Shown piece after piece: positions 1-64,000 of a stretch of 64,000 nucleotides of DNA (within the stretch, counting starts at the first letter, position 1; the number at the start of each line of letters is the position of its first letter). The position numbers and the translations under genes are program-made. The notes below the pieces were generated by a model. It ran no database searches and had not been told where the DNA came from. It saw nothing but the letters and a program-made list of their open reading frames with translations. The stretch is taken from assembly GCF_001999905.1 (NCBI RefSeq), contig NZ_CP019640.1, positions 3,390,001-3,454,000 of the forward strand, in the 5' to 3' direction. This stretch comes from Planococcus lenghuensis (lineage in GTDB: Bacteria; Bacillota; Bacilli; Bacillales_A; Planococcaceae).

Positions 1-293
1 AGAGTATACCCCCGGGTGTATGATGTCAATGGATTGAATTCCATGCAAGCCCATGGAGGACAAATCGGAGTTGGCAGAAAAGCAGAGACTCTACGTGTGT
101 GTATTCGCGCGTATTAAGGAAACTTTCACTTTCCCCATCATTTCGCAGTCCCGGTTCTGATTTACTGACCATAGAATCGCAAGGAGTATAGAGTACGTGC
201 TAAAGTTTAGCTTTTTTCTATTCGGGGAATGGAAGGTTATACAAAAATAAAAACCGGATGTACAAAAAGTGCATTGAAGGGAGGTGACGCAGC
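1..293. other. Intergenic start of window, nothing recognised
   Basis: No convincing open frame or RNA structure is visible here. The only clear signal is the ribosome site AAGGGAGGTGACG just before the start codon at 294. A promoter must lie in this stretch, but I see no good -35/-10 pair to name. Confidence 0.5.
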
Positions 294-527
294 ATGAGAA
301 CAGAGGAAACTGGCACAGACCGCAGCGGAATGGCTTGGGCTGGATGGCTTGGAATTATTTTAGGGATCATCGGATTGTTTTTCCTTCCAGTCTGGATGGG
401 TATTGCGGCGATCATTCTCGGTATCGTCGCTTTGAATTCGCCAAGCAGAGGACTCGGTTGGGCGGCTATTATTCTCGGTGTTATTGACCTGTTATTGGTC
501 TTTGTAGTCGGCGGAGAACTATGGTAG
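294..527 (+). CDS. Small hydrophobic membrane protein (77 aa)
   Basis: The product is mostly two glycine- and isoleucine-rich hydrophobic stretches at about residues 13-43 and 53-75, with a short polar N-terminus. It resembles the small DUF4190-type or 'C4' membrane proteins common in Bacillota, whose function is unknown. The start is well supported by GGGAGGTGA about 6 nt upstream of the ATG. A strong intrinsic terminator follows at 541-570, so it is probably a single-gene transcript. It is oriented away from the converging ABC transporter operon. No specific role can be assigned. Confidence 0.75.
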   Translation: MRTEETGTDRSGMAWAGWLGIILGIIGLFFLPVWMGIAAIILGIVALNSPSRGLGWAAIILGVIDLLLVFVVGGELW

Positions 528-540
528 AAACTTTATATAA

Positions 541-578
541 GCCCCCGAGCTTACTGACAGGCTCGGGGGCTTATATAT
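541..578 (+). terminator. Intrinsic terminator after the small membrane protein
   Basis: GCCCCCGAGC at 541-550 pairs perfectly with GCTCGGGGGC at 561-570 over a 10-nt loop, followed by a U-rich TTATATATT. It ends the transcript of the 294-527 gene. Confidence 0.85.
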
Positions 579-615
579 TGGCTGTAACGGAAGGATTCAA
601 TTGAATCCAGACAGA

Positions 616-668
616 AAACACCTCCAGCATCGCTCTTATTCGGCGCGGTGCTGAAGGTGTTTTTTTAT
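616..668 (-). terminator. Bidirectional terminator at the end of the ABC transporter operon
   Basis: The arms AACACCTCCAGCATCGC and GCGGTGCTGAAGGTGTT pair with few mismatches. T-runs lie on both sides (TTTTTTT on plus, TTTTCTGT on minus). It sits just past the stop of the ABC ATPase gene (684), whose operon it probably ends. Confidence 0.75.
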
Positions 669-683
669 CCATGCACACTGTTC

Positions 684-1427
684 TCAAGAAGAGTGAATTC
701 GCCTGTTATCCAGGTTCAAGTCCTCCAGTATTCCGGCTTTCAGATTCGCAAGTTCCCGGCTTCCTCTGGGGCGGGGCCGTTGTTGTTCAATGGTCAGTTC
801 CCGGGCGATCTCTCCGGGTTCCCCCCTTAAAATAATAATCCGGTCGCACAGATACAACGCTTCATCGATATCATGCGTCACCAGGACGACGGTTGACCGG
901 TATTCCTCCCAGACATCCAGCAGCAAGTCCTGAAGCTGCATTTTCGTAAACGCATCGAGTGCACTGAACGGCTCATCGAGCAGCAGGATTTCCGGTGACG
1001 TGACGAGCGCCCGGGCAATCGCCACCCGCTGCGCCATCCCGCCTGACAATTCCCGCGGATAAAGGGCATCACTGTCCGAAAGGCCTACGCTTCTTAAATA
1101 TCGTTTGGCGAGCGCCTGGTTGTCTCCTTTTTTCCCTTTCAGCCCGAACGTCACATTTTCCAGGACGTTTAGCCAAGGCAGCAGCCGCGGTTCCTGAAAG
1201 ATGAACCCGGTGGTGTCATGAACTTGTTTCCGGGTATCCCCGTTGATGGAAACGGTTCCGTCGTAATCGGTATCGAGGCCGGAAATCGCGCGAAGCAAGG
1301 TGCTTTTTCCGCAGCCGCTCGTACCGAGCAGCCCGATGATCTCCCCTGGTTCGGCGGTTAATGAAATGTTGTGGATCGCTTTCTTGCCGTTGAACGTCCG
1401 GCTCACATGTTGCAGCTGCAGACTCAT
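684..1427 (-). CDS. ABC transporter ATP-binding protein, nitrate/sulfonate/taurine type (SsuB/TauB-like)
   Basis: This is the nucleotide-binding subunit of an importer of sulfonates or related anions. Walker A GTSGCGKST is at residues 35-43, the Q-loop glutamine near 78, the signature LSGGM at 127-131, and Walker B LLLDEP at 148-153, with the H-loop histidine in VTHD near 185. The proline-rich FQEPRLLPW after the Q-loop is typical of the SsuB/TauB/NrtD family. Length (247 aa) is normal. It is last in a three-gene operon with the permease and the binding lipoprotein, downstream of an S-box riboswitch, which argues for a sulfur-containing substrate. The exact substrate cannot be read from the sequence. 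Confidence 0.9.
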   Translation of the reverse strand: MSLQLQHVSRTFNGKKAIHNISLTAEPGEIIGLLGTSGCGKSTLLRAISGLDTDYDGTVSINGDTRKQVHDTTGFIFQEPRLLPWLNVLENVTFGLKGKKGDNQALAKRYLRSVGLSDSDALYPRELSGGMAQRVAIARALVTSPEILLLDEPFSALDAFTKMQLQDLLLDVWEEYRSTVVLVTHDIDEALYLCDRIIILRGEPGEIARELTIEQQRPRPRGSRELANLKAGILEDLNLDNRRIHSS

Positions 1428-1442
1428 GGTTCCGCCTCCTCT

Positions 1443-2294
1443 TTATGATTTCGCAACGCGGTCCTGCCAGTGCAGCGTCCTGATTTCAATTTTCTTCAAT
1501 CCCCAATCAGACAGCTTTCCGATGACCGCAAATAAAATGATGCTCGCAAGAATGGTTTCCGGTGACAAGGTGTTTTGCCCGACGACGAGCAGATACCCGA
1601 GTCCTTGGCTTGCACCCATCAATTCAGCCGCCACCACGAACATCCAGCCAAGGCCAAGACCGCTCCGCAAGCCTACCAAAAAGGAAGGAAGCGACGCCGG
1701 CAGGATGATCCGTCTAATCAGCTGATACGTATTCAAACCGTACATCTTTCCAACTTCGATCAATTTTCTGTCCACGCCGGTGATTCCGCTGACGACATTC
1801 AAGTAGACCGGGAAAAAGACGCCGACGGCAATCATCGTAATTTTCGCCGGCTCCCCGATGCCCATCCACAGGATGAACAGCGGTACCCAGGCAAGCGACG
1901 GAATCGAACGGAATGCCTGGATGAGCGGATCGAAAAATTGCTCCGCTTTCGTGTAGAATCCGACAAGGGATCCGAGGATGACGGCTGTTGCCGTGCCGAG
2001 TAAGAATCCGGCAAAGACCCGGTAAACCGTAATTCCGATATGGCCCCATAATGACCCGTCTGCTGCCATCTCTGTTATTGTGCCGACAACGACCGAGGGA
2101 GCAGGCAGCTGATAGGAAGGAAAAACGCCCGCCCGGCTGAGCAGCTCCCAGGCAATGATCAGGATGACCGGCAACACGCTGCCTGCCAGGACGGGGCGGA
2201 ACCAGGTACTTTTTCCTTTTTGGCTGATTTCCTTTCGTTGTTGCTGCTTGCCCGCCACAAATACAGAAGACAATTCACTTTGATTTTTTGCCAT
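1443..2294 (-). CDS. ABC transporter permease, SsuC/TauC-like
   Basis: Membrane subunit (283 aa) of the same importer. A charged N-terminal stretch of about 30 residues precedes hydrophobic helices. The binding-protein-dependent permease loop is visible (GLNTYQLIRRIILPASLPSF, about residues 190-210), where the coupling helix docks on the ATPase. It lies between the lipoprotein and ATPase genes with 15-25 bp gaps, so the three are cotranscribed. It probably works as a homodimer in the cytoplasmic membrane. Family membership is clear; substrate specificity is set by the binding protein. Confidence 0.9.
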   Translation of the reverse strand: MAKNQSELSSVFVAGKQQQRKEISQKGKSTWFRPVLAGSVLPVILIIAWELLSRAGVFPSYQLPAPSVVVGTITEMAADGSLWGHIGITVYRVFAGFLLGTATAVILGSLVGFYTKAEQFFDPLIQAFRSIPSLAWVPLFILWMGIGEPAKITMIAVGVFFPVYLNVVSGITGVDRKLIEVGKMYGLNTYQLIRRIILPASLPSFLVGLRSGLGLGWMFVVAAELMGASQGLGYLLVVGQNTLSPETILASIILFAVIGKLSDWGLKKIEIRTLHWQDRVAKS

Positions 2295-2319
2295 CGGGTT
2301 CCCTCCTGCTTTCCCGGAT

Positions 2320-3327
2320 TTACTGCTCGACCGTTTCTTCCGCGAAAGAAGGATCGATCAATGACTCCGTGGTTTTTTCGATATCGACATCCGCGTCAAT
2401 GACTTCCCCTTCCTGCAGCACTTTACCGGCTGCAGTCAATGCTTCCCGGTGAACATCACCCGGAACCGGGTTGGAAAGGTCATTGCGCTCCATCTGCTTT
2501 TTCGCGACTTCCACACTGATGCCCGCTTCCTCGGCCAGCAGTTCAGCCGCTTCTTCCGGATTTTCCAGAATCCAATTCCGTGCTTTCTCATAGGCGGCAA
2601 TGACGCGGTTTACGTATTCCGGGTGATTTTCAGCAAACTCTTCCCGAACATTCAAAAAGCCGTAGGTATTCAAGTCCGCATTCCGGTGAAACAGCTCCGC
2701 GCCTGATTCCAGTTCCAGTCTCGCCATATGCGGATCGAGTCCTGCCCAGGCATCCACCTGATTGGAAGCCAGTGCGGACGCGCCATCTCCGTGCTGAAGA
2801 TTGATGATTTCAACATCATCCGCTGAAATATCGGAGCCGGCCAATGACCGGAGCAGGAAGATGTAAGGATCGGTTCCGAGTGTAGCGGCGACTTTCTTTC
2901 CTTTTAAATCTTCAACGCTTTCAATTCCGGAGCCGGGATTCGTCACGAGTGCCGTCCATTCCGGCTTGGAATAAATATAAACGTTCTTGATCGGCGAGCC
3001 ATTTGCCTTCGACATAAGGGCTGCCGCTCCAGCGGTGGAACCAAAATCGACGCTGTTGCTGTTCAGAAACTCCAGCGCTTTGTTGCTGCCTTGGCTCAAT
3101 GTCCACTCCACTTCAATTCCTTCTTCCGCAAACTCCTCTTCCAACCAGCCGAATTTCTTCAGCACGAGACTTGGCGGTGAATAATAGGCATAATCCACCC
3201 GGATGGTCTCAGGCGGTGCATCAGCCGAGTCAACAGTCGTGGAGCAGCCGGCGGCGACAATGGCCAGCATAATGGCGGCAACAACTACCAGGAAGCTTCT
3301 TATATCGATTAACGGGATATTTCTCAT
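2320..3327 (-). CDS. ABC transporter substrate-binding lipoprotein, sulfonate/taurine type (SsuA-like)
   Basis: The 335-aa product starts with a lipoprotein signal: a hydrophobic run ending in IVAAGC, with the lipidated cysteine at about residue 28. It should be anchored on the outer face of the membrane. The mature part shows SsuA-family (NMT1/SBP_bac) features such as SQGSNKALEFLNSNSVDFG and the KGKKVAATLGTDPYIFL lobe. It is the first gene of the transporter operon, preceded by a leader of about 400 nt with a SAM-I riboswitch. The likely cargo is an organosulfonate or another sulfur source used when SAM is low; this is inferred from riboswitch plus family. Confidence 0.88.
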   Translation of the reverse strand: MRNIPLIDIRSFLVVVAAIMLAIVAAGCSTTVDSADAPPETIRVDYAYYSPPSLVLKKFGWLEEEFAEEGIEVEWTLSQGSNKALEFLNSNSVDFGSTAGAAALMSKANGSPIKNVYIYSKPEWTALVTNPGSGIESVEDLKGKKVAATLGTDPYIFLLRSLAGSDISADDVEIINLQHGDGASALASNQVDAWAGLDPHMARLELESGAELFHRNADLNTYGFLNVREEFAENHPEYVNRVIAAYEKARNWILENPEEAAELLAEEAGISVEVAKKQMERNDLSNPVPGDVHREALTAAGKVLQEGEVIDADVDIEKTTESLIDPSFAEETVEQ

Positions 3328-3571
3328 TTTTCATTCCTCCAGATTTTTCTGTAATGGCCATGGACGGGAACTTAACGTCTTATGGAATTAAAGAGCTTTC
3401 CCGGTACTGGTTCGTTTAAAGCTGCCGGTCAAGCTCTGGTGAACATTCGCTGTCCGGGTATGTATACGCCCATTCGGGCCGGCTGGCATGCGGTTGAGTT
3501 ATGCTGCTTTTCTGCCATGATGATTGCCTCCTTTTCCGTTTCTGTCTATTTCAACCGGAGGATAAGAAAAA

Positions 3572-3606
3572 GCCCCCTTTTCTCAAAGAAGATGAGAAAA
3601 GGGGGC
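3572..3606 (-). terminator. Riboswitch expression-platform terminator
   Basis: GCCCCCTTTTCTC at 3572-3584 is perfectly complementary to GAGAAAAGGGGGC at 3594-3606. On the minus strand it is followed by a T-run (3565-3571). It lies directly downstream of the SAM-I aptamer and is its transcription-termination switch. Confidence 0.92.
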
Positions 3607-3630
3607 ACCGTATCGCGAGTGGTCCTGCTT

Positions 3631-3737
3631 CTCTTATCTCCCAAGAAAAAAATCTTGCTGGAGTTAGCACCTTTCCGACAATTGTCGGAGGTTGCTGAAG
3701 CGTCAACGGGCCAGTCCCTCGGCTTCTCTTGATAAGA
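3631..3737 (-). promoter_or_regulatory. SAM-I (S-box) riboswitch aptamer
   Basis: Read on the minus strand, the leader has the S-box landmarks in order: P1 strand CTTATCAAGAG, the conserved AGCCGAGGGACTGGCCC block, CAGCAACC, a variable hairpin GACAATTGTC, GGTGCTAACTCCAGCAAG, and the closing P1 strand GAGATAAGAG. A terminator hairpin follows at 3572-3606. In this class, SAM binding causes termination, so the downstream sulfonate-type ABC transporter should be expressed when SAM or methionine is scarce. The match is close to consensus. Confidence 0.96.
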
Positions 3738-3757
3738 AGGTTATGAAATTAATACCT

Positions 3758-3786
3758 AGCATAATACTATGGATTTAAAAAGTCAA
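3758..3786 (-). promoter_or_regulatory. SigA promoter of the S-box leader
   Basis: On the minus strand TTGACT (3786-3781) and TATGCT (3763-3758) are separated by exactly 17 nt, about 20 nt upstream of the riboswitch P1 helix. This gives a short 5' end before the aptamer. Confidence 0.75.
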
Positions 3787-4127
3787 TTGTTTATTTTAAA
3801 TTTTCTATTTTTTGTTTGTTACCAATCGGGGAACCTAATCCCAGAACGTCAGTTTCACATTAATTTCGAAAAGCTTCCTCGCTCACATACCCTTTCCACT
3901 AGCAAAAACGAAAAAAATTATCCAAAACCAACTTTTATCCTTACTGCAGAAGGTAACTGTACCGTTGCTAGTTACACACAAAAGTATGATGTGCCTAAAT
4001 CGATGAATAATTCATCACACTTCTGCCTTTGGTGAGCACCGAATAGGGCACAATAAAACACCTTCGAAAATATACTCAGGAAACAAGTAATAAAATCGAA
4101 AGTGTATTTACTCTCAGTCTTATAATT
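3787..4127. other. AT-rich intergenic stretch, no gene seen
   Basis: Between the S-box promoter and the sugar dehydrogenase stop codon the sequence is AT-rich. It contains only short open frames without ribosome sites. I see no clear terminator for the gene ending at 4128. Confidence 0.5.
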
Positions 4128-5759
4128 TCATTTTTTTGTCACTTTCCAGACGATGCCGGTTTTCATATGGAAATCAACAGGGAATGCCCCGTTGTCCCGC
4201 GCTAAACGATTCAGGTTTACACGGAGTGTAGAAAAATCGACGATGTACATAGCCCCGTCCGGTCCGAATTTCACGTCATAAGGTCGCTCGATTCCTTCTC
4301 CTTGTTTTCCAAGGTGAGACGCAGGTACCGGTTCTTCGTTTTGAATAAAGGGCTGTACTTGTTGTCCCTTTGCATTTGGATTGATTAGCGAAATTCTGCT
4401 GCCGGCGGGTTTGTCCCTGGCCGGATTTGTCAACCACTCCATATTTCCGAACTCCGCAATGAATAACTGATTCGCATACTCTTCCCAGGAGGCAGGAGAG
4501 ATATCGATCTTAGAAGGTGAAGAATTGACTTCATGCAGACCGGCAATCAGTGATTTATCCGGCTGCTTGAGGCCGCTGGCTTTATGATCAATCAAAAAGT
4601 AGATCTTCCGTTCCTGTCTCTCTCCATTTATGTAGACGGGAGCGATCGCTGAACTCACTGGTCTGTACTTTTCGTCAGTCACAGGATCAAAATTTGCTGT
4701 AAAATCGGGCCAGCCATACCAAGCATCTTTTTCGACCCGATACGTACCATCATAGACATCCTTTATCGGTCTTCCCGGTGCGTTATCATAGCCATTGACA
4801 GCGGCAAACATCTCATCTGCTTCATTCCAGGCGATTCCGATAATGTTACGGAATCCCCATGCATACGGTTTGACGGTCCCTTCTGGATCATCAAGATCAA
4901 AGGCCAGGATTGTCCCCCCGCTTTTATCGCGGCCTTTGATCACTTGCCCGGGTCTTGTTACGGTACCAAAAGGCACAAAAGCACCAGTCTGTATCAATTC
5001 AGGCGAATCTTTCAGGAAATTGGGAAGCTCGATGTTAATGCCGGTCAGCACAATATCTTTTGCGGTGGTTGGATGTCCGTCCGGCGATCTTTTGACTGCC
5101 GCCATCACGTTTTCATCCATAAATCCCGAGTTTCCTCCAATACCCACACAAACATACATTCTGCCATCTCTTCCTACCCGTAAATCATTCGGCTGGTGAT
5201 CGGATTTAGCGTCAATGATGCCGCCGATCAGCCGGGTCACCTCTCCGTCGACTGTCACTTTAGAAACTGCTCCCGATAAATCCATTTCTCTGTGCGTAAT
5301 ATAGAAGGCGCCATCGTGCCAAGTCATACCGGAAATAGCCGGGTAGATCTTGCCGGTCAGGTCAATGACTTCCGTCGCCTCCCCATTTTCAATCCGCAAT
5401 ATTCTCGCCTTAGCCCCCTCTTCATCCTTGAAGGCACCACCTGCTTCGGCAACATATAAAGCTCCTTCATCATCCCATGCCACAGACGTCGGATAGGTAA
5501 GGCCATCAATCACTTTTTCGATTTCAAAACCTTCCGGGAGATGAATGAGCGGAAAATTCGAAGATGGTTTTAATTTTTGACTGGCGACTTCCTGCTTTAC
5601 ACCAAACATCTTCTCTTTCACCATGGTGTTGGTCATCGTGATATTCTCAGTCATGCCATCTTTCAACACACCTAAAATTTTTCTGTTTTTCAGGCCCGCC
5701 ATCCCGATTCCTGAAACTACAGCTGCAGTGCCTATCAGCATTTTATTTCTCTTCTTCAT
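4128..5759 (-). CDS. PQQ-type glucose/sorbosone dehydrogenase-like beta-propeller protein
   Basis: The 543-aa product has a hydrophobic N-terminal segment (about residues 7-23) after MKKRNK, indicating export or membrane anchoring with an outward-facing domain. From about residue 70 it reads as a soluble-glucose-dehydrogenase-like six-bladed propeller, with family landmarks VAWDDEGALYVAEAGG, QPNDLRVGRDGRMYVCVG, AYAWGFRN-type and RPYDVKFGPDGAMYIVDF. These proteins oxidise sugars or aldoses using PQQ and calcium. No PQQ synthesis genes are present in the window, so the cofactor must come from elsewhere or the protein has another role. It stands alone between long poor intergenic regions. Family is likely; the reaction is uncertain. 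Confidence 0.72.
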   Translation of the reverse strand: MKKRNKMLIGTAAVVSGIGMAGLKNRKILGVLKDGMTENITMTNTMVKEKMFGVKQEVASQKLKPSSNFPLIHLPEGFEIEKVIDGLTYPTSVAWDDEGALYVAEAGGAFKDEEGAKARILRIENGEATEVIDLTGKIYPAISGMTWHDGAFYITHREMDLSGAVSKVTVDGEVTRLIGGIIDAKSDHQPNDLRVGRDGRMYVCVGIGGNSGFMDENVMAAVKRSPDGHPTTAKDIVLTGINIELPNFLKDSPELIQTGAFVPFGTVTRPGQVIKGRDKSGGTILAFDLDDPEGTVKPYAWGFRNIIGIAWNEADEMFAAVNGYDNAPGRPIKDVYDGTYRVEKDAWYGWPDFTANFDPVTDEKYRPVSSAIAPVYINGERQERKIYFLIDHKASGLKQPDKSLIAGLHEVNSSPSKIDISPASWEEYANQLFIAEFGNMEWLTNPARDKPAGSRISLINPNAKGQQVQPFIQNEEPVPASHLGKQGEGIERPYDVKFGPDGAMYIVDFSTLRVNLNRLARDNGAFPVDFHMKTGIVWKVTKK

Positions 5760-6569
5760 CCAAATTCCTCCCCTTATTTATTTGGAGCGTTAGAGCAATG
5801 GCGCAGATTAGTATTTTTTAAAGGATTAAGAGAAATTTTTCAACAATTAGCTGGCAGCGGGAATTCTTCAAAGAAGCTGTTTCTCATAGAAGGAGTTTAA
5901 TTGCTCGTGGAAAATACAGATAAAGACAGGAGAGACAGTGCGTTTCTTGGCAATAAGAGCATGGAGTGATGGATAGATATAAGAGGTGTTATTTATGTTG
6001 CTTATACGACTAATACTGCTTTTCAAGACTGATACATTTAAGCGTCTTCATTTAACATTTAACCGATACCCTTAGAAAGCTTTTCTAAAACCTTGCAGGA
6101 AAGTCGTTTAATTCATGCCAATGCATTTATATTTCACCGTTTTTTTAATCACATATTTAATCCTCCCTGCCTACATTTCTTTATTTCACTGTCGCCACCC
6201 GAATAGTTATGATTGCCATATCCGCTGCTTACATAGCTGCGCTTTCCCACTTTTGGCTTCTGTGCACGTAAAACCTGTACAAGTTCAAAGATATTCTACA
6301 CTTCTCAGGAACCTAAGATTGTTGCATTAGCGGTTGATATTCAAGCGTCTTCAATATTGTTTTAGAAAGTAAAATCTTCTGAAAGTCGAACGCCTCCGAT
6401 TATGCCTGCTCGCTGACTTTCCCAGTCCGTCTTGTCCCGAAAAGTAACATGTTGCCGTATGGCTATCGATTCGTTCAGAAGCTCTCTGTATCATTGTTAT
6501 GAGTAACTGAACACCAATGATTCGAGGAAACCCGTCGCAGAATAAATCTTTAATCAGTTTCCTTCGAGC
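5760..6569. other. 810-bp gene-poor stretch
   Basis: No frame with a credible ribosome site, no tRNA-like or riboswitch-like fold and no terminal repeats were recognised. Base composition is AT-rich and fluctuating. It may be decayed coding sequence, but no family can be named from what is left. Confidence 0.45.
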
Positions 6570-7160
6570 TTAATCGAATGCACGATTTCCTGGAATTCTA
6601 CTGAACTTTTTAACGATTGATAAAAACCCTTTCACCCAAATCCAACTGTAGAAAATAGAGAAAAGCAAAATTATCATGATTAGGTTAAAGTCGACATCTG
6701 AAGTTGCTGCAGGCCCCAATATCGGAAACTTAATGATGAGGAGGATAAATAAGATTCCTAATGTGAGAGAAATGCCAGAAAACACAGCGGCAAGAAACCC
6801 GCTTTTAAAGTATCTAAAAGCGAATCCCATGCTTAGTCCTAGAAGTCCGGTAGTAAGTGGGAATGCGAACAGCTCGCTTGGCTGAATAACAGCAATCAAG
6901 AACAAGGCTGTCAAATAAGACAAGAAACCGAGCTGCAAGGAGATAACAGTACCGATCAAGATGGCCAGCGTGCTGAGCGCGCTGACCAACAAACCAATCC
7001 CCCCTAACATTCCTGCCGATTGCAGAATAGTGGCCAAGGAAGCTAATAATGCCCCATAAGCGATTTTTCTTGCAGGTGTAACAGAAAGTGCAATATAATG
7101 ATCAACAATTTTTGTCTCGGGATTTATAAATTGCTTGCAATTGTTGAGGAATTTATTCAC
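6570..7160 (-). CDS. Multi-pass membrane protein, unknown (possible ECF-type transporter component)
   Basis: The 196-aa product starts with about 30 polar residues, then five or six hydrophobic helices: about residues 32-52, 55-75, 78-95, 100-116, 120-148 and 158-176. It ends in a basic tail. The KIAYGALLASLATILQSAGM start of the hydrophobic part recalls small substrate-binding (S) components of ECF vitamin transporters, but no specific motif decides this. The start is GTG. Its neighbours (poor intergenic DNA on one side, pdxT on the other) give only weak context. A link to vitamin uptake is speculation. Confidence 0.55.
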   Translation of the reverse strand: MNKFLNNCKQFINPETKIVDHYIALSVTPARKIAYGALLASLATILQSAGMLGGIGLLVSALSTLAILIGTVISLQLGFLSYLTALFLIAVIQPSELFAFPLTTGLLGLSMGFAFRYFKSGFLAAVFSGISLTLGILFILLIIKFPILGPAATSDVDFNLIMIILLFSIFYSWIWVKGFLSIVKKFSRIPGNRAFD

Positions 7161-7472
7161 TCCTGATTATCCAACTCCTTTATACGCAGTTTTTTCTGTT
7201 TTCCCTGGCTCTGCAACTCTAAAACTCACTGATCAACAAATATCAAGCTTTACACTTATTCCCTTTAAAATATAAACGGACGAGGAATTGCATTTCTTCC
7301 ATCCATGTTGAGAATGCACAGGAGCTATTAGAGAAGTTACAAGTCGTTCCGAGAACAAATGGCAATAAATTGTTTTCTGCCACCTGTAACCGTTTAAGCA
7401 ACAACGCCGGCCTTCCGTATCTTATGCTTTATTACCGCATTGGAGGCGACACATCTTGCGGGGGCTGCGCAG
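7161..7472. other. Intergenic stretch downstream of pdxT
   Basis: No gene or strong terminator is visible between the pdxT stop and the membrane protein start. Only the ribosome site AAGGAG before the GTG at 7160 can be named. Confidence 0.45.
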
Positions 7473-8060
7473 TCACGACTGAACTTGAACACAAGATCTT
7501 ACCAAATCAATGAAACACCGGGTCAAGCTGATGTCTTCAGTCAACTCCGGATGGAACGAACAGCCCATAAACTGTCCATCCCGCACCATAACAATCCGGC
7601 CATCATATTCTGCCAGCACTTCTACTGTCGGACCGGCAGCCGTGATGTGGGGAGCCCGGATGAATACGGCATCAACCGGATTATCGATGCCTTTGACTGC
7701 CAACTCGGTCTCAAAACTATGAATCTGCCGGCCAAACGAATTGCGTGCAACCGTTACATCCATCAGGCCGAGATGCGGTGCATCATAGCCTTCCACCGTT
7801 TTTGCCATTAAAATCAAGCCGGCACATGTTCCGAATATCGGTTTACCGCTTGCAGCGAAGGCCCGAAGCGGCTCCATCAGCTCATAGCGGTCAATAAGAC
7901 GCCGCATTGTCGTGCTTTCCCCTCCAGGCAGAATCAGCCCATCCAATCCGGCTATGTCCTCAACCCGTTTAATCACTTTCGCTTCCGCTCCGCATGCTTC
8001 AACTTGCTTTACATGTTCGCGGACCGCTCCCTGCAACGCGAGAATCCCAATTTTTGTCAC
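7473..8060 (-). CDS. pdxT: Pyridoxal 5'-phosphate synthase glutaminase subunit PdxT
   Basis: PdxT releases ammonia from glutamine and channels it to PdxS for one-step synthesis of pyridoxal phosphate (vitamin B6). The 195-aa protein shows the class I glutaminase triad: nucleophile Cys79 in GTCAGL, and the His-Glu pair in FHPEL near residues 169-172. GGESTT at 47-52 is the oxyanion and glutamine-binding loop. Length is normal. It starts with GTG inside the end of pdxS (GTGA overlap), so the two are translationally coupled as usual in Bacillota. Confidence 0.97.
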
Positions 8061-8941
8061 CAGCCGCGCTCCTGCATCCGCTCAGCTGCAGCAATCGACG
8101 AAATCTCGAGCCCGGTCATCGCTGTTCCAAGTTCTTTTGATAATTCCCCGATCAGTTTATAATCCTGGTAATGCGTCACAGCTTCTACGATGGCACGGGC
8201 AAATTTCTCCGGATCATCCGATTTGAAAATACCGGATCCGACAAATACTCCATCCGCCCCCAATTCCATCATCAGCGCGGCATCAGCGGGAGTTGCTACG
8301 CCGCCGGCAGCAAAGTTTACGACAGGCAGCCGGCCCAGACGTTTGATCTCAAGCAGCAGCTCATACGGTGCACCGAGCAGCTTCGCTTCTGTCATCAGTT
8401 CATCTTCATTCATCATGACCACTTTGCGCACTTGCGAATTTACTTTACGGATGTGGCGGACCGCTTCTACGATATTACCGGTTCCGGGTTCACCTTTCGT
8501 CCGTAACATTGAAGAACCTTCGCCAATCCGGCGCGCCGCTTCCCCAAGATCCCGGCAGCCGCATACGAAAGGCACTGTGAAATTCTTTTTCAATAAATGA
8601 AATTCTTCATCCGCTGGTGTCAGTACTTCGCTTTCGTCTATGTAATCAACACCGAGCGCTTCAAGCACCCGTGCTTCTGTGATATGACCGATCCGGGCTT
8701 TCGCCATAACCGGAATGGATACAGCATTCATGACCTCTTCGACAAGGCGCGGATTCGCCATACGGGCCACGCCGCCTTCTTTCCGGATATCCGAGGGTAC
8801 CCGTTCCAGCGCCATGACGGCTACCGCTCCCGCCTCTTCGGCAACCTTCGCCTGTTCCGCATTGACGACGTCCATAATCACGCCACCCTTTTGCATTTCA
8901 GCCATTCCCCGCTTCACGCGGTCTGTCCCTTGTTTTGCCAT
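8057..8941 (-). CDS. pdxS: Pyridoxal 5'-phosphate synthase subunit PdxS
   Basis: This is the synthase core that condenses ribose 5-phosphate, glyceraldehyde 3-phosphate and ammonia into pyridoxal phosphate, forming a dodecamer decorated by PdxT. The 294-aa protein has both catalytic lysines at the expected positions, Lys81 ([10 protein letters not shown]) and Lys149 (MLRTKGEPG). I start it at the ATG of MAKQGTD because AAAGGAGG lies 7-8 nt upstream; the longer upstream frame to 9007 lacks this and extends past the family start. It forms a two-gene operon with pdxT. Confidence 0.97.
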
Positions 8942-9130
8942 TTCCAATTCCTCCTTTATCGTTCTGCCTCTCAGTATACGGAAGATTGGACATATCAAAA
9001 GGGTCACATTTTAACTTATTGACAAGGCCAGAAAGAATAGCATGTAAACTATATTTCTGGAGAGACGGCGTGAATTTATTTCTTTATCGTCGATCTCTTG
9101 TTCTCCTTCTTGGAAAAGCCCGAACGGAAA

Positions 9131-9173
9131 AACTGCATCCGATGTCAGTCACTTCTGACAAGCGGATGCAGTT
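9131..9173 (-). terminator. Intrinsic terminator after the small acidic protein
   Basis: AACTGCATCCG (9131-9141) pairs with CGGATGCAGTT (9163-9173), with an inner TGTCAG/CTGACA stem. On the minus strand a T-run follows, 12 nt past the stop codon at 9186. Confidence 0.85.
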
Positions 9174-9185
9174 CTAAAACCTCCC

Positions 9186-9440
9186 TTACTTGCGGTCTTT
9201 CTTTTTTGTAACATCAATGGCTGGCGTATTATTATTCACATAAAGAGGCGGAATGGAATCATCGGACTGCCCGCCTGAGTAGAACTCGTCATTGAGGTCC
9301 GCGTTTGCCTGACTGGTTTCATTTGAAGTGTCTGCCTGGCGTTCTTCTGTTCCGCCGGATCCTTCGTAAAATTCCCCGTTAAGCGCACGATTTGCCTGTT
9401 CCGCTTCAGCGCCGGACTTGTTTTCATTTTTCTCCGTCAT
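9186..9440 (-). CDS. Small hydrophilic protein with an internal duplication (84 aa)
   Basis: A short, charged, probably disordered protein. It contains two copies of a motif about 35 residues apart, ANRALNGEFYEG and ANADLNDEFYSG, each followed by a Gly/Ser/Asp-rich stretch. The start has a GGAGGGAAGAAC ribosome site. It is flanked by its own terminator (9131-9173) and lies divergent from the pstB promoter. I do not recognise the family. The acidic low-complexity composition recalls small spore or stress proteins of Bacillales, but that is only an impression. Confidence 0.7.
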   Translation of the reverse strand: MTEKNENKSGAEAEQANRALNGEFYEGSGGTEERQADTSNETSQANADLNDEFYSGGQSDDSIPPLYVNNNTPAIDVTKKKDRK

Positions 9441-9550
9441 GTTCTTCCCTCCTCAGTCAGCGGTTTGCTTAATAAACTTTTCCCTCATACATTTCCGTAC
9501 AAACCCGGCTTAACAGAACTTATTAATCTATTGACAAATCCCTTACTATC

Positions 9551-9604
9551 TTTACATTCTCTTAACAGTGGGTTAATGACCACTTAACATTCCTTCGGTA
9601 CAAT
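9551..9604 (+). promoter_or_regulatory. PhoP-box promoter of pstB-phoU
   Basis: Four TT(A/T)ACA-like hexamers begin at 9551 (TTTACA), 9562 (TTAACA), 9573 (TTAATG) and 9584 (TTAACA), exactly 11 bp apart. This is the direct-repeat pattern bound by PhoP of Bacillota. A -10 element TACAAT follows at 9599-9604, nine nt after the last box. The layout matches that in front of pstS. It predicts activation under phosphate starvation. Confidence 0.88.
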
Positions 9605-9783
9605 TCAGTATGTAACGGCCAGTAATTGATCAAAAATAATCCGGAATCACAAACGCCGTTTCCTGCCTCTTAACTGGAGCCAAGGCGGATTACTCGCCTG
9701 CCTTTTTCTACGGATACAGGAAAATGGTTTTTCCGGCATTTCACTATAAAAATAAGTTCTTAAAAGTTCGGAGGATAAAAATC

Positions 9784-10557
9784 ATGCGTGCAACAATGGA
9801 CGGCAATGCGATCTTCAAGGTGGAAGATTTGAATCTCTGGTACGGCAATACACATGCACTGAAGAACATCAACATGGAAATTGCCCAGAACCAGGTGACA
9901 GCGGTGATCGGCCCATCCGGATGCGGCAAGTCAACCTTCGTGAAGACGCTGAACCGAATGGTTGAGACAGTTCCTTCTGTCCATACATCCGGAGACATCA
10001 AATACCGGAATCAAGGGATATTCGATTCAAATTACTTGGTTGAAGAATTACGGACACATGTCGGAATGGTTTTTCAAAAACCGAATCCTTTTCCGAAATC
10101 CATCTATGAAAACGTCGCGTACGGCCCGAAAATCCATGGTATCAAAAAGAAACAGGTACTCGATGAAATCGTCGAAAAAAGCCTGAAGGGCGCCGCCATC
10201 TGGGAGGAAGTGAAAGACCGGCTGCACGAAAACGCATACGGGCTTTCCGGCGGCCAGCAGCAGCGGATCTGCATCGCCCGGTGCCTCGCAGTTGAACCGG
10301 ACGTGATTCTGATGGATGAGCCCACATCCGCGCTGGACCCGATTTCCACGCTTAAAGTGGAAGAATTGATCAGGGAATTAAAAAAAGAATACACCATCGT
10401 CATTGTTACGCATAATATGCAGCAAGCCGCCCGCATTTCAGATAAAACGGCTTTCTTCCTGAACGGGGAAGTCATCGAAATGGATGATACAGATAAGCTG
10501 TTCTCGAATCCGGAGGACAAACGGACAGAAGACTATATCACAGGGCGATTCGGATAA
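9784..10557 (+). CDS. pstB: Phosphate ABC transporter ATP-binding protein PstB
   Basis: The ATPase of the high-affinity phosphate importer (257 aa). Walker A is GPSGCGKST, the signature LSGGQQQR, and Walker [14 protein letters not shown]. The N-terminal [13 protein letters not shown] and the C-terminal EDYITGRFG are typical of PstB. I use the ATG at 9784 because GGAGG stands 8-9 nt upstream; the 20 residues encoded before it do not match the family. It is cotranscribed with phoU and separated from its own permease genes (pstC, pstA on the minus strand), which is unusual. Confidence 0.95.
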
Positions 10558-10580
10558 ACGGAAGCGGGAGGAAATGACCA

Positions 10581-11240
10581 ATGGCAAACAGAAGCAGTTT
10601 CGATAATAGTTTAAATGAGTTACGGGAAGATATTAAACACATGGCGGGCATGGCCCGGGAAGCCTTGAGCCTCTCCGTTTCCAGCTTGAAAGAGCAGGAT
10701 ATGGCGCTGGCCGAAAAAGTCATCCAGAACGACAAAGCGATTAATGGATTTGAAGAAAAAATCAATGACAATGCCATTTTACTGATTGCGAAAGAACAGC
10801 CACTCGCTACAGATCTGCGTAAAATCATCGTGTCACTGAAAATTTCCAGCGACATTGAACGGATTGCGGATTTCGCTGTCAACGTGGCAAAAGGAACAAA
10901 ACGGATCGGCTATGCGGAACTGGTCAAACCGATCATCCATATTCCAAAAATGGCCGAGCTGGTGAATGATATGCTGACGCAGGCAATTGATGCGTATAAG
11001 TACGAAGACACGAAGCTGGCGATCGATTCATCGAAAATCGATGACCAGGTCGATGCCCTTTATAAGGAATCCATAACGGAATTAATCGAAATCGCCTCTC
11101 AAGACAATACAAATATCGAGCAGATTATGCAGCTGGCGATGATCTGCCGCTACCTTGAACGCTCCGGGGATCACGTAACCAACATCTCGGAAAACACGAT
11201 TTACATGGTTAAAGGGATCAAAACTGATTTAAACACGTAA
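10581..11240 (+). CDS. phoU: Phosphate signalling protein PhoU
   Basis: PhoU (219 aa) dampens Pst transport and the Pho two-component signal when phosphate is plentiful. The sequence shows two three-helix PhoU repeats with metal-binding style motifs: EKINDNAILLIAKEQPLATDLRKII in the first half and ICRYLERSGDHVTNISEN in the second. It lies 23 bp after pstB with a GGGAGG ribosome site. A terminator follows at 11257. In Bacillus subtilis the pst operon has no phoU; the pstB-phoU pairing is common in other Bacillota. Confidence 0.93.
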   Translation: MANRSSFDNSLNELREDIKHMAGMAREALSLSVSSLKEQDMALAEKVIQNDKAINGFEEKINDNAILLIAKEQPLATDLRKIIVSLKISSDIERIADFAVNVAKGTKRIGYAELVKPIIHIPKMAELVNDMLTQAIDAYKYEDTKLAIDSSKIDDQVDALYKESITELIEIASQDNTNIEQIMQLAMICRYLERSGDHVTNISENTIYMVKGIKTDLNT

Positions 11241-11256
11241 TATTTCCACTTCACCC

Positions 11257-11295
11257 GGACAGCCTTGCCACCGAGCTATGGCTGTCCCTTGTTTT
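11257..11295 (+). terminator. Terminator of pstB-phoU
   Basis: GGACAGCC (11257-11264) pairs with GGCTGTCC (11280-11287), followed by CTTGTTTT. It ends the pstB-phoU transcript before the regulator gene at 11394. Confidence 0.8.
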
Positions 11296-11393
11296 AGGGT
11301 AATACCGATGATACTGGTCTCAGGCTGACTGTCCTGTCCTCCTGCTACATAATCACACCACTAAAATGCATTACTTCCGTTAGGATGAGTTCA

Positions 11394-12104
11394 ATGAAAA
11401 ATGTGTTAGTAATTGACAATCAGTTAAACTTTCCCGGGAAAGAACTATTGAGCAACAAAGGCTATCATTTTGAGTGCTTATCCGACGTTGAACCGGCACT
11501 GAAACAATTAATGCGTACAAGCATCGCCGGTGTGCTGGTTTCATTCGATTTCATCAAACATGACATCGTATCGATCATCCGCGACATCAAGACGGCTTCC
11601 ATGGATAAGCCGCTGCTCGTTTATGCGGCGGATGATGAACTGAGCACCATTCTTATGATCGAAGCGGGCGCCGATGAAGTGCTGTCGCGGGATATGAATA
11701 TTCGGGAAGCGCAAGCCCGGGTGGTGAAACTATTTCATGTCTACCAGAAATTCACCGGTTTTGAAGACGCTCGATGGATGCAGAACGAATGCATCCACAT
11801 CCAGGAATTTAAATTGTACCCGTCCAGTTACGAAATCAGAAAAAATGAAGAAGCGGTCGAGCTGACTCCCCGGGAATTTTTCACGCTGCTGTTCTTGTAT
11901 GAAAACAGAGGTGAAATCGTTACACGGGATGCGATTGTAAATGAGCTGAGAAATACGTTCGGTAAAACAAGCGATAATAAGCGCATCACCGATATGTTCA
12001 TCTCAAATATCCGCAATAAGCTGGCGCTGAATTGTTCCAGTTCCTTCAACATCGTAACGGTCCGGGGACGGGGTTATTATTTTAAATTCAATACTCCTAT
12101 GTGA
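11394..12104 (+). CDS. Orphan OmpR/PhoB-family regulator with an atypical receiver domain
   Basis: The 236-aa product has a receiver-like domain (residues 1-115) and a winged-helix DNA-binding domain (about 130-235, with ELTPREFFTLLFLYENRGE and a C-terminal TVRGRGYYF hairpin). A phosphorylatable-type Asp is kept (SFDFIKHD). The N-terminal acidic pair is reduced to DN in VIDNQ, the switch Thr position is Ala, and the conserved Lys is Arg (VLSRD), so phosphorylation may be weak or absent. No histidine kinase gene is nearby. The second ATG (11394) fits best, with AGGATGAG upstream. Its place beside pstB-phoU hints at phosphate-linked control but does not prove it. Confidence 0.82.
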   Translation: MKNVLVIDNQLNFPGKELLSNKGYHFECLSDVEPALKQLMRTSIAGVLVSFDFIKHDIVSIIRDIKTASMDKPLLVYAADDELSTILMIEAGADEVLSRDMNIREAQARVVKLFHVYQKFTGFEDARWMQNECIHIQEFKLYPSSYEIRKNEEAVELTPREFFTLLFLYENRGEIVTRDAIVNELRNTFGKTSDNKRITDMFISNIRNKLALNCSSSFNIVTVRGRGYYFKFNTPM

Positions 12105-12134
12105 TCAGGAGTTGATATGCAAGTTTCTTCATGA

Positions 12135-12170
12135 AAAGCGGACAGGAGATCTCCCTGTCCGCTTTTTGTT
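12135..12170 (+). terminator. Terminator after the OmpR-like regulator
   Basis: AAAGCGGACAGG (12135-12146) is perfectly complementary to CCTGTCCGCTTT (12154-12165), with T-runs on the plus side (TTTTTG). Confidence 0.9.
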
Positions 12171-12264
12171 CCGTCTGTAATTCTGATTCCTTGATCTGCT
12201 TATCCGTTTTTTTATTCGCCGGCTGAGGGAAAATGATTGCCCTCATTAGAAAAACGGTGTTAGT

Positions 12265-12464
12265 TTTTTGTCATTCTTTATACAGATACAGCTGAGTGGC
12301 GATTAAGATCAGCTGAAGTCACTTTACGCGCCGGCGAATGTGCTTTAAGAAAGAATGAATGAACATTAAAAACATTTGAGTGCTCTTTAAACTTTCTCAA
12401 GCCGGTCAGCCTCCCATTTACTTTGACGGTTCATCCGACTAGGAGATAAAAGGAAGCTGACACC
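12265..12464. repeat. Repeat module A: five exact 21-bp units plus conserved flank
   Basis: The module starts after a hairpin 3' half (CGGTGTTAGTTTTTT) and holds five consecutive 21-bp units at 12291-12395. The units are degenerate in sequence but exact in length, with consensus GCTGAGTnCnCTTTAAG plus four variable bases. A conserved tail with GCCGGTCAGCCTCCCAT and GAAGCTGACACC follows. Module B repeats nearly all of it. Function unknown. Confidence 0.85.
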
Positions 12465-12480
12465 CCAAAACGCTGCTAAC

Positions 12481-12700
12481 TTTTTGTCATTCTTTATACG
12501 GATACAGCTGAGTGGCGATTAAGATCAGCTGAAGTCACTTTACGCGCCGGCGAATGTGCTTTAAGAAAGAATGAATGAACATTAAAAACGTTTGAGTGCT
12601 CTTTAAGAACGTTTGAACGCTCTTTAAACTTTCTCAAGCCGGTCAGCCTCCCATTGCTTTGACGATTCATCCGACTAGAAGATAAAGGGAAGCTGACACC
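12481..12700. repeat. Repeat module B: six 21-bp units plus conserved flank
   Basis: A near-identical copy of module A with one additional 21-bp unit (units at 12507-12632) and a few point changes. Because 21 bp is seven codons, an unbroken minus-strand frame (12494-12754) would encode a degenerate heptad peptide with HSN/HSP/TSA cores. I see no convincing ribosome site for it and do not call it a gene. Confidence 0.85.
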
Positions 12701-12722
12701 GAAAAACGGTATCAGCTTTTTA
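12691..12722 (+). terminator. Terminator-like hairpin ending module B
   Basis: AGCTGACACCG pairs with CGGTATCAGCT over an A5 loop, one mismatch, followed by TTTTTAT on the plus strand. A weaker version ends module A (12454-12485) and a half-copy precedes module A. Confidence 0.65.
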
Positions 12723-12742
12723 TGATTAATTGTAATAAGGCG

Positions 12743-12805
12743 GCTGTGTTGCATTTAAAGTCGGCTGAGATAACTTTAAGGCCAGCTGAGTTCACTTTAA
12801 GTCCT
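12743..12805. repeat. Repeat array C: three 21-bp units
   Basis: Three further units at 12743-12763, 12764-12784 and 12785-12805, closest to the consensus GCTGAG-TTCA-CTTTAAG, without the long flanks of modules A and B. Confidence 0.8.
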
Positions 12806-12849
12806 TCCTCCATCGGAATGCGCATGGATTCATAAGCGCCTAAAACAAA

Positions 12850-12894
12850 AAAGGCTATCCACACGTCGACGATACGACTGTCAGGATAGCCTTT
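12850..12894 (-). terminator. Terminator of the pstSCA operon
   Basis: AAAGGCTATCC (12850-12860) pairs with GGATAGCCTTT (12884-12894). On the minus strand it is followed by a T-rich TTTTTTGTTTTA. It lies 8 nt past the pstA stop. Confidence 0.9.
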
Positions 12895-12901
12895 GCTGTT
12901 T

Positions 12902-13780
12902 TTAATACCGGTGCTGGAATTTATTGCGGATCCAGACGGCGATAGCGTTCATCGCGAGCAAAATGACGAGCAGGACGATGATTCCGGCCCCGGCGACGAA
13001 TTGCCATTCCGGCTGTGGCCGGACGATCCAGCTGAAAATCTGGATGGGCATCGCTGTGTAATTGGCCAGCAATGAATCCGGAATTGCGTAAATCGTTGTG
13101 GCCGCACCAACGACGATGAGCGGAGCGGTTTCCCCGATTGCCCGAGACAGGGCAAGGATAGATCCGGTCAGAATGCCGGGAACCGCTGCCGGCAAGACGA
13201 TCGTCCAGATGGTCTGCCATTTGCTCGCGCCCATACCGGTGGAGGCTTCCCGCAATTCGTTCGGGACCGAGCGGATCGCTTCCTGGGATGCGACGACGAT
13301 AACCGGCAGGATCAGCAGGCTCATTGTGAGTGCGCCGGCGATGAGCGTGTAGCCTAAACCGAACAGGTAAACGAAAAACGTCAGGCCGAGCAGCCCGAAT
13401 ACGATGGACGGGACGCCCGCCAGGTTTTGGACGTTCACTTGAATAAACCGGGTGAACCGGTTCTTCGCTGCATACTCTTCCAAATACAGGGCTGTTGAAA
13501 CGCCAAGGATGATGGCAATCGGCGCAACGAGCAGCATCAGAAAAACAGAGCCCATGATGCCGGCCAGGAATCCGGCTTCTTCTGGAAACGGAGCCGGGAA
13601 GTTGGTAAGGAAATCGAAGTTCAAATAGCCGATCCCTTGCGACAGAACCCGGTAAATCAGCAGCGCCAGAAAGACCAAGCCGACCAGCGTTGCCAGCAGG
13701 AACAGATATTTCAGCCCCTTATTGAGCGTCACTCTTCCTTTTATGCGTTTAGACGTAGATGCCGCTTCTTTAGAAGCCAT
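12902..13780 (-). CDS. pstA: Phosphate ABC transporter permease PstA
   Basis: The second membrane subunit of the phosphate importer (292 aa). About six hydrophobic helices are visible. The permease coupling loop MGASKWQTIWTIVLPAAVPG is at about residues 184-203, and RAIGETAPLIVVGAA follows, typical of PstA. The start overlaps the pstC stop as TGATG, giving translational coupling. It is last in pstS-pstC-pstA, which ends here instead of continuing into pstB. Confidence 0.95.
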   Translation of the reverse strand: MASKEAASTSKRIKGRVTLNKGLKYLFLLATLVGLVFLALLIYRVLSQGIGYLNFDFLTNFPAPFPEEAGFLAGIMGSVFLMLLVAPIAIILGVSTALYLEEYAAKNRFTRFIQVNVQNLAGVPSIVFGLLGLTFFVYLFGLGYTLIAGALTMSLLILPVIVVASQEAIRSVPNELREASTGMGASKWQTIWTIVLPAAVPGILTGSILALSRAIGETAPLIVVGAATTIYAIPDSLLANYTAMPIQIFSWIVRPQPEWQFVAGAGIIVLLVILLAMNAIAVWIRNKFQHRY

Positions 13781-14718
13781 CAGTAATCCTCCTTAAACTT
13801 CCGGACTATATATTGGGAAAGTAAGTTCATGGCAAATGTAAACACGAACAGCGTCATGCCGACAGCGTAAATGCTGTAATAGATGGTCGATCCGAATGAT
13901 GTATCACCCGTCGCCCCCTGTACGATGAAGGAAGTGAGCGTCTGAATGGATTCCAGTGGGTTGAACGTCAGGTTTGGCGAAGCGCCGGCAGCGATGGTGA
14001 CAATCATCGTTTCACCGATCGCTCTTGATACACCAAGCACGACGGATGCCACAATTCCGGAAAGCGCAGCGGGTACCACGACTCTGAATGTCGTCTCCAG
14101 CTTCGTTGCTCCCATGGCAAGCGCCCCTTCGCGCAATGAATTCGGCACGGCGCTCATGGCATCTTCCGACAATGATGCGATCATCGGGACAATCATGATG
14201 CCGACGACGATGCCGGCACTCAATGCATTAAATACGAGCAGGCCGGGAATCAGGCTCTGCAGAATCGGTGTAACAAATGTAAGGGCAAAAAAGCCGTAAA
14301 CCACAGTCGGAATGCCTGCCAGCACTTCAAGCACCGGCTTGATCACTTTCCGTGTTTTCTCTGTTGCATATTCACTCAAGTACACAGCTGAGGCAAAGCC
14401 CAGCGGCAAAGCGACACAGATGGCGATGAACGTGATCAGCAATGTTCCGGCGATCAGCGACAGGATCCCGAAATTACCGGTCCAGGGTGACCAGTGGGCA
14501 CTCAGGAAAAACTCGGCAAACGAAACTTCAGTGAAGAATGTAATCGACTCGCGGAGCAATGTGAAAAAAATACCGATTGTCGTCAGGACCGAAATGACTG
14601 CACAGATAAGCAAGAACGTCGGGATGAGGGATTCGGTTGTTTTACGGACGTTTTTTTTCTTTTTGTTTTGCTGAATCATCAGCTGGACAGATTTTGTGTC
14701 ATTGGTGATCGTTCCCAT
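13780..14718 (-). CDS. pstC: Phosphate ABC transporter permease PstC
   Basis: The first membrane subunit of the phosphate importer (312 aa). A lysine-rich cytoplasmic N-terminus (NKKKKNVRKTTE) precedes six hydrophobic segments. The coupling loop MGATKLETTFRVVVPAALSG and the RAIGETMIVTIAAGASPNL motif identify PstC. About 150 nt separate it from pstS. It is coupled to pstA by a 1-nt stop/start overlap. Confidence 0.95.
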   Translation of the reverse strand: MGTITNDTKSVQLMIQQNKKKKNVRKTTESLIPTFLLICAVISVLTTIGIFFTLLRESITFFTEVSFAEFFLSAHWSPWTGNFGILSLIAGTLLITFIAICVALPLGFASAVYLSEYATEKTRKVIKPVLEVLAGIPTVVYGFFALTFVTPILQSLIPGLLVFNALSAGIVVGIMIVPMIASLSEDAMSAVPNSLREGALAMGATKLETTFRVVVPAALSGIVASVVLGVSRAIGETMIVTIAAGASPNLTFNPLESIQTLTSFIVQGATGDTSFGSTIYYSIYAVGMTLFVFTFAMNLLSQYIVRKFKEDY

Positions 14719-14866
14719 TTTTTAACCTCTTTTTAGTGAGACATGATGAAAAGCAGCTTGCCTGCCCTTTTTGCAAGGGGTATCTTCTCTGATTCAAAAG
14801 CAAGGTGAGGGCCAGATCACTGGTTTCCAAGTGATCTGACCCCTTCCCTTATTGTGAGCATCCTTG

Positions 14867-15850
14867 TTATTCGGCTTCAGCACCGATGATGTTTGTGATG
14901 GTATCCAATTGCTCCTGGTACATTTCTTCCGGAAGTGCTACGTAGCCAACTTGCTCAGCCGCTTCGGCCGCATTCTCCAGAATGAAAACTGAGAAATCAG
15001 CTACTTGCGGTTCGGTTGCCAGTGCTTCGTTGTTCACATACGTGAACAGCGGGCGGGACAGCGGTGTGTATGTGCCGTCCTGAATCGTTTCCGGGCTTGG
15101 CAATACGGCTTCTCCGCCCTCTTCAGAAATCCCCAGCACTTTCAGTGTATCCTGATTCGCTTCATAATACGCATAGCCGAAGAATCCGATTGCGTACGGG
15201 TTGCCTTGAATACCCGTTACAAGTGTGTTGTCATTTTCACTGAGCGTGACGTTTTCATCTTCCCGCATCGGCTGTTCTTCCAGGATCACTTCATTGAAGT
15301 AATCGAATGTACCGGAATCATGCCCCGGGCTGAAAATGACGATTTCTTCTTCCGGCCAGTCAGGATTAATATCCGACCACATGGTAGCGCCGCTGTCTGC
15401 CAGGAAGATCTCCCGCAGCTGTTCGACGGTCAATTCGTCGACAAAGTCATTTTGCTGGCTCACAACAACGGACAGTCCGTCGTATGCCACTTCAAGTTCT
15501 GTATATTCAATTCCATTTTCTTCAGCCAGCGCGATTTCATCTTCCGCAATCGGACGAGAGGCATTACTGAAGTCAGTTTCACCGAGCGTAAACCGTTCAA
15601 ATCCGCCGCCGGTACCCGAAGTATTCAGAACTGTTTCGACTTCCGGCTGCGTCTGGTTATACATATAAGTGATAGCTTCCATGATTGGCTGAACTGTTGA
15701 AGAACCGTCAAGAAGTACTTCTCCCGAGAGCGCTTCAGTTTCGCCGGCGTCACCCGCTCCAGCAGCTGCTTCGTCTTCTCCGCATCCAGCCAAAACGCCT
15801 GCTGACAGTGTGAGCGGCACCGCTAAGCTTAACCATTTCATCTTCTTCAT
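14867..15850 (-). CDS. pstS: Phosphate-binding lipoprotein PstS
   Basis: PstS captures phosphate outside the membrane for PstABC. The 327-aa precursor has a signal peptide starting MKKMKWLSLAVPLTLSAG and a lipobox VLAG before the cysteine near residue 22. Phosphate-site motifs include GSSTVQP, NTSGTGGGFERF and SPGHDSGTFDYF. I start at the ATG of MKKMKW, which has AGGGGGAACAGTA upstream; the longer frame would bury the signal peptide. Four PhoP boxes lie upstream (15923-15961). Confidence 0.95.
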   Translation of the reverse strand: MKKMKWLSLAVPLTLSAGVLAGCGEDEAAAGAGDAGETEALSGEVLLDGSSTVQPIMEAITYMYNQTQPEVETVLNTSGTGGGFERFTLGETDFSNASRPIAEDEIALAEENGIEYTELEVAYDGLSVVVSQQNDFVDELTVEQLREIFLADSGATMWSDINPDWPEEEIVIFSPGHDSGTFDYFNEVILEEQPMREDENVTLSENDNTLVTGIQGNPYAIGFFGYAYYEANQDTLKVLGISEEGGEAVLPSPETIQDGTYTPLSRPLFTYVNNEALATEPQVADFSVFILENAAEAAEQVGYVALPEEMYQEQLDTITNIIGAEAE

Positions 15851-15907
15851 TACTGTTCCCCCTAGGAATTTAAGTTTAATTGTCATGTTATCTTCAACCA
15901 CAATTGA

Positions 15908-15961
15908 ATCGTAACACCCGGTTGTTAAGGAACAATGAACCCTGTGTAAAGCTATTGTAAA
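15908..15961 (-). promoter_or_regulatory. PhoP-box promoter of pstSCA
   Basis: On the minus strand TTTACA (15961), TTTACA (15950), TTCATT (15939) and TTAACA (15928) begin exactly 11 bp apart. A -10 element TACGAT (15913-15908) follows after nine nt. It has the same geometry as the pstB promoter, so both halves of the system should respond to PhoP together. Confidence 0.88.
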
Positions 15962-15999
15962 TACTGTTTAGAGAAGCCGACTGCAGAAAAAAATCGTGT

Positions 16000-16040
16000 C
16001 CCTGTGTCAGAAACAGTTGTGAATTGTCTCTGACACAGGG
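16000..16040 (-). terminator. Long palindromic hairpin upstream of pstS
   Basis: CCCTGTGTCAGA (16000-16011) is perfectly complementary to TCTGACACAGGG (16029-16040). Most of the intervening bases also pair, and a T7 run follows on the minus strand. No minus-strand gene lies behind it, so it may insulate the pstS promoter or be a dispersed repetitive palindrome. Confidence 0.6.
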
Positions 16041-16124
16041 TCGAAAAACATTGACCGGGATTTTTACCGCTGCACTTTGCTATACTCGTGTGTGGAACTG
16101 ATTGATACTAGAGGAGTTGTTCAT

Positions 16125-16841
16125 ATGCAAAACGTTAAAGGGAAAAATGCATTAATCACAGGAGCCGGAAAAGGCATCGGCCGGGCTACCGCCATCGCTT
16201 TTGCGGCAGAAGGTATAAATGTCGGACTTGTCGGGCGCACTGCAGCCAATTTGGAAGAAACAGCAGTAGAACTTGAGCAATACGGAGTAAAAACTGTAAT
16301 TGCTGTAGCTGACGTCGCTGATATGGATGCAGTCAATGCAGCAGTTGAACAGGTAGCGGGCGAACTGGGACCGATTGATATCCTGATCAACAATGCCGGT
16401 ACAGGCAAATTCGGGAAGTTCCTCGACTTGTCGCCTGAAGAATGGAAAGGAATCATTGATACAAATCTAATGGGTATTTACTATGTAACCCGCGCTGTAT
16501 TGCCGCAGATGATCGAGCGCCAGTCCGGCGACATCATCAATATTTCTTCTACAGCCGGGCAAAAAGGGGCTCCGGTGACAAGTGCCTATAGCGCTTCTAA
16601 ATTTGGCGTAATGGGGCTGACGGAATCGCTGATGCTGGAAGTCAGAAAGCACAATATCCGCGTCACTGCGTTGACACCAAGCACGGTTGCAACTGACCTG
16701 GCAATTGGCGAAAACCTGACAGACGGCAATCCGGACAAAGTCCTGCAGCCGGAAGACTTGGCTGAAATGATGGTTAGCCAGTTGAAGCTGCATCCACGCG
16801 TCCTTTTGAAATCGGCAGGACTTTGGTCAACGAATCCGTAA
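16125..16841 (+). CDS. Short-chain dehydrogenase/reductase, 3-oxoacyl-ACP reductase-like
   Basis: An NAD(P)-dependent oxidoreductase of the classical SDR family (238 aa). The cofactor motif TGAGKGIG is near residues 12-19, NNAG near 88, the catalytic serine in NISSTAG, and YSASK as the catalytic Tyr/Lys. It resembles FabG paralogues of Bacillales whose substrate is unknown. The start at 16125 has AGAGGAG upstream; the preceding in-frame codons do not match the family. It forms its own transcript, ended by the terminator at 16864. Confidence 0.88.
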
Positions 16842-16863
16842 TAACAATTAAATAGATGGAAAG

Positions 16864-16906
16864 AAAATACCCTCCCGGCATTCTTTGTTGGGAGGGTATT
16901 TTATAT
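16864..16906 (+). terminator. Terminator of the SDR gene
   Basis: AAAATACCCTCCC (16864-16876) and GGGAGGGTATTTT (16890-16902) are perfectly complementary, with T-rich sequence after. Confidence 0.92.
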
Positions 16907-16933
16907 AAGACTCACGTCTGGAGGTGTTTTTGC

Positions 16934-17032
16934 ATGAGCAAAAATGTATATTCAAGCGGAGTAAAATGCACAGTCGTCAAGGATAAATTGAGCGGTCAAT
17001 TGACGCCAAAAGAGATTATGAAAATACAATAA
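16934..17032 (+). pseudogene. Truncated IS3-type transposase OrfA remnant (32 codons)
   Basis: A good ribosome site (GGAGGTG) precedes an ATG and 32 codons reading MSKNVYSSGVK through LSGQLTPKEIM. This matches the beginning of the helix-turn-helix OrfA protein of IS3-family elements, which normally continues for 60 or more residues. Here a stop comes right after the recognition helix start and the rest of the element is missing. I see no terminal inverted repeats. It marks an old insertion or deletion between the SDR and the antitoxin gene. Confidence 0.55.
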
Positions 17033-17033
17033 A

Positions 17034-17057
17034 AAGCAGAACCCGCGGGCTCTGCTT
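17034..17057 (-). terminator. Terminator after the Phd-type antitoxin gene
   Basis: AAGCAGA pairs with TCTGCTT around a CCCGCGGG core, followed by TTTTTATTG on the minus strand, 8 nt past the stop at 17065. Confidence 0.8.
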
Positions 17058-17064
17058 ATTCTGC

Positions 17065-17307
17065 CTATTCATCGAATAATTCCATACTGAACCTTTTTTC
17101 CTTGTCCCCATACAGTTCGTCTTCAAGTTCCCGGCATCTTCTGACCAGGCTCTCGTACATGTCATTGCTCAGGATGACCGCTGCCGGTTCGTTCCGATTG
17201 AAGACGAATGTCGGCTGTCCCGACCCGACCACTTCTTTAATGATTTTGGAAAAATCCCTTTTGGCCCCGGAAATCGACTGCACTTTTACATCCGCCGTTT
17301 TCAGCAT
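17065..17307 (-). CDS. Phd/YefM-family antitoxin, apparently without a toxin
   Basis: The 80-aa protein has the Phd/YefM N-terminal DNA-binding fold: an early beta strand, SGAKRDFSKIIKEV, then GQPTFVFNRNEPAAVILSNDMYESL. A charged C-terminal tail follows that would normally wrap a RelE/YoeB or Doc toxin. A terminator follows immediately and no toxin-sized frame lies on the same strand on either side. It may be a solitary antitoxin left after toxin loss, next to a transposase remnant, or a stand-alone regulator. Confidence 0.82.
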   Translation of the reverse strand: MLKTADVKVQSISGAKRDFSKIIKEVVGSGQPTFVFNRNEPAAVILSNDMYESLVRRCRELEDELYGDKEKRFSMELFDE

Positions 17308-17616
17308 GCGACCCCTCCGCTTTTTTCTTTATTCTAATGCAGAAAAACCGAAAATCAACCCTGTAACTCAGTCTATCTTCAAATTTTTTTAGTATTCAGT
17401 TTTGTCGGATTGTCGGCATAGACTCTTTTCACATTATCCTTCTCCATAATGCGATACAGTAATGCACGGGATTTCCCATCCGGACTAACCGGCAGTCCAG
17501 CACAATCATTTGTAACTTCTTTCATGCGGGGTGCGTCTAACAACTATATTAGAGAGCGTTTTTGTTACTTTCACTTAGGATTAAGGGATAAGAAAACTCA
17601 AAGGATGGGGTCGAGT
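17308..17616. other. Intergenic, nothing recognised
   Basis: No gene is evident. The open frame extending upstream of 17617 on the plus strand is not protein-like before the membrane segment and lacks a ribosome site. Confidence 0.5.
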
Positions 17617-17880
17617 ATGAAAAGTATTCTCCTTGGCGGTTTGTTCGGTGCTTTGTCGGTCGGGTTATGGAATCTGATTGTTGTATTGGTTGATTACTTT
17701 GATTTTATCCAGTTTAATTTTTATGAAAACAGAGGGATGATGATCGTGGTTATGCTGATCATTCCACTCGTGTTATTGTATTTGCTGCTTACACTGATGA
17801 GCCGGTCGAAGAAATTCTTGATCGCTTTTTTATCTCTCTTCATACTGCTGAGCGTGATTCTCATGACAGTATCTAGCTGA
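17617..17880 (+). CDS. Small membrane protein (87 aa), unknown
   Basis: Three hydrophobic segments (about residues 3-25, 42-60 and 66-85) separated by short polar loops, with RSKK between the second and third. The ATG at 17617 is preceded by AAGGATGGGG. An in-frame ATG twelve nt earlier (17605) is also possible. I do not recognise a family. It is followed by the terminator at 17926, which also serves argF from the other strand. Confidence 0.65.
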   Translation: MKSILLGGLFGALSVGLWNLIVVLVDYFDFIQFNFYENRGMMIVVMLIIPLVLLYLLLTLMSRSKKFLIAFLSLFILLSVILMTVSS

Positions 17881-17925
17881 GTTTATAACAAGACGGCTCA
17901 ATATAACTGAGTTATTTAGGCAGAC

Positions 17926-17955
17926 AAAAAGCGCTGCAGAGGCAGCGCTTTTTCT
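17926..17955 (-). terminator. Bidirectional terminator between the small membrane gene and argF
   Basis: AAAAAGCGCTGC (17926-17937) and GCAGCGCTTTTT (17942-17953) pair perfectly around a 4-nt loop, giving T-runs on both strands. Confidence 0.93.
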
Positions 17956-17981
17956 TACCCGGTCTTTCACTTATCTGTTGG

Positions 17982-18944
17982 TCAGCTCATCAGCGCCGTC
18001 ATCAGCGCTTTCTGGGCGTGCAGCCGGTTTTCGGCCTGCTGGAACACGGCGGATCGCGTACCGTCGATCACTTCCGCGGTCACTTCTTCGCCGCGGTGAG
18101 CCGGCAGGCAGTGCAGGAAAACAGCGTCATGACGGGCAAGCGACAGCAGCCGGCTGTTTACCTGGAAACCGGCAAATGCCTGTTCGCGCACTTGCTGTTC
18201 GCTTTCCTGTCCCATGCTTGCCCAGACGTCCGTGTAGAGCACGTCGGCATTTTCCGCGGCTGCTTCCGGATCGGCCGTCACTTCCACCCCAGTGCCGTAG
18301 AACCGGGCAGCCAGTCGGGCCTGCTCTGTAACAGCCGAATCCGGCTGATAGCCGTCAGGTGCAGCAATGGTGACATCGATGCCCATCTTGGCAGCGCCGA
18401 GCATCAGTGAATGGGCCATATTGTTTCCGTCGCCGATGTAGGCAAGCTTGAGGCCTTTCAATCCGCCTTTCACTTCCTGGATCGTCAGCAGATCCGCAAG
18501 CACCTGGCAAGGATGGAATGAGTCTGTCAGGCCATTGATTACGGGAATGGACGCATTAGCCGCCAGCTCTTCCACCGTCCCGTGGGCGAATGTCCGGATC
18601 ATGATGCCGTCCAGGTAACCGGACAGCACTTTTGCTGTGTCGATAATCGGTTCACCGCGTCCGATCTGGATGTCGCGGGAACTCAGGAACAGGCCAAGCC
18701 CGCCGAGTTGATAGATTCCCGCTTCAAACGAAATCCGCGTTCGGGTGGAGGATTTTTCGAAAATCATGCCCAGCGTCTTGCCTTTGAGCGGCTGGTCGAC
18801 TTTCCCGGCCTGGCGCCGTTTTTTCAAATAAGCAGCCAAGTCGAGCAAATAGGCGATCTCCGCTTCACTGTAATCGGCGAGTGTCAGGAAATCCCGTCCC
18901 GCCAGCTGCTCGCGCATTCCTGTTTCTTTTGCATATGCATTCAT
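17982..18944 (-). CDS. argF: Ornithine carbamoyltransferase ArgF
   Basis: Converts ornithine and carbamoyl phosphate to citrulline in arginine synthesis. The 320-aa protein shows the carbamoyl phosphate site STRTR (66-70), the HPCQ motif (FHPCQVLADL) and the ornithine-binding HCLPAHRGEEV. Length is normal. The ATGA overlap with the carB stop couples the two. A catabolic role (arginine deiminase pathway) is unlikely because it follows carAB behind ARG boxes. Confidence 0.96.
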   Translation of the reverse strand: MNAYAKETGMREQLAGRDFLTLADYSEAEIAYLLDLAAYLKKRRQAGKVDQPLKGKTLGMIFEKSSTRTRISFEAGIYQLGGLGLFLSSRDIQIGRGEPIIDTAKVLSGYLDGIMIRTFAHGTVEELAANASIPVINGLTDSFHPCQVLADLLTIQEVKGGLKGLKLAYIGDGNNMAHSLMLGAAKMGIDVTIAAPDGYQPDSAVTEQARLAARFYGTGVEVTADPEAAAENADVLYTDVWASMGQESEQQVREQAFAGFQVNSRLLSLARHDAVFLHCLPAHRGEEVTAEVIDGTRSAVFQQAENRLHAQKALMTALMS

Positions 18945-21900
18945 TTAACCAGTTCCTCCTTCGTCTTATTCAGTCCCTTATCGGCCGTCAAATAATCCAT
19001 GATGGTACGCGGCGCTTCGCTTTCCGTCATTGATGCTTCCAGGAAAGCAGCCAGCGTCTCCGGTGACGTCAGGCAAATGGTGTCCGTCTTGAGTGCGTCT
19101 TCCCGCAGCTGCCGGTGTATGTCCGTGCCAGAATGGAAATCACCGATCAGTCCAAAATGACCATCCAGACAGGCGGCACCTGCTTCTTCAACGCTCATCA
19201 CCGCTTCTGTGGCAATGCCTGCATCCTGCAATTTAGCGGCAGTTTCTGCATCAGCCGTAATGGCTGCCGGCAGTCCGGCAATGAGTTGGGTCAATTCTTC
19301 CGGCAGCCGGTCACCGGCCGACAGGAAGATCCGCTGGTCCGCCGCTGCCTGGAACAGCCGGCCCGCTTTCCAGCCGAATGCTTTTGCCATCGCCGCTTCC
19401 ACAGTCGATCCGAGACCGATCGCTTCACCGGTCGACTGCATTTCCGGTCCGAGGAACGGATCGACACCTGCGAGTTTATTGGTCGAAAATACCGGCATCT
19501 TCACCGCATAAAAGGAGCGGGGCTCATGAAGTCCGAGCTTCCAGCCCAGTTTACTGAGCGGCTGGCCCATCTGCACCCGGGTCGCGAGATCGATAAGCGG
19601 CACGCCTGTGACTTTACTGGCGATCGGTACGGTCCGTGATGCACGCGGATTCACTTCAAGGACGTACAGATCGTTCCGGTCCTCGCTGATCACGAACTGG
19701 ATATTGATAATGCCTTTCAGATTCAATGCAGCTGATAGTTTCTGTGTATATTCGGTAATCGTTTTTTTCTGCTGTTCCGTCACATTCGGTGCCGGGAAGA
19801 CCGCAACACTGTCACCTGAATGCACACCCGCTTTTTCGACATGTTCGAAAATCCCCGGAATGAGCACGTCTTCCCCGTCGCAGACAACGTCGATTTCCGC
19901 TTCAAAGCCGGTTACGAACCGGTCGACCAGCAGCGGGAAAATCCGCGCACCCGGCGCTTCCTGCTGCAGGTTTTCCACATAGGCCAATAGCTCCTCACGT
20001 TTCCGGATGATGGCCATGCCCCGGCCGCCGATGACATAGGAAGGGCGGATCAATACAGGATAGCCGATCTTTTCAGCTGCCTGTTCCGCTTCTGTGAGCG
20101 CCATAACGGTTTCACCCGGGATGTGGGGAATCGCCAGCTCCCTCAGCAGCCGGTAGAACTTATCGCGGTCCTCGACTGCTTCAATGGCAGACAAAGATGT
20201 GCCGCTGATCGTAAGTCCTGCCCCGCTTAACCCTTCTGCCAGGTTGATGGCCGTCTGGCCGCCGAATTGGACAAGCACCCCGTCCGCCTGTTCTTTCCGG
20301 GCGATATGCAGCACATCTTCTTCGGTCAGCGGTTCAAAATACAGATGATCCGCCGTGTTGAAATCGGTGCTGACGGTTTCAGGGTTGTTGTTGATGACAA
20401 TCGCTTTGATCCCCTGTTCCTTGAGTGACATGGCTGCGTGGACCGAGCAGTAATCGAATTCCACACCTTGCCCGATGCGGATCGGGCCTGAACCGAGCAC
20501 AATCATCTTCCGTCCGGCATTGAGCGGCTCCACTTCATCGAAGCCGTTCCACGCACTGTAGAAATAAGGCGTTTCCGCAGAAAATTCAGCCGCGCATGTA
20601 TCCACCATCTTGTAGGCGGGGCGCATCTCCGACTGTTGGAACCGCTCCTGCACTTCCTTCACGGTTACGCCGAACAGATCAGCGAGCAGCCGGTCCGGAA
20701 ACCCTTGCTGTTTTGCATTTCTCAAATCTGTCTCGGTTACGGAAAGCCAGTCCCGTCCACGCAGATTCTTCTCCGATTCGATCATGCCGGCAATTTCATG
20801 AAGGAAATAATGCGTGATTTCCGTGAGCTGATGCAGCTTGCCGACGGAATAGCCCCGGCGGAACGCTTCCGCAACCGCAAACAGGCGCTCATCTGTCGCA
20901 TTCGTCAGCGCATGCTCGAGTTCATCATCCGAATAGCCAGCGAGTGCCGGCAGATGCAGATGCTCAACACCGATCTCAAGCGAACGCACGGCTTTATTCA
21001 GCGCAGCCGGGAAATTGCGGGCGAGCGCCATCACTTCCCCGGTCGCTTTCATCTGCGTGCCGAGCAGCCGGTCCGCATTGCTGAATTTATCGAACGGCCA
21101 TCTCGGAATCTTGAAAGCAATATAGTCGATTGCCGGCTCAAAACTCGCGTATGTATGGCCGGTGATCGGATTCAGTACTTCGTCCAAGTGGTAACCGAGC
21201 GCAAGCTTTGCGGCAATCCGCGCAATCGGATAGCCTGTCGCTTTCGAGGCGAGCGCGCTCGACCGGCTGACGCGCGGATTTACTTCGATAATGACATAGT
21301 CATCACTGTCGGGATCGAGTGCAAACTGGATATTACATCCGCCAACGACGCCGAGTTCGCGGATGACTTTAAGCGACGCCGTCCGCAGCATCTGATACTG
21401 ACGGTCGTTCAGCGTCTGGGACGGGGCCACAACGATACTGTCACCTGTATGCACACCGACCGGATCGATATTTTCCATATTACAGACGATGATGCACGTA
21501 TCGTTCGCATCCCGCATGACTTCGTATTCGAGTTCCTTCCAGCCTTTCACACTCTGGTCGACAAGCACCTGGTGGATCGGACTTGCGTGCAGTCCTGTTT
21601 TCACGATTTTCTTCAGTTCCGTTTCATCCCGGGCGATTCCGCCGCCGCTTCCGCCGAGCGTATACGCAGGCCGGATGATGATCGGATAACCCGCTTCTTC
21701 TGCAAAACGGACTGCTTCCTCCACCGAGCTGGTCGTGATGCTCTCCGGCACCGGTTCATTGATTTCTTTCATCATCGCCTTGAAAATCTCCCGGTCTTCG
21801 CCTTTTTGGATCGTATCGAGCGGTGTACCGAGCAGCTCAACGCCGTATTGTTCGAGTACGCCCGCTTCTGACAGCTCAACAGCGAGATTCAGGCCCGTCT

Positions 21901-22177
21901 GCCCGCCGAGTGTCGGCAGGAGCCCATCCGGCCGTTCTTTTTCGATAATGGCGGTCAGTGATTCAAGCGTCAGTGGTTCCAAATACACCCGATCGGCAAT
22001 ATCCGGATCGGTCATGATCGTGGCTGGGTTGTTATTGACGAGCACGACTTCGATTCCTTCTTCCCGCAGCGCCAGGCAAGCCTGCGTGCCGGCATAATCG
22101 AATTCCGCCGCCTGTCCGATGACGATCGGTCCGGATCCGATTACAAGCACTGAATGAATATGTATCAGTTTAGGCAT
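18941..22177 (-). CDS. carB: Carbamoyl phosphate synthase large subunit
   Basis: Makes carbamoyl phosphate from bicarbonate, two ATP and glutamine-derived ammonia. The 1078-aa protein has the expected duplicated architecture: carboxyphosphate ATP-grasp half (about 1-400), oligomerisation region, carbamoyl phosphate ATP-grasp half (about 550-935) and a C-terminal MGS-like allosteric region. Both halves begin with a nucleotide-loop GSGP motif (VIGSGPIVIGQ and VLGSGPIRIGQ). Its linkage to argF and the ARG-box promoter point to the arginine-specific enzyme rather than the pyrimidine one. Confidence 0.96.
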   Translation of the reverse strand: MPKLIHIHSVLVIGSGPIVIGQAAEFDYAGTQACLALREEGIEVVLVNNNPATIMTDPDIADRVYLEPLTLESLTAIIEKERPDGLLPTLGGQTGLNLAVELSEAGVLEQYGVELLGTPLDTIQKGEDREIFKAMMKEINEPVPESITTSSVEEAVRFAEEAGYPIIIRPAYTLGGSGGGIARDETELKKIVKTGLHASPIHQVLVDQSVKGWKELEYEVMRDANDTCIIVCNMENIDPVGVHTGDSIVVAPSQTLNDRQYQMLRTASLKVIRELGVVGGCNIQFALDPDSDDYVIIEVNPRVSRSSALASKATGYPIARIAAKLALGYHLDEVLNPITGHTYASFEPAIDYIAFKIPRWPFDKFSNADRLLGTQMKATGEVMALARNFPAALNKAVRSLEIGVEHLHLPALAGYSDDELEHALTNATDERLFAVAEAFRRGYSVGKLHQLTEITHYFLHEIAGMIESEKNLRGRDWLSVTETDLRNAKQQGFPDRLLADLFGVTVKEVQERFQQSEMRPAYKMVDTCAAEFSAETPYFYSAWNGFDEVEPLNAGRKMIVLGSGPIRIGQGVEFDYCSVHAAMSLKEQGIKAIVINNNPETVSTDFNTADHLYFEPLTEEDVLHIARKEQADGVLVQFGGQTAINLAEGLSGAGLTISGTSLSAIEAVEDRDKFYRLLRELAIPHIPGETVMALTEAEQAAEKIGYPVLIRPSYVIGGRGMAIIRKREELLAYVENLQQEAPGARIFPLLVDRFVTGFEAEIDVVCDGEDVLIPGIFEHVEKAGVHSGDSVAVFPAPNVTEQQKKTITEYTQKLSAALNLKGIINIQFVISEDRNDLYVLEVNPRASRTVPIASKVTGVPLIDLATRVQMGQPLSKLGWKLGLHEPRSFYAVKMPVFSTNKLAGVDPFLGPEMQSTGEAIGLGSTVEAAMAKAFGWKAGRLFQAAADQRIFLSAGDRLPEELTQLIAGLPAAITADAETAAKLQDAGIATEAVMSVEEAGAACLDGHFGLIGDFHSGTDIHRQLREDALKTDTICLTSPETLAAFLEASMTESEAPRTIMDYLTADKGLNKTKEELVK

Positions 22178-23270
22178 GGCGTTTCTCCTTTCCGACCGGA
22201 ATAGTTCGCAGAAAATCGGTGAACACGCCGTACGTGTCGACCGGTCCCGGATGAGCCTCGGGGTGGAACTGGACGCCCATGACCGGTTTCGTCCGATGCA
22301 TCAGTCCTTCCACGGACCGGTCGTTGACGTTGACGTGCGAGATCTGCCACTGGTCCGGTTCCACCGATTCCATGTCCACGACATAGCCATGGTTCTGGGA
22401 CGTGATGAATACCTTGCCCGTCGTGAGATCTTTGACTGGATGATTGCTTCCTCTGTGTCCGTATGGCAGCCGTTCTGTCCGTCCGCCGTGCGAAAGTGCG
22501 ATCAGCTGATGACCGAGGCAGATGCCGAGCGTCGGATATGTGTCGGTCACTTTTTTGATCGTTTCCGTCAAATGAGCCAAATCGGCCGGATTGCCCGGTC
22601 CGTTCGACAGCACAATACCGTCGGGCTGCAGACTGTCCACAACGTCCGGTGCCGTATCAAATGGAACGATCGTCACCCGGCAGCCTAGTTCCGCGAGCGT
22701 ATGCGTGATGGAATGCTTGCAGCCGAAATCGTACACCACGACATGGGGATCGGACAGTTCAGACCAATTGCCAGATTTGGAAGATACGGTGGCCGTTTCC
22801 TGGATGGAGACTTTCCGGACCAGTTCCGGGTCAACGCTCTGCTGCACCGGAAAAGCTTCCGGGTCAGATGTGATCCGACCGTACACTTCGCCTTCCGAGC
22901 GGATGATCCGGGTCAATGCCCGCGTGTCGATGTCATATAAAGCCGGAATGTGATACCGGTTGATCATGTCCTCAAGTGTGAAATCCTGTTGAAAGTGATT
23001 CGGCGTCCGGCACGGGTGTGAGATGATCAATCCTGCCAGTGACGGTACCAGGCTTTCAAAATCCAAGTCGCTGAATCCGTAATTCCCGATCAGGGGATAG
23101 GTCATGGCGACAATCTGGCCGGCGTAAGATGGATCGGTCATCACTTCCTGATAGCCGGTCATCGCCGTATTGAATACCACTTCCCCTTCCGTAGCGTTTG
23201 TATCTCCAAGCCATTTTCCTTCGAGTACATCTCCTGTGCTCAATACAAGGTAACCTGTGATTTCTTCCAT
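22170..23270 (-). CDS. carA: Carbamoyl phosphate synthase small (glutaminase) subunit
   Basis: Hydrolyses glutamine and passes ammonia to CarB. The 366-aa protein has the CarA N-terminal domain (LSTGDVLEGKWLG, GYQEVMTDPSYAGQIV) and a class I glutaminase domain with the nucleophile in LGICLGHQL and the His-Glu pair in VQFHPEAHPGP. It overlaps carB by 8 nt. The start has AAGGAG 8 nt upstream. It is first in the carA-carB-argF operon. Confidence 0.96.
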   Translation of the reverse strand: MEEITGYLVLSTGDVLEGKWLGDTNATEGEVVFNTAMTGYQEVMTDPSYAGQIVAMTYPLIGNYGFSDLDFESLVPSLAGLIISHPCRTPNHFQQDFTLEDMINRYHIPALYDIDTRALTRIIRSEGEVYGRITSDPEAFPVQQSVDPELVRKVSIQETATVSSKSGNWSELSDPHVVVYDFGCKHSITHTLAELGCRVTIVPFDTAPDVVDSLQPDGIVLSNGPGNPADLAHLTETIKKVTDTYPTLGICLGHQLIALSHGGRTERLPYGHRGSNHPVKDLTTGKVFITSQNHGYVVDMESVEPDQWQISHVNVNDRSVEGLMHRTKPVMGVQFHPEAHPGPVDTYGVFTDFLRTIPVGKEKRHA

Positions 23271-23322
23271 ATATTCCGCTCCTTCCGAATCGCTTATCCT
23301 GCTGGCTGCATCATTAACGGTA

Positions 23323-23363
23323 TATTTGAATTATTATGCATTACAACCAATAATAATTCAACA
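23323..23363 (-). promoter_or_regulatory. carA promoter with overlapping ARG boxes
   Basis: On the minus strand -35 TTGAAT (23361-23356) and -10 CATAAT (23338-23333) are 17 nt apart. Two palindromic AT-rich boxes containing TTGAATTATTAT and ATAATAATTCAA overlap these elements. This fits the AhrC/ArgR operator style of Bacillales, so arginine should repress carAB-argF. Confidence 0.82.
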
Positions 23364-23506
23364 CCTATCCCTGTTTTCTCTTAATCTTTTCTGATTTCAT
23401 TCAAAATAAGAGAATAACAATGAGAAACAGCGGTTAAACTCGAGTATTCTGTCGTGTCGGCTTGGCTTATAATCAAGATGAGAGACAAAGCGAAAGGAAA
23501 AACAGC

Positions 23507-23866
23507 GTGTGGAAGAAAATTGAGTGCTCAGCCATCCATACGGAAGACATCGAACAATCGATTGCGTTCTATTCGTCACTCGGACTTACCAAAGCATGGG
23601 AAACGTTCCAGGATGAAGACCGGAAATGGCGGCTTGTCGGGATGCGGTTTCCGGAAGGCGAAACCGAACTGGTATTGAAGGACAATCCGGATTTGAAGTT
23701 TGCGGAGACTGAAATCATGGTGGAAGATGTGCGGGAACTATATGAATCATTATGCCCTAATCCCGCTGTCCGGTGGATCCGGGAACCTTTCCCGAACTCA
23801 CTCGGCGGTCATGTCGCCGTCATGCGGGCGCCGGACGGCAATGTATTCGTGCTCGTGGGCGGGTGA
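23507..23866 (+). CDS. VOC (glyoxalase/bleomycin-resistance) family protein
   Basis: A 119-aa single-domain VOC protein. Two beta-alpha-beta-beta-beta modules are visible: ECSAIHTEDIEQSIAFYSSLG at the start and VEDVRELYESL then HVAVMRAPDGNVFVLVGG at the end. Members include glyoxalases, dioxygenases and resistance proteins; nothing here fixes the substrate. I choose the GTG at 23507 because AAAGGAAA lies upstream and homology begins there. It is followed closely by the DHFR-like gene. Confidence 0.8.
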   Translation: MWKKIECSAIHTEDIEQSIAFYSSLGLTKAWETFQDEDRKWRLVGMRFPEGETELVLKDNPDLKFAETEIMVEDVRELYESLCPNPAVRWIREPFPNSLGGHVAVMRAPDGNVFVLVGG

Positions 23867-23922
23867 CATCTGAAATTGTCCAGCGATCCAGCAGGGCGAA
23901 ATTGAAAATGGAGGAATGTATA

Positions 23923-24456
23923 GTGGATACACAGCGAAGCGTAGTGTTTTACGGAGCCATCACTGTTGACGGCTACCTGGCGCGGGAAAATCACTCCCTC
24001 GACTGGCTGTTCGGAACCGAAGGCGAAGATGAAAGCAGTTATCCTGAATTCAGCAAGACGATCGACACGCAGATCATGGGCCGGGAAACATACGAGCAAG
24101 TGCTGCTCCTGTCCCCTGAAGGTTTGCCGGACGACGGCATGAAACATTACGTCTTCTCCCGGACACGCAATAATGACCCGGAGGCGCCTGTCGAATTCGT
24201 GCAGGGTGATATTCCCGCATTCGTCCGGAAACTGAAAACGGAACCCGGCAAGAAGATCTGGGTGGTCGGCGGCGGCAAGATTCTCCGGCCGCTCCTCGAA
24301 GCGGAACTCATCGACGAATTCGTCATCCAGCTTGCCCCGGCGCTCATCGGCCGCGGCATTCCGCTTTTCCTGCCAGGTGATTACGACAGCCGGCTCGAAC
24401 TCATCGATGTCCGGCGGTTCGGCCAGTTTGCGGAAGTTGTTTATCGGCTGAAATAG
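23923..24456 (+). CDS. Dihydrofolate reductase/RibD C-terminal family protein (YyaP-like)
   Basis: The 177-aa product has the DHFR-like fold of the RibD C-terminal family: VVFYGAITVDGYLAREN, MGRETYEQVL, IWVVGGGKILRPLLEAELIDEF and a C-terminal IPLFLP segment. Such stand-alone proteins bind NADPH but usually have unknown substrates. The GTG at 23923 has GGAGGAATGTATA upstream, a better start than the ATG at 23908, whose own codons form that ribosome site. It probably shares a transcript with the VOC gene. Confidence 0.85.
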   Translation: MDTQRSVVFYGAITVDGYLARENHSLDWLFGTEGEDESSYPEFSKTIDTQIMGRETYEQVLLLSPEGLPDDGMKHYVFSRTRNNDPEAPVEFVQGDIPAFVRKLKTEPGKKIWVVGGGKILRPLLEAELIDEFVIQLAPALIGRGIPLFLPGDYDSRLELIDVRRFGQFAEVVYRLK

Positions 24457-24575
24457 AAATGGGACAAAAAGCCGTCAAAAAAGAATCGGCCGCTTCAGAC
24501 AAAAGTTGCTGCCAGGAATTCGGACAGACTGCAATATGCCTGCTCTTGCTTTAATGCGCTGCGCTTTTACGGAAG

Positions 24576-24602
24576 CCGGTTTGTTCAGGGAACCGGTTTT
24601 TT
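24576..24602 (+). terminator. Terminator after the DHFR-like gene
   Basis: CCGGTT (24576-24581) pairs with AACCGG (24591-24596), followed by TTTTTTCGC. Confidence 0.65.
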
Positions 24603-24610
24603 CGCTTATC

Positions 24611-24648
24611 AAAAAAAACGGCAGCAGACGGTTTCAGTTCTGCTGCCG
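24611..24648 (-). terminator. Terminator of the creatininase/pcp cluster
   Basis: CGGCAGCAGA (24619-24628) and TCTGCTGCCG (24639-24648) pair perfectly, with eight T residues following on the minus strand, 16 nt past the stop at 24664. Confidence 0.92.
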
Positions 24649-24663
24649 GTTTCATAGCATGGA

Positions 24664-25437
24664 TCACCGGATTTCATTGCCCGATTGCTTGCGTGTATAC
24701 GCCTCATCAAGAAAAGCTGCCAATCCTTTGCACCGGGCAGCGATAAATGTCGTCCAGAAGGTCTTGCCCATTTCAGCCAGTTCCTCACGGGAATGACTGC
24801 CCGCTGTGAACTTCCCCCAATTGCCGTCTTCGGTCAATTGGTTCCACGGCAAATAATCAGCGAACGCACGGTTTACCGGCGGAATATCCGACCCCATCGA
24901 TTCAAGCGTAACGAGTTCCGGACACAGCCACATTGCGGTGCAGACAGATAAAGTGCCGCCATGCATCTCGTCGAGCCCCTCCAGTCCGGCTGCCTGAAGC
25001 GCAGCTTCCCACCCTGCCCGGTCATTATGATGAGGAGCGATGACAATCAGTTCCGGATACTTGAAATTGACATGTTTTACGAAAGCCGCTTCCCAGTACG
25101 CACCGCCATGGCCATTGCACAGAACGAATTTCCGGAATCCCTGCCGGCTCAGATTTACAATGATCTCCTCCAGCATAGCCGTCAGCACGGTGGGACTGAC
25201 CGTGACCGTCCCTTTGAAAGCCGCATGTTCTTCCGATGTATTGAAAGGCAGGACCGGCAGAACATAAGCACCCAGGGTTTCACCGAACGCTTCCGCATAC
25301 CGTTCAGCGATCAATGTATCAAGATGCATCGGCAAATACGGACCGAACTGCTCCGTGGCGCCGACGGATATGATCGCAGTATCCGTTCCGCTTTCCCGTA
25401 CTTGATTTGTGGAATTTTTATAATTCAGCATGGGCAT
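24664..25437 (-). CDS. Creatininase-family amidohydrolase paralogue 1
   Basis: A 257-aa creatininase/MftE-fold protein. These enzymes hydrolyse amides or lactams with a two-metal site. GATEQFGPYLPMHLDTL aligns with the family EQHG motif, and NGHGGAYWE is present. However, the metal-binding His of EQHG is Phe here, and the HAGE-type motif is HGGT, so the usual metal ligands are incomplete. A very similar paralogue lies upstream (26094-26849) with the same changes. Start chosen at the ATG with GAGAGTGAGAGG upstream. Confidence 0.8.
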   Translation of the reverse strand: MPMLNYKNSTNQVRESGTDTAIISVGATEQFGPYLPMHLDTLIAERYAEAFGETLGAYVLPVLPFNTSEEHAAFKGTVTVSPTVLTAMLEEIIVNLSRQGFRKFVLCNGHGGAYWEAAFVKHVNFKYPELIVIAPHHNDRAGWEAALQAAGLEGLDEMHGGTLSVCTAMWLCPELVTLESMGSDIPPVNRAFADYLPWNQLTEDGNWGKFTAGSHSREELAEMGKTFWTTFIAARCKGLAAFLDEAYTRKQSGNEIR

Positions 25438-25631
25438 CCTCTCACTCTCCAATGTTCTTCTCACCGGTTATTCAGAAGCCTTTCTCAATTAAAGCCCAAT
25501 TTCAGCTTTGCAGCGGACTGGTGAACAGCAGAAAGTGGTGGGCAGTTCACTAACAGCCCCTGTGCTGCTGCCACTCGTAAATCGGGAGTGTATTACTTAT
25601 TGTTTAAATTCAATCTGTGTTATGTTGAACC

Positions 25632-25649
25632 TGCAAGTATATACTTGCA
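25632..25649. promoter_or_regulatory. Perfect 18-bp palindrome, putative operator
   Basis: TGCAAGTATATACTTGCA reads the same on both strands. It lies just downstream of a weak plus-strand promoter-like pair (TTGTTT at 25600, TATGTT at 25621) and upstream of an orphan terminator. No regulator gene adjoins it. Confidence 0.55.
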
Positions 25650-25724
25650 TCTTTCTCGCTATCATTTCCTAAAGCCTATGCAATGAAATGTGCATAGGAA
25701 AAGGGCAAAGAGAGGCGGAAAGGG

Positions 25725-25762
25725 ATGTCTATCGAGGGTGCACCCTTGATAGGCATTTTTTC
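25725..25762 (+). terminator. Strong plus-strand terminator without an upstream gene
   Basis: A 16-bp stem built around AGGGTGCACCCT (25735-25746), with two G-T pairs, is followed by TTTTTT. No plus-strand gene lies within 1 kb upstream, so it may end a small RNA starting near 25635. Confidence 0.7.
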
Positions 25763-26093
25763 GTTCCCCTTCTTAGTCGAATTGTTAAGCAATCAAGTAC
25801 TGGCGCAGGTGCGGTTCAATGGAATTAATTATGTGATTAACACCCGGTTTAACATTGCTTTCAGCAACAGTTCAGCAACCTTCCAATCATGGTTGCCAAG
25901 TTGTTATTCCCTTTATTAATACGCCTGTTAAAACCTATGCGTTTTGTCGGCGAGTGTTAATTACCGACATTTAAATTCCCGCTAATCCAGTTGCGGATTA
26001 ACGGGGTAATCAGGGCATTATTCCGGCTTTTTGCCGTTCAACTGACGGGTTAATCTCTGTGATCCGCCTTTTACTTATGCTGTCCATCATTCT

Positions 26094-26849
26094 CTAATTC
26101 ATTTTCCGGGCATACGCTTCCTCGACATATTCTTTAAGGCCGTCGCATTTCCAAGCTGTATAAGCGGTCCAGAACTTCTCGCCTTTTTCCGCCAGTTCTT
26201 CTTTTGAATATTCACCGGCCGTGAATTTTCCCCAGTTGCCGCTGCCGCCGGTCAGTTTTTCCCAAGGAACATGATCGATGAATTTGAGGTGCTCGGCCGG
26301 CACATCCGACCCCATCGACTCCAGCGTGACGAGTTCCGGACACAGCCACATCGCCGTACACACGGACAACAGCCCACCGTGCATCTCCTTCAGCTCTTCC
26401 AGTCCGGCAGCTTCCTTCGCAACCGCCTGTGCTTCCTCGTCCCGGTAAGGCGGCGCCATCATGAGCAGTTCCGGATATTTGAAGTTCATCTGTTTTACGA
26501 AAGCCGGTTCCCAATACGCGCCGCCATGCCCGCTACAAATGATGAATTTTCTGAACCCCTGCCTGTGCAGGTTCATAATGATTTCTTCCAGCAGGCTCAT
26601 GATCACGCCCGGACTGATGGTGACCGTACCTTTAAGGCTCGCATGTTCTTCGGATGTATTGAACGGAAGCGCGGGCAGCACATAGCCGCCCAGCGCATTT
26701 CCGTACGCTTCCGCAAGCTGCCCCACGATCAGCGTATCGATATGCATCGGCAAATACGGGCCGAATTGCTCTGTCGCCCCGATTGGAATGATGACCGTGT
26801 CCGTTCCGCTGTCCGCCACTTCCGTCGTGGAATTTCTGTAACTCAGCAT
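26094..26849 (-). CDS. Creatininase-family amidohydrolase paralogue 2
   Basis: A 251-aa close paralogue of the 24664-25437 product, with nearly identical core motifs (GATEQFGPYLPMHIDTL, SGHGGAYWEPAFVKQMNFKYPEL, EMHGGLLSVCTAMWLCPELV). It has the same departures from the family metal motifs. The two copies suggest duplication and divergence of one activity. The ATG at 26849 is preferred: GTGAGG stands six nt upstream. It lies 48 nt downstream of pcp and is probably cotranscribed with it, which hints at a role in amide or lactam breakdown of peptides. Confidence 0.8.
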   Translation of the reverse strand: MLSYRNSTTEVADSGTDTVIIPIGATEQFGPYLPMHIDTLIVGQLAEAYGNALGGYVLPALPFNTSEEHASLKGTVTISPGVIMSLLEEIIMNLHRQGFRKFIICSGHGGAYWEPAFVKQMNFKYPELLMMAPPYRDEEAQAVAKEAAGLEELKEMHGGLLSVCTAMWLCPELVTLESMGSDVPAEHLKFIDHVPWEKLTGGSGNWGKFTAGEYSKEELAEKGEKFWTAYTAWKCDGLKEYVEEAYARKMN

Positions 26850-26897
26850 GGCAATCCTCACTTTCTGCGGATTTTCATCTCTGTTTCTCCCGGTTCG

Positions 26898-27506
26898 CTA
26901 TTGTTCCGCCAGTTCCTCGATGCAGATCTCGACGCCCCGCTTCAGGTCGTCGTGCGACCAGCTCGGGATATTGCCGTGCTGGATGGCCAATGCGTGGGAT
27001 GCCGGGATATGGATGAACCCGGACGGCATTTCCGGTTTTTCCGTCCTGGCGTAATGCAGCCCTTCGTACATGACGTTATTGCACAGATATGTGCCCGCCG
27101 TGTTCGAGACTTCCGCCGGCAAGCCGAGTTCGAGCAGCCGATCGACCATGGCGCGGACCGGGAGCGTCGACAGATACGCCGGTTCCCCGCCGGCACGGAT
27201 CGGTTCATCGACCGGTTTATTGCCTTCATTGTCGGGAGCGCCATCTTTGAAATTGATCGCAATGCGTTCCGGTGTGATCTTGAACCGGCCGCCCGCCAGT
27301 CCCAAGGAAATGACGGCATCCGGATCCGTCTCCCGAATATGCGCCAGCAATTGCTCTCCGGATGCGTTAAAATCCACCGTCAAAATCTTGCCGACGATTT
27401 TATAGCCGCCGATTGTCCGGCCGTCGAGTTCCTCCACGATCCGCATCGTCGGATTTAAAGTGAAGTTTAAAAACGGTTCGAATCCGGTCAGTAATAATGT
27501 TTTCAT
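26898..27506 (-). CDS. pcp: Pyroglutamyl-peptidase I
   Basis: Removes N-terminal pyroglutamate (a lactam) from peptides in the cytoplasm. The 202-aa protein has the cysteine-protease triad motifs: Glu in ITPERIAIN, Cys in SNTAGTYLCNNVMY and His in IHIPASHA. N-terminal LLTGFEPFLNFTLNPT is typical. Length is slightly below the usual 215 aa but no motif is missing. It leads a gene pair with a creatininase-like protein. Confidence 0.94.
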   Translation of the reverse strand: MKTLLLTGFEPFLNFTLNPTMRIVEELDGRTIGGYKIVGKILTVDFNASGEQLLAHIRETDPDAVISLGLAGGRFKITPERIAINFKDGAPDNEGNKPVDEPIRAGGEPAYLSTLPVRAMVDRLLELGLPAEVSNTAGTYLCNNVMYEGLHYARTEKPEMPSGFIHIPASHALAIQHGNIPSWSHDDLKRGVEICIEELAEQ

Positions 27507-27750
27507 AATCTATTCCCCCAGTTGTTATTCGCTATTGCATCCGTTCCGGTCTTCGCCAGCCGCTGACGCTTCCCAGTTTATTTCGGAGCGCTTCATTGAT
27601 CGTGTCTTCAAATCATAATCATCTGCCTTGTTATCGAGTAAAGATAGAACAATAATTTTATTTTATAATAAATCCACTTCCCGCAGGGATCTTTCTAAAT
27701 ACTTCCACCGCAAGGTTATGAACTTATCTACATTCAACCGAGACAACACC

Positions 27751-28725
27751 TTAAATCATAGTTGTTTTCATAAGAAAAAATACCTGCTCCAAAAGGGAAC
27801 AGGCGCACCATTGACCGTTGCTTGATAATTGCGTTTCCTGACTGCTTCCCAGGAACTGATACATATATTCCATCGCGTGCGGAAGCGCCGCGCGCCAGAC
27901 CCGCCATTCGTGGTCGCCTTCCACGACATGGTATTCCACCAGTGCCGGCTGCAGCTCATGCAGTGTCTGGTAAAGCGCTTTTGCATGCGGTTCGACGCCA
28001 TGCCGGTCCCGGTCGCCGGTCAGGATGTAGAGCGGTACCCGCATCCGTTCGGCTACATAGTCATCGAGCAGGCGCACGTAACTGAGTGCATCCCATTTTT
28101 CCGGATCGAATTGCCCGTTCTCACCCATAAACGTCGGATGCCGAAGCGCAGTTGAAGTGGCGGGCGGCCGGGGCGCATAGACGGCCGGACTCAATGCCGC
28201 AGCTGCTGCGAATAGATCCGGCCGGTCCAGGATGAAATTGACGGTGCCGTATCCGCCGGCGGACAGGCCCGCGATCAGCCGGCTGTCCCGTTCCGGAATC
28301 GTGCGCCACATCCCGTCGATATGCGGAATCAGCTCATCGACAAAAGCGGTTCCCGCCCGTTCGTTATAGCCATCGATCCACCAGTCCCTGCTGCCCGGCA
28401 TGACGATAATCGACGGCGGAATCTCGCCGCTTTCAATCAGCCGGTCCGCCGTCTTTTTCACATTCCCCCGCTCCACCCAATTGTGTTCATTGCCGAACGA
28501 GCCATGAAGCAGGTAAAGGACGGGGTAGTGTTTCTCCGACTCATCGTATTCTTCCGGTATGTAAATGTTGTAGTTATAACCCCTGCCGAGGACCTCCGAC
28601 TGGAACGTCCGATGAAGGACTGTGCCGCCGTCTGCCGCCTGGATGAAATGCCAGGCGCCTACACCGCTGAGCACCAAAAACGAAACCAGCCCAGACAGCA
28701 AAAGGAATGACAGCCGCTGAACCAT
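27751..28725 (-). CDS. Secreted alpha/beta-hydrolase, putative esterase family (esterase D/mycolyltransferase-like)
   Basis: The 324-aa precursor has an N-terminal hydrophobic signal or anchor (about residues 4-26) and a putative-esterase domain with RGYNYNIYIPEEY, PVLYLLHGSFGNEHNW, nucleophile motif GLSAGGYG, Asp in TGDRDRHG and His in EGDHEWRVW. Substrate unknown; homologues act on acyl or feruloyl esters. Start at the ATG with GGAGGGAAGCAT upstream. The last 30 or so codons after QFLGSSQ are not family-like and read straight through a terminator hairpin (27783-27803), so the gene may have lost its original stop by a small frameshift. Confidence 0.85.
   Translation of the reverse strand: MVQRLSFLLLSGLVSFLVLSGVGAWHFIQAADGGTVLHRTFQSEVLGRGYNYNIYIPEEYDESEKHYPVLYLLHGSFGNEHNWVERGNVKKTADRLIESGEIPPSIIVMPGSRDWWIDGYNERAGTAFVDELIPHIDGMWRTIPERDSRLIAGLSAGGYGTVNFILDRPDLFAAAAALSPAVYAPRPPATSTALRHPTFMGENGQFDPEKWDALSYVRLLDDYVAERMRVPLYILTGDRDRHGVEPHAKALYQTLHELQPALVEYHVVEGDHEWRVWRAALPHAMEYMYQFLGSSQETQLSSNGQWCACSLLEQVFFLMKTTMI
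27775..27803 (-). terminator. Terminator hairpin lying inside the esterase reading frame
   Basis: CCTGTTCC/GGAGCAGG (minus strand, one mismatch) followed by TATTTTTTC. It precedes the current stop codon (27751) by some 25-50 nt, so it is within the open frame. Confidence 0.65.
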
Positions 28726-28982
28726 ATGCTTCCCTCCTATGTGCATTTGAAATCTACCGCCTACTTTAAACCATGAGAAAGCAAGAGGCAACCAAGGTGC
28801 AGAGAGTCATATTAATATTTAATTCAATTGCAAATGGTAAATAATGCATTTTAATTCTCCAGATGGAATCCTAATATATATCCATCCAAGCTATTTTACT
28901 TCCACCATTCGACTTAACATGCCGATCTATAAACTTTAAAAAATGTCGTGCTAACTCTGCCTCACTTTCTTGCGCTCGAAAA

Positions 28983-29942
28983 TTAAAAATCATTTTTAAT
29001 TATTTTGTTTGCAGGCAATTGTATTTCTACTGTACTAAAGTAATTAGCAATTAATGCCCCAATCGAAAGGTTAAATATCATATTCACAATAGGAGCAATT
29101 GTTCCGACTGTCCCTATAAACTGCAAGGCTAAAATAGCAGCAAGCGCAGTATTGCATAATCCTACTTGAAATAAAGCAGCCCTTGCGTCTGCTTCATCCA
29201 TCTTAAGCGCTTTTGCAATATAATAAGCAGCCCCCATCGGGAAAGTCACTTGAATAAATGTTGCCAGGGCAACAAGCGGGATTGAATTGATCTCTAAAGC
29301 AATCGCTTCTTTACCGCTTCCTACGATCACATGGACAATTAACAATAATGCTACAGAGGAACCCAACTTAGTGATCGGCTTTGAATAAACGCCTAATTGG
29401 GGAACAATCCGCTGAATGATTAAACCAATCGTCAAAGGGATTACTACAATAAGGGAAAAAGCTTTTAGTAAAGCTAAAAAAGATATAGTGATTTCCCCTT
29501 CCCCAAGACCAGCAACTGATAGCGGCGTAATAATAGGACTTATAGCAACATCTAATAAAGATGCTGCGATGACAAGGGAAGTATTGCCTCCTGCTAAAAA
29601 GGTATAGACCGTTGCAGCGGTAGCGCTGGGAACCGTACCCGCTAATATCAGCCCGGCTGCAATTTCTGGTTTATTGGAAAAGAAAACGTAAGCTAACCCT
29701 AAAGAGGTAGATACTGTTAGTGTCCATTTAAGCATGGTTATCAGCACTAATTCCCGTTTTTTCTTCCGAATGTCTTTAAATGCCTCAATGTTTGTCGATA
29801 AACCTGTGAAGAAGATCACCACTCCCAGAAGGAAACTGGGAATCCAGGAAGACACTTGCCAATAAAAAGGAGAGAAGTAAGTACTAATTGCCATAACTAC
29901 AATGAGAATAGGTAATCTTTTAGACACAAATTTAATCAGCAC
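28983..29942 (-). CDS. Bile acid:sodium symporter (BASS) family transporter
   Basis: A 319-aa membrane protein with nine or ten hydrophobic helices. Family features are GVVIFFTGLSTN near residue 45, AGLILAGTVPSATAATVYTFLAGGN in the middle, and FQVGLCNTALAAILALQF near the C-terminus. Bacterial BASS members import pantothenate, 2-oxo acids or sterols with sodium; the cargo here is unknown. The likely start is GTG at 29942, since AGAAGGAG lies upstream and frames before it encode that site. It follows the terminator of the thiolase operon, so it is probably a separate unit, perhaps with a related substrate. Confidence 0.85.
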   Translation of the reverse strand: MLIKFVSKRLPILIVVMAISTYFSPFYWQVSSWIPSFLLGVVIFFTGLSTNIEAFKDIRKKKRELVLITMLKWTLTVSTSLGLAYVFFSNKPEIAAGLILAGTVPSATAATVYTFLAGGNTSLVIAASLLDVAISPIITPLSVAGLGEGEITISFLALLKAFSLIVVIPLTIGLIIQRIVPQLGVYSKPITKLGSSVALLLIVHVIVGSGKEAIALEINSIPLVALATFIQVTFPMGAAYYIAKALKMDEADARAALFQVGLCNTALAAILALQFIGTVGTIAPIVNMIFNLSIGALIANYFSTVEIQLPANKIIKNDF

Positions 29943-30017
29943 ACATACTTCGCTCCTTCTCAATCAATTTTTGCTGAATATAGATATAAAGTGTTGTTTT
30001 ACAAAAGAACTAAAAGC

Positions 30018-30049
30018 AAAAATCCCTCATTAATCATTGAGGGATTTTT
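30018..30049 (-). terminator. Terminator of the glcD-to-DUF35 operon
   Basis: AAAAATCCCTCA (30018-30029) pairs with TGAGGGATTTTT (30038-30049). The upstream half of the stem encodes the last codons of the DUF35 gene, whose stop is at 30034-30036. T-rich sequence follows on the minus strand. Confidence 0.88.
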
Positions 30050-30339
30050 TCGTACACATAAGCACCTTGATCGATCTGCTTTAATGTAACGGCATCTCCT
30101 ATTGCAACATCTTCCTTTATCCGTGTTGTTATCTTTGCAGTAGATTCATCAAGGTCTACCAGCACTACATTATATGGAGCAAGCGCTGCAAACTCAGCAG
30201 GGGGAACATGGATCTTTGTATAGCTATACACTGTTCCTCGGTCAGAAATCTCTTTTTCCTCAAATTCGCTGCTGCCGCACTCTGCACAAAAATACTTTTT
30301 AGTAATGGATTCACTTCCGCAACATTTATAGATTTTCAC
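30034..30339 (-). CDS. DUF35 OB-fold/zinc-ribbon protein
   Basis: A 101-aa protein with a four-cysteine rubredoxin-like zinc ribbon (CC at 6-7, CAEC near 18-21) followed by an OB-fold (GTVYSYTKIHVPP ... YNVVLVDLDE). DUF35 proteins bind acyl-CoA and bridge thiolases with partner enzymes, or form the small half of steroid-side-chain hydratases. It sits 4 nt after the thiolase gene, a pairing seen widely in archaea and actinobacteria, so a thiolase-DUF35 complex is likely. The terminator overlaps the end of the coding sequence. Confidence 0.88.
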   Translation of the reverse strand: MKIYKCCGSESITKKYFCAECGSSEFEEKEISDRGTVYSYTKIHVPPAEFAALAPYNVVLVDLDESTAKITTRIKEDVAIGDAVTLKQIDQGAYVYEKIPQ

Positions 30340-30343
30340 GCGA

Positions 30344-31477
30344 TTACACCCTTTCCAGAATATGGACCGTCGAATAGGAACCCGTTCCGCCTAAATTTTG
30401 AGCCAATGCCAACCGAGGGTTGTTCACTACTTGATTTGCTGCATTGCCGCGAAGCTGACGTACCAGTTGATAAATTTGAGCGATTCCAGTCGCACCTATT
30501 GGATGACCGCGGGACAATAAGCCGCCACTTGTATTGACTGGTTTTTCACCGTTTACTTTGGTTCGTCCTTCTTCTACAGCTTTCCAGCCTTCCAATTTTC
30601 CAAAAAAGCCAAGTTCTTCTGTTGCAATGATCTCCGTCATCGAAAAGCAGTCATGGATTTCCACTACATCAATATCCTCTGGACCAAGTCCTGCTTTTTC
30701 GTACGCTAGTCGACCCGATTCACCGATTGCCGGCACAGATAGCAAATCCACGGCATCCTGCATTCTGGTTGGACCGGAAACCTGTGAACTTGCCCGTACA
30801 TGGATAGGAGACTTTTTGCGGGAAATGACTACTGCCGCAGCTCCATCTGTCATTGGTGAACAATCGAACAGGCCAAGTGGGTCTGTAATCATGCGGGCAT
30901 TCATGATCTCTTCCAAACTTGTTGGCTTAGGGAACTGGGCAAGCGGGTTATTAACACCGTTTTCCCGGTTTTTTAATGCTACACGAGCTAAATGTTCTTT
31001 AGTGGCGCCGGTCTCATAAAAATACCGATTTGCCAGTACACCGAAAAAGCCAGGGAAAGTCAGACCGGCATCTTTTTCAGTAGTAGTTGTATCCATCGCT
31101 GCATTAATAGCTTGTGTGACGTCCGGTGTAGAAGCATGTTTCATTTTTTCAGCACCCGCAACGAGAACCGTCTCATATTCTCCGCTCAATATACCGAGCA
31201 GCCCTTGCCGGAACGCTATTCCACCCGATGCACAAGCTCCCTCCACTTTTGTAGACGGAATATAACCGAGGCCTAACTCATTCGCAAGAATCGCGCCAAG
31301 AATCTCCTGATTGGAAATACTGCCGCCCATGAAGTTCCCAACAAATACTGCATCTATTTTGGGATTTCCCGCTTCATTTAAAGCTTCAACACTTGCTTGA
31401 AGCAACAAATCTTTTAATGAAGCGTCCAGTTTACCGAATTTAGTCATTCCAATGCCGTGAATATAGACATTAGTCAT
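30344..31477 (-). CDS. SCP-x-type thiolase (acetyl-CoA acyltransferase family)
   Basis: A 377-aa thiolase of the SCP-x/archaeal group rather than the FadA group. The nucleophilic Cys lies in VEGACASGGIAF, and EIHDCFSMTEI and SRGHPIGATG supply the other active-site motifs. It should cleave or form beta-ketoacyl-CoA in concert with the DUF35 protein. Its start overlaps the CoA ligase stop as ATGA. Because uptake, oxidation and CoA-activation genes precede it, thiolysis of the pathway's final ketoacyl-CoA is the simplest reading. Confidence 0.88.
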   Translation of the reverse strand: MTNVYIHGIGMTKFGKLDASLKDLLLQASVEALNEAGNPKIDAVFVGNFMGGSISNQEILGAILANELGLGYIPSTKVEGACASGGIAFRQGLLGILSGEYETVLVAGAEKMKHASTPDVTQAINAAMDTTTTEKDAGLTFPGFFGVLANRYFYETGATKEHLARVALKNRENGVNNPLAQFPKPTSLEEIMNARMITDPLGLFDCSPMTDGAAAVVISRKKSPIHVRASSQVSGPTRMQDAVDLLSVPAIGESGRLAYEKAGLGPEDIDVVEIHDCFSMTEIIATEELGFFGKLEGWKAVEEGRTKVNGEKPVNTSGGLLSRGHPIGATGIAQIYQLVRQLRGNAANQVVNNPRLALAQNLGGTGSYSTVHILERV

Positions 31478-32955
31478 TTGCTCACCTCCACATGTTGTTG
31501 TTTCATTTCCCGCTTCAGGATTTTACCGTATGAACTTTTCGGGAGCTCATCCACTATAAATATTTCTTTCGGTTTTTTAAAACTGGCCAAGTTCTCTTTA
31601 CAAAGTTCAATCAATTGCTCTGATGTCACTTCTTCCTTACCATTTGGCACTACGAAGGCGATGACATTCTCACCCCATTTATCATCCGGCACTCCAATGA
31701 CGCAAGTCTCCTTGACACCTCTATGAAGATTCAATACTTCTTCAACTTCCCGAGGATAGATATTGACACCGCCTGAGATGATCACGTCCTTCTTGCGGTC
31801 TACAATATAAAGGAAACCTTGAGCGTCGCGCCAGCCTAAATCCCCTGTGTATAACCATCCATCCCGCAATGTTTCATTTGTCGCCTTTTCGTTATTCCAG
31901 TAACCTTTCATTACCAGTGAACCTTTTGCGATAATTTCACCAACCTCTCCATGAGGCACTTCATTTTGTTCATCATCGACAATTTTCACATCGACGAAGA
32001 TACCAATACGACCACAGGATTCAAGGCGGTTTTTTATCTCTTTACGAGGCATCATGGTGATGCACATCGGCGCTTCTACCTGGCCATATGTTTCGACGAA
32101 AATTTCGCCCGCCTTATCCAAAGCTTCCTGGAGTTTGCTGGCTGCGATCGGCGAACCCGCCATATTAATGGACTTCACGGTCGCTAGTTTCGTAGCATCG
32201 AAATTAGGATGTTGAATCATTAGATTGACCATAGTAGGCACAAGGAATAACACAGAAACTTTATCCTCAGAAAGCGAATCCAAAAATTCTTCCGGTTCAA
32301 ATTTGCTGTAGATGATCTGTGTCAATCCGTAAAGCCATGAAACATGACTTAAGAAGTTTGCTCCATGCGTCAACGGGGCCACATGCCCGATAATGTCGTC
32401 ATAATTCACTTCACACACTTGGGCCAGGGACACAGCGCCTGAAATGATATTCCGGTGAGAGAGCATGACTCCTTTTGGATTTCCCGTCGTTCCTGATGTG
32501 TACATGATTGCAAATAAATCATCTTCATCCACTTCTGCAATATATTCCTGTCCAATAAACCTATTTAACGTATTCTCATACGCATCACCAATGTATAGAG
32601 AGCGTATATCCAGCTCAGTAGCATCGATTAAAACCTGATCTCCCATCAGCAGACTTAATCCGGCGTCTTTAATCATATATTCATGCTCTTTTGGATGTAA
32701 CCGGTAATTGAGCGGAACTTTCACCAATCCGGCAAGTGCAACGGCAACATCAAGTTCAATATGCTCTAACCGGTTTGACATCAGCACACCAATCCGCGCC
32801 CCTTTTTCAAACCCTGCATCTCGAAAGTAAGCGGAAAGCGCTTTTGCTCGATTGATGAATTCCTGGTACGTGAATGTGCGGTTTTCGTCCTTTACTGCAA
32901 TCTTTTCAGGATAGGCGTTCGCCGATTTTAGTGCTAACTGCCCCAGAGTCTCCAT
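31474..32955 (-). CDS. AMP-forming acyl-CoA synthetase (class I ligase)
   Basis: A 493-aa ANL-superfamily ligase. The ATP-binding loop IMYTSGTTGNPKGVMLSH, the later motif ETYGQVEAPM, the hinge WLYTGDLGWRDAQGFLYIVDRKKDVIISGG and the C-terminal catalytic Lys in SSYGKILKRE are all present. It activates a carboxylic acid, substrate unknown. I start at METLGQL, which has AAGGAGGGGG upstream; the gene then overlaps the DUF296 frame by 50 nt. This places CoA activation between the oxidases and the thiolase in the operon. Confidence 0.9.
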   Translation of the reverse strand: METLGQLALKSANAYPEKIAVKDENRTFTYQEFINRAKALSAYFRDAGFEKGARIGVLMSNRLEHIELDVAVALAGLVKVPLNYRLHPKEHEYMIKDAGLSLLMGDQVLIDATELDIRSLYIGDAYENTLNRFIGQEYIAEVDEDDLFAIMYTSGTTGNPKGVMLSHRNIISGAVSLAQVCEVNYDDIIGHVAPLTHGANFLSHVSWLYGLTQIIYSKFEPEEFLDSLSEDKVSVLFLVPTMVNLMIQHPNFDATKLATVKSINMAGSPIAASKLQEALDKAGEIFVETYGQVEAPMCITMMPRKEIKNRLESCGRIGIFVDVKIVDDEQNEVPHGEVGEIIAKGSLVMKGYWNNEKATNETLRDGWLYTGDLGWRDAQGFLYIVDRKKDVIISGGVNIYPREVEEVLNLHRGVKETCVIGVPDDKWGENVIAFVVPNGKEEVTSEQLIELCKENLASFKKPKEIFIVDELPKSSYGKILKREMKQQHVEVSK

Positions 32956-33442
32956 TTTCTGCCCCCTCCTTGCTGTAAAATGAAAATATCGGCGCCTGCC
33001 AATATGGATCCACTCCACGTTGTAAACGCACGTTTTCTATTGGGAATATAATAAATTCCACTGTCACCGCAGTTGGATTTTCTCCGTCCAAAAAATGTCC
33101 TCCTGTTATTTGCTGATCACAATCAACGACCATTCCATGAAAATGCACGTCAAGCTCTCCATCTTCCCCTGTTCCTACAAAACCTGATCCTGAAAGAATT
33201 TCTACAGCAGAACCCGTTTGTTTTTTCCCAGAGTAGCGAACTAAACCCGGCTCGTCGCCACGTATGATCTGCAAATATGTTGCATACTGCAGTGACCCTA
33301 AACATTGAAATTGAGCAGCCCCCACTTTGAAGTGCCGACATACTTCTTTTATTCCTTCGAATAAATCAACATCTTTCATCAGTCTTCCGACAATCCGGTT
33401 CCATGATTCATCGCGCACTGCCTGAATCCGATTATTATCCAA
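32906..33442 (-). CDS. PPC/DUF296 domain protein
   Basis: A 178-aa protein whose middle (about residues 25-145) is a PPC (DUF296) domain: GIKEVCRHFKVGAAQFQCLGSLQ, VEILSGSGFVGTG, DVHFHGMVVDCDQQITGGHF and a beta strand VEFIIFP. The His residues in HFHG and GGHF are the usual metal-binding set. In plants this domain is in AT-hook proteins; bacterial single-domain versions are trimers of unknown role. TTG start overlapping the SDR stop by 8 nt. A place inside a CoA pathway suggests a metabolic role. Confidence 0.83.
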   Translation of the reverse strand: MDNNRIQAVRDESWNRIVGRLMKDVDLFEGIKEVCRHFKVGAAQFQCLGSLQYATYLQIIRGDEPGLVRYSGKKQTGSAVEILSGSGFVGTGEDGELDVHFHGMVVDCDQQITGGHFLDGENPTAVTVEFIIFPIENVRLQRGVDPYWQAPIFSFYSKEGAENGDSGAVSTKIGERLS

Positions 33443-34184
33443 TGCTTATGCCCCCATCCACTTTAAGAACTTGAGAAGTCGTATATCCTGCTCCTCTAGA
33501 AGCAAAGTAAAGGACTGCTTCTGCAATATCACTCGGTTCGCCCATCCGGTCAATTACTTGCCCGCCGGTATCGTATGCAACGCCAGCCGTGATAGCCGTT
33601 GCTGTCGCACCAGGTGCAACCGAGTTGCATGTAATGCCGTACTTACCTAATTCTTTTGCCACCCATCTGGTCAGTGCAATAACACCTCCTTTTGAAGCGG
33701 CATATGCAGGGCCTGAACGCCCGTTTTTTTCCTCTCCTGATACAACGCCACCGTTGATTCCCGAGACAGAACTGATGTTTACAATACGTCCGTATCCCGC
33801 TTCTTTCATATGAGGATAGACAACAGCCTGTGTAAACAAGAAGGTCGCTTTTAAATTTGTGTTTAAATCCCGATCCCACATTTCGAGCGTCATATCCTCG
33901 AGGTCCAATCGGCTGCACGTTCCAGCATTGTTCACTAATATATGAACTTCTCCATACTTTTCAATCGTTCTGTTAACAACCGCCTTCACAAATTTCGGGT
34001 CTTTAATATCACCAAGGCATTCTAAATAATCCGTTCCCTGTTCAAAAGAATTTATTGTCTTCCCGCAAGCATTTAAATCCACTAGAACGATTTTTGCTCC
34101 TTCTTTTGCTAATTGCAGAGCTACTTCTTGTCCAATCCCACTAGCAGCACCGGTTATAATTGCTACATCATCTTTGAATTTCAT
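33435..34184 (-). CDS. Short-chain dehydrogenase/reductase
   Basis: A 249-aa classical SDR: ITGAASGIGQEVA near residue 10, NNAGTCSRLDL near 86, NISSVSGINGG with the catalytic Ser, YAASKGGV with Tyr/Lys, and VLKVDGGISIG at the C-terminus. NAD preference is likely from the acidic D after the second beta strand (VLVDLNACG). It probably oxidises or reduces a hydroxy/keto intermediate of this operon. Good ribosome site (GGAGG, 8 nt). It lies between the TRAP permease and the DUF296 gene. Confidence 0.9.
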   Translation of the reverse strand: MKFKDDVAIITGAASGIGQEVALQLAKEGAKIVLVDLNACGKTINSFEQGTDYLECLGDIKDPKFVKAVVNRTIEKYGEVHILVNNAGTCSRLDLEDMTLEMWDRDLNTNLKATFLFTQAVVYPHMKEAGYGRIVNISSVSGINGGVVSGEEKNGRSGPAYAASKGGVIALTRWVAKELGKYGITCNSVAPGATATAITAGVAYDTGGQVIDRMGEPSDIAEAVLYFASRGAGYTTSQVLKVDGGISIG

Positions 34185-34197
34185 TTATATTTGCCTC

Positions 34198-35523
34198 CTA
34201 TTCCACGTTTAGTAAATCAGGCAAAAAAGTTGATAATGCCGGGATATATGTAACCATGAGCAACACAATAATAGCGGCGATGATAAATGGAGTAACCCCT
34301 TTTGATATGTCCATAATATTTGTCTTTGCAATCCCCGCAGCTACATATAAATTAAGTCCGACTGGTGGGGTAAATAAACCAATGGCTAAGTTTACCGTCA
34401 TGAAAACACCAAAAACTGTTGGATCCACTTCCAAGGCAATCATGATTGGTAACATGATGGGAACAAAAATGTAGTAGGCTGAAATCGCATCAATAAAAGC
34501 ACCAGCTACCAATAACAGAACGTTTATCATCAAAAGGATCAAAATGGGATTACTCGTCAGTCCTAATATGCCTTCTGAGATATCGGTCGCTATTCGTTCA
34601 GTTGTGATGATGTAAGCGAACACTGACGCCGCGCTTACAATGATCATTACTACCGCGGTCTGCACAGCTGCATCGACAAAAATTCGATAAAGTCGTTTAA
34701 ATATATTGCCCCGGTTTACAAACATTCCTACAAATAATCCGTAAACGACCGCAACTACCGCCGCTTCTGTTGGAGTAAAAAAACCGCCATAAATTCCCCC
34801 GAGAATAATAACCGGGATCATCAGGCCAGGCAGAGCTCTTAAAAATGCGGTTCCCAGTTCTTTACTTGTCGCTTTCTGTACTTCCAAGCCATCCGGCCGA
34901 ACAAATTCCCCTCGCTTTTCCTGACGGGTACGGACGATCATGGCTGCTACAACAAATGCCAAGCCCATTAAAATTCCTGGTACAATACCCGCAGCGAAAA
35001 GACGATTTATTGTAACCGGAATTTGATCACCTGCTACTACCGCAAATACGATAAAAGCGATACTCGGCGGGATAACAATACCAATTGCACCAGAACTGGC
35101 AACTAATGCGCCCGCCGTCTCTTTTGAATATCCATTTTTCATCATAGCGGGGATGAGTATACCGCCGATGGCTGCAACCGTAGCTGGTCCTGAACCGGAG
35201 ATAGCAGCAAAAAACACAGCAACAATTACTGTCACAAACACAATTCCACTTTTCCGATGACCGACAAGTGCTTGCGCTAAATCAATCAAACGTTGAGAGA
35301 TGCCTACCTGCTCCATGATCACCCCAGCCAGGATGAAAAAAGGGATTGCAAGAAGAGTGAACTTTGCAACACTCGTATACATAATATCGGTCACCATTTC
35401 TAAGCCAAATAATCCGTTATCGCCTACGAGAACGACAATAGAGGATATGCCAAGAGAAACAGCAATAGGTACGCGCAAGAACACAAGAAGAAAAAACAAG
35501 CCAAATAGTATCAGGGCAGTCAT
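34198..35523 (-). CDS. TRAP transporter large permease (DctM)
   Basis: The 441-aa main membrane subunit of a TRAP importer with about 12 hydrophobic segments. DctM landmarks include FFAAISGSGPATVAAIGGILIPAM, VASSGAIGIVIPPSIAFIVFAV, FFTPTEAAVVAVVYGLF and FTPPVGLNLYVAAGI. TRAP systems bring in dicarboxylates, hydroxy acids, keto acids or sulfonates using a sodium gradient. Start at the ATG with AAAGGAG upstream; it overlaps the DctQ stop (ATGA). Confidence 0.92.
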   Translation of the reverse strand: MTALILFGLFFLLVFLRVPIAVSLGISSIVVLVGDNGLFGLEMVTDIMYTSVAKFTLLAIPFFILAGVIMEQVGISQRLIDLAQALVGHRKSGIVFVTVIVAVFFAAISGSGPATVAAIGGILIPAMMKNGYSKETAGALVASSGAIGIVIPPSIAFIVFAVVAGDQIPVTINRLFAAGIVPGILMGLAFVVAAMIVRTRQEKRGEFVRPDGLEVQKATSKELGTAFLRALPGLMIPVIILGGIYGGFFTPTEAAVVAVVYGLFVGMFVNRGNIFKRLYRIFVDAAVQTAVVMIIVSAASVFAYIITTERIATDISEGILGLTSNPILILLMINVLLLVAGAFIDAISAYYIFVPIMLPIMIALEVDPTVFGVFMTVNLAIGLFTPPVGLNLYVAAGIAKTNIMDISKGVTPFIIAAIIVLLMVTYIPALSTFLPDLLNVE

Positions 35524-36011
35524 ATCGCCTCGTCTCCTTTCGAGGTGGAGCGCCCGGTTATTTTCCATTCCTCAATACAAACCTGAACGGTACGGATAAT
35601 ACAAAGTGTTGCACCAATTGGCAGAGCCAGCGATAAAATCCATTGCGGCCACCCCAATGAAGGCGTTGTCTGCCCCAGTTCGAGCTGGAACAAAACCATT
35701 TGAATGCCATACCAGAAAAGGACTCCGAATAGAAACAGTCCCATTAACGTACAGAACAGTACAATCCCTTTTCTGTAACCTGAATTCATGCGATCGAAAA
35801 TCAAAGTAAAGCCGAGGTGCGCGTATTCCCGCACACCTACAGCCGTCCCTACAAACGTCAGTAATACAAACAAATTGATTGTCAATTCCTCCGAAAATGT
35901 AAGAGAAATATTAGCCACATTGCGTGATACAACATTCGTGAACGCCACGATTGTCATGATCAAGAATGCAACAAAAAGAATTAAATCTTCCAGATGATTC
36001 AAAATTTTCAC
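35520..36011 (-). CDS. TRAP transporter small permease (DctQ)
   Basis: A 163-aa protein with four hydrophobic helices (about 12-32, 45-65, 83-103 and 124-146) and the DctQ-type ...SEELTINLFVLLTFVGTAVGVR segment. It partners the large permease encoded next and is coupled to it by ATGA. GTG start with AAGGGGG upstream. Confidence 0.9.
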   Translation of the reverse strand: MKILNHLEDLILFVAFLIMTIVAFTNVVSRNVANISLTFSEELTINLFVLLTFVGTAVGVREYAHLGFTLIFDRMNSGYRKGIVLFCTLMGLFLFGVLFWYGIQMVLFQLELGQTTPSLGWPQWILSLALPIGATLCIIRTVQVCIEEWKITGRSTSKGDEAI

Positions 36012-36026
36012 GTGACTGAGACCCCC

Positions 36027-37088
36027 TTACTCTCCTTGGAACGCGTTTAGAAGTTCTGTTCCCCATACACTTTCGTACTGATCATAGATTGGTTGAGCCA
36101 CCTCTTGGAACTGTGCGAGCTCTTCTTCAGTCGGTGTATAGAATTCGAGTCCGGCCGCTTCAAGTTCTGCGATTTGTTCTTCTTCTTTCAGACGTGCCTG
36201 TTCCAATTGGAACTGTGCTGCTTCAGCACCCAATTCATCAAACAATTGCTGGTCTTCTTCACACATTGATTCATACAAGTCTTGGTTCATCCCAAGGACA
36301 AGTGGATCATAAGAATAGTTCCACATTGTAATGTAATCTTGAACTTCCTGCAGTTTTGCAGAGTGGATTACATCGATCGGGTTTTCCTGACCGTCAATTG
36401 TTCCTTGCTGCAATGAAGTAAATACTTCTGAGAATGTCATAGTCTGTGGATTGGTTCCAAGTTCTTGGTACAAGTCTGTGTACATTGCAATACCAGGAAT
36501 CCGGATCTTTAATCCTTCGATATCTTCAGGAGATTGAACCGGGCGCACGCTGTTTGTAAGTTGACGGAATCCGTTTTGTCCGAAGCCTAAAGAATGGATC
36601 CCTTTTTCAGCCAAAATCTCTTCGAACATTTCACCGCCTTCTCCGTTAAAGACAGCATCCACTTCCTCCAGATCATTGAATAAGAAAGGCGCACTAGCTA
36701 CACCGAATCGCTCATCTAAAATCGAATAGATGATAGTTGAGTTAAATGTCAGATCGATTGTTCCTTTGGCCAGCCCTTCTACCGCTTTCCCGGAATCTCC
36801 TCCAGAAAGTTGTTCATTAGCAAATATGTCGATTGTAATTCGGTCATCAGTTGCTTCTGCAATATCTGTACTCAGCTTCTCGGCAGCTTCATACCACGTT
36901 GAAGAGTCGGAAACTGTTACTGACATTTTCAAATTATATTCCTCTGTACAGGCGCCGCCTGTTTCCCCTGCAGCGACATCTGCTTCCGCCTCCGGTTCAC
37001 CACATGCTGCCAATAGCAATACTGCAGACATTCCAATAGCCGTCACATTAAATTTTTTAAATTCATTTTTTTGATTGAACAATTCCAT
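36027..37088 (-). CDS. TRAP transporter substrate-binding lipoprotein (DctP)
   Basis: A 353-aa precursor with a lipobox LLLAAC (cysteine near residue 29) followed by an acidic linker. The DctP domain begins near residue 48 (YNLKMSVTVSDSSTWYEAAEKL). The family Arg that binds the substrate carboxylate is in GLKIRIPG near residue 190, and FSEVFTSLQQGTIDGQENP follows. It delivers the operon's carboxylate substrate to DctQM. A conserved Arg supports a carboxylic or sulfonic acid cargo, consistent with the GlcDF enzymes upstream. Confidence 0.92.
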   Translation of the reverse strand: MELFNQKNEFKKFNVTAIGMSAVLLLAACGEPEAEADVAAGETGGACTEEYNLKMSVTVSDSSTWYEAAEKLSTDIAEATDDRITIDIFANEQLSGGDSGKAVEGLAKGTIDLTFNSTIIYSILDERFGVASAPFLFNDLEEVDAVFNGEGGEMFEEILAEKGIHSLGFGQNGFRQLTNSVRPVQSPEDIEGLKIRIPGIAMYTDLYQELGTNPQTMTFSEVFTSLQQGTIDGQENPIDVIHSAKLQEVQDYITMWNYSYDPLVLGMNQDLYESMCEEDQQLFDELGAEAAQFQLEQARLKEEEQIAELEAAGLEFYTPTEEELAQFQEVAQPIYDQYESVWGTELLNAFQGE

Positions 37089-37094
37089 TCACCC

Positions 37095-38411
37095 CTATGA
37101 TTGTTTTTGAATTGCTTCATACAGAAAATCCACAATATGGACCGCCTGCATTTCATGTTCTAATTTCTCCCTTTTGATCCCTACATTCATTTGCATTAGA
37201 CATCCTGGGTTTGAAGTGACGATTTTTGCCGGCTGTAATTCTTTCACTCCCTTCATCTTCAAGTCCAGAATCCGCTTTGCCATTTCCGGCTGTAAAAGAT
37301 TATAGATTCCAGCAGAGCCACAACAGCTACTTGCATCAATCAATTCTTTATATTCAAAACCAGGCGCGTCCATAAGAAGCGATCTTGGTTCTAAAATCAC
37401 TTTATTTACATTTCGCAAATGACAGGAATCCTGATACGTCACAATGGAATGAGCTTCAGATTTCATTTCTTTCAAACGGGCGTTCATGCCAAGTTTGACA
37501 AAAAGGGATGAAATATCGATCATTTTCCGAGAGAATTGTGCTGCTTTTTCAGCATATTGGCTATCCTCTTTCAAGTGATTTTCATACTCTGTCAGAAAAG
37601 CTCCGCAGCCTCCCGCATTGTTAACGATGTAGTCAAAGTCATCTGAATCAAAAACGTCAAGGTTTTTCCGTGCATTTCGCAATCCTTTTTCAAGTTCACC
37701 GCTATGGCCGTGCAATGCACCGCAGCATTGCTGTTCTGCCGGAATTTGCACATCAGCTCCCAGCCACTCCAATAATTCAATGGTTCTTTTATTTGTCTCC
37801 TGAAATAACGTATCCATTAAACAGCCTGTGAAAAAGGCAACTCGAGTTGTTTTAGGTTTTGCTGAAAATGTTCTTTTCTTTTTCGTTTCAATTGCCGGAA
37901 GCACACTCTCCATCTCCTGCATGAAAGGAGGAAAAAGATTGAGGAACCCAATTTTTCTAGTCGCCTTCTGCAGTCCTGATTTTTGATAAAGCTGTACAAG
38001 TTTAACAGTACCTGTCATCTTCCCTTGATCTGCAAAAACTCCATCAAACGTTGCTTTCCGAACTGATTTCGCTACGACATGTTGCGGCTTCACCTGCTGG
38101 ATAGCCACTCTCGTTTCTTCGATTAACGAACCGTACTGGACACCAGCAGGACAAGCGGGTTCACAGGCACGGCAACCCAGGCATACATCAAACGCATCCT
38201 CCACCGAGCCATCCCATACGACATCCCCATCCCGCATTGCTTTCATCAGAGCGATCCTTCCACGAGGAGAATGAGTTTCGTCCTGATCCGTGATTAGATA
38301 AGTCGGACAGGCAGGTAAACAAAATCCGCATTTCATACAATCCATCAAGTGATCTTCGCTTACATGTTCTTTAAATGATTCCTGCATTCGATGCTGTAAT
38401 TCAGTGACCAC
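37095..38411 (-). CDS. Glycolate oxidase-type iron-sulfur subunit (GlcF-like)
   Basis: A 438-aa protein with two 4Fe-4S ferredoxin motifs near the N-terminus (CMKCGFCLPACP and CLGCRACEPACP). Two CCG domains follow (QQCCGALHGHSG and SSCCGSAGIYN) that bind a further cluster. It carries electrons from the GlcD flavin subunit to the membrane quinone pool. It overlaps glcD by 11 nt. The initiation codon is probably GTG within that overlap. GlcF-type subunits also pair with D-lactate and other 2-hydroxyacid dehydrogenases. Confidence 0.92.
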   Translation of the reverse strand: MVTELQHRMQESFKEHVSEDHLMDCMKCGFCLPACPTYLITDQDETHSPRGRIALMKAMRDGDVVWDGSVEDAFDVCLGCRACEPACPAGVQYGSLIEETRVAIQQVKPQHVVAKSVRKATFDGVFADQGKMTGTVKLVQLYQKSGLQKATRKIGFLNLFPPFMQEMESVLPAIETKKKRTFSAKPKTTRVAFFTGCLMDTLFQETNKRTIELLEWLGADVQIPAEQQCCGALHGHSGELEKGLRNARKNLDVFDSDDFDYIVNNAGGCGAFLTEYENHLKEDSQYAEKAAQFSRKMIDISSLFVKLGMNARLKEMKSEAHSIVTYQDSCHLRNVNKVILEPRSLLMDAPGFEYKELIDASSCCGSAGIYNLLQPEMAKRILDLKMKGVKELQPAKIVTSNPGCLMQMNVGIKREKLEHEMQAVHIVDFLYEAIQKQS

Positions 38412-39816
38412 CTCGAATCACCAGCCTCATCTTTGTTTCTTTCGCAAAAACTTTTCCAGGATTCATGATGTTTCCCGGATCAATGGATTGTTTAATATGC
38501 TTCATCAATTCAATGCCGCTTTTTCCGATTTTCCATTCCAGGTAAGGGGCTTTCATTTCCCCTACTCCATGTTCTCCGGTAATTGTTCCACCCAATTCGA
38601 TGGCCGCAAGAAATATTTCTTCAAAGGCCTGTTCGACGCGATGCATTTCCTCTGCGTCCCGAACATCGGTCAAACAAGTCGGATGGAGATTGCCATCACC
38701 TGCATGTCCAAAGGTATTGATTTGAACTTTGTATTTTTCTGCAATTTCCTGAATTGCCCTGACCATCTTTGCGATTTCAGACCGGGGAACTGTTGCATCT
38801 TCTAAAATCGTAGTAGGCCTTTTTCTTGCTAATGCCGACAGCGCAGCCCGCCGTCCAGCTTTCAAAAGTTCCGCCTCTTCAATCGATGAAGCAAGCGCTG
38901 TGGAAGTAGCTCCTTCCATTTTCGCAATTGCAATCATCTGCTGGATATCCCGCTCTACTTGTTCCGGGTCCCCATCTTGCTCCATCAGAAGCATCGCTTC
39001 TGCTTCTCTCGGTAAACCCATACTCATGAAGTCTTCCACTGCGTTGATCGTTCCCTTATCCATAAATTCTAATGTTGCAGGAATTATTTTTTGAGAAATA
39101 ATTGCAGATACCGTTTTTGCTGCATCTTCCAGCGAATTAAAGTACGCAACACCTGTCATTTTAGAAGCAGGAAGCGGTATGAGTTTTAATGTAATTTCAG
39201 TAATGATTCCGAGAGTGCCTTCTGATCCCACTAAAAGTGACAGTAAATCGTATCCTGCTACGTCTTTTGCCAGTTTTCCGCCCACTTTCATAATTTCCCC
39301 GTCCGGCAGAACAAAGGTAAGCGCTCTTACATAGTCTTTTGTAACACCATATTTTAACCCTCTTAATCCTCCTGAGTTTTCACTTACATTCCCACCAATA
39401 GTAGAGATTTTCATAGAACTTGGATCAGGAGGATAAAAAAGCCCTTTTTGCTCAACATAAGCATTGATGTCTTGAGTGATTACTCCTGGCTGTACAGTAA
39501 TCGTTAAATTATTTTCATCCAATTCAAGAATCCGGTTCATCTTATTGAACAGCAGAATGATGCCGCCTTGACTTGGAACGGTGCCGGCTGCCAAATTTGT
39601 GCCGGAACCTCTCGAAACAAGTGGGATTTGTTCTTTTGCACATATTTTTACAATTTCTGAAATCTCTTCCGAATTTCTTGGCGAAAGAACCAAATCCGGT
39701 TTTGCCTGAAAATTGGCTGTAGCGTCATAGGAGTAAGCGAGCAGTTGTGCTTGCGAATACTTGATATTCTCTGTCCCTACTATTGCTTCAAACGGTTTTC
39801 TTGACTGTACCTTCAC
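38401..39816 (-). CDS. FAD-linked 2-hydroxyacid dehydrogenase (GlcD-like)
   Basis: The 471-aa flavin subunit oxidises a 2-hydroxy acid such as glycolate or D-lactate. The PCMH FAD-binding domain shows PLVSRGSGTNLAAG and PPDPSS...TIGGNVSENSGG. The cap/FAD-oxidase C-domain shows NTFGHAGDGNLHPT with catalytic histidines and ITGEHGVGEMK. GTG at 39816 is chosen because AAAGGGGG needs some spacing; the GTG at 39828 directly abuts it. First gene of the operon, with a cre site just upstream. Confidence 0.9.
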   Translation of the reverse strand: MKVQSRKPFEAIVGTENIKYSQAQLLAYSYDATANFQAKPDLVLSPRNSEEISEIVKICAKEQIPLVSRGSGTNLAAGTVPSQGGIILLFNKMNRILELDENNLTITVQPGVITQDINAYVEQKGLFYPPDPSSMKISTIGGNVSENSGGLRGLKYGVTKDYVRALTFVLPDGEIMKVGGKLAKDVAGYDLLSLLVGSEGTLGIITEITLKLIPLPASKMTGVAYFNSLEDAAKTVSAIISQKIIPATLEFMDKGTINAVEDFMSMGLPREAEAMLLMEQDGDPEQVERDIQQMIAIAKMEGATSTALASSIEEAELLKAGRRAALSALARKRPTTILEDATVPRSEIAKMVRAIQEIAEKYKVQINTFGHAGDGNLHPTCLTDVRDAEEMHRVEQAFEEIFLAAIELGGTITGEHGVGEMKAPYLEWKIGKSGIELMKHIKQSIDPGNIMNPGKVFAKETKMRLVIRGGH

Positions 39817-39834
39817 TTTATTCCACACCCCCTT

Positions 39835-39866
39835 TGATAACGCTTTCGTGTATGATGCTAATTATA
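39835..39866 (-). promoter_or_regulatory. Promoter region with a CcpA cre site before glcD
   Basis: On the minus strand a perfect -10 TATAAT (39866-39861) is followed by CGAAAGCGTTATCA (39848-39835), matching the cre consensus TGWAANCGNTNWCA at 13 of 14 positions. No good -35 is present, which suits an activator-dependent promoter. Carbon catabolite repression of the pathway is predicted. Confidence 0.75.
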
Positions 39867-39951
39867 ATATTCAAACTATTTTGTTTTATATATGAATTAG
39901 CACAAATCTCATCAGTTAATTTGAAGTTTTTTTGTGCTTTAAACCAAAAAA

Positions 39952-39970
39952 ACACGCCAATTTGGCGTGT
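39952..39970 (-). terminator. Terminator of the CdaR-type regulator gene
   Basis: ACACGCC and GGCGTGT pair around AATTT, followed by seven T on the minus strand. T-runs also occur on the plus side. Confidence 0.88.
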
Positions 39971-41070
39971 CATTTTTTTCGAAGCAGCCGTATAGCTGTG
40001 TAAATTACTGCAAAATCATTACTATCATGGAGATTCACTTTTAACACAGATTCCACTTTAGCAAGCCGGTAGGTTAGCGTGTTTTTATGTATATGGAGTT
40101 CATCTGCAACTTCTTTAAGAGAGCCGGTGCTTTGGATCCATACCTCCAAGCTATGTAAAAGTTCCTTTTCTGTCAGTAAGGGAGCAATCGTTCGGCTTAT
40201 ATATTCTTCTTGTACTTCCGGCGGAATTGAATAATATAACAATTCCAGCTTAAGGTCTTCTTCAAAAACCAATCTATTTTGCTTGATAGATACGGACACT
40301 GCTGTTTCTGCTTGTCGAAATGAATCACTCAATTCGTAAAAAGAGGTCACTTTACCGATGCCAACAAATGTTTTTCGCTTTGTCAATTTTTCAATCCGAT
40401 TGGTTAGCCGCTGTAAACCATCACATAATTGCTTTTTGGATACTTGCGGCAATAGTAACACTAACCGCTCCAATCCCCAGCGAATAATCTTTGTATCGGG
40501 ATGAATCGTTTGGATGCGCAAAAAATGTTCAACATCAGAAATCTCGAACTTTCTGTGAGTTTGAATAATAGCTATGCGCTGATATATTGATATGTTCAAT
40601 TGAATCAGCTTCGCCCTGTCTTTAAGAATCTCTTTTGATATATTCCCCATGATGAGATCGAAAAAAAAGAACTCCGATTCTCTTATCCCCCGCTCTTTCT
40701 CTTGTCTCGATAAAAAATCCGTCACAAAAAGTTCCACTACTCTTTTAACAAGTTTTGCGTACTTTTCCACTTCGGATGGCTTTCCCGTTACCCCGATCAC
40801 ACCAATCGGCATTTGTGAGATGATAATGGGCATTACTATCCCCGGTCTTACCCCTTTCAGTCTCTCACACATTTCTTTAGTCATGTGCAGCTCTTTCTGA
40901 TCTCTCATAGAGATAGAGGCTCCTTCGTGGAAAGTGTTAAGTCGTACAGGGTCGGTACTCGCAATGACAAAACCGTTTTTATCTGTAACAAGGACATTCT
41001 TGTCGATTAATGAAGAAAGTTCTTCGACAATTTGTGTGCCAATTACCTGAAGATCAAACACATACTCCAC
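39970..41070 (-). CDS. CdaR/PucR-type transcriptional regulator of the hydroxy-acid operon
   Basis: The 366-aa protein has an N-terminal sugar-diacid recognition domain (QVIGTQIVEELSSLIDKNVLVTDKNGFVIASTDPVR ... PIIISQMPIGVIGVTG), a GGDEF-like middle and a C-terminal PucR helix-turn-helix (LHSLEVWIQSTGSLKEVADELHIHKNTLTYRLAKVE). The first domain of CdaR relatives senses glycerate, glycolate or sugar diacids. It lies directly upstream of the glcD operon in the same direction, separated by a terminator, and most likely activates it with the imported hydroxy acid as effector. Confidence 0.9.
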   Translation of the reverse strand: MEYVFDLQVIGTQIVEELSSLIDKNVLVTDKNGFVIASTDPVRLNTFHEGASISMRDQKELHMTKEMCERLKGVRPGIVMPIIISQMPIGVIGVTGKPSEVEKYAKLVKRVVELFVTDFLSRQEKERGIRESEFFFFDLIMGNISKEILKDRAKLIQLNISIYQRIAIIQTHRKFEISDVEHFLRIQTIHPDTKIIRWGLERLVLLLPQVSKKQLCDGLQRLTNRIEKLTKRKTFVGIGKVTSFYELSDSFRQAETAVSVSIKQNRLVFEEDLKLELLYYSIPPEVQEEYISRTIAPLLTEKELLHSLEVWIQSTGSLKEVADELHIHKNTLTYRLAKVESVLKVNLHDSNDFAVIYTAIRLLRKK

Positions 41071-41492
41071 CTCCCCGGTTACATTAACTATAAACTAAAC
41101 TTAAATTTTTTCAGAGAAATTTTCGTTAATTATCAATTTAGTCTAACAATTCTAATAAGGTTAGGGATTATTAATTTAGCGGAAAACGTATTTGTGTTCA
41201 ATGTATTATTAAAAAAGATTTCAGTAATGCAAGTTCACTATCTGACTCCCATAAGATTTCAATAAACATGAACCTTGAAACAAAAAGTCCTTTATACAGG
41301 ATATGGAACAAGTAGTACCTGTTCAAATCCAATATAAAGGACTCACGTATGGACAAAGATTCATGAAACATTATTTCTTTGAAAGTCTTCCGGAATTCCA
41401 CATCCAGAGAGCCAAGAGTAAAATATATGAACTCAGAATGCAAGAAGGAATGCACTAACTAAGTTCTTAACCAGCATTTTCCTTACCGGACC
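41071..41492. other. Intergenic region downstream of the HpsN-like gene
   Basis: AT-rich sequence holding a long imperfect hairpin (41286-41343). A 51-codon plus-strand frame (41303-41458) and an 85-codon minus-strand frame cross it, both without good ribosome sites, so I call neither. Confidence 0.5.
41286..41343 (-). terminator. Long hairpin terminator of the lacI-to-hisD-like operon
   Basis: AGTCCTTTATA (41286-41296) is perfectly complementary to TATAAAGGACT (41333-41343). Inside, GGAT/ATCC and GAACA/TGTTC continue the stem to a small GTAGTAC tip. On the minus strand it is followed by TTTTTGTTTC. It lies about 150 nt past the hisD-like stop. Confidence 0.75.
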
Positions 41493-42773
41493 TTATTCCT
41501 TGTTACCATAGCGTCTTACACGAAGGAGTGCCTGTTCCGCGTGGCCCGCAAAGTTTTCAAGCTGGCACAGACGGGCTGCCACTTCACCGATTTCCGCACT
41601 GGCTTCCGGCGTCGTCACTTTCTGGTAAGTGACGGTTTTAATGAACTTGCCGACCCACAGGCCGCCTGTATAACGGGCTGCCCCTTTTGTCGGCAGTGTG
41701 TGATTGGTACCGATCACTTTATCACCATAGGCAACGTTTGTTTCCGGCCCCAGGAACAGGCAGCCGTAATTCGTCATGTTCTCCAGGAAATAATCCGGGT
41801 TTTCCGTCAGGATTTCCACGTGCTCGTACGCAAGTTTATCTGCTTCGACGCGGGCTTCTTCGATGCTGTCCACCACATAGACCTGCCCGTAATCTTCCCA
41901 TGAAACGCTTGCCACATCGGCTGTCGGCAAGGTTTTCAGCTGGCGCTGGATTTCTTCCAGCGTTTCATTGGCCAGTTTTTCAGAAGTGGTGATCAATGCG
42001 CCCGGGGACGTCGGGCCGTGTTCCCCTTGTCCAAGCAAGTCGGTCGCAATCATCTCAGCATCCGCTGTTTCATCCGCGACAACGAGTGTTTCCGTCGGCC
42101 CTGCGAATAAATCGATGCCGACACGGCCGAACAACTGGCGTTTCGCTTCGGCGACGAACATATTACCCGGCCCGACAATCATGTCGACGCCTTCGATGGT
42201 TTCTGTGCCGATCGCCATCGCAGCGAGAGCCTGGATGCCGCCGAGCAGATAAATTTCATCCGCTCCTGCCAAGTGCATCGCAGCCACGGTCGCTTTCGGG
42301 ATTTCCCCGTTGATCGGCGGCGTGGATGCGATGACCCGTTTGACGCCCGCCACTTTAGCTGTCAGCACACTCATGTGTGCACTCGCGACCATCGGATAGC
42401 GCCCTCCTGGAATGTAACACCCGACACTGTCGACCGGAATGTTTTTATGGCCGAGGATGATGCCCGGGATGTTTTCAACTTCCACATCATGCAATGAAGC
42501 AAGCTGGGCTTCCGCGAACTCCCGGATATTTTTCTGAGCAAACTTAATGTCTTCGATTACATCATCCGACACTTGCGCTACGATGTCTTGAATCTCCTCT
42601 TCGGACAGGCGGAACGATGCCGGTGACCATTTATCGAACTTCTCGGACATCTCCCGGACCGCAGCGTCTCCTCTGGATTCAACATCCGCAATTGCCTCGG
42701 CGACGATTTTCGCTGTTTTTTGGTCATTCTGTGTAACTTCTTCCTGTGTTTTACCCGCTTTAATCACTTTCAC
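41493..42773 (-). CDS. HisD-family dehydrogenase, likely sulfopropanediol (HpsN)-type rather than histidinol dehydrogenase
   Basis: A 426-aa zinc/NAD enzyme of the histidinol dehydrogenase family. Zinc and catalytic residues are kept: Gln and His in LLGQGEHGP, Glu-His in LAYEHVEIL, Asp in [13 protein letters not shown], and His in ENFAGHAEQ. But EHGPTSPGA replaces the HisD pattern EHD..A, and [20 protein letters not shown] resembles the HpsN group that oxidises 2,3-dihydroxypropane-sulfonate to sulfolactate. No his genes are nearby. GTG at 42773 (AAAGGGGAT upstream) gives a typical length; the longer frame to 42851 lacks a spaced ribosome site. Confidence 0.78.
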
Positions 42774-42872
42774 GACTTTGTGATCCCCTTTCTGTTTCAG
42801 GTTTATCCATTTACCGGACGAGCCAAAGACGAGTTTTAATAGAGTCTGCACCCCTCTCGTCCAATGGTCAAG

Positions 42873-44042
42873 TCAGCTGGATAACCGGCCATGATAGGCA
42901 TTCGTATAAATGGTGCGGATCGCATTCAAATCCAGCTCTTTCGGGCTTCTGGCCAGGAGCCGTTTTTGTGCGGCTCCGTTCACCGACAGCCGTTCGATAT
43001 CCTCTTCATTGATGCCGTATTCGGGAAGTCTTGTTGGAACTCCGACATCTTCAACCAACTTCCGGAGGCTTTTGACAACCCCCAGCGCCAATTCCTGCTT
43101 GCTTTTCCCTTCGGCTGGCAGGCCGAAAATCGCTGCCACTTTCACCATTTTGTCCTGACAGGCCGGCCAGATGAAGTCATAGACATACGGTAAAAGCACC
43201 GCATTGGATTCCCCGTGGGGAACTTTAAACAATCCGCCGATCGGGTAAGCCAGTGCATGGACGCCCGCCGCCCCGGCATTGAAAAAGCTGAGTCCGGCGA
43301 TTAAACTGCCAAGCGCCATTTCCTCCCGGGCTTTTTTGTCCTGTCCATCCCAGACGGCCGTTCTGAGACTGCCGGCAATCCGGGTCATCGCATCAATCGC
43401 CAATGTATCCGTCAGTGGCGTTGCGTTAACGGAAGTGAATGCTTCTAGCGCATGCGTGAACGCATCGATTCCGCTGGCGGCAGTCACTTTCGGCGGCAGT
43501 GAGTATGTCAATGCCGGATCGACAATCGCATAATCGGCCAGCAGGTAATTATGCGCGATGACGTCTTTTGATTCTTCCAGGGAAAAGACCGCAATATTGG
43601 TCACTTCGGCGCCTGTGCCTGCCGTTGTGGGAATCAGCACTTTCGGCAATCCTTTGTTTTTCAATGTTTTTTTGCCGGTCAGATTCAGATAATCTTCGAC
43701 ATGGCCTTCGTTCTCCGCGAGGGCGGCAGCGGTTTTCGCTAAATCCAGTGCGCTGCCGCCGCCTGTGCCCACTACCAGATCCGCCTTGCTGTTCCGCACT
43801 GCTTCCAGCACAGCATTAGCCGTTTCAAGCGAAGGTTCCGGCACGACTCCCGTGAATATCTCCACTTCCACTTGCGCTTTCTCAAAATGCGCCAGCAGCG
43901 GATCGATCACGCCCAGTTCTTTTAAGATCGCATCTGTGAGGAGAAACACTTTTTCGACGTTAAGTTCCTCTAAGATCAGTTCTATCTTATCCAAGGAACC
44001 TTCCCCGTGATAAATCTGCTTGGGTGATATGAATTGGTTCAT
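42873..44042 (-). CDS. Iron-containing alcohol dehydrogenase
   Basis: A 389-aa group III alcohol dehydrogenase. The NAD-binding GTGGGSALDLAK, then IPTTAGTGAEVT, and metal ligands Asp/His in SGIDAFTHALEA, His in GVHALAYPIGG and His in VPHGESNAV are present. It could oxidise a diol or reduce an aldehyde. Position between the symporter and the HisD-like gene ties it to the same substrate. The second in-frame ATG (44042) is better spaced from AAAGGAG than the first (44048). Confidence 0.9.
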   Translation of the reverse strand: MNQFISPKQIYHGEGSLDKIELILEELNVEKVFLLTDAILKELGVIDPLLAHFEKAQVEVEIFTGVVPEPSLETANAVLEAVRNSKADLVVGTGGGSALDLAKTAAALAENEGHVEDYLNLTGKKTLKNKGLPKVLIPTTAGTGAEVTNIAVFSLEESKDVIAHNYLLADYAIVDPALTYSLPPKVTAASGIDAFTHALEAFTSVNATPLTDTLAIDAMTRIAGSLRTAVWDGQDKKAREEMALGSLIAGLSFFNAGAAGVHALAYPIGGLFKVPHGESNAVLLPYVYDFIWPACQDKMVKVAAIFGLPAEGKSKQELALGVVKSLRKLVEDVGVPTRLPEYGINEEDIERLSVNGAAQKRLLARSPKELDLNAIRTIYTNAYHGRLSS

Positions 44043-44074
44043 TGGCATGTGCTCCTTTCAGCTTACCGGCATTA

Positions 44075-45577
44075 TCAGGAATCGAACGATTCCGCCAAAT
44101 CCACTTTTTCGTCTTCCACTGAAGGACTGATGAACAGCGTGTAGATGATCATCACGAACATGCTGATGAGAACACCAAGTCCTGCGGCAGCGAACGGATT
44201 GCTGACATCGAATCCGAATGGCAAGTAGATCACCCAGTACGCAACCGTTCCGGCGATCAATGACCAAGTGGCACCCGCTCTTGTCGCCCGCTTCCAAAGA
44301 CCGCCGACAACCAAAGGTCCGGCCGTGGCTGAGACAATTCCCCCGATACCGATCCACAGGAAGACAGCCAAATACTGCGGCGGCGACCAAGCCATCCAAA
44401 TCGCAATGATGATCACCAGGAACGTGGAATATCGGCTGATAGCCAGTTCGAGTTTTTCCGATCGTTCTTTTGAAATATTCGTACGCGGCACGATTGTTCT
44501 CCGGAAGATATCATTCGCCAGCAATTGCGTCAGGGAAACGATCAGGCCGTCAGATGTGGACATGATCGCCGACAGGACGGCAACCGCTAAAAAGGCGGCA
44601 ATGACTGGCGGGAAAATCTCCTGGAACAGCACCGGAACGACCTGGTCCGGGCGGATATCCAAGGCGGGATCCAAAACGGCGATTCCCAAGAGACCGGCTA
44701 ATCCCATCAGCGGCAAAATCGTCGCGAAAATGGTACAGTACATAATCAGTTTTTTCATGTCCTTACTGGACTTGACTGCCAGGAATTTATTGCCCAGGTG
44801 AGGCAGGATGCTGAAAGGCAAGTGAGCAACGAATAACAGGCCGACGAGCCAGAAGGAGCCGTATGTCGCATCCCCCGGGATAAACAGATTATCGAATCCG
44901 CCACCCGGATTGCGTTCATCGATCAGCGAGATCATATCGCCGAATCCTCCAGCCACTCCCACACTGGAGACGAAAGCGATGACGACGATGATTGCGGTGA
45001 TGACCATCAAAAAACCTTGGACAGCATCTGTCATGATGTCTGAATGCGAGCCACCCATGAAGACATAGACGGCCAGGACAACGCCGGTGATGATCAATCC
45101 CACTCCATACTCCAATCCCATCATGACCTGGAACATGGTAGCAGCAGCAACGAACTGTGAAACAACATAGAAAATGAGCAAAACGGAAATGATGGTTAAA
45201 CTGATCCGTAGAAATTCGCTATTATACCGTTCTCCGATAAAATCGGGGATCGTTCTCGTCCCGAATTTATCTCCATAAATCTTGATGGTTTTTGCGACGA
45301 ACAGCATACCGATGACCGTCGCAACCGGATACAGCATCGGATACCAGAGACTCGGCGCTCCGATGCCATAGGCCAGGCCGGGCATCCCCATAAAAGTGGA
45401 ACCGCTGGAGATACCGGCACTGATGACAAGGGCGATTGTAATTGGGCCATAGCTGGACCGGGCAGTTGCAAAATCATCAGCAGAATGCGTTTTCTTCATC
45501 CCGAGGTAGCCGAAAACAAGCATGCCGAGAATGAAGATCGCGATAAAAATCCACGAATATACTGTGACTGAATCCAA
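44075..45577 (-). CDS. Sodium:solute symporter (SSS family)
   Basis: A 500-aa transporter with about 13 hydrophobic helices. Family features include SADDFATARSSYGPITIALVISAGISSGSTFMG near the start and AVAVLSAIMSTSDGLIVSLTQLLANDIF in the second half, which holds the second sodium-site serine/threonine region. It is in the operon with a 29-aa accessory peptide just before it. Initiation is probably TTG at 45577, preceded by AAAGGAGAGGATTTTA; earlier codons overlap the peptide gene. Cargo unknown: a polyol, sulfonate or carboxylate. Confidence 0.88.
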   Translation of the reverse strand: MDSVTVYSWIFIAIFILGMLVFGYLGMKKTHSADDFATARSSYGPITIALVISAGISSGSTFMGMPGLAYGIGAPSLWYPMLYPVATVIGMLFVAKTIKIYGDKFGTRTIPDFIGERYNSEFLRISLTIISVLLIFYVVSQFVAAATMFQVMMGLEYGVGLIITGVVLAVYVFMGGSHSDIMTDAVQGFLMVITAIIVVIAFVSSVGVAGGFGDMISLIDERNPGGGFDNLFIPGDATYGSFWLVGLLFVAHLPFSILPHLGNKFLAVKSSKDMKKLIMYCTIFATILPLMGLAGLLGIAVLDPALDIRPDQVVPVLFQEIFPPVIAAFLAVAVLSAIMSTSDGLIVSLTQLLANDIFRRTIVPRTNISKERSEKLELAISRYSTFLVIIIAIWMAWSPPQYLAVFLWIGIGGIVSATAGPLVVGGLWKRATRAGATWSLIAGTVAYWVIYLPFGFDVSNPFAAAGLGVLISMFVMIIYTLFISPSVEDEKVDLAESFDS

Positions 45578-45602
45578 TAAAATCCTCTCCTTTACCTGAC
45601 TT

Positions 45603-45692
45603 TTAATCCAATAATTTTGTGCCGAATAAAATAATGGCCATTCCAATCCACGTCGTCAGCAGTACACCTGCAATGATATAGAGCATCGTCAT
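45603..45692 (-). CDS. Symporter small accessory protein (29 aa)
   Basis: A very short gene with an excellent ribosome site (GGGAGGTGATCAA) and the product MTMLYIIAGVLLTTWIGMAI plus nine residues. It is one hydrophobic helix with a short charged tail ending KLLD. Its ATG overlaps the stop of the 166-aa gene as ATGA, and the SSS symporter starts 25 nt after its stop. This matches the small accessory peptides found next to some SSS/MctP-type symporters. It is easily missed by gene callers. Confidence 0.8.
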   Translation of the reverse strand: MTMLYIIAGVLLTTWIGMAIILFGTKLLD

Positions 45693-46189
45693 TTGATCAC
45701 CTCCCGTTCCTTCAGGTAGCTTTCCACTTCCTTGTATTTATCCAGCAAGTCTTCACTGCCGCTGAATGTCTCGAAAAAGTAGGTCCGTTCTTCTCCTTTT
45801 ACGGTCTTCGTATAGACGAGATAAGGGATATAAAGCAAATAGGATTTGACCATATCCGGTTTCGGATAAGACCAGACTTTTCTTTTATGCATATAGTAAT
45901 TCTTCAGAAGCTCAAACCCGACTTCCGTTATTTCCGATTCCGGGTAATGCCCGGGCAATGTCAGTGAATCATCTTCTTTCTCGAAAGGAACCAGCGACTT
46001 CTTGTCGATTTCGAACAAGCTGGTTTCCTTTTTCACCAAGTTTGAAATCAGCATCTTTTTCTCGGTCCGCTGCTTGGTAAAAGGCAATGGTTTATAAGTA
46101 ACCGCCCATTCCGTCACCAGGTACGGATAAAAGACGAGCAGCGATTCCGGCAATTTCCGCCTTTGTTCTTCGTACGAAAAAGTGTACAT
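45689..46189 (-). CDS. Conserved-looking protein of unknown function (166 aa)
   Basis: A soluble, charged protein with no signal peptide and no motif I recognise. It is rich in Lys, Glu and Tyr, with aromatic stretches such as SYLLYIPYLVYTK and RTYFFETFSGSEDLLDKYKE near the C-terminus. It lies between the aldehyde dehydrogenase (10-bp gap) and the symporter accessory peptide (4-bp overlap), so it is firmly part of the operon. A regulatory or transporter-associated role is possible, but no function can be assigned from sequence. Confidence 0.75.
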   Translation of the reverse strand: MYTFSYEEQRRKLPESLLVFYPYLVTEWAVTYKPLPFTKQRTEKKMLISNLVKKETSLFEIDKKSLVPFEKEDDSLTLPGHYPESEITEVGFELLKNYYMHKRKVWSYPKPDMVKSYLLYIPYLVYTKTVKGEERTYFFETFSGSEDLLDKYKEVESYLKEREVIK

Positions 46190-46199
46190 CGTCCACCGC

Positions 46200-47633
46200 C
46201 TAAAAAGTGTAATTCATGCTGATAAATTTCATATGGACCATTTCGCGCATCGCATACTTGATGCCTTCGTAACCGTAGCCTGATGACTTCAAACCGCCGT
46301 ACGGCATATGATCAAACCGCAATGTCGGCACATCATTGATGAGCACTTGCCCCACTTCCAATTCATGGGCGAGTTTGAATGCCTGCGGCAAGTCATACGT
46401 AAATGCGCCGGCATTCAATCCATACTGGCTGTCATTCATCGCCGCCAGCGCCGCGTCGGCGTCTTGCACTGTGTTCACCAGAACAACAGGCCCGAATACT
46501 TCCTGACAGGAAATTTTCGAAGAAGCCGGCACATTCTTCAGGATAGTCGGCTGCAGTCCATTCTCAAACTTGTTTCCGCCGGTGACCAGCTCGCTGCCGT
46601 CCCTGACAGCCTCCGAAATCCAGTTCACAATCCGGTCTTGTGACTTCCCATCAATCACCCCCGATAAGTCTGTTGTTTCATCGTTCGGGTCGCCGTAGGA
46701 CAGCGACTCTGCAGCCCGCTTAAAATGCGTTAAAAATTCTTCGCTCACGTCTTCATGAACATAGATGCGCTGGGTGCTGATGCAGACCTGCCCGTTATAA
46801 GCAAAGGCACCGGCAACCGCTTTTCCAGCGATTTCCCCGAGCTTGCCGCGTACGGACCGGTCGATATACAGCGCCGAATTATTGCCGAGTTCCAGCGTGA
46901 CTTTCTTCAGTCCCGCCTGGGATTTGATCAGCTCCCCCACTTGCGGGCTGCCGGTAAATGTCAGTTTCGCGACGTCCGGATGATCGATCAGCACTTTTCC
47001 GAGCCGCGGTCCTTCTCCTGTAATGACTTGATAGGCATCTTCCGGGAGTCCGGCTTTTTTAAAAGCTTCAGCCAGTTTGATGGCGGAAAGCGGCGTCTTC
47101 TCTGCGGGTTTCACGATAATGGCATTCCCCACAGCGAGTGCCGGTCCCACTTTATGGGCAACCAAGTTCAGCGGGAAATTAAATGGCGTGATGGCCCCGA
47201 CTATGCCGATCGGCTGAAAAACCGTGTAAGCATCCCGCCCGCCGCCATTGGTTGCGGCGTCCATCCGGATCGATTCGCCTTCGAGTTTCCGGGCTTCCAA
47301 TGAGGCGAAATAGAGTGTTTCAATGGTGCGTTCCACTTCAGAACGGGAGAGACGGATCGGTTTGCCGGACTCCAGCGTAATGATCCGGGCAAATTCTTCT
47401 TTGTTTTCCTTTATGAATTTACTGGTCTGCTCCAGTATCATTGACCTTTCAGCCGATGACAGGGCTTTCATTTTCGAAAATGCCTGCTTGCTCTTTTCAA
47501 TGGCTTCCTCCATCTGCTGATTGCTGCATTCGGGGATATCCATGATTTTTTCCCGTGTATGCGGGTTGAACAGCGGATACGTTACATCCGACTGATGGGT
47601 CAGTGTCTGTAAATATGCTTCAGGTATGGACAA
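46200..47633 (-). CDS. NAD(P)-dependent aldehyde dehydrogenase
   Basis: A 477-aa ALDH-superfamily enzyme. It shows the NAD site ITPFNFPLNLVAHKVGPALAVGN, KPAEKTPLSA, FTGSPQVG, catalytic Glu in VTLELGNN and catalytic Cys in YNGQVCISTQR, then EVFGPVV. It resembles lactaldehyde/succinate-semialdehyde and sulfolactaldehyde dehydrogenases. TTG at 47633 is the likely start: AAAGGAG stands 9 nt upstream, and the earlier GTG has no such site. It is the first structural gene after lacI, with an operator-like site in between. Confidence 0.88.
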   Translation of the reverse strand: MSIPEAYLQTLTHQSDVTYPLFNPHTREKIMDIPECSNQQMEEAIEKSKQAFSKMKALSSAERSMILEQTSKFIKENKEEFARIITLESGKPIRLSRSEVERTIETLYFASLEARKLEGESIRMDAATNGGGRDAYTVFQPIGIVGAITPFNFPLNLVAHKVGPALAVGNAIIVKPAEKTPLSAIKLAEAFKKAGLPEDAYQVITGEGPRLGKVLIDHPDVAKLTFTGSPQVGELIKSQAGLKKVTLELGNNSALYIDRSVRGKLGEIAGKAVAGAFAYNGQVCISTQRIYVHEDVSEEFLTHFKRAAESLSYGDPNDETTDLSGVIDGKSQDRIVNWISEAVRDGSELVTGGNKFENGLQPTILKNVPASSKISCQEVFGPVVLVNTVQDADAALAAMNDSQYGLNAGAFTYDLPQAFKLAHELEVGQVLINDVPTLRFDHMPYGGLKSSGYGYEGIKYAMREMVHMKFISMNYTF

Positions 47634-47660
47634 TCGTTTCAGCTCCTTTGGAATTCTCAC

Positions 47661-47678
47661 TGAATGGTTACGTATTCA
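47661..47678. promoter_or_regulatory. LacI-type operator between lacI and the aldehyde dehydrogenase
   Basis: TGAATGGTTACGTATTCA is a near-palindrome. On the minus strand it shares ATGAATACGnnnCCAT with the site in the lacI promoter (48734-48750). It is probably bound by the LacI-family protein encoded alongside. Confidence 0.7.
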
Positions 47679-47695
47679 TTTCACTGTTGAAAAAA

Positions 47696-48697
47696 TCAAA
47701 GCCGGCTGGTCGTGTTGCGCTTAAACAATTTCGTCGGCAATGTCTTCTGGACGAATGGCATTTCTTCGTTTCCTTTGCCATTGATGATGTCCACTAAATG
47801 TTCGATCGCCACGCGGCCCAGATTTTCCTCAGTCACCGTTCCGATCGTGCTCAGCTGGAAAGAGTGATGGCGGCTCAATTCGACATTATCCACGCCTAGA
47901 ATGCTGATGTCTTCCGGGATGCTGTAGCCCCGCTCGATCAAAAAATCCATCATGTAAATGGCAATGGAATCAGTCGCGGCAAAAATGGCGGTAGGCCGGT
48001 TCTTTTTGGACATGAGCGCATGCGCTTCTTCGAAAATCGCGGCTTTGCTGGTGTTTGTGATGAGGATGTTTTCAGGGCCAAACGGAATATCGTTTTCCTG
48101 GAGCACATGTTTAAACCCTTCATACCTGCCCTGGAAGGTCGACATCGTTAGCGGGCCGCCCATCCAAACAATATTCCGATGATTCAGCTCGAGCAGATGC
48201 TCTGCTGCCAGCCGGCCGGCTTGAAAATTATCCATTTCGATAAAATGACCATCTTCGCGATGCCGCCGGTTGAACATGATAAACGGAATATCCAATTTCT
48301 TTAACTCATCATAAATCGGATCGTCATAAAGGACGGAAGACAGGATGATGCCATCAACCTGATGGCTCAGCACATCCTGGTAAACGGACATATTGTCCCC
48401 GAAATTCTCGAAATGGACATTGACATTGAATCCCTTCCCTTTGGCAAAATTCACGATGGACGTCGTAGTGTCGGCAAAGAAAGGATTGTACAGCGGTCCC
48501 GACAGCAAGGCGATGGAGTGGGTTTTCTTATTGACCAGCGACCGGGCAATCAGGTTGGGCCGGTACCCCAATTCATTCATTGCCGCATTCACTTTATGCA
48601 GCGTTTTTTTATTCACTTTGTCCGGTTCATTCATCACCCGGGAAACCGTCGTTTGGGAAACGCCGGCATGCTTTGCTACATCTTTAGAAGAAACCAT
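47696..48697 (-). CDS. LacI-family transcriptional regulator
   Basis: A 333-aa repressor. The N-terminal helix-turn-helix and hinge are clear (KDVAKHAGVSQTTVSRVMNEPDKVNKKT... RPNLIARSLVNKKTHSIAL). The rest is a periplasmic-binding-like effector domain with QVDGIILSS, FNRRHREDGHFIEMDN and ILGVDNVELSRHH. The start with AAGGTG six nt upstream is chosen over two nearby codons. It heads the operon and has an operator inside its own promoter, so it is autoregulated and probably derepressed by the operon's substrate. Confidence 0.92.
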   Translation of the reverse strand: MVSSKDVAKHAGVSQTTVSRVMNEPDKVNKKTLHKVNAAMNELGYRPNLIARSLVNKKTHSIALLSGPLYNPFFADTTTSIVNFAKGKGFNVNVHFENFGDNMSVYQDVLSHQVDGIILSSVLYDDPIYDELKKLDIPFIMFNRRHREDGHFIEMDNFQAGRLAAEHLLELNHRNIVWMGGPLTMSTFQGRYEGFKHVLQENDIPFGPENILITNTSKAAIFEEAHALMSKKNRPTAIFAATDSIAIYMMDFLIERGYSIPEDISILGVDNVELSRHHSFQLSTIGTVTEENLGRVAIEHLVDIINGKGNEEMPFVQKTLPTKLFKRNTTSRL

Positions 48698-48727
48698 AGC
48701 CATCACCTTATCATTTTCTTGTTTTCC

Positions 48728-48756
48728 ATCATATATGGAAGCGTATTCATAGTCAA
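48728..48756 (-). promoter_or_regulatory. lacI-operon promoter with operator in the spacer
   Basis: On the minus strand -35 TTGACT (48756-48751) and -10 TATGAT (48733-48728) flank a 17-nt spacer, ATGAATACGCTTCCATA, which carries the operator motif. The site also matches the CcpA cre consensus at 12 of 14 positions, so dual control is possible. Confidence 0.8.
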
Positions 48757-48946
48757 GAAAATTTTCAATATTGTATCTTCAACAGCAGCTGACATCTGTC
48801 TGTAAAAACGTTTCTTTGAAAGGAACAGCCATGGGCAGAGAATGTAAGTGGCTGCCGGAACAGCGAGAGATTCCGATTCTTCGGGGATGGTAAATATGCA
48901 GCTCGTGAAAGAGGAGCGCTGAACCGACTAAGAGGATGCATCAGCA

Positions 48947-48979
48947 AAAAAACGCCTGCCCCAAAGAGGAACAGACGTC
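48947..48979 (-). terminator. Terminator of the polysaccharide deacetylase gene
   Basis: On the minus strand ACGTCTGTTCC pairs with GGGGCAGGCGT (with G-T pairs), then TTTTTTT. Confidence 0.75.
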
Positions 48980-48997
48980 TGACTTGAATGCATTAAC

Positions 48998-49759
48998 TCA
49001 ATAACCCGTTTCGATTTTCCGCACGAAATCATCGAGCGTGTCGCCATTGAGAATCATGATGCGCGGGATTTCGTAACGCTCGCTTTCACTTGTGCTCAAG
49101 CCACCCGCTACCGTGAAGGCGCCTTCGAAGCCGAGTTCATCCAGGACAGCAATTGTATCCGCGTTGTAAGCGCCGTACGGATAGGCGAATACATTCGTCG
49201 TCTTGCCTGTCAGGGATTTGAGTGCCGTCGTGGCACCGCTGATTTCAGCATACTGCGCTTCGTAGCTCAGTTGCGTCAGGAACGGATGAGTCACAGAATG
49301 GTTCTGGATATCGATGCCGTTATCCATGACCGTCGTGATTTCGTCCGCCGTCATGTTCCAGCTCCCATTCACCCAGTCCGACACCGTGAATTGCGTCGCT
49401 TTCATGTCGTATTTGTCGAGGACCGGATAGACATTTGGATAGAAGTCATAGGAGTTGTCATCGAACGTCAGCAGAATCGGCTTGGCCGGCATTGCCGCAT
49501 TTCCATACAGGATATTGAAGTATTGTTTGATGGTCAGCGTCCGGTAGCCATTGTCTTTCAGGTAAGCCATCTGCTTTTCGAATTCTTCCAGACTGAATTG
49601 ATAGAGGTTATCCGGGTCAGGAGTCGGCGAGACGACATGGTACAGCAGGACCGGGATTTCCGCTTTTTCCGCTTTCTTGGCCGCCAGCGCTTGTGTTCCA
49701 GGGGATACGATGAATAACAGACAGGAAAAGATGAGTGAGAAAATCATTAATTTCTTCAT
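48998..49759 (-). CDS. Secreted polysaccharide deacetylase (NodB-fold)
   Basis: A 253-aa precursor with a Sec signal peptide (MKKLMIFSLIFSCLLFIVSP, cleavage probably after ALA). The carbohydrate esterase 4 domain shows PVLLYHVV, catalytic and metal-binding Asp pair in LLTFDDNSYDF, the His pair in NHSVTHPFL, and FAYPYGAYN. It removes acetyl groups from cell-wall or extracellular polysaccharide. ATG at 49759 has AAAGGAAG upstream. It is a single gene between the two catabolic blocks. Confidence 0.92.
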   Translation of the reverse strand: MKKLMIFSLIFSCLLFIVSPGTQALAAKKAEKAEIPVLLYHVVSPTPDPDNLYQFSLEEFEKQMAYLKDNGYRTLTIKQYFNILYGNAAMPAKPILLTFDDNSYDFYPNVYPVLDKYDMKATQFTVSDWVNGSWNMTADEITTVMDNGIDIQNHSVTHPFLTQLSYEAQYAEISGATTALKSLTGKTTNVFAYPYGAYNADTIAVLDELGFEGAFTVAGGLSTSESERYEIPRIMILNGDTLDDFVRKIETGY

Positions 49760-50465
49760 GAACAACTTCCTTTCTGAATTGGGGTGCTGTTTCCATATAA
49801 GGCTCTTATTTCGACATCTTGGAACAATGATTATGTACCCCGCCCTTTCACCTCCTGGCCGGCACTTCTGCTTATTCTGTCTGGCGCTATGTATTTTCTG
49901 AGGGCAGCCCGACAGCTCCGGTTAATTGAATGCGCTTTCATTATAGCATTTCAAGTTTGTTCGTTCATCCAATAAAGTAAGTTGTTTCAAAAAACGATCC
50001 GTTCGGACCGGAATAAATACCAGTGAGCTTTACAGACAAGATTCTTTTAGCAGGAAAGGACTACAGAAAATTTACGAAGGATGGAATCAATGGAATGATT
50101 GTAAACGTGTGACTGCCTGCCTTGATATGCGAAGTTTCTATGCGATTTGTGCGACGACAATGAATTTGACATCCGCAAATTGGACCCTGTTTCAACAGAA
50201 TATGAATAGAAATCGGTTGAGACCTCGCAAGATGTTTCCGTAAGATTGTAGCCATTCCCTTTCAAATACAACCGACAGTATTAGACTACCGGAGCATGAA
50301 AACGTAACATCTTGAACGCCACAATAGTTAATGTTGCTCGTTTCCTCGCTAATAGCTTCTCGCTCAAAAACCGACAACATAAAAAGCCATTCTCCTAATG
50401 AGAATGGCGCGTCTTTTGTGATATCGATTTACCGGATGTTGAGCATTTATTTGCTGAGTTTTTAT
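49760..50465. other. Intergenic stretch of about 700 bp
   Basis: No recognisable gene. Short minus-strand frames around 50050-50380 lack ribosome sites and family motifs. The terminator of the next gene lies at 50386-50408. Confidence 0.45.
50386..50408 (-). terminator. Terminator of the 51-64 kb operon
   Basis: GCCATTCTC and GAGAATGGC pair perfectly over a 5-nt loop, with TTTTT on the minus strand. Confidence 0.9.
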
Positions 50466-51233
50466 TCAAACAGTGCTCCAGCCACCATCGACCGGCATAA
50501 TGAGCCCCGTTACATAACTCGCCTCATCTGAAGCCAAAAACAAGGCGGCATATGCAATTTCTTCTGGTTCACCCACTCGTCCGAGCGGTCCTGCCTCATA
50601 GTTTTTAGCAATCTCCGGATCACTCAGCACTTCTTGGATCATCGGCGTATTAATCGCTCCTGGACAGATGCAATTGACCCGGATATTGTATTTCCCATAA
50701 TCCGCAGCCATCACCCGGGTGAGTGCGACGACACCCCCTTTTGATGCTGTATAGGCGTCTGCTCCGCTCACACCGATAATTCCGTTCAGTGAAGAATTAT
50801 TAATAACACTCCCGCGTTTCTGTTCGATCATAACAGGAATAATATGTTTGGACATTAGGTACGCACCGTTCAGGTTGATGCTCAAAATACTGTTCCAATC
50901 CTCGAGTGGCGTTTCCAAAATAGACGCCATTTTATAACGGGACCGTGCTGAAAAACCGATGCCTGCGTTATTAAACAGCACATCAATCGATCCAAACCGG
51001 TTCTGCACTTCTTCCACCAGTGCTTTGACGTTTGCTTCGTCAGAAACATCGGTCTTATAGAAAAATGCTTCCCCGCCTGCAGCCGTTACTTCTTCTGCCG
51101 TTTCTCGGCCGGCTTCTTCATTCATTTCCGCCACCACCACTCTTGCACCTTGGCCAGCAAATATTTTTGCTGCAGCTTTGCCCTGTCCGCTTCCCGCTCC
51201 GGTAATAATTGCGACTTTGTCTTTTAATCGCAT
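50466..51233 (-). CDS. Short-chain dehydrogenase/reductase
   Basis: A 255-aa SDR with ITGAGSGQGKAAA, NNAGIGFSAR, NNSSLNGIIGVSG, YTASKGGV and a C-terminal MPVDGGWSTV. The Asp-to-Glu after beta 2 (VAEMN) leaves cofactor preference unclear. It is last in the operon after the E2 gene, with a good AAAGGAG site. Relatives include acetoin/diacetyl and cyclic-alcohol dehydrogenases; next to E1/E2 genes an acetoin or hydroxyketone reductase role is possible. Confidence 0.88.
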   Translation of the reverse strand: MRLKDKVAIITGAGSGQGKAAAKIFAGQGARVVVAEMNEEAGRETAEEVTAAGGEAFFYKTDVSDEANVKALVEEVQNRFGSIDVLFNNAGIGFSARSRYKMASILETPLEDWNSILSINLNGAYLMSKHIIPVMIEQKRGSVINNSSLNGIIGVSGADAYTASKGGVVALTRVMAADYGKYNIRVNCICPGAINTPMIQEVLSDPEIAKNYEAGPLGRVGEPEEIAYAALFLASDEASYVTGLIMPVDGGWSTV

Positions 51234-51250
51234 ACGTGATCTCCTTTCAA

Positions 51251-52423
51251 TCAGCTAAGAGAATCCGTGTTCAAGTTCTCGAAAACTTTTTTCAATTCTC
51301 CTGTGAATTCTGTGCCTTTCACCCCGTCAATAAAGCGATGGTCATAGCAAACGGACAGCATCATGATCGGCGCCACTTTGATTTCATCGTTATCGCCGAC
51401 GACCGGAGTCTTCTTGACTGCGCCAGCAAAGACAATGGCTGCCTGCGGACTGTTGATGATCGGCGTGCCCGTCTCAACTCCGAAACTTCCGAGATTAGAA
51501 ACGGTGATCGTGCCATCAGCGTAATCTTCGGCAGAAAGGCTTTTGTTTTCCGCTTTCTGAACCAGTTGCCGGATTTCAGTTGAAATATCCTGCACTGATT
51601 TTGATTCTGTATTTCTGACCACAGGAACGACGAGTCCGTCCGGGCTATTTACTGCCACAGAGATATTGACCTCATCATATACCGTAACTTCTTTTCCATT
51701 GTTCTCCAATCGACTATTCACGAACGGGTACGCACTTACAGCGTTGGATACCACTTTGATGATGATGTCATTCAGGGATACATTGTCCAGTTCTTTTTTC
51801 ACGGCCATCGCCTGCGTCATATCCACGGACACAATCTGAGTGAACTGCGGGATGTTCTGCCAGCTGTTCAGCATGTTGGTGGCCATCGTCTTTTGAATAC
51901 CTGTAAGCGAAATCGTTTCTTTTACCTCGATGGATGGCTTGGATTCCGTCTCGCCGGATGAAGCTTCCCGGACATCTTTTTCAGTGATGATTCCGTCTTT
52001 CCCGGTCCCGGTTATGTTTTCTAACGCAATTCCCAGTTCTTTTGCTAATTTGCGGGCCCGGGGGGCAATGCCGCCTTGCCGGGTAGATGACTGCCGCTGC
52101 TGAGGAGCTTTTTCTTTTTCTTTATCGGCCGCAGGAGATGGCTTGGCTCTTTCTTTTTCCTCATAGCGGGAAAGGTCCACTTCTTCATCTGTTCCTGCAA
52201 TGACGGCGACGACTGTGTTCACCGGTACTTCTTTTCCGGGCGGAACAAGAATTTTTTTCAGGACTCCGCCTTCCTGCGCTTCAATCTCTAGGTTTGACTT
52301 TTCTGTCTCCAACTCAAATAAATAATCGCCTTTGCTGACTTCTTCTCCTTCTTTCACCAGCCAGTCCGTAATGATACCGTTCTGCATCGTCACGCCGAGC
52401 CGGGGCATTTTCACTTCATACAT
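51251..52423 (-). CDS. Dihydrolipoamide acyltransferase (E2) of a 2-oxoacid/acetoin dehydrogenase complex
   Basis: A 390-aa E2 core with one lipoyl domain (about 1-75, lipoylated Lys in ELETEKSNLEI), a Lys/Pro/Gln-rich linker, a peripheral subunit-binding domain (APRARKLAKELGI ... ITGTGKDGIITEKDV, about 120-155) and the catalytic domain ending with SVCYDHRFIDG (His and Asp of the active site). Start with GGGAGG upstream. It links E1 products to CoA. No E3 (lipoamide dehydrogenase) gene is adjacent, so E3 must be shared. Confidence 0.93.
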   Translation of the reverse strand: MYEVKMPRLGVTMQNGIITDWLVKEGEEVSKGDYLFELETEKSNLEIEAQEGGVLKKILVPPGKEVPVNTVVAVIAGTDEEVDLSRYEEKERAKPSPAADKEKEKAPQQRQSSTRQGGIAPRARKLAKELGIALENITGTGKDGIITEKDVREASSGETESKPSIEVKETISLTGIQKTMATNMLNSWQNIPQFTQIVSVDMTQAMAVKKELDNVSLNDIIIKVVSNAVSAYPFVNSRLENNGKEVTVYDEVNISVAVNSPDGLVVPVVRNTESKSVQDISTEIRQLVQKAENKSLSAEDYADGTITVSNLGSFGVETGTPIINSPQAAIVFAGAVKKTPVVGDNDEIKVAPIMMLSVCYDHRFIDGVKGTEFTGELKKVFENLNTDSLS

Positions 52424-52507
52424 TCTTCTGCCTCCCATCGCGTCGTTCAGTTTGGCAGAGAATCAAACGCAGGGGCAGCTGACCGGTCTGATTCCCTGCA
52501 GCACTCT

Positions 52508-53485
52508 TCAGTATTCCATCAAATCATTGACAGCTTGAATGATCTGCTCTTTACTCGGCCGGTAGAATTGTTCAAGATAAATGTTCTGGGCGATCGGTAC
52601 ATCTGGACTGCCGATGCGTCGAATTGGGGCAGCTAAATCGAAAAGAGCTTCTTCTTGAATTTGAGCAGTGATTTCTGCTCCGGACCCGCCTGTCTTTGAT
52701 TCTTCATGAACGATCAGTACCCGCCCTGTCTTCCGCACAGATGATAAAATGGTTTCCATATCCAGAGGTGCCAGCGTCCGAGGATCGACCACCTCGACTT
52801 CAACGCCATCTGCAACTAAGTCTTCAGCGGCTTCCAGCGCTGTATGGACCTGAAGAGCGGTGGCAATGATTGTCACGTCTGATCCTTCCCTTTTGATATC
52901 CGCCTTTCCGAGCGGGATCAAATATTCTTCTTCCGGCACTTCCCCTTTCATGTCATAGAGTATCTTATGTTCGAAGAATAAGACAGCGTTATTATCCCGA
53001 ATCGCCGTCTTCAGCAGCCCCTTCGCGTCATAAGGGGTGGAAGGAATCGCGATATGCAGCCCGGGGCCATGCATGAATAGAGCCTGTGGACTCTGAGAAT
53101 GTTCAGGGCCTGCACCGCCGGCAATTCCTACTGGAAGACGGAGCGTGATTGGCATTTCCATCTGCCCTCCATGCATAAATCGCCATTTGCCCATTTTGTT
53201 AAAAATTTCATCAAAGGCGATTCCAGCAAAATCACCGAACTGTAGCTCTGGAATCGGACGTGCGTTTCCTGTAATCGCCATTCCGACCGCCGCTGCGATT
53301 ATAGTCGGCTCAGCAATCGGCGTATCGAATACCCGGTTGCCATATTTCTCGTATAATCCTTGTGTCACTTTGTTAATACCGCCGAATTTACCGACATCTT
53401 CTCCGAAAATCAGCGTAGTCTCATCCCGTTCCATTTCTTCATTCAATGCTTCCAACAGAGCTGTCCGCATATTAATTGTTCTCAT
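52508..53485 (-). CDS. Thiamine-dependent dehydrogenase E1 component, beta subunit
   Basis: A 325-aa transketolase-like subunit: LIFGEDVGKFGG, FDTPIAEPTIIAAAVGMA, MHGPGLHIAIPSTPYDAKGLLKTAI, then EVVDPRTLAPLD and RRIGSPDVPIAQN. It forms the alpha2beta2 heterotetramer with the next gene's product. Similar to acetoin dehydrogenase AcoB and to branched-chain E1beta; sequence alone does not separate these for me. AAAGGAGG site 7 nt upstream. Confidence 0.93.
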   Translation of the reverse strand: MRTINMRTALLEALNEEMERDETTLIFGEDVGKFGGINKVTQGLYEKYGNRVFDTPIAEPTIIAAAVGMAITGNARPIPELQFGDFAGIAFDEIFNKMGKWRFMHGGQMEMPITLRLPVGIAGGAGPEHSQSPQALFMHGPGLHIAIPSTPYDAKGLLKTAIRDNNAVLFFEHKILYDMKGEVPEEEYLIPLGKADIKREGSDVTIIATALQVHTALEAAEDLVADGVEVEVVDPRTLAPLDMETILSSVRKTGRVLIVHEESKTGGSGAEITAQIQEEALFDLAAPIRRIGSPDVPIAQNIYLEQFYRPSKEQIIQAVNDLMEY

Positions 53486-53499
53486 TTTATTCTCCTCCT

Positions 53500-54504
53500 T
53501 TACGCGAATAGTCCTTCATATATTCTGCCAGGTTCAGGTTGCGGTGCGGACTCCGCTTTTTTGATGGCCTCCAGAATTTCCTGCTCCACTTCCTGATCAA
53601 TTGTTTTTAACTCTTGTTCATCAGTGACTTTATCCAGAAGCAATCGCGAAACAAAATTCCGGATCGGGTCTTTGTTTTCTTTCCAATCTTTCAACAATTC
53701 ACCATCGACGTAGTCATACGGATCCCCCTCAAAGTGACCGCGATGACGGAATGTCTGTGCTTCGATGAACGTTGGACCTTCCCCTCTTTTTGCCCGTTCC
53801 ACGGCTTCCTTCGTAGCTTCGTGCATCAATAGCACATCATTCCCATCCACTACGCAATTCGGAATGCCATAGCCGTATGCCCAGTCTGCAATATGTTCTC
53901 TTACAGCATGAGTTTCAGATACATGGCAGGAGATTGCATATTCATTATTCTCACAGATATAAATGACTGGCAGATTGTATAGTCCTGCCCAATTCAATGA
54001 GCCATGCAGCATTTCCCTTGATGCAGCGCCATCCCCAAAATAAATTACCGTCACTTGGTCTGTTCCTTTGAATTTCGAAGCATACGCGGTGCCTATTCCG
54101 ATTCCTAACTGCGAACCGATGGTGCCGGCCTGCCCCATTACGCCTCTTGCCGGGTCGGCACTGTGGACAATACCGGCGCCAAGCCCTTTCGTTGTCCCTT
54201 CTGTTGTTCCAAGAAAATCACCGTATATCTTAGAGAGCGGGACACCTTTAGCAATCTTCTGATTGCAACCTCGGTGGTTATAGTAGATATAATCCTCATC
54301 ACGCAGATTTTCCCGGATAGAACCCGCTGACAGGCCTTCTGAACCGATACCAGAATGATAAAACCCCGAAACTTTCCCTTCCTGCATCAACCGGATCAGG
54401 TTTTCATCAAATTTCCGGATTTTCACCATTGTTCTGTAGAAATTCAAAAGCACATCCTTCGGATAGTCCTTCAGTTGAATTTCTTTTTTATAAATTTCCG
54501 CCAT
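53500..54504 (-). CDS. Thiamine-dependent dehydrogenase E1 component, alpha subunit
   Basis: A 334-aa E1alpha. The thiamine diphosphate motif runs from GDGAASREMLHGSLNWAGLY to ICENNEY, with HRGHFEGDPY in the loop where phosphorylation occurs in other species, and GAGIVHSADPARGV near residue 110. The layout E1alpha-E1beta-E2 resembles acoABC. Acetoin or a short-chain 2-oxo acid is the likely substrate. It lies behind a 121-bp gap after the AtoE gene. Confidence 0.92.
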   Translation of the reverse strand: MAEIYKKEIQLKDYPKDVLLNFYRTMVKIRKFDENLIRLMQEGKVSGFYHSGIGSEGLSAGSIRENLRDEDYIYYNHRGCNQKIAKGVPLSKIYGDFLGTTEGTTKGLGAGIVHSADPARGVMGQAGTIGSQLGIGIGTAYASKFKGTDQVTVIYFGDGAASREMLHGSLNWAGLYNLPVIYICENNEYAISCHVSETHAVREHIADWAYGYGIPNCVVDGNDVLLMHEATKEAVERAKRGEGPTFIEAQTFRHRGHFEGDPYDYVDGELLKDWKENKDPIRNFVSRLLLDKVTDEQELKTIDQEVEQEILEAIKKAESAPQPEPGRIYEGLFA

Positions 54505-54564
54505 CTCTTTTCACTCCTTCTTCATTAATGGAATTGTGTTGGCAGGCAGTAGCAGACGAAGATA

Positions 54565-54596
54565 GATTCATGCATCTATTTTGTGCACCATGAATC
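54565..54596. repeat. Inverted repeat upstream of the E1alpha gene
   Basis: GATTCATG (54565-54572) and CATGAATC (54589-54596) are perfect inverted repeats 16 nt apart, without a T-run. A regulator site or RNA-processing hairpin is possible. Confidence 0.45.
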
Positions 54597-54625
54597 CTTG
54601 ATTACAGAAAGAAATAAAGTGGGTG

Positions 54626-56020
54626 CTAACTAAATAGCATCATACATGCTGCAATAACTACGCCGCTATAGAGCAGGGCAACAAGCGTATAACCCATGAT
54701 GTCGCGGATTTTCAGCCCTGCTATCGCCAAAAGTGGAATTGCCCAGAATGGCTGAATCATATTGGTCCATGCATCTCCCCAAGCAACAGCCATTACAACT
54801 TTTGCAGGTTCAACACCCATTTCCAGTGCAGCCGGCACCACAATCGGCGCCTGCACTGCCCATTGACCACCGCCTGAAGGAATGAAGATGTTCAGAAGTC
54901 CTGCCGATAGGAATGTCCAAAGCGGCAGCGTCTTAGCGGTGGAAATATCAATAAAGAAGTTTGCGAGCAAGACGGCAAGCCCTGAAGCAGCCAGCATCCC
55001 CATAATTCCTGCATAGAATGGATATTGCAAAACAAATTGGCCAACGCTGCTGACGGATTTCAGAAGACCGTCAGCGAGTTCCCGGACGTTCGAGAAAAGC
55101 AGTAAAGCAGCAGTGAGGAACATTAAATTCACTGTATTTAAATCAAGGGCAAAACCGTTAGTGAAAAAGTGGTTCACTAAATAACTTAAACCAAGAAACC
55201 CGCCAATCAGTGGAATTAATCGAGACTTTTCAATTTTATCATTCGGATTATTTACGCTTTCTGTCGGTTTTTCTTCTTCCTCCTGATCATTCAGCAGTAC
55301 CGGATCAATTATGTAACGGTCTGCCGGGTTTTTAGGATGAATTAACCGCATGACAAAAGGTAGTGTCAAGAAAATGATGGTGACAATCGCAATGTTAACG
55401 GCAGATAGTAACGTCTCTGTGATGGGAATGATTCCAATTTCCCCTTCGAATACGTGGCCGGCAGTTGCGACGAATAGCGCCGGGGAAGAAGACAAGCCGC
55501 CTTCCCAGATGATAAATCCTGAATAACCCGCTGCAACCAATACCCTGTAATCGACGTCAGGTACCTTTCTACCCACCAGTTTTGCCATTATTCCCGCGAC
55601 GACTAAACCGAATGCCCAACTGATCAGTGATGCACCAAGCGCCGTAAAGGTGACAAGCAGAATGGCCGAAGTCGGGGTTTTACACTTTGAAGCAATACTC
55701 TCAAGAGTTCTGGAAACTGGTTTTGTCAGTGCAAGGGCAAAGCTCATGACGAATGTTGTAATAATCTGTGCAGTAAAAGTCAAAAGTGCCCAAAAACCAT
55801 CACCCCAATAAAGCAACATATCAAAAGGACCTGCATCCGTAAAAACAATCCCGGCGACGAAAGCAATAACTGTCAGTAAAATGGCAAAGACAAACGCATC
55901 AGGCAGCCATTTTTCGGCCATTTGTGCAAAGAAATTTGCCAACCGGGCAAGCGGATTATTTTTCACAGGGACAGCAACCGGGTTCTGCTTCAATTGTTCA
56001 GGATTTTTAACTTCTACCAT
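54626..56020 (-). CDS. Short-chain fatty acid transporter, AtoE family
   Basis: A 464-aa membrane protein with about 10-12 hydrophobic segments. The AtoE/TIGR00366 features include LARLANFFAQMAEKWLPDAFVFAILLT, LISWAFGLVVAGIMAKLVGRK, FIIWEGGLSSSPAL and NIFIPSGGGQWAVQAPIV near the C-terminus. These carriers move short-chain fatty acids such as butyrate or acetoacetate. Immediately followed by E1alpha and preceded by a CoA ligase, it fits uptake of a short acid for beta-oxidation. Confidence 0.9.
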   Translation of the reverse strand: MVEVKNPEQLKQNPVAVPVKNNPLARLANFFAQMAEKWLPDAFVFAILLTVIAFVAGIVFTDAGPFDMLLYWGDGFWALLTFTAQIITTFVMSFALALTKPVSRTLESIASKCKTPTSAILLVTFTALGASLISWAFGLVVAGIMAKLVGRKVPDVDYRVLVAAGYSGFIIWEGGLSSSPALFVATAGHVFEGEIGIIPITETLLSAVNIAIVTIIFLTLPFVMRLIHPKNPADRYIIDPVLLNDQEEEEKPTESVNNPNDKIEKSRLIPLIGGFLGLSYLVNHFFTNGFALDLNTVNLMFLTAALLLFSNVRELADGLLKSVSSVGQFVLQYPFYAGIMGMLAASGLAVLLANFFIDISTAKTLPLWTFLSAGLLNIFIPSGGGQWAVQAPIVVPAALEMGVEPAKVVMAVAWGDAWTNMIQPFWAIPLLAIAGLKIRDIMGYTLVALLYSGVVIAACMMLFS

Positions 56021-56034
56021 TCATTAACTCCTCC

Positions 56035-57567
56035 TTAAATCCAATTTTTCAGCTGATGTTTCTGAATCTTCCCGACAGAAGTACGTGGGAATTCTTCGGT
56101 AATGTGAATGGCTTGGGGTACTTTGAACTTTGCCAGTCGCTTCCGGCACCAATCTATCAGCTCTTCCGAGCCAGTAGTGTTGTCGTCTTTCAGGATAACA
56201 AAAGCATGAATTTCTTCTTCATACATCGGATCCGGCACTGATATGACAGCGCTTTCAAATACCGCATCATGTTCGTTAAGCACCGTTTCCACTTCCCCGG
56301 CAGCAATATTCTCCCCGGCCCGTTTCATCATGTCCTTTTTCCGGTCAACAAAGTAATACAGACCAGTTAACGGGTCCTTCCTTCCTATGTCTCCGCTGTA
56401 GAGCCAATTTTCCCGGATCGCCTCATCGGTGGCTCCCGGATTTTTGAAGTATTCTTTCATAATTGTTTCACCCGGGACACCGGCGATCGTAATCTCTCCC
56501 GCTTCTCCAGCCGGGACTTCCTTTCCATTCTCTCCACGGAGTTTTACCTGGTAACCACCTGCTTCCTTTCCGATGCTTGCATGGTGTTCATCCCGTTTTG
56601 ATAAATTGATCAGCGGGACTGCTACTGTCTCAGTCATGCCGTATAACTGACACAGCTCTACGCCATATCGTCTTGAAAATGCCTCGTACTGTCCATCGGT
56701 CAGTCCTTGGGCATAAATCACTGCTCTCAGACTATTGGTTGCATCTGCCGGGTCGAACTCTTTTTTCAAAATCATACGAATTGGTGCTGAAAAGAGGGAT
56801 CCAATAGTCGCTTCCAACCGCTTGGCTTGTTTTATATAATTTGTTGCACTGAAGTTTTCAGTAATTGCGATGCTTGCTCCCGTATATAGAGCCGGCATTG
56901 CCATGTAATATTGGCCGTTGCCATGAAACATCGGCAGCGCAATCAGCATTCTGTCTGTCTGTTGATAATGCAATATTTTCGCCATTTGTTTACCAGTATG
57001 TAGATAGTTTTTGTGCGTTAGCACGACGCCTTTAGGTTTTGAAGTCGTTCCCGATGTGTAGAGAATCGCTGCTTCATCTCCACTGGCAAGCTGCAGCGGG
57101 ATCGGTAACGACCTCATTTTTCCAGCTTCCTGTTCCAGCCAAATTCCTCTTCGCTCTTCACCAAGCCGAGATAAAAGCAGTGGCAGACGGAATGTGCTGA
57201 ACTTCTCTTCATACTCTTTTTCCGAAATGATTATTTTGCTCTCAGAATGAGTGACTAAGTATTTCATCTCTTCTTCAGTTGATAAAATATTGGTGGGCAC
57301 CATCACACCGCCAACAGAGAGAATGGCAAACCACGATACCATAAACGCAGATCCGTTTGGCAAATGTAATAGTACTTTATCTCCTTTTTGAATTCCGTAT
57401 TCCTGCAGTAACGTCGCGAGCTTTTGCACCAGTTCCTGGAATTCCCGGTAAGTCAGCCGCTCAATTCCGCCATGCAAGTCCTCCACCACCAAAAACTCTT
57501 TATCCGGATACCGTTTACATCTAGCTGAAAGCATTTCCGGCACTGTTAGGGCTTCCTGCTTCACCAC
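56035..57567 (-). CDS. AMP-forming acyl-CoA synthetase
   Basis: A 510-aa ANL ligase. ATP loop ILYTSGTTSKPKGVVLTH, then LYGMTETVAVPLINL, WLYSGDIGRKDPLTGLYYFVDRKKDMMKRAGENI and the C-terminal Lys in TSVGKIQKHQL are present. It resembles crotonobetaine/carnitine and medium/short-chain acyl-CoA ligases. The GTG start has AAAGGAGG upstream. It probably activates the acid brought in by AtoE or the TRAP system. Confidence 0.9.
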   Translation of the reverse strand: MVKQEALTVPEMLSARCKRYPDKEFLVVEDLHGGIERLTYREFQELVQKLATLLQEYGIQKGDKVLLHLPNGSAFMVSWFAILSVGGVMVPTNILSTEEEMKYLVTHSESKIIISEKEYEEKFSTFRLPLLLSRLGEERRGIWLEQEAGKMRSLPIPLQLASGDEAAILYTSGTTSKPKGVVLTHKNYLHTGKQMAKILHYQQTDRMLIALPMFHGNGQYYMAMPALYTGASIAITENFSATNYIKQAKRLEATIGSLFSAPIRMILKKEFDPADATNSLRAVIYAQGLTDGQYEAFSRRYGVELCQLYGMTETVAVPLINLSKRDEHHASIGKEAGGYQVKLRGENGKEVPAGEAGEITIAGVPGETIMKEYFKNPGATDEAIRENWLYSGDIGRKDPLTGLYYFVDRKKDMMKRAGENIAAGEVETVLNEHDAVFESAVISVPDPMYEEEIHAFVILKDDNTTGSEELIDWCRKRLAKFKVPQAIHITEEFPRTSVGKIQKHQLKNWI

Positions 57568-57597
57568 GCTCTGTTTCCTCCTTTCCCAATCAACCGT

Positions 57598-58371
57598 CTA
57601 ATTTGCCGTCCAACCCCCATCCACATATAAGACTTGTCCTGTCACATAACTTGAAGCATCTGAAGCAAAAAAAATTGCCGGTCCGATAACTTCCTCTACT
57701 TCGCCCATTCTTTTCAGTAACGTACGACTGAGGATTTGTTCGACGCGCTCTGGATCTTGCAGAAAACCTTCTGTCATAGGTGTTTTTATGTAAGCAGGAG
57801 CAATGGCATTGACAGTAATATGATGATCCGCCAGTTCGGCAGCCCATACTTTAGTTAGCTGGTTAATACCGCCTTTACTGGCTGCATAGCTAGTTTGGAG
57901 CGGGTTACCGACCTGTCCGAGAATCGATGAAATATTTATTATCCGGCCGCTCTGCTGGTTTATCATTCGCTTTGCAGCCTGCTGTCCGACCAGAAAGATT
58001 CCTTTTAGATTCGTGTTAAGAACCTGGTCCCAATCTTCTTCTTCCACCTCCACGAGTGGCTTTCGGATATTCATGCCAGCATTATTAATCAGAATATCGA
58101 GCTGTCCAAATACTTCATCTGCATAGCTGAACAGCTCTTCCACCTCTTCTTTAGAAGTAACATCTGCTCTTTTCCATTTCACATCATATCCATGTTCTTT
58201 GAGATTCCTGACTGCATCCTTCAGAGCTTCTTCATTCCGTCCAGTAACCATCACCTCAGCTCCGTAATGAGCTAAACCAGTTGCGATTGTTAGCCCAATT
58301 CCTTTACTGCCGCCAGTTACAATCGCTTTCTTTCCTCGAAGTCCAAAAGAAGGAATTGAAGATACGTTCAT
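57598..58371 (-). CDS. Short-chain dehydrogenase/reductase
   Basis: A 257-aa SDR: VTGGSKGIGLTIA, NNAGMNIRKPL, INISSILGQVGNP, YAASKGGINQLTK and VLYVDGGWTAN. The RN after the second strand (VTGRNEEAL) suggests NADP. It resembles gluconate 5-dehydrogenase/KduD-type members. ATG at 58371 with GGAGGTG upstream. A promoter with a palindromic operator lies just upstream, so transcription can restart here. Confidence 0.88.
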   Translation of the reverse strand: MNVSSIPSFGLRGKKAIVTGGSKGIGLTIATGLAHYGAEVMVTGRNEEALKDAVRNLKEHGYDVKWKRADVTSKEEVEELFSYADEVFGQLDILINNAGMNIRKPLVEVEEEDWDQVLNTNLKGIFLVGQQAAKRMINQQSGRIINISSILGQVGNPLQTSYAASKGGINQLTKVWAAELADHHITVNAIAPAYIKTPMTEGFLQDPERVEQILSRTLLKRMGEVEEVIGPAIFFASDASSYVTGQVLYVDGGWTAN

Positions 58372-58390
58372 GAAAACACCTCCATACATT

Positions 58391-58420
58391 AAATATAACT
58401 AAATATTTAGAAAAATCAAG
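58391..58420 (-). promoter_or_regulatory. Promoter with palindromic operator before the SDR gene
   Basis: On the minus strand a TTGATT -35 and a TATATT -10 about 16 nt apart flank the perfect palindrome CTAAATATTTAG (58399-58410). A regulator, possibly the TetR protein encoded at 61974, could bind here. Confidence 0.6.
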
Positions 58421-58454
58421 TTATTTTTTCCTTTTTTTCAAGTAATTCCCCTTT

Positions 58455-59510
58455 TTAAAACAGGCGACCTAATCGAGCTTTTTCAGCCATTTCAAACAAG
58501 TTGGTTACCGCTTTATTTAAGTTCCGGAATCGTTCATCCTGAATTTCACCAGTCTTCCAGCGATAATAAATTTGCTGTAAAATACCCGCAAGTTTATAAA
58601 AGCCAAACGCAACGTAAAAATCAATATTTGAGACATCCCGTCCGCTGGCTTTTGCATATTCTTCCACAAACTCTTTCCGATTGTAGAAACCGGGCTGATC
58701 GGTCAGTATGGTGATGCCCATGTCCGGATCGCCGGGCTGTCCCCAATAAGCAATGGTTGAACCGAGATCGCTTAATGGATCGCCGATAGTTGAGAGTTCC
58801 CAATCCAGAACCCCGATTACGTGTCCGGGGGCATTGCGGTCCAGGACCAAATTGTTCAGCTTAAAATCGTTATGAACAACAGTCGTCTCTGAATTGGTTG
58901 GAATATTGGCGGTCAAATACGCCTGCAAGTTGGCAAGCCCCGGAATCTCATCCGTTTTTGCCCGCTCATACCGTTTGATCCAGCCGTGTATCTGCCGTTC
59001 CATAAACCCTTCAGGCTTTCCCATTTCCTCAAGTCCCGCTGTTTTATAATCCACATCCTGAAGACGGACCAACGTCTGAATAATCCCCTGGGAAATAAGC
59101 GGTCCCGCCTTTTCCGAAGACTTATAAGCAGCCGGCAACTTATCATCCAGCACGATTCCATTCTTCTTTTCCATGACATAGAAGTGTTTATCCATCACTT
59201 CCTTATCTTCACAGTACACATAAGGTTCCGGCGCCAAGGGGAAAACAGGATTCATCTTTGTCAGCATTCTGTATTCTCTTTCCATGTCGTGTGCTTTCGG
59301 CGGAGTTTTGCCGAAAGGCGGCCGTCTTAATACACCTTCCCAATCTCCAATGGTAAGCAAGTAGGTCAGATTGGAATATCCTTCCGAAAATTTCCGTACT
59401 TGCATTTCCCTTTGTGGCAAATCACTGATTGAATGACGAAGATATGTTTCTACTTTATTCCAGTCAACCGATTGCCGGCTTTTTTTGGATTCTTCCTGTG
59501 CATCAGGCAT
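58455..59510 (-). CDS. APH-fold phosphotransferase (ACAD10/11 N-domain-like)
   Basis: A 351-aa aminoglycoside-phosphotransferase-fold protein. VVHNDFKLNNLVLD carries the catalytic Asp and metal Asn, VIGVLDWELSTIGDPLSDLGSTIAYW the second metal Asp, and EGYSNLTYLLTIGDWEGVLRRPP the nucleotide region. In acyl-CoA gene clusters such kinases resemble the N-terminal domain of ACAD10/11, which phosphorylates 4-hydroxyacyl-CoA before dehydration. Here it precedes hydroxyacyl-CoA dehydrogenase and enoyl-CoA hydratase genes, so it may handle a 4-hydroxy acid. Confidence 0.85.
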   Translation of the reverse strand: MPDAQEESKKSRQSVDWNKVETYLRHSISDLPQREMQVRKFSEGYSNLTYLLTIGDWEGVLRRPPFGKTPPKAHDMEREYRMLTKMNPVFPLAPEPYVYCEDKEVMDKHFYVMEKKNGIVLDDKLPAAYKSSEKAGPLISQGIIQTLVRLQDVDYKTAGLEEMGKPEGFMERQIHGWIKRYERAKTDEIPGLANLQAYLTANIPTNSETTVVHNDFKLNNLVLDRNAPGHVIGVLDWELSTIGDPLSDLGSTIAYWGQPGDPDMGITILTDQPGFYNRKEFVEEYAKASGRDVSNIDFYVAFGFYKLAGILQQIYYRWKTGEIQDERFRNLNKAVTNLFEMAEKARLGRLF

Positions 59511-59538
59511 ATATGCTCTCTCCCTTCATCAATTAAGT

Positions 59539-60390
59539 TCACTCATATTTATAAAATCCTTCGCCCGACTTTCTGCCAAGTCGGCCCGCCCGTACATATT
59601 GCCTAAGCAAAGGAGCCGGTCGATACTTGGAATCCTTTGTCTCCTCATAAAGCGTTTCCGCTACCATTAGCATCGTATCTAAGCCGATCAAGTCGGTTAA
59701 GGCAAGAGGTCCAATCGGATGACTGGCGCCGAGTTTCATGCCTTTATCAATATCCTCTGCTGATGCGATTCCTTCTGCCAATACGAAAATCGCTTCATTA
59801 ATCATCGGTGTGAGTATCCGATTTACTACAAATAATGGTGCTTCTTTCACAGAAATAGCCGTTTTATTGAATCGGTCAGCCAGTTGATGTGCTGTATGGA
59901 ATGTTTCATCGCTCGTCTGTTCTCCACGGATAATTTCCACAAGTTGCATTACCGGCACCGGATTAAAGAAATGCATGCCGATCAAACGGTCGCTCCGCTT
60001 CACCACACTGGCCATTTCAGTGATGCTTAACCCGGAGGTGTTAGTAGCAAAGACAGCGGAAGGTTTACACAATTGATCCAGTTCTATAAAGAGCGTTTTT
60101 TTATGCTCAATTTTTTCCACAATAGCTTCGATTATAAAATCCGCATCACGTAAACTCTGAATGTCATTCGTGACTTCAATCCTCGCCCGTATCTCATTCG
60201 CCTTTTCCTGATCAATTTTTCCTTTTTCCACATTTCTTGCTAATGTCTTCTCGATTCGTTTGATTCCCTTTTCCAATCCTTGAGAGTCAATGTCATATAA
60301 TATGGTCTGAATATTAGCTTCTGCAATGATTTGCGCAATCCCGTTACCCATAATACCGGCTCCTACGACAGCTGCTTGTTGGATTGTCAT
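59539..60390 (-). CDS. 3-hydroxyacyl-CoA (3-hydroxybutyryl-CoA) dehydrogenase
   Basis: A 283-aa HAD-family enzyme. NAD motif VVGAGIMGNGIAQ near residue 8, catalytic His in GMHFFNPVPVMQLVEIIRG, and C-terminal GPLALTDLIGLDTML with RKSGEGFYKYE are present. It oxidises (S)-3-hydroxyacyl-CoA with NAD in beta-oxidation or butyrate metabolism. I start at MTIQQAAVVG because GGGAGGAATCAA precedes it; the longer frame overlaps the ECH gene and is out of family. Confidence 0.93.
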   Translation of the reverse strand: MTIQQAAVVGAGIMGNGIAQIIAEANIQTILYDIDSQGLEKGIKRIEKTLARNVEKGKIDQEKANEIRARIEVTNDIQSLRDADFIIEAIVEKIEHKKTLFIELDQLCKPSAVFATNTSGLSITEMASVVKRSDRLIGMHFFNPVPVMQLVEIIRGEQTSDETFHTAHQLADRFNKTAISVKEAPLFVVNRILTPMINEAIFVLAEGIASAEDIDKGMKLGASHPIGPLALTDLIGLDTMLMVAETLYEETKDSKYRPAPLLRQYVRAGRLGRKSGEGFYKYE

Positions 60391-60406
60391 TTGATTCCTC
60401 CCAAAT

Positions 60407-61195
60407 TCATTTTCCTGAAAATTTTGGCTGTCTTTTTTCTTTGAACGCCTTAACCCCTTCTTGCATATCGGCAGTTTTACATAATTCCGCAAAAAGCTGA
60501 CTCTCCAATTTCTGTCCTTCTTCAAGAGACAACTCGTAACCTTCATCAATCACCCTTTTCGCGTAAGATACGGCAATCGGACCTTTTTCCGCAATTTTTT
60601 GCGCAAGCTCTTTGGCTGTGTCAAACGCTTGCCCTTTCGGCACAACTCTTTCCACTAATCCGTGGTCATAAGCTTCTTGAGCTGACAGGCGGACACCTGC
60701 CAAGATCATTTCTTTCGCTTTCCCGCTTCCAACAAGACGTGTAAGTCTTTGTGTGCCGCCGTATCCAGGTAAAATCCCAAGACCTGTTTCAGGAAGTCCA
60801 AGTTTTGCATGTTCCTCAGCAATCCGTATATCACAAGCAAGTGCCAACTCCAGTCCCGCTCCAAGTGCTGATCCATTGACCGCGCAAATAACAGGAAGGT
60901 TTGCCAGTCCCAGTTTATCGAATATTTTTTTGCCCTTCTCTACCAGCATAAGACCTGTATCAGCCGTAAGTGCCGGAAACTGATTAATATCTGCACCTGC
61001 AATGAATACCTTTTCACCCATTGCTCTAAGAAGAATAACTCGTAAAGTTTCATCAGTTAATATTTCTTCAACTGCATTATTGAATTCGGTTAAAACAGCA
61101 TCCGTTAATATATTTAAAGGCGGATTGTTGATCGTCAAGACGGCGATGCTGTCCTTGGTTTCCAGATTGACAAATTCCCACTCTCTCTGTCTCAA
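60407..61195 (-). CDS. Enoyl-CoA hydratase/isomerase family protein
   Basis: A 262-aa crotonase-fold protein. The oxyanion and catalytic regions are VFIAGADINQF, AVNGSALGAGLELALACDIRIAEEHAKLGLPETGLGILPGYGGTQRL with the two catalytic Glu. It should hydrate trans-2-enoyl-CoA to 3-hydroxyacyl-CoA. The start is a TTG with GGAGGGAGAAGA upstream. It pairs with the downstream dehydrogenase, 17 bp away. Confidence 0.93.
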   Translation of the reverse strand: MRQREWEFVNLETKDSIAVLTINNPPLNILTDAVLTEFNNAVEEILTDETLRVILLRAMGEKVFIAGADINQFPALTADTGLMLVEKGKKIFDKLGLANLPVICAVNGSALGAGLELALACDIRIAEEHAKLGLPETGLGILPGYGGTQRLTRLVGSGKAKEMILAGVRLSAQEAYDHGLVERVVPKGQAFDTAKELAQKIAEKGPIAVSYAKRVIDEGYELSLEEGQKLESQLFAELCKTADMQEGVKAFKEKRQPKFSGK

Positions 61196-61207
61196 TCTTC
61201 TCCCTCC

Positions 61208-61954
61208 TCAAGTGCTTCTTTCTCCTGTCGGTAACAGCTCCTGAACCACCTTGTTTCCCTTAAATATTGGCACTACCTCCACTTTCTCATGGTGTTCTAT
61301 GACCAAATCCATTGAGTTTTCAAACTCGAAAGACCGAAGTAAAGAAGCGGTTTCACAATCCAATAAATTCCGGAAAGAGATTGCCGAAGAGCTTAAGTAT
61401 GTATCCCGTGCCAGTTTTGCGGCATCGGAAAGGGCATACTCTTCCCCCTTCAAGAGACGGTCTATGATCTGACCCGCTCCAACGAAATCCTCCATGGAGA
61501 ACCGGTCGTCATTTCCTGCGCAAATTAACACAATTGAAGAATCATCTGTCTGCATGCTTATATGTTCAGCAACTTTATGGCCATTAACAAGTGAGGAGAT
61601 GTAAAGGATTTTCGCTTTTTTCGCACTTTCGATAGCTCTTGTTCCGTTGGTTGAACAAATGATGGCCGCTTTCTTTTCTTGTACAAATTTAATCAGGCAA
61701 GGATCGGGGTACTGGAATCCTTCTATACATTTCCCCCTTGTTTCACCAAGCAGAATATAAGGTTCTTCCAACCAAGATGCTAGTGCCAATGCATGTTCGC
61801 TATCCTTTACTGTATAAATTGGTTCATAATTATTGGTCAGTAAAAATGCGATTGTGGACGTGGCAAGAAACACATCAATCACCACGGCTGTGCAACCCGC
61901 CAATTTTTGTTCATCGACTGCTTCTTTCTGTGTCACTACATGGATTTTCCTCAT
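61208..61954 (-). CDS. ComB-family protein (2-phosphosulfolactate phosphatase-like)
   Basis: A 248-aa ComB-fold protein. AVVIDVFLATSTIAFLL near the N-terminus, LGETRGKCIEGF, CSTNGTRAI and CAGNDDRFSMEDFVGAGQIIDRLL in the C-terminal part are family motifs. ComB cleaves 2-phosphosulfolactate to sulfolactate in coenzyme M or spore sulfolactate synthesis. Here it sits between a TetR regulator and beta-oxidation genes, with no ComA gene in view, so substrate identity is uncertain. ATG at 61954 with AAAGGG upstream. Confidence 0.83.
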   Translation of the reverse strand: MRKIHVVTQKEAVDEQKLAGCTAVVIDVFLATSTIAFLLTNNYEPIYTVKDSEHALALASWLEEPYILLGETRGKCIEGFQYPDPCLIKFVQEKKAAIICSTNGTRAIESAKKAKILYISSLVNGHKVAEHISMQTDDSSIVLICAGNDDRFSMEDFVGAGQIIDRLLKGEEYALSDAAKLARDTYLSSSAISFRNLLDCETASLLRSFEFENSMDLVIEHHEKVEVVPIFKGNKVVQELLPTGERST

Positions 61955-61973
61955 ATCAGCCAACCCTTTAGTT

Positions 61974-62558
61974 TCATATTAAAATTTCTGTTAAGTATTC
62001 AGCGTACATGTCCTGAATCTCTTCCTTGCTGAACTCTCCGCCAGGCGAATACCAAACCTGAACCCAGTTAGTCGCTCCTAAAATAATCATACGCACCATT
62101 TTTGCATGTTTAGGTGCGAACTCCCCCATTTCCATGCCTTGCTCAATTATTTTGTCGAAATATTCTGCGTACTTGTCCCGTTTAATCAAAATCGTTTGGA
62201 CATATTCTTCTGGAAATACTTGAGCCGGCTTGATGATCAAATTGAAGACATCTTTTTCCTGGATTGCAACTTGTAGGTGCATTTTGATTGCCTGTTTCAA
62301 TTTTTCAACAGCAGAAATAGGTTTTGCTACAATTTCCTCCATTTTTTCCATTGCATCCGACAGAATCCAATCATGACAATGATAAAGAAGTTCCTGTTTA
62401 CTATTAAAATAGTAATACAGAGAACCTTTCGTCATTAGCAATTCTGCAGCAATGTCTTCCATGGTGGCGTTTTGAAAACCCTCCCTCGCAATGACAAGGC
62501 TCGCTGAACGCAGAATGTCTTCCCTTTTTTTGGCCGCTTTCCTTTCTCTTAAATTCAT
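61974..62558 (-). CDS. TetR-family regulator
   Basis: A 194-aa regulator. The TetR DNA-binding domain is clear: REDILRSASLVIAREGFQNATMEDIAAELLMTKGSLYYYFNSKQELL (residues 13-60). The effector domain resembles FadR-like TetR proteins that bind acyl-CoA. It is in the same direction as the beta-oxidation genes that follow, so it probably controls them. Start at MNLRERKA with GGGGAGTTGCG upstream. Confidence 0.9.
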   Translation of the reverse strand: MNLRERKAAKKREDILRSASLVIAREGFQNATMEDIAAELLMTKGSLYYYFNSKQELLYHCHDWILSDAMEKMEEIVAKPISAVEKLKQAIKMHLQVAIQEKDVFNLIIKPAQVFPEEYVQTILIKRDKYAEYFDKIIEQGMEMGEFAPKHAKMVRMIILGATNWVQVWYSPGGEFSKEEIQDMYAEYLTEILI

Positions 62559-62592
62559 CGCAACTCCCCATTTTTCGTATGCCGTAATATAT

Positions 62593-63141
62593 TCAGGTAG
62601 GATCTTCCGTCTCAGGATTATCTGCAATCATTATCAGTGTCGGCTCTTTTATACGGAAGTTCCGAATAAGTAGAAATAGATTTTCAATCACAATCAGCGC
62701 AAATGAAACTGGTATCAAAAAAAATAAAGGATACAGCGGATAAAGTCTACCTGCTGCAGGAAATCCTTCCTGCCTTTCAAGGCCATTCATTGCAAACTCC
62801 CAAGTGAATTCAACTAATAACACAAGGACAAACAGCTCAATTAAAATCAGGACAATCACTAGTGTCCGCTGAGCATTTACAGGAATGCGTTCAATGATCA
62901 AATCCATCTTTGGCAGAACACCCGAGGAATAGGCATAAGCCAAACCCGGGAAAACCACTAGCGGCATGAGATAATTTTGAACAATCTCAAATCCACCGTT
63001 TATAGAGCCTGCAAACAAATTGCGGGCAGCTACGTCATAAACGATAAAGCCCATCATTACTAGTAAGAAAATACCGCTGATCCAAATTCCAGTCAGTTTA
63101 ATGTAATTGAAAATTCGATAAGATTTCCATAAAGTATCCAT
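62593..63141 (-). CDS. TRAP transporter small permease (DctQ), second system
   Basis: A 182-aa four-helix membrane protein (segments about 16-36, 54-72, 93-114 and 138-158), with GFIVYDVAARNLFAGSINGGFEIVQ typical of DctQ. It partners the large permease encoded upstream (63167 onward). Its gene precedes tetR by 34 bp, placing a second TRAP importer at the head of this operon. Confidence 0.88.
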   Translation of the reverse strand: MDTLWKSYRIFNYIKLTGIWISGIFLLVMMGFIVYDVAARNLFAGSINGGFEIVQNYLMPLVVFPGLAYAYSSGVLPKMDLIIERIPVNAQRTLVIVLILIELFVLVLLVEFTWEFAMNGLERQEGFPAAGRLYPLYPLFFLIPVSFALIVIENLFLLIRNFRIKEPTLIMIADNPETEDPT

Positions 63142-63166
63142 TTGTTAGAATGCCCCTTTCTCACCT

Positions 63167-64000
63167 TTAACCTGCAGATGCAGGGAGCCATGTGGCAAGT
63201 TCCGGAAATGCGATCAGCAGCCCACAGACAATCAGCATCGCAATAGCGGCAAAAATGAACGCAATTCTAAATATCGATTCAGACCTCACCCCACTCACCC
63301 CTGCCACAGCATATACACTCAAGCCGACGGGCGGTGTGATCAGTCCAATCGTACAGATAACGGAAATGAAGACACCAAACCAAAGCACATCGATCTGGAT
63401 CTCCTGAATGATCGGAAAGATGACTGGAATGGACATCAGGATAACCGCCGCCCCTTCAATAAACATGAACATCACAAACAAGACGGTTGAAATTGCGATG
63501 AGCACCAGTACAGGAGAATCCATAATCGGCTCAAGGAACCCAATGAGTGTCCGCGGGAGGAGAGACAGCGAAACAAACCGGCCAAAAATCTGAGCTCCAA
63601 TCATAATTAACATGACCATGCCGGTCAGTTTGATGGTTTCAAAGAGAGAATTCCGGAAAAATGCAAGATTGATCCGGCCAAGCACAGCTGCCGCAACCAG
63701 ACCGACGAATGCCCCCACTGCTCCCGCTTCTGTAGGCGTGAACACGCCTGAATAAATACCGCCGAAGATAATCAGCATAATCAGTACAGCAATAATGCTG
63801 CTTACAGCCAGTTTAAACACGGAAGGGGATTCCACATCTTCAACTGTTGCCGCAATTTCTGGGACTGTTCGTTCTTCTTTATGCACGTTCTGCTTTTTAA
63901 GTCCCGCCCGGAAATACACAAGCATGACGAGGATATAAACAACCATGACGAGGATACCGGGAATAAATGCACCGATAAATAAATTGCCCACCGGTGTTTC
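63167..64000 (-). CDS. TRAP transporter large permease (DctM), partial at window edge
   Basis: The C-terminal two-thirds of a DctM protein; the frame is still open at 64000, so the start lies outside. Landmarks include GVFTPTEAGAVGAFVGLV, MFMFIEGAAVILMSIPVIFPI and GLITPPVGLSVYAVAGV. A large charged loop (HKEERTVPEIAATVEDVE) follows the second helix shown. It works with the DctQ at 62593; the DctP binding protein is presumably further along. Confidence 0.9.
   Translation of the reverse strand, partial: ETPVGNLFIGAFIPGILVMVVYILVMLVYFRAGLKKQNVHKEERTVPEIAATVEDVESPSVFKLAVSSIIAVLIMLIIFGGIYSGVFTPTEAGAVGAFVGLVAAAVLGRINLAFFRNSLFETIKLTGMVMLIMIGAQIFGRFVSLSLLPRTLIGFLEPIMDSPVLVLIAISTVLFVMFMFIEGAAVILMSIPVIFPIIQEIQIDVLWFGVFISVICTIGLITPPVGLSVYAVAGVSGVRSESIFRIAFIFAAIAMLIVCGLLIAFPELATWLPASAG

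Follow-up and report, generated by a model that had tools for sequence, protein, structure and literature searches.

Helically phased arrays of 21-bp direct repeats dispersed in intergenic DNA of Planococcus lenghuensis, with similarly spaced arrays in other Bacilli

Replication iterons and plasmid centromere repeats consist of helically phased direct repeats in tandem, each about 20-22 bp long, that are bound cooperatively by protein, and pneumococcal BOX repeats combine fixed ends with a variable number of internal units and act as structured RNA. Binding of gyrase, Pol I or IHF and association with RAYT transposases are marks of REP/BIME elements. The units of REP sequences are single stem-loops with a GTAG/CGTC foot, arranged in head or tail dimers, and a survey of the GTAG and CGTC types lists both of them in other phyla, not in Firmicutes (PMC3733652). 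Abundant short intergenic direct repeats are also described in Beggiatoaceae, where regulatory roles have been proposed for TAACTGA repeats with units of 7 bp (PMC4679880).

We analysed a window of 64 kb (C1:3390001-3454000) of the 4.15-Mb genome of Planococcus lenghuensis. Between the convergent genes for a response regulator (window positions 11385-12104) and PstA (12902-13780, minus strand; C1:3402905-3403780), 14 units of 21 bp stand in groups of five, six and three, each in a 21-bp register and all on the plus strand. Module A (12251-12395) consists of a degenerate hairpin (ACGGTGTTAGTTTTTT), a linker and five units at 12291-12395. Module B (12455-12632) is built from a degenerate hairpin (AGCTGACACC..GCTAACTTTTT), a linker and six units at 12507-12632, and module C has a hairpin at 12690-12723 (AAGCTGACACCG-AAAAA-CGGTATCAGCTT followed by TTT; stem of 12 pairs at 12690-12718) and three units at 12743-12805, the last of which faces the 3' end of pstA. 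An inverted repeat search placed a terminator-like hairpin of the response-regulator gene at 12134-12170 (plus strand, 13-bp stem, TTTTT) and a terminator-like inverted repeat of pstA at 12842-12902 (minus strand).

The 5+6+3 units and their strict 21-bp period had been described in an earlier note made from the sequence alone, and both were recovered here, with no array in three shuffles. The same note had called the repeats exact, but the mean identity from unit to unit is only 0.59, with a fixed core and free letters at the other positions. Its statement that modules A and B are near copies differing by one whole unit, unit number thus being variable, was borne out: positions 12251-12390 and 12467-12606 are 96% identical, and module B, with six units, equals module A, with five, plus one whole unit. 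The hairpin that was said to border each module is clean in module C and degenerate in A and B, and the terminator-like AGCTGAYRCC hairpin accompanies many arrays but not every one. A CRISPR array was ruled out, as the 21-bp units have a degenerate core and are not identical repeats with unrelated spacers between them.

These arrays, like iterons, are tandem direct repeats of about 20 bp at a fixed helical spacing, but they occur at about 30 chromosomal loci, and the array in the window adjoins pstA and the response-regulator gene and no replication or partition gene. With BOX elements they share modules of variable unit number, a likeness of architecture, whereas they lack a consistent RNA fold. 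Like REP/BIME sequences, they are short, dispersed elements of intergenic DNA that prefer convergent or unidirectional spacers close to the 3' ends of genes, and both comprise many sequence families with one architecture as well as clusters with tandem modules (PMC3733652). Unlike REP units, theirs are direct repeats that form no palindrome and keep to a fixed 20 or 21 bp, and the hairpin is separate. Abundance, shortness, direct repetition and intergenic position are common to these arrays and the TAACTGA repeats of Beggiatoaceae, while unit length and taxon differ.

The core of the unit is TGARTGnnnnTTAAR, and the remaining positions are free. Over the units, T13, T14, A15 and A16 are conserved at 95-98% and T3, G4, A5, T7 and G8 at 79-94%; positions 6 and 17, 11 bp apart, are purines in 99% and 96%, and positions 2, 10, 19 and 21 are nearly random. 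When cores were found independently of each other, 185 of the 187 core-to-core steps of up to 30 bp measured exactly 21 bp, the other two being 22 and 11 bp. Matches within a unit amount to 0.34 at lag 10 and 0.33 at lag 11, compared to 0.21-0.25 at lags 5-9 and 12-16, with 11 bp from TGAR to TAAR and 10 bp from TAAR to the contact of the next unit. Over 26 families, the AT-content harmonic at 10-10.5 bp (the second harmonic) carries 25% of the power, compared to 10% when positions are permuted and 12% in intergenic DNA free of arrays, and in most of these families AT-rich patches recur every half unit, which corresponds to one helical turn. Helical phasing demands just this, a constant length with letters free to vary. 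The idea that each unit covers two helical turns and presents one face of the DNA, already put forward in the earlier note, is consistent with the spacing without indels, the sub-period of 10-11 bp and the helical phasing of AT content.

Identity between units is 0.591 within an array and 0.578 between loci, and this equality indicates that there has been no recent local expansion by slippage. Across loci, units of equal ordinal number resemble each other slightly more (0.602 versus 0.581, p < 0.004), an effect that comes mostly from a distinctive first unit, so ordered arrays have to some extent been copied.

Arrays of this kind also occur elsewhere in the genome. With as many as two mismatches allowed, a two-unit pattern gave 156 matches in it and none for a reversed-pattern control, and a genome search with a 21-bp position matrix, the check proposed earlier, returned with 21-bp chaining 38 arrays and none in three shuffles. 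A sequence-only profile, for which 150 of 954 candidates were scored, identified at least 45 arrays at no fewer than 30 loci; every match listed lies on contig C1. Among the 45 arrays listed, 26 have six units, seven have five, six have three, four have seven and two have four, and at 11 of the 30 listed loci two or three modules of 206-236 bp stand in tandem. All seven exact genome matches of the hairpin family AGCTGAYRCCG..CGGTRTCAGCTTTTT adjoin arrays, and at many array loci the hairpin is absent or decayed. The suspicion of a dispersed and undescribed repeat element thus proved apt as far as the open literature goes, as searches of open papers by description and by core sequence yielded no account of these arrays. 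A plasmid collection contained no match to the array, and of two pattern matches in viral contigs one was a 21-bp repeat of another sequence and the other had no array.

To relate the arrays to genes, we compared 64 array-bearing spacers (22 convergent, 40 co-directional, 2 divergent) with 769 spacers of at least 120 bp (116 convergent, 461 co-directional, 192 divergent), where genes were called by a home-made caller, the loci of the own genome were chosen for holding arrays and other genomes were sampled in part. Divergent spacers were depleted of arrays (p = 9e-6) and convergent ones enriched (p = 3e-4), and the samples from other genomes alone showed the same trends (p = 9e-4 and 0.03, respectively). 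Of the 40 arrays in co-directional spacers, 29 are closer to the stop of the upstream gene (p = 0.006). Gene ends face the last unit of an array 29 times, with a simple terminator in 19 of these cases, and the first unit 16 times (13 with a terminator), and arrays often lie beyond terminators. Promoter avoidance alone could put a harmless repeat at gene 3' ends.

The pst genes offer a natural control. The genome contains three copies of pstA with at least 95% protein identity (C1:3402905-3403780, C1:1741979-1742854 and C2:254241-255116), each followed by a convergent regulator region, and arrays are present only at the copy in the window. The spacers towards the convergent regulator at the other two copies, at 1.74 Mb of C1 and on contig C2, hold no array; the plasmid copy on C2 retains a similar terminator after pstA. 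No convincing array was seen in about 1.5 kb after pstA in the genomes of 47 relatives. Either the array was therefore acquired in this lineage or it has disappeared elsewhere; the locus can do without it, and it does not belong to pst regulation as such. In the flanks, no terminal inverted repeats or target duplications were noticed by eye, the other pst copies being too diverged to provide an exact empty site. The orthologous spacer between pstA and the regulator in a genome of the same genus (G001) contains a different repeat, AGGGGCTGTCCAAAAAGCC ... CAGACAGCCCCTC, and the same spacer has thus taken up unrelated repeats in two species.

In 101 relatives, among them the one other genome of the genus, and likewise in 261 order-level and 399 class-level genomes, the core of the window array was no commoner than expected by chance, and among the genomes scanned arrays with this core occur in the own genome only. 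Profile matches at E ≤ 0.001 were obtained in 14 other genomes of the family, and those inspected were mostly real arrays, with four to six units or more at a period near 21 bp (in some near 20 bp) and cores of their own; a few looked like chance matches. Similar arrays with other cores are thus present in other Bacilli; the earlier note had mentioned similar heptad frames in other Bacillales. An autocorrelation scan without a sequence model, applied to samples of 100-400 kb per genome, showed that nearly all intergenic lags are 20, 21 or 40-42: within the family 20 of 22 in G264 and 9 of 9 in G168, one in G117, two in G011, five in G020 and none in G038. Outside the family they made up 4 of 4 intergenic lags in G494 and 2 of 2 in G613; G546 had only lags 17 and 22, and G519 none. 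Lags of coding repeats in these samples were multiples of 3. In G264 periods of 20 and 21 are equally common, and G494 gave 20/41. Cores in the relatives include GCGCTCAAGAA (period 20), TTATCGATCATTTCCC (21), GAGTTCTC (21), CGCATAAATC (20), TTTATGATCACT (21) and GTAGAAA..AGTTCA (21), and the GTAGAAA arrays of G168 are often preceded by a hairpin of their own, GCTTTTCGCCATGGCGAAAAGC or similar. In the 400 kb sampled from G264 (C1:900001-1300000), about 20 arrays belong to some eight core families, and one array in this genome has about 39 units of 20 bp. Across relatives, the spacing along the helix is conserved and the words differ, which suggests a DNA-binding or DNA-wrapping role.

How such arrays arise and act can be read in several ways. 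Neutral minisatellites generated by replication slippage are a very doubtful explanation, which we disfavour: the near copies A and B differ in unit number and some relatives have long homogeneous arrays, but identity within arrays equals that between loci, indel drift is absent and the period of 20 or 21 bp recurs in unrelated sequences. An RNA element or a coding heptad repeat is hardly credible, even though 21 bp correspond to seven codons, an ORF of 86 amino acids runs across module B and the cores are partly palindromic. The heptad coding frames proposed in the earlier note are excluded by the period-20 arrays of relatives, as 20 is not a codon multiple and intergenic arrays, unlike coding repeats, are not restricted to such multiples; moreover, several consensus frames contain stops. 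Structured RNA is an unlikely explanation of the arrays, which often lie beyond terminators: five arrays folded on both strands gave no consistent structure (z from +0.5 to -2.6, with differing folds), and Rfam returned one match far below the gathering score. Since coding, RNA structure and slippage do not fit, what remains is an action at the level of DNA. From the observed family, its fixed spacing, the core with free positions, the 3'-end location and the geometry shared with relatives we infer, tentatively and with somewhat less than even confidence, a helically phased array that is bound or wrapped by a putative cooperative, sequence-specific protein and forms a boundary at transcript ends. 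The locus would belong to a family of helically phased direct-repeat arrays scattered over the genome, each 21-bp unit being a putative site whose contacts (TGAR and TAAR) are separated by roughly one helical turn, and five to seven units would provide about twelve contact patches on one DNA face. A putative DNA-binding protein, different for each core family, may coat or wrap this face cooperatively, and the coat, just beyond the terminators, could separate adjacent transcription units in that it stops read-through or retains supercoils. Arguments against this reading are the array-free pst copies and pstA flanks, the restriction of the core to this genome among those scanned, and the possibility that a harmless repeat ends up at gene 3' ends through promoter avoidance.

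Two other readings also act on DNA. A selfish or mobile non-autonomous repeat, whose hairpin and phased sites would serve a mobilising or amplifying enzyme and which would survive harmlessly at 3' ends, is the chief competing reading, albeit on the unlikely side. It agrees with the dispersed copies that share hairpin, linker and a first-unit variant (TGAGTGRCGATTAAGATCG), the likeness of same-ordinal units across loci, the tandem modules, the absence from the paralogous pst loci and the several core families per genome. The absence or decay of the hairpin at many loci speaks against it, as do the saturated variable positions with intact spacing, which suggest age and constraint; nor were terminal inverted repeats or target duplications noticed by eye. 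If the arrays are selfish, they represent a kind of repeat whose spread requires a helically spaced enzyme. It is quite improbable that they are preferred sites of DNA gyrase or another wrapping enzyme that relaxes supercoils at transcript ends and recognises bendability instead of sequence, as with the BIMEs of Escherichia coli. Six units of 21 bp amount to 126 bp, roughly the length of one wrap around gyrase; the AT patches one turn apart, the 3' and convergent positions and the fact that unrelated cores have only geometry in common would also suit such an enzyme. However, the core is base-specific (TTAA, not any A or T), which bendability alone does not need, and a relative has arrays of up to about 39 units.

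Bacterial intergenic repeats are usually sorted by sequence, whereas here a spacing of two helical turns is kept across genera and the words change, which points to nucleoprotein assemblies at transcript ends. It is speculative, and in our estimate rather unlikely, that the arrays of 20 or 21 bp form a class of intergenic elements of Bacilli at transcript ends, set by helical geometry and not by sequence, with many unrelated cores that each have their own DNA-binding protein, and that they act as insulators between transcription units. The spacing itself provides a sequence-independent rule for finding such arrays in many Bacilli genomes and, should they be boundaries or topological sites as in the preferred protein-bound reading, insulation between bacterial operons would be directly testable.

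Within the Planococcus lenghuensis chromosome, 24 of the 30 listed array loci lie in the half nearer dnaA, which is at the start of C1 (11 below 0.93 Mb and 13 above 2.79 Mb). If the terminus is assumed to lie opposite dnaA, 24 of the 30 listed loci run counter to the direction of replication (p = 0.0014), possibly as a mere consequence of gene orientation. The same genome contains at least two further 21-bp array families with the cores TTTCGCAAGTAnTCACCA and TTATCCGCATTCAACGGTCGC, one located just after the array that ends at C1:3005841 and one near C1:3197750.
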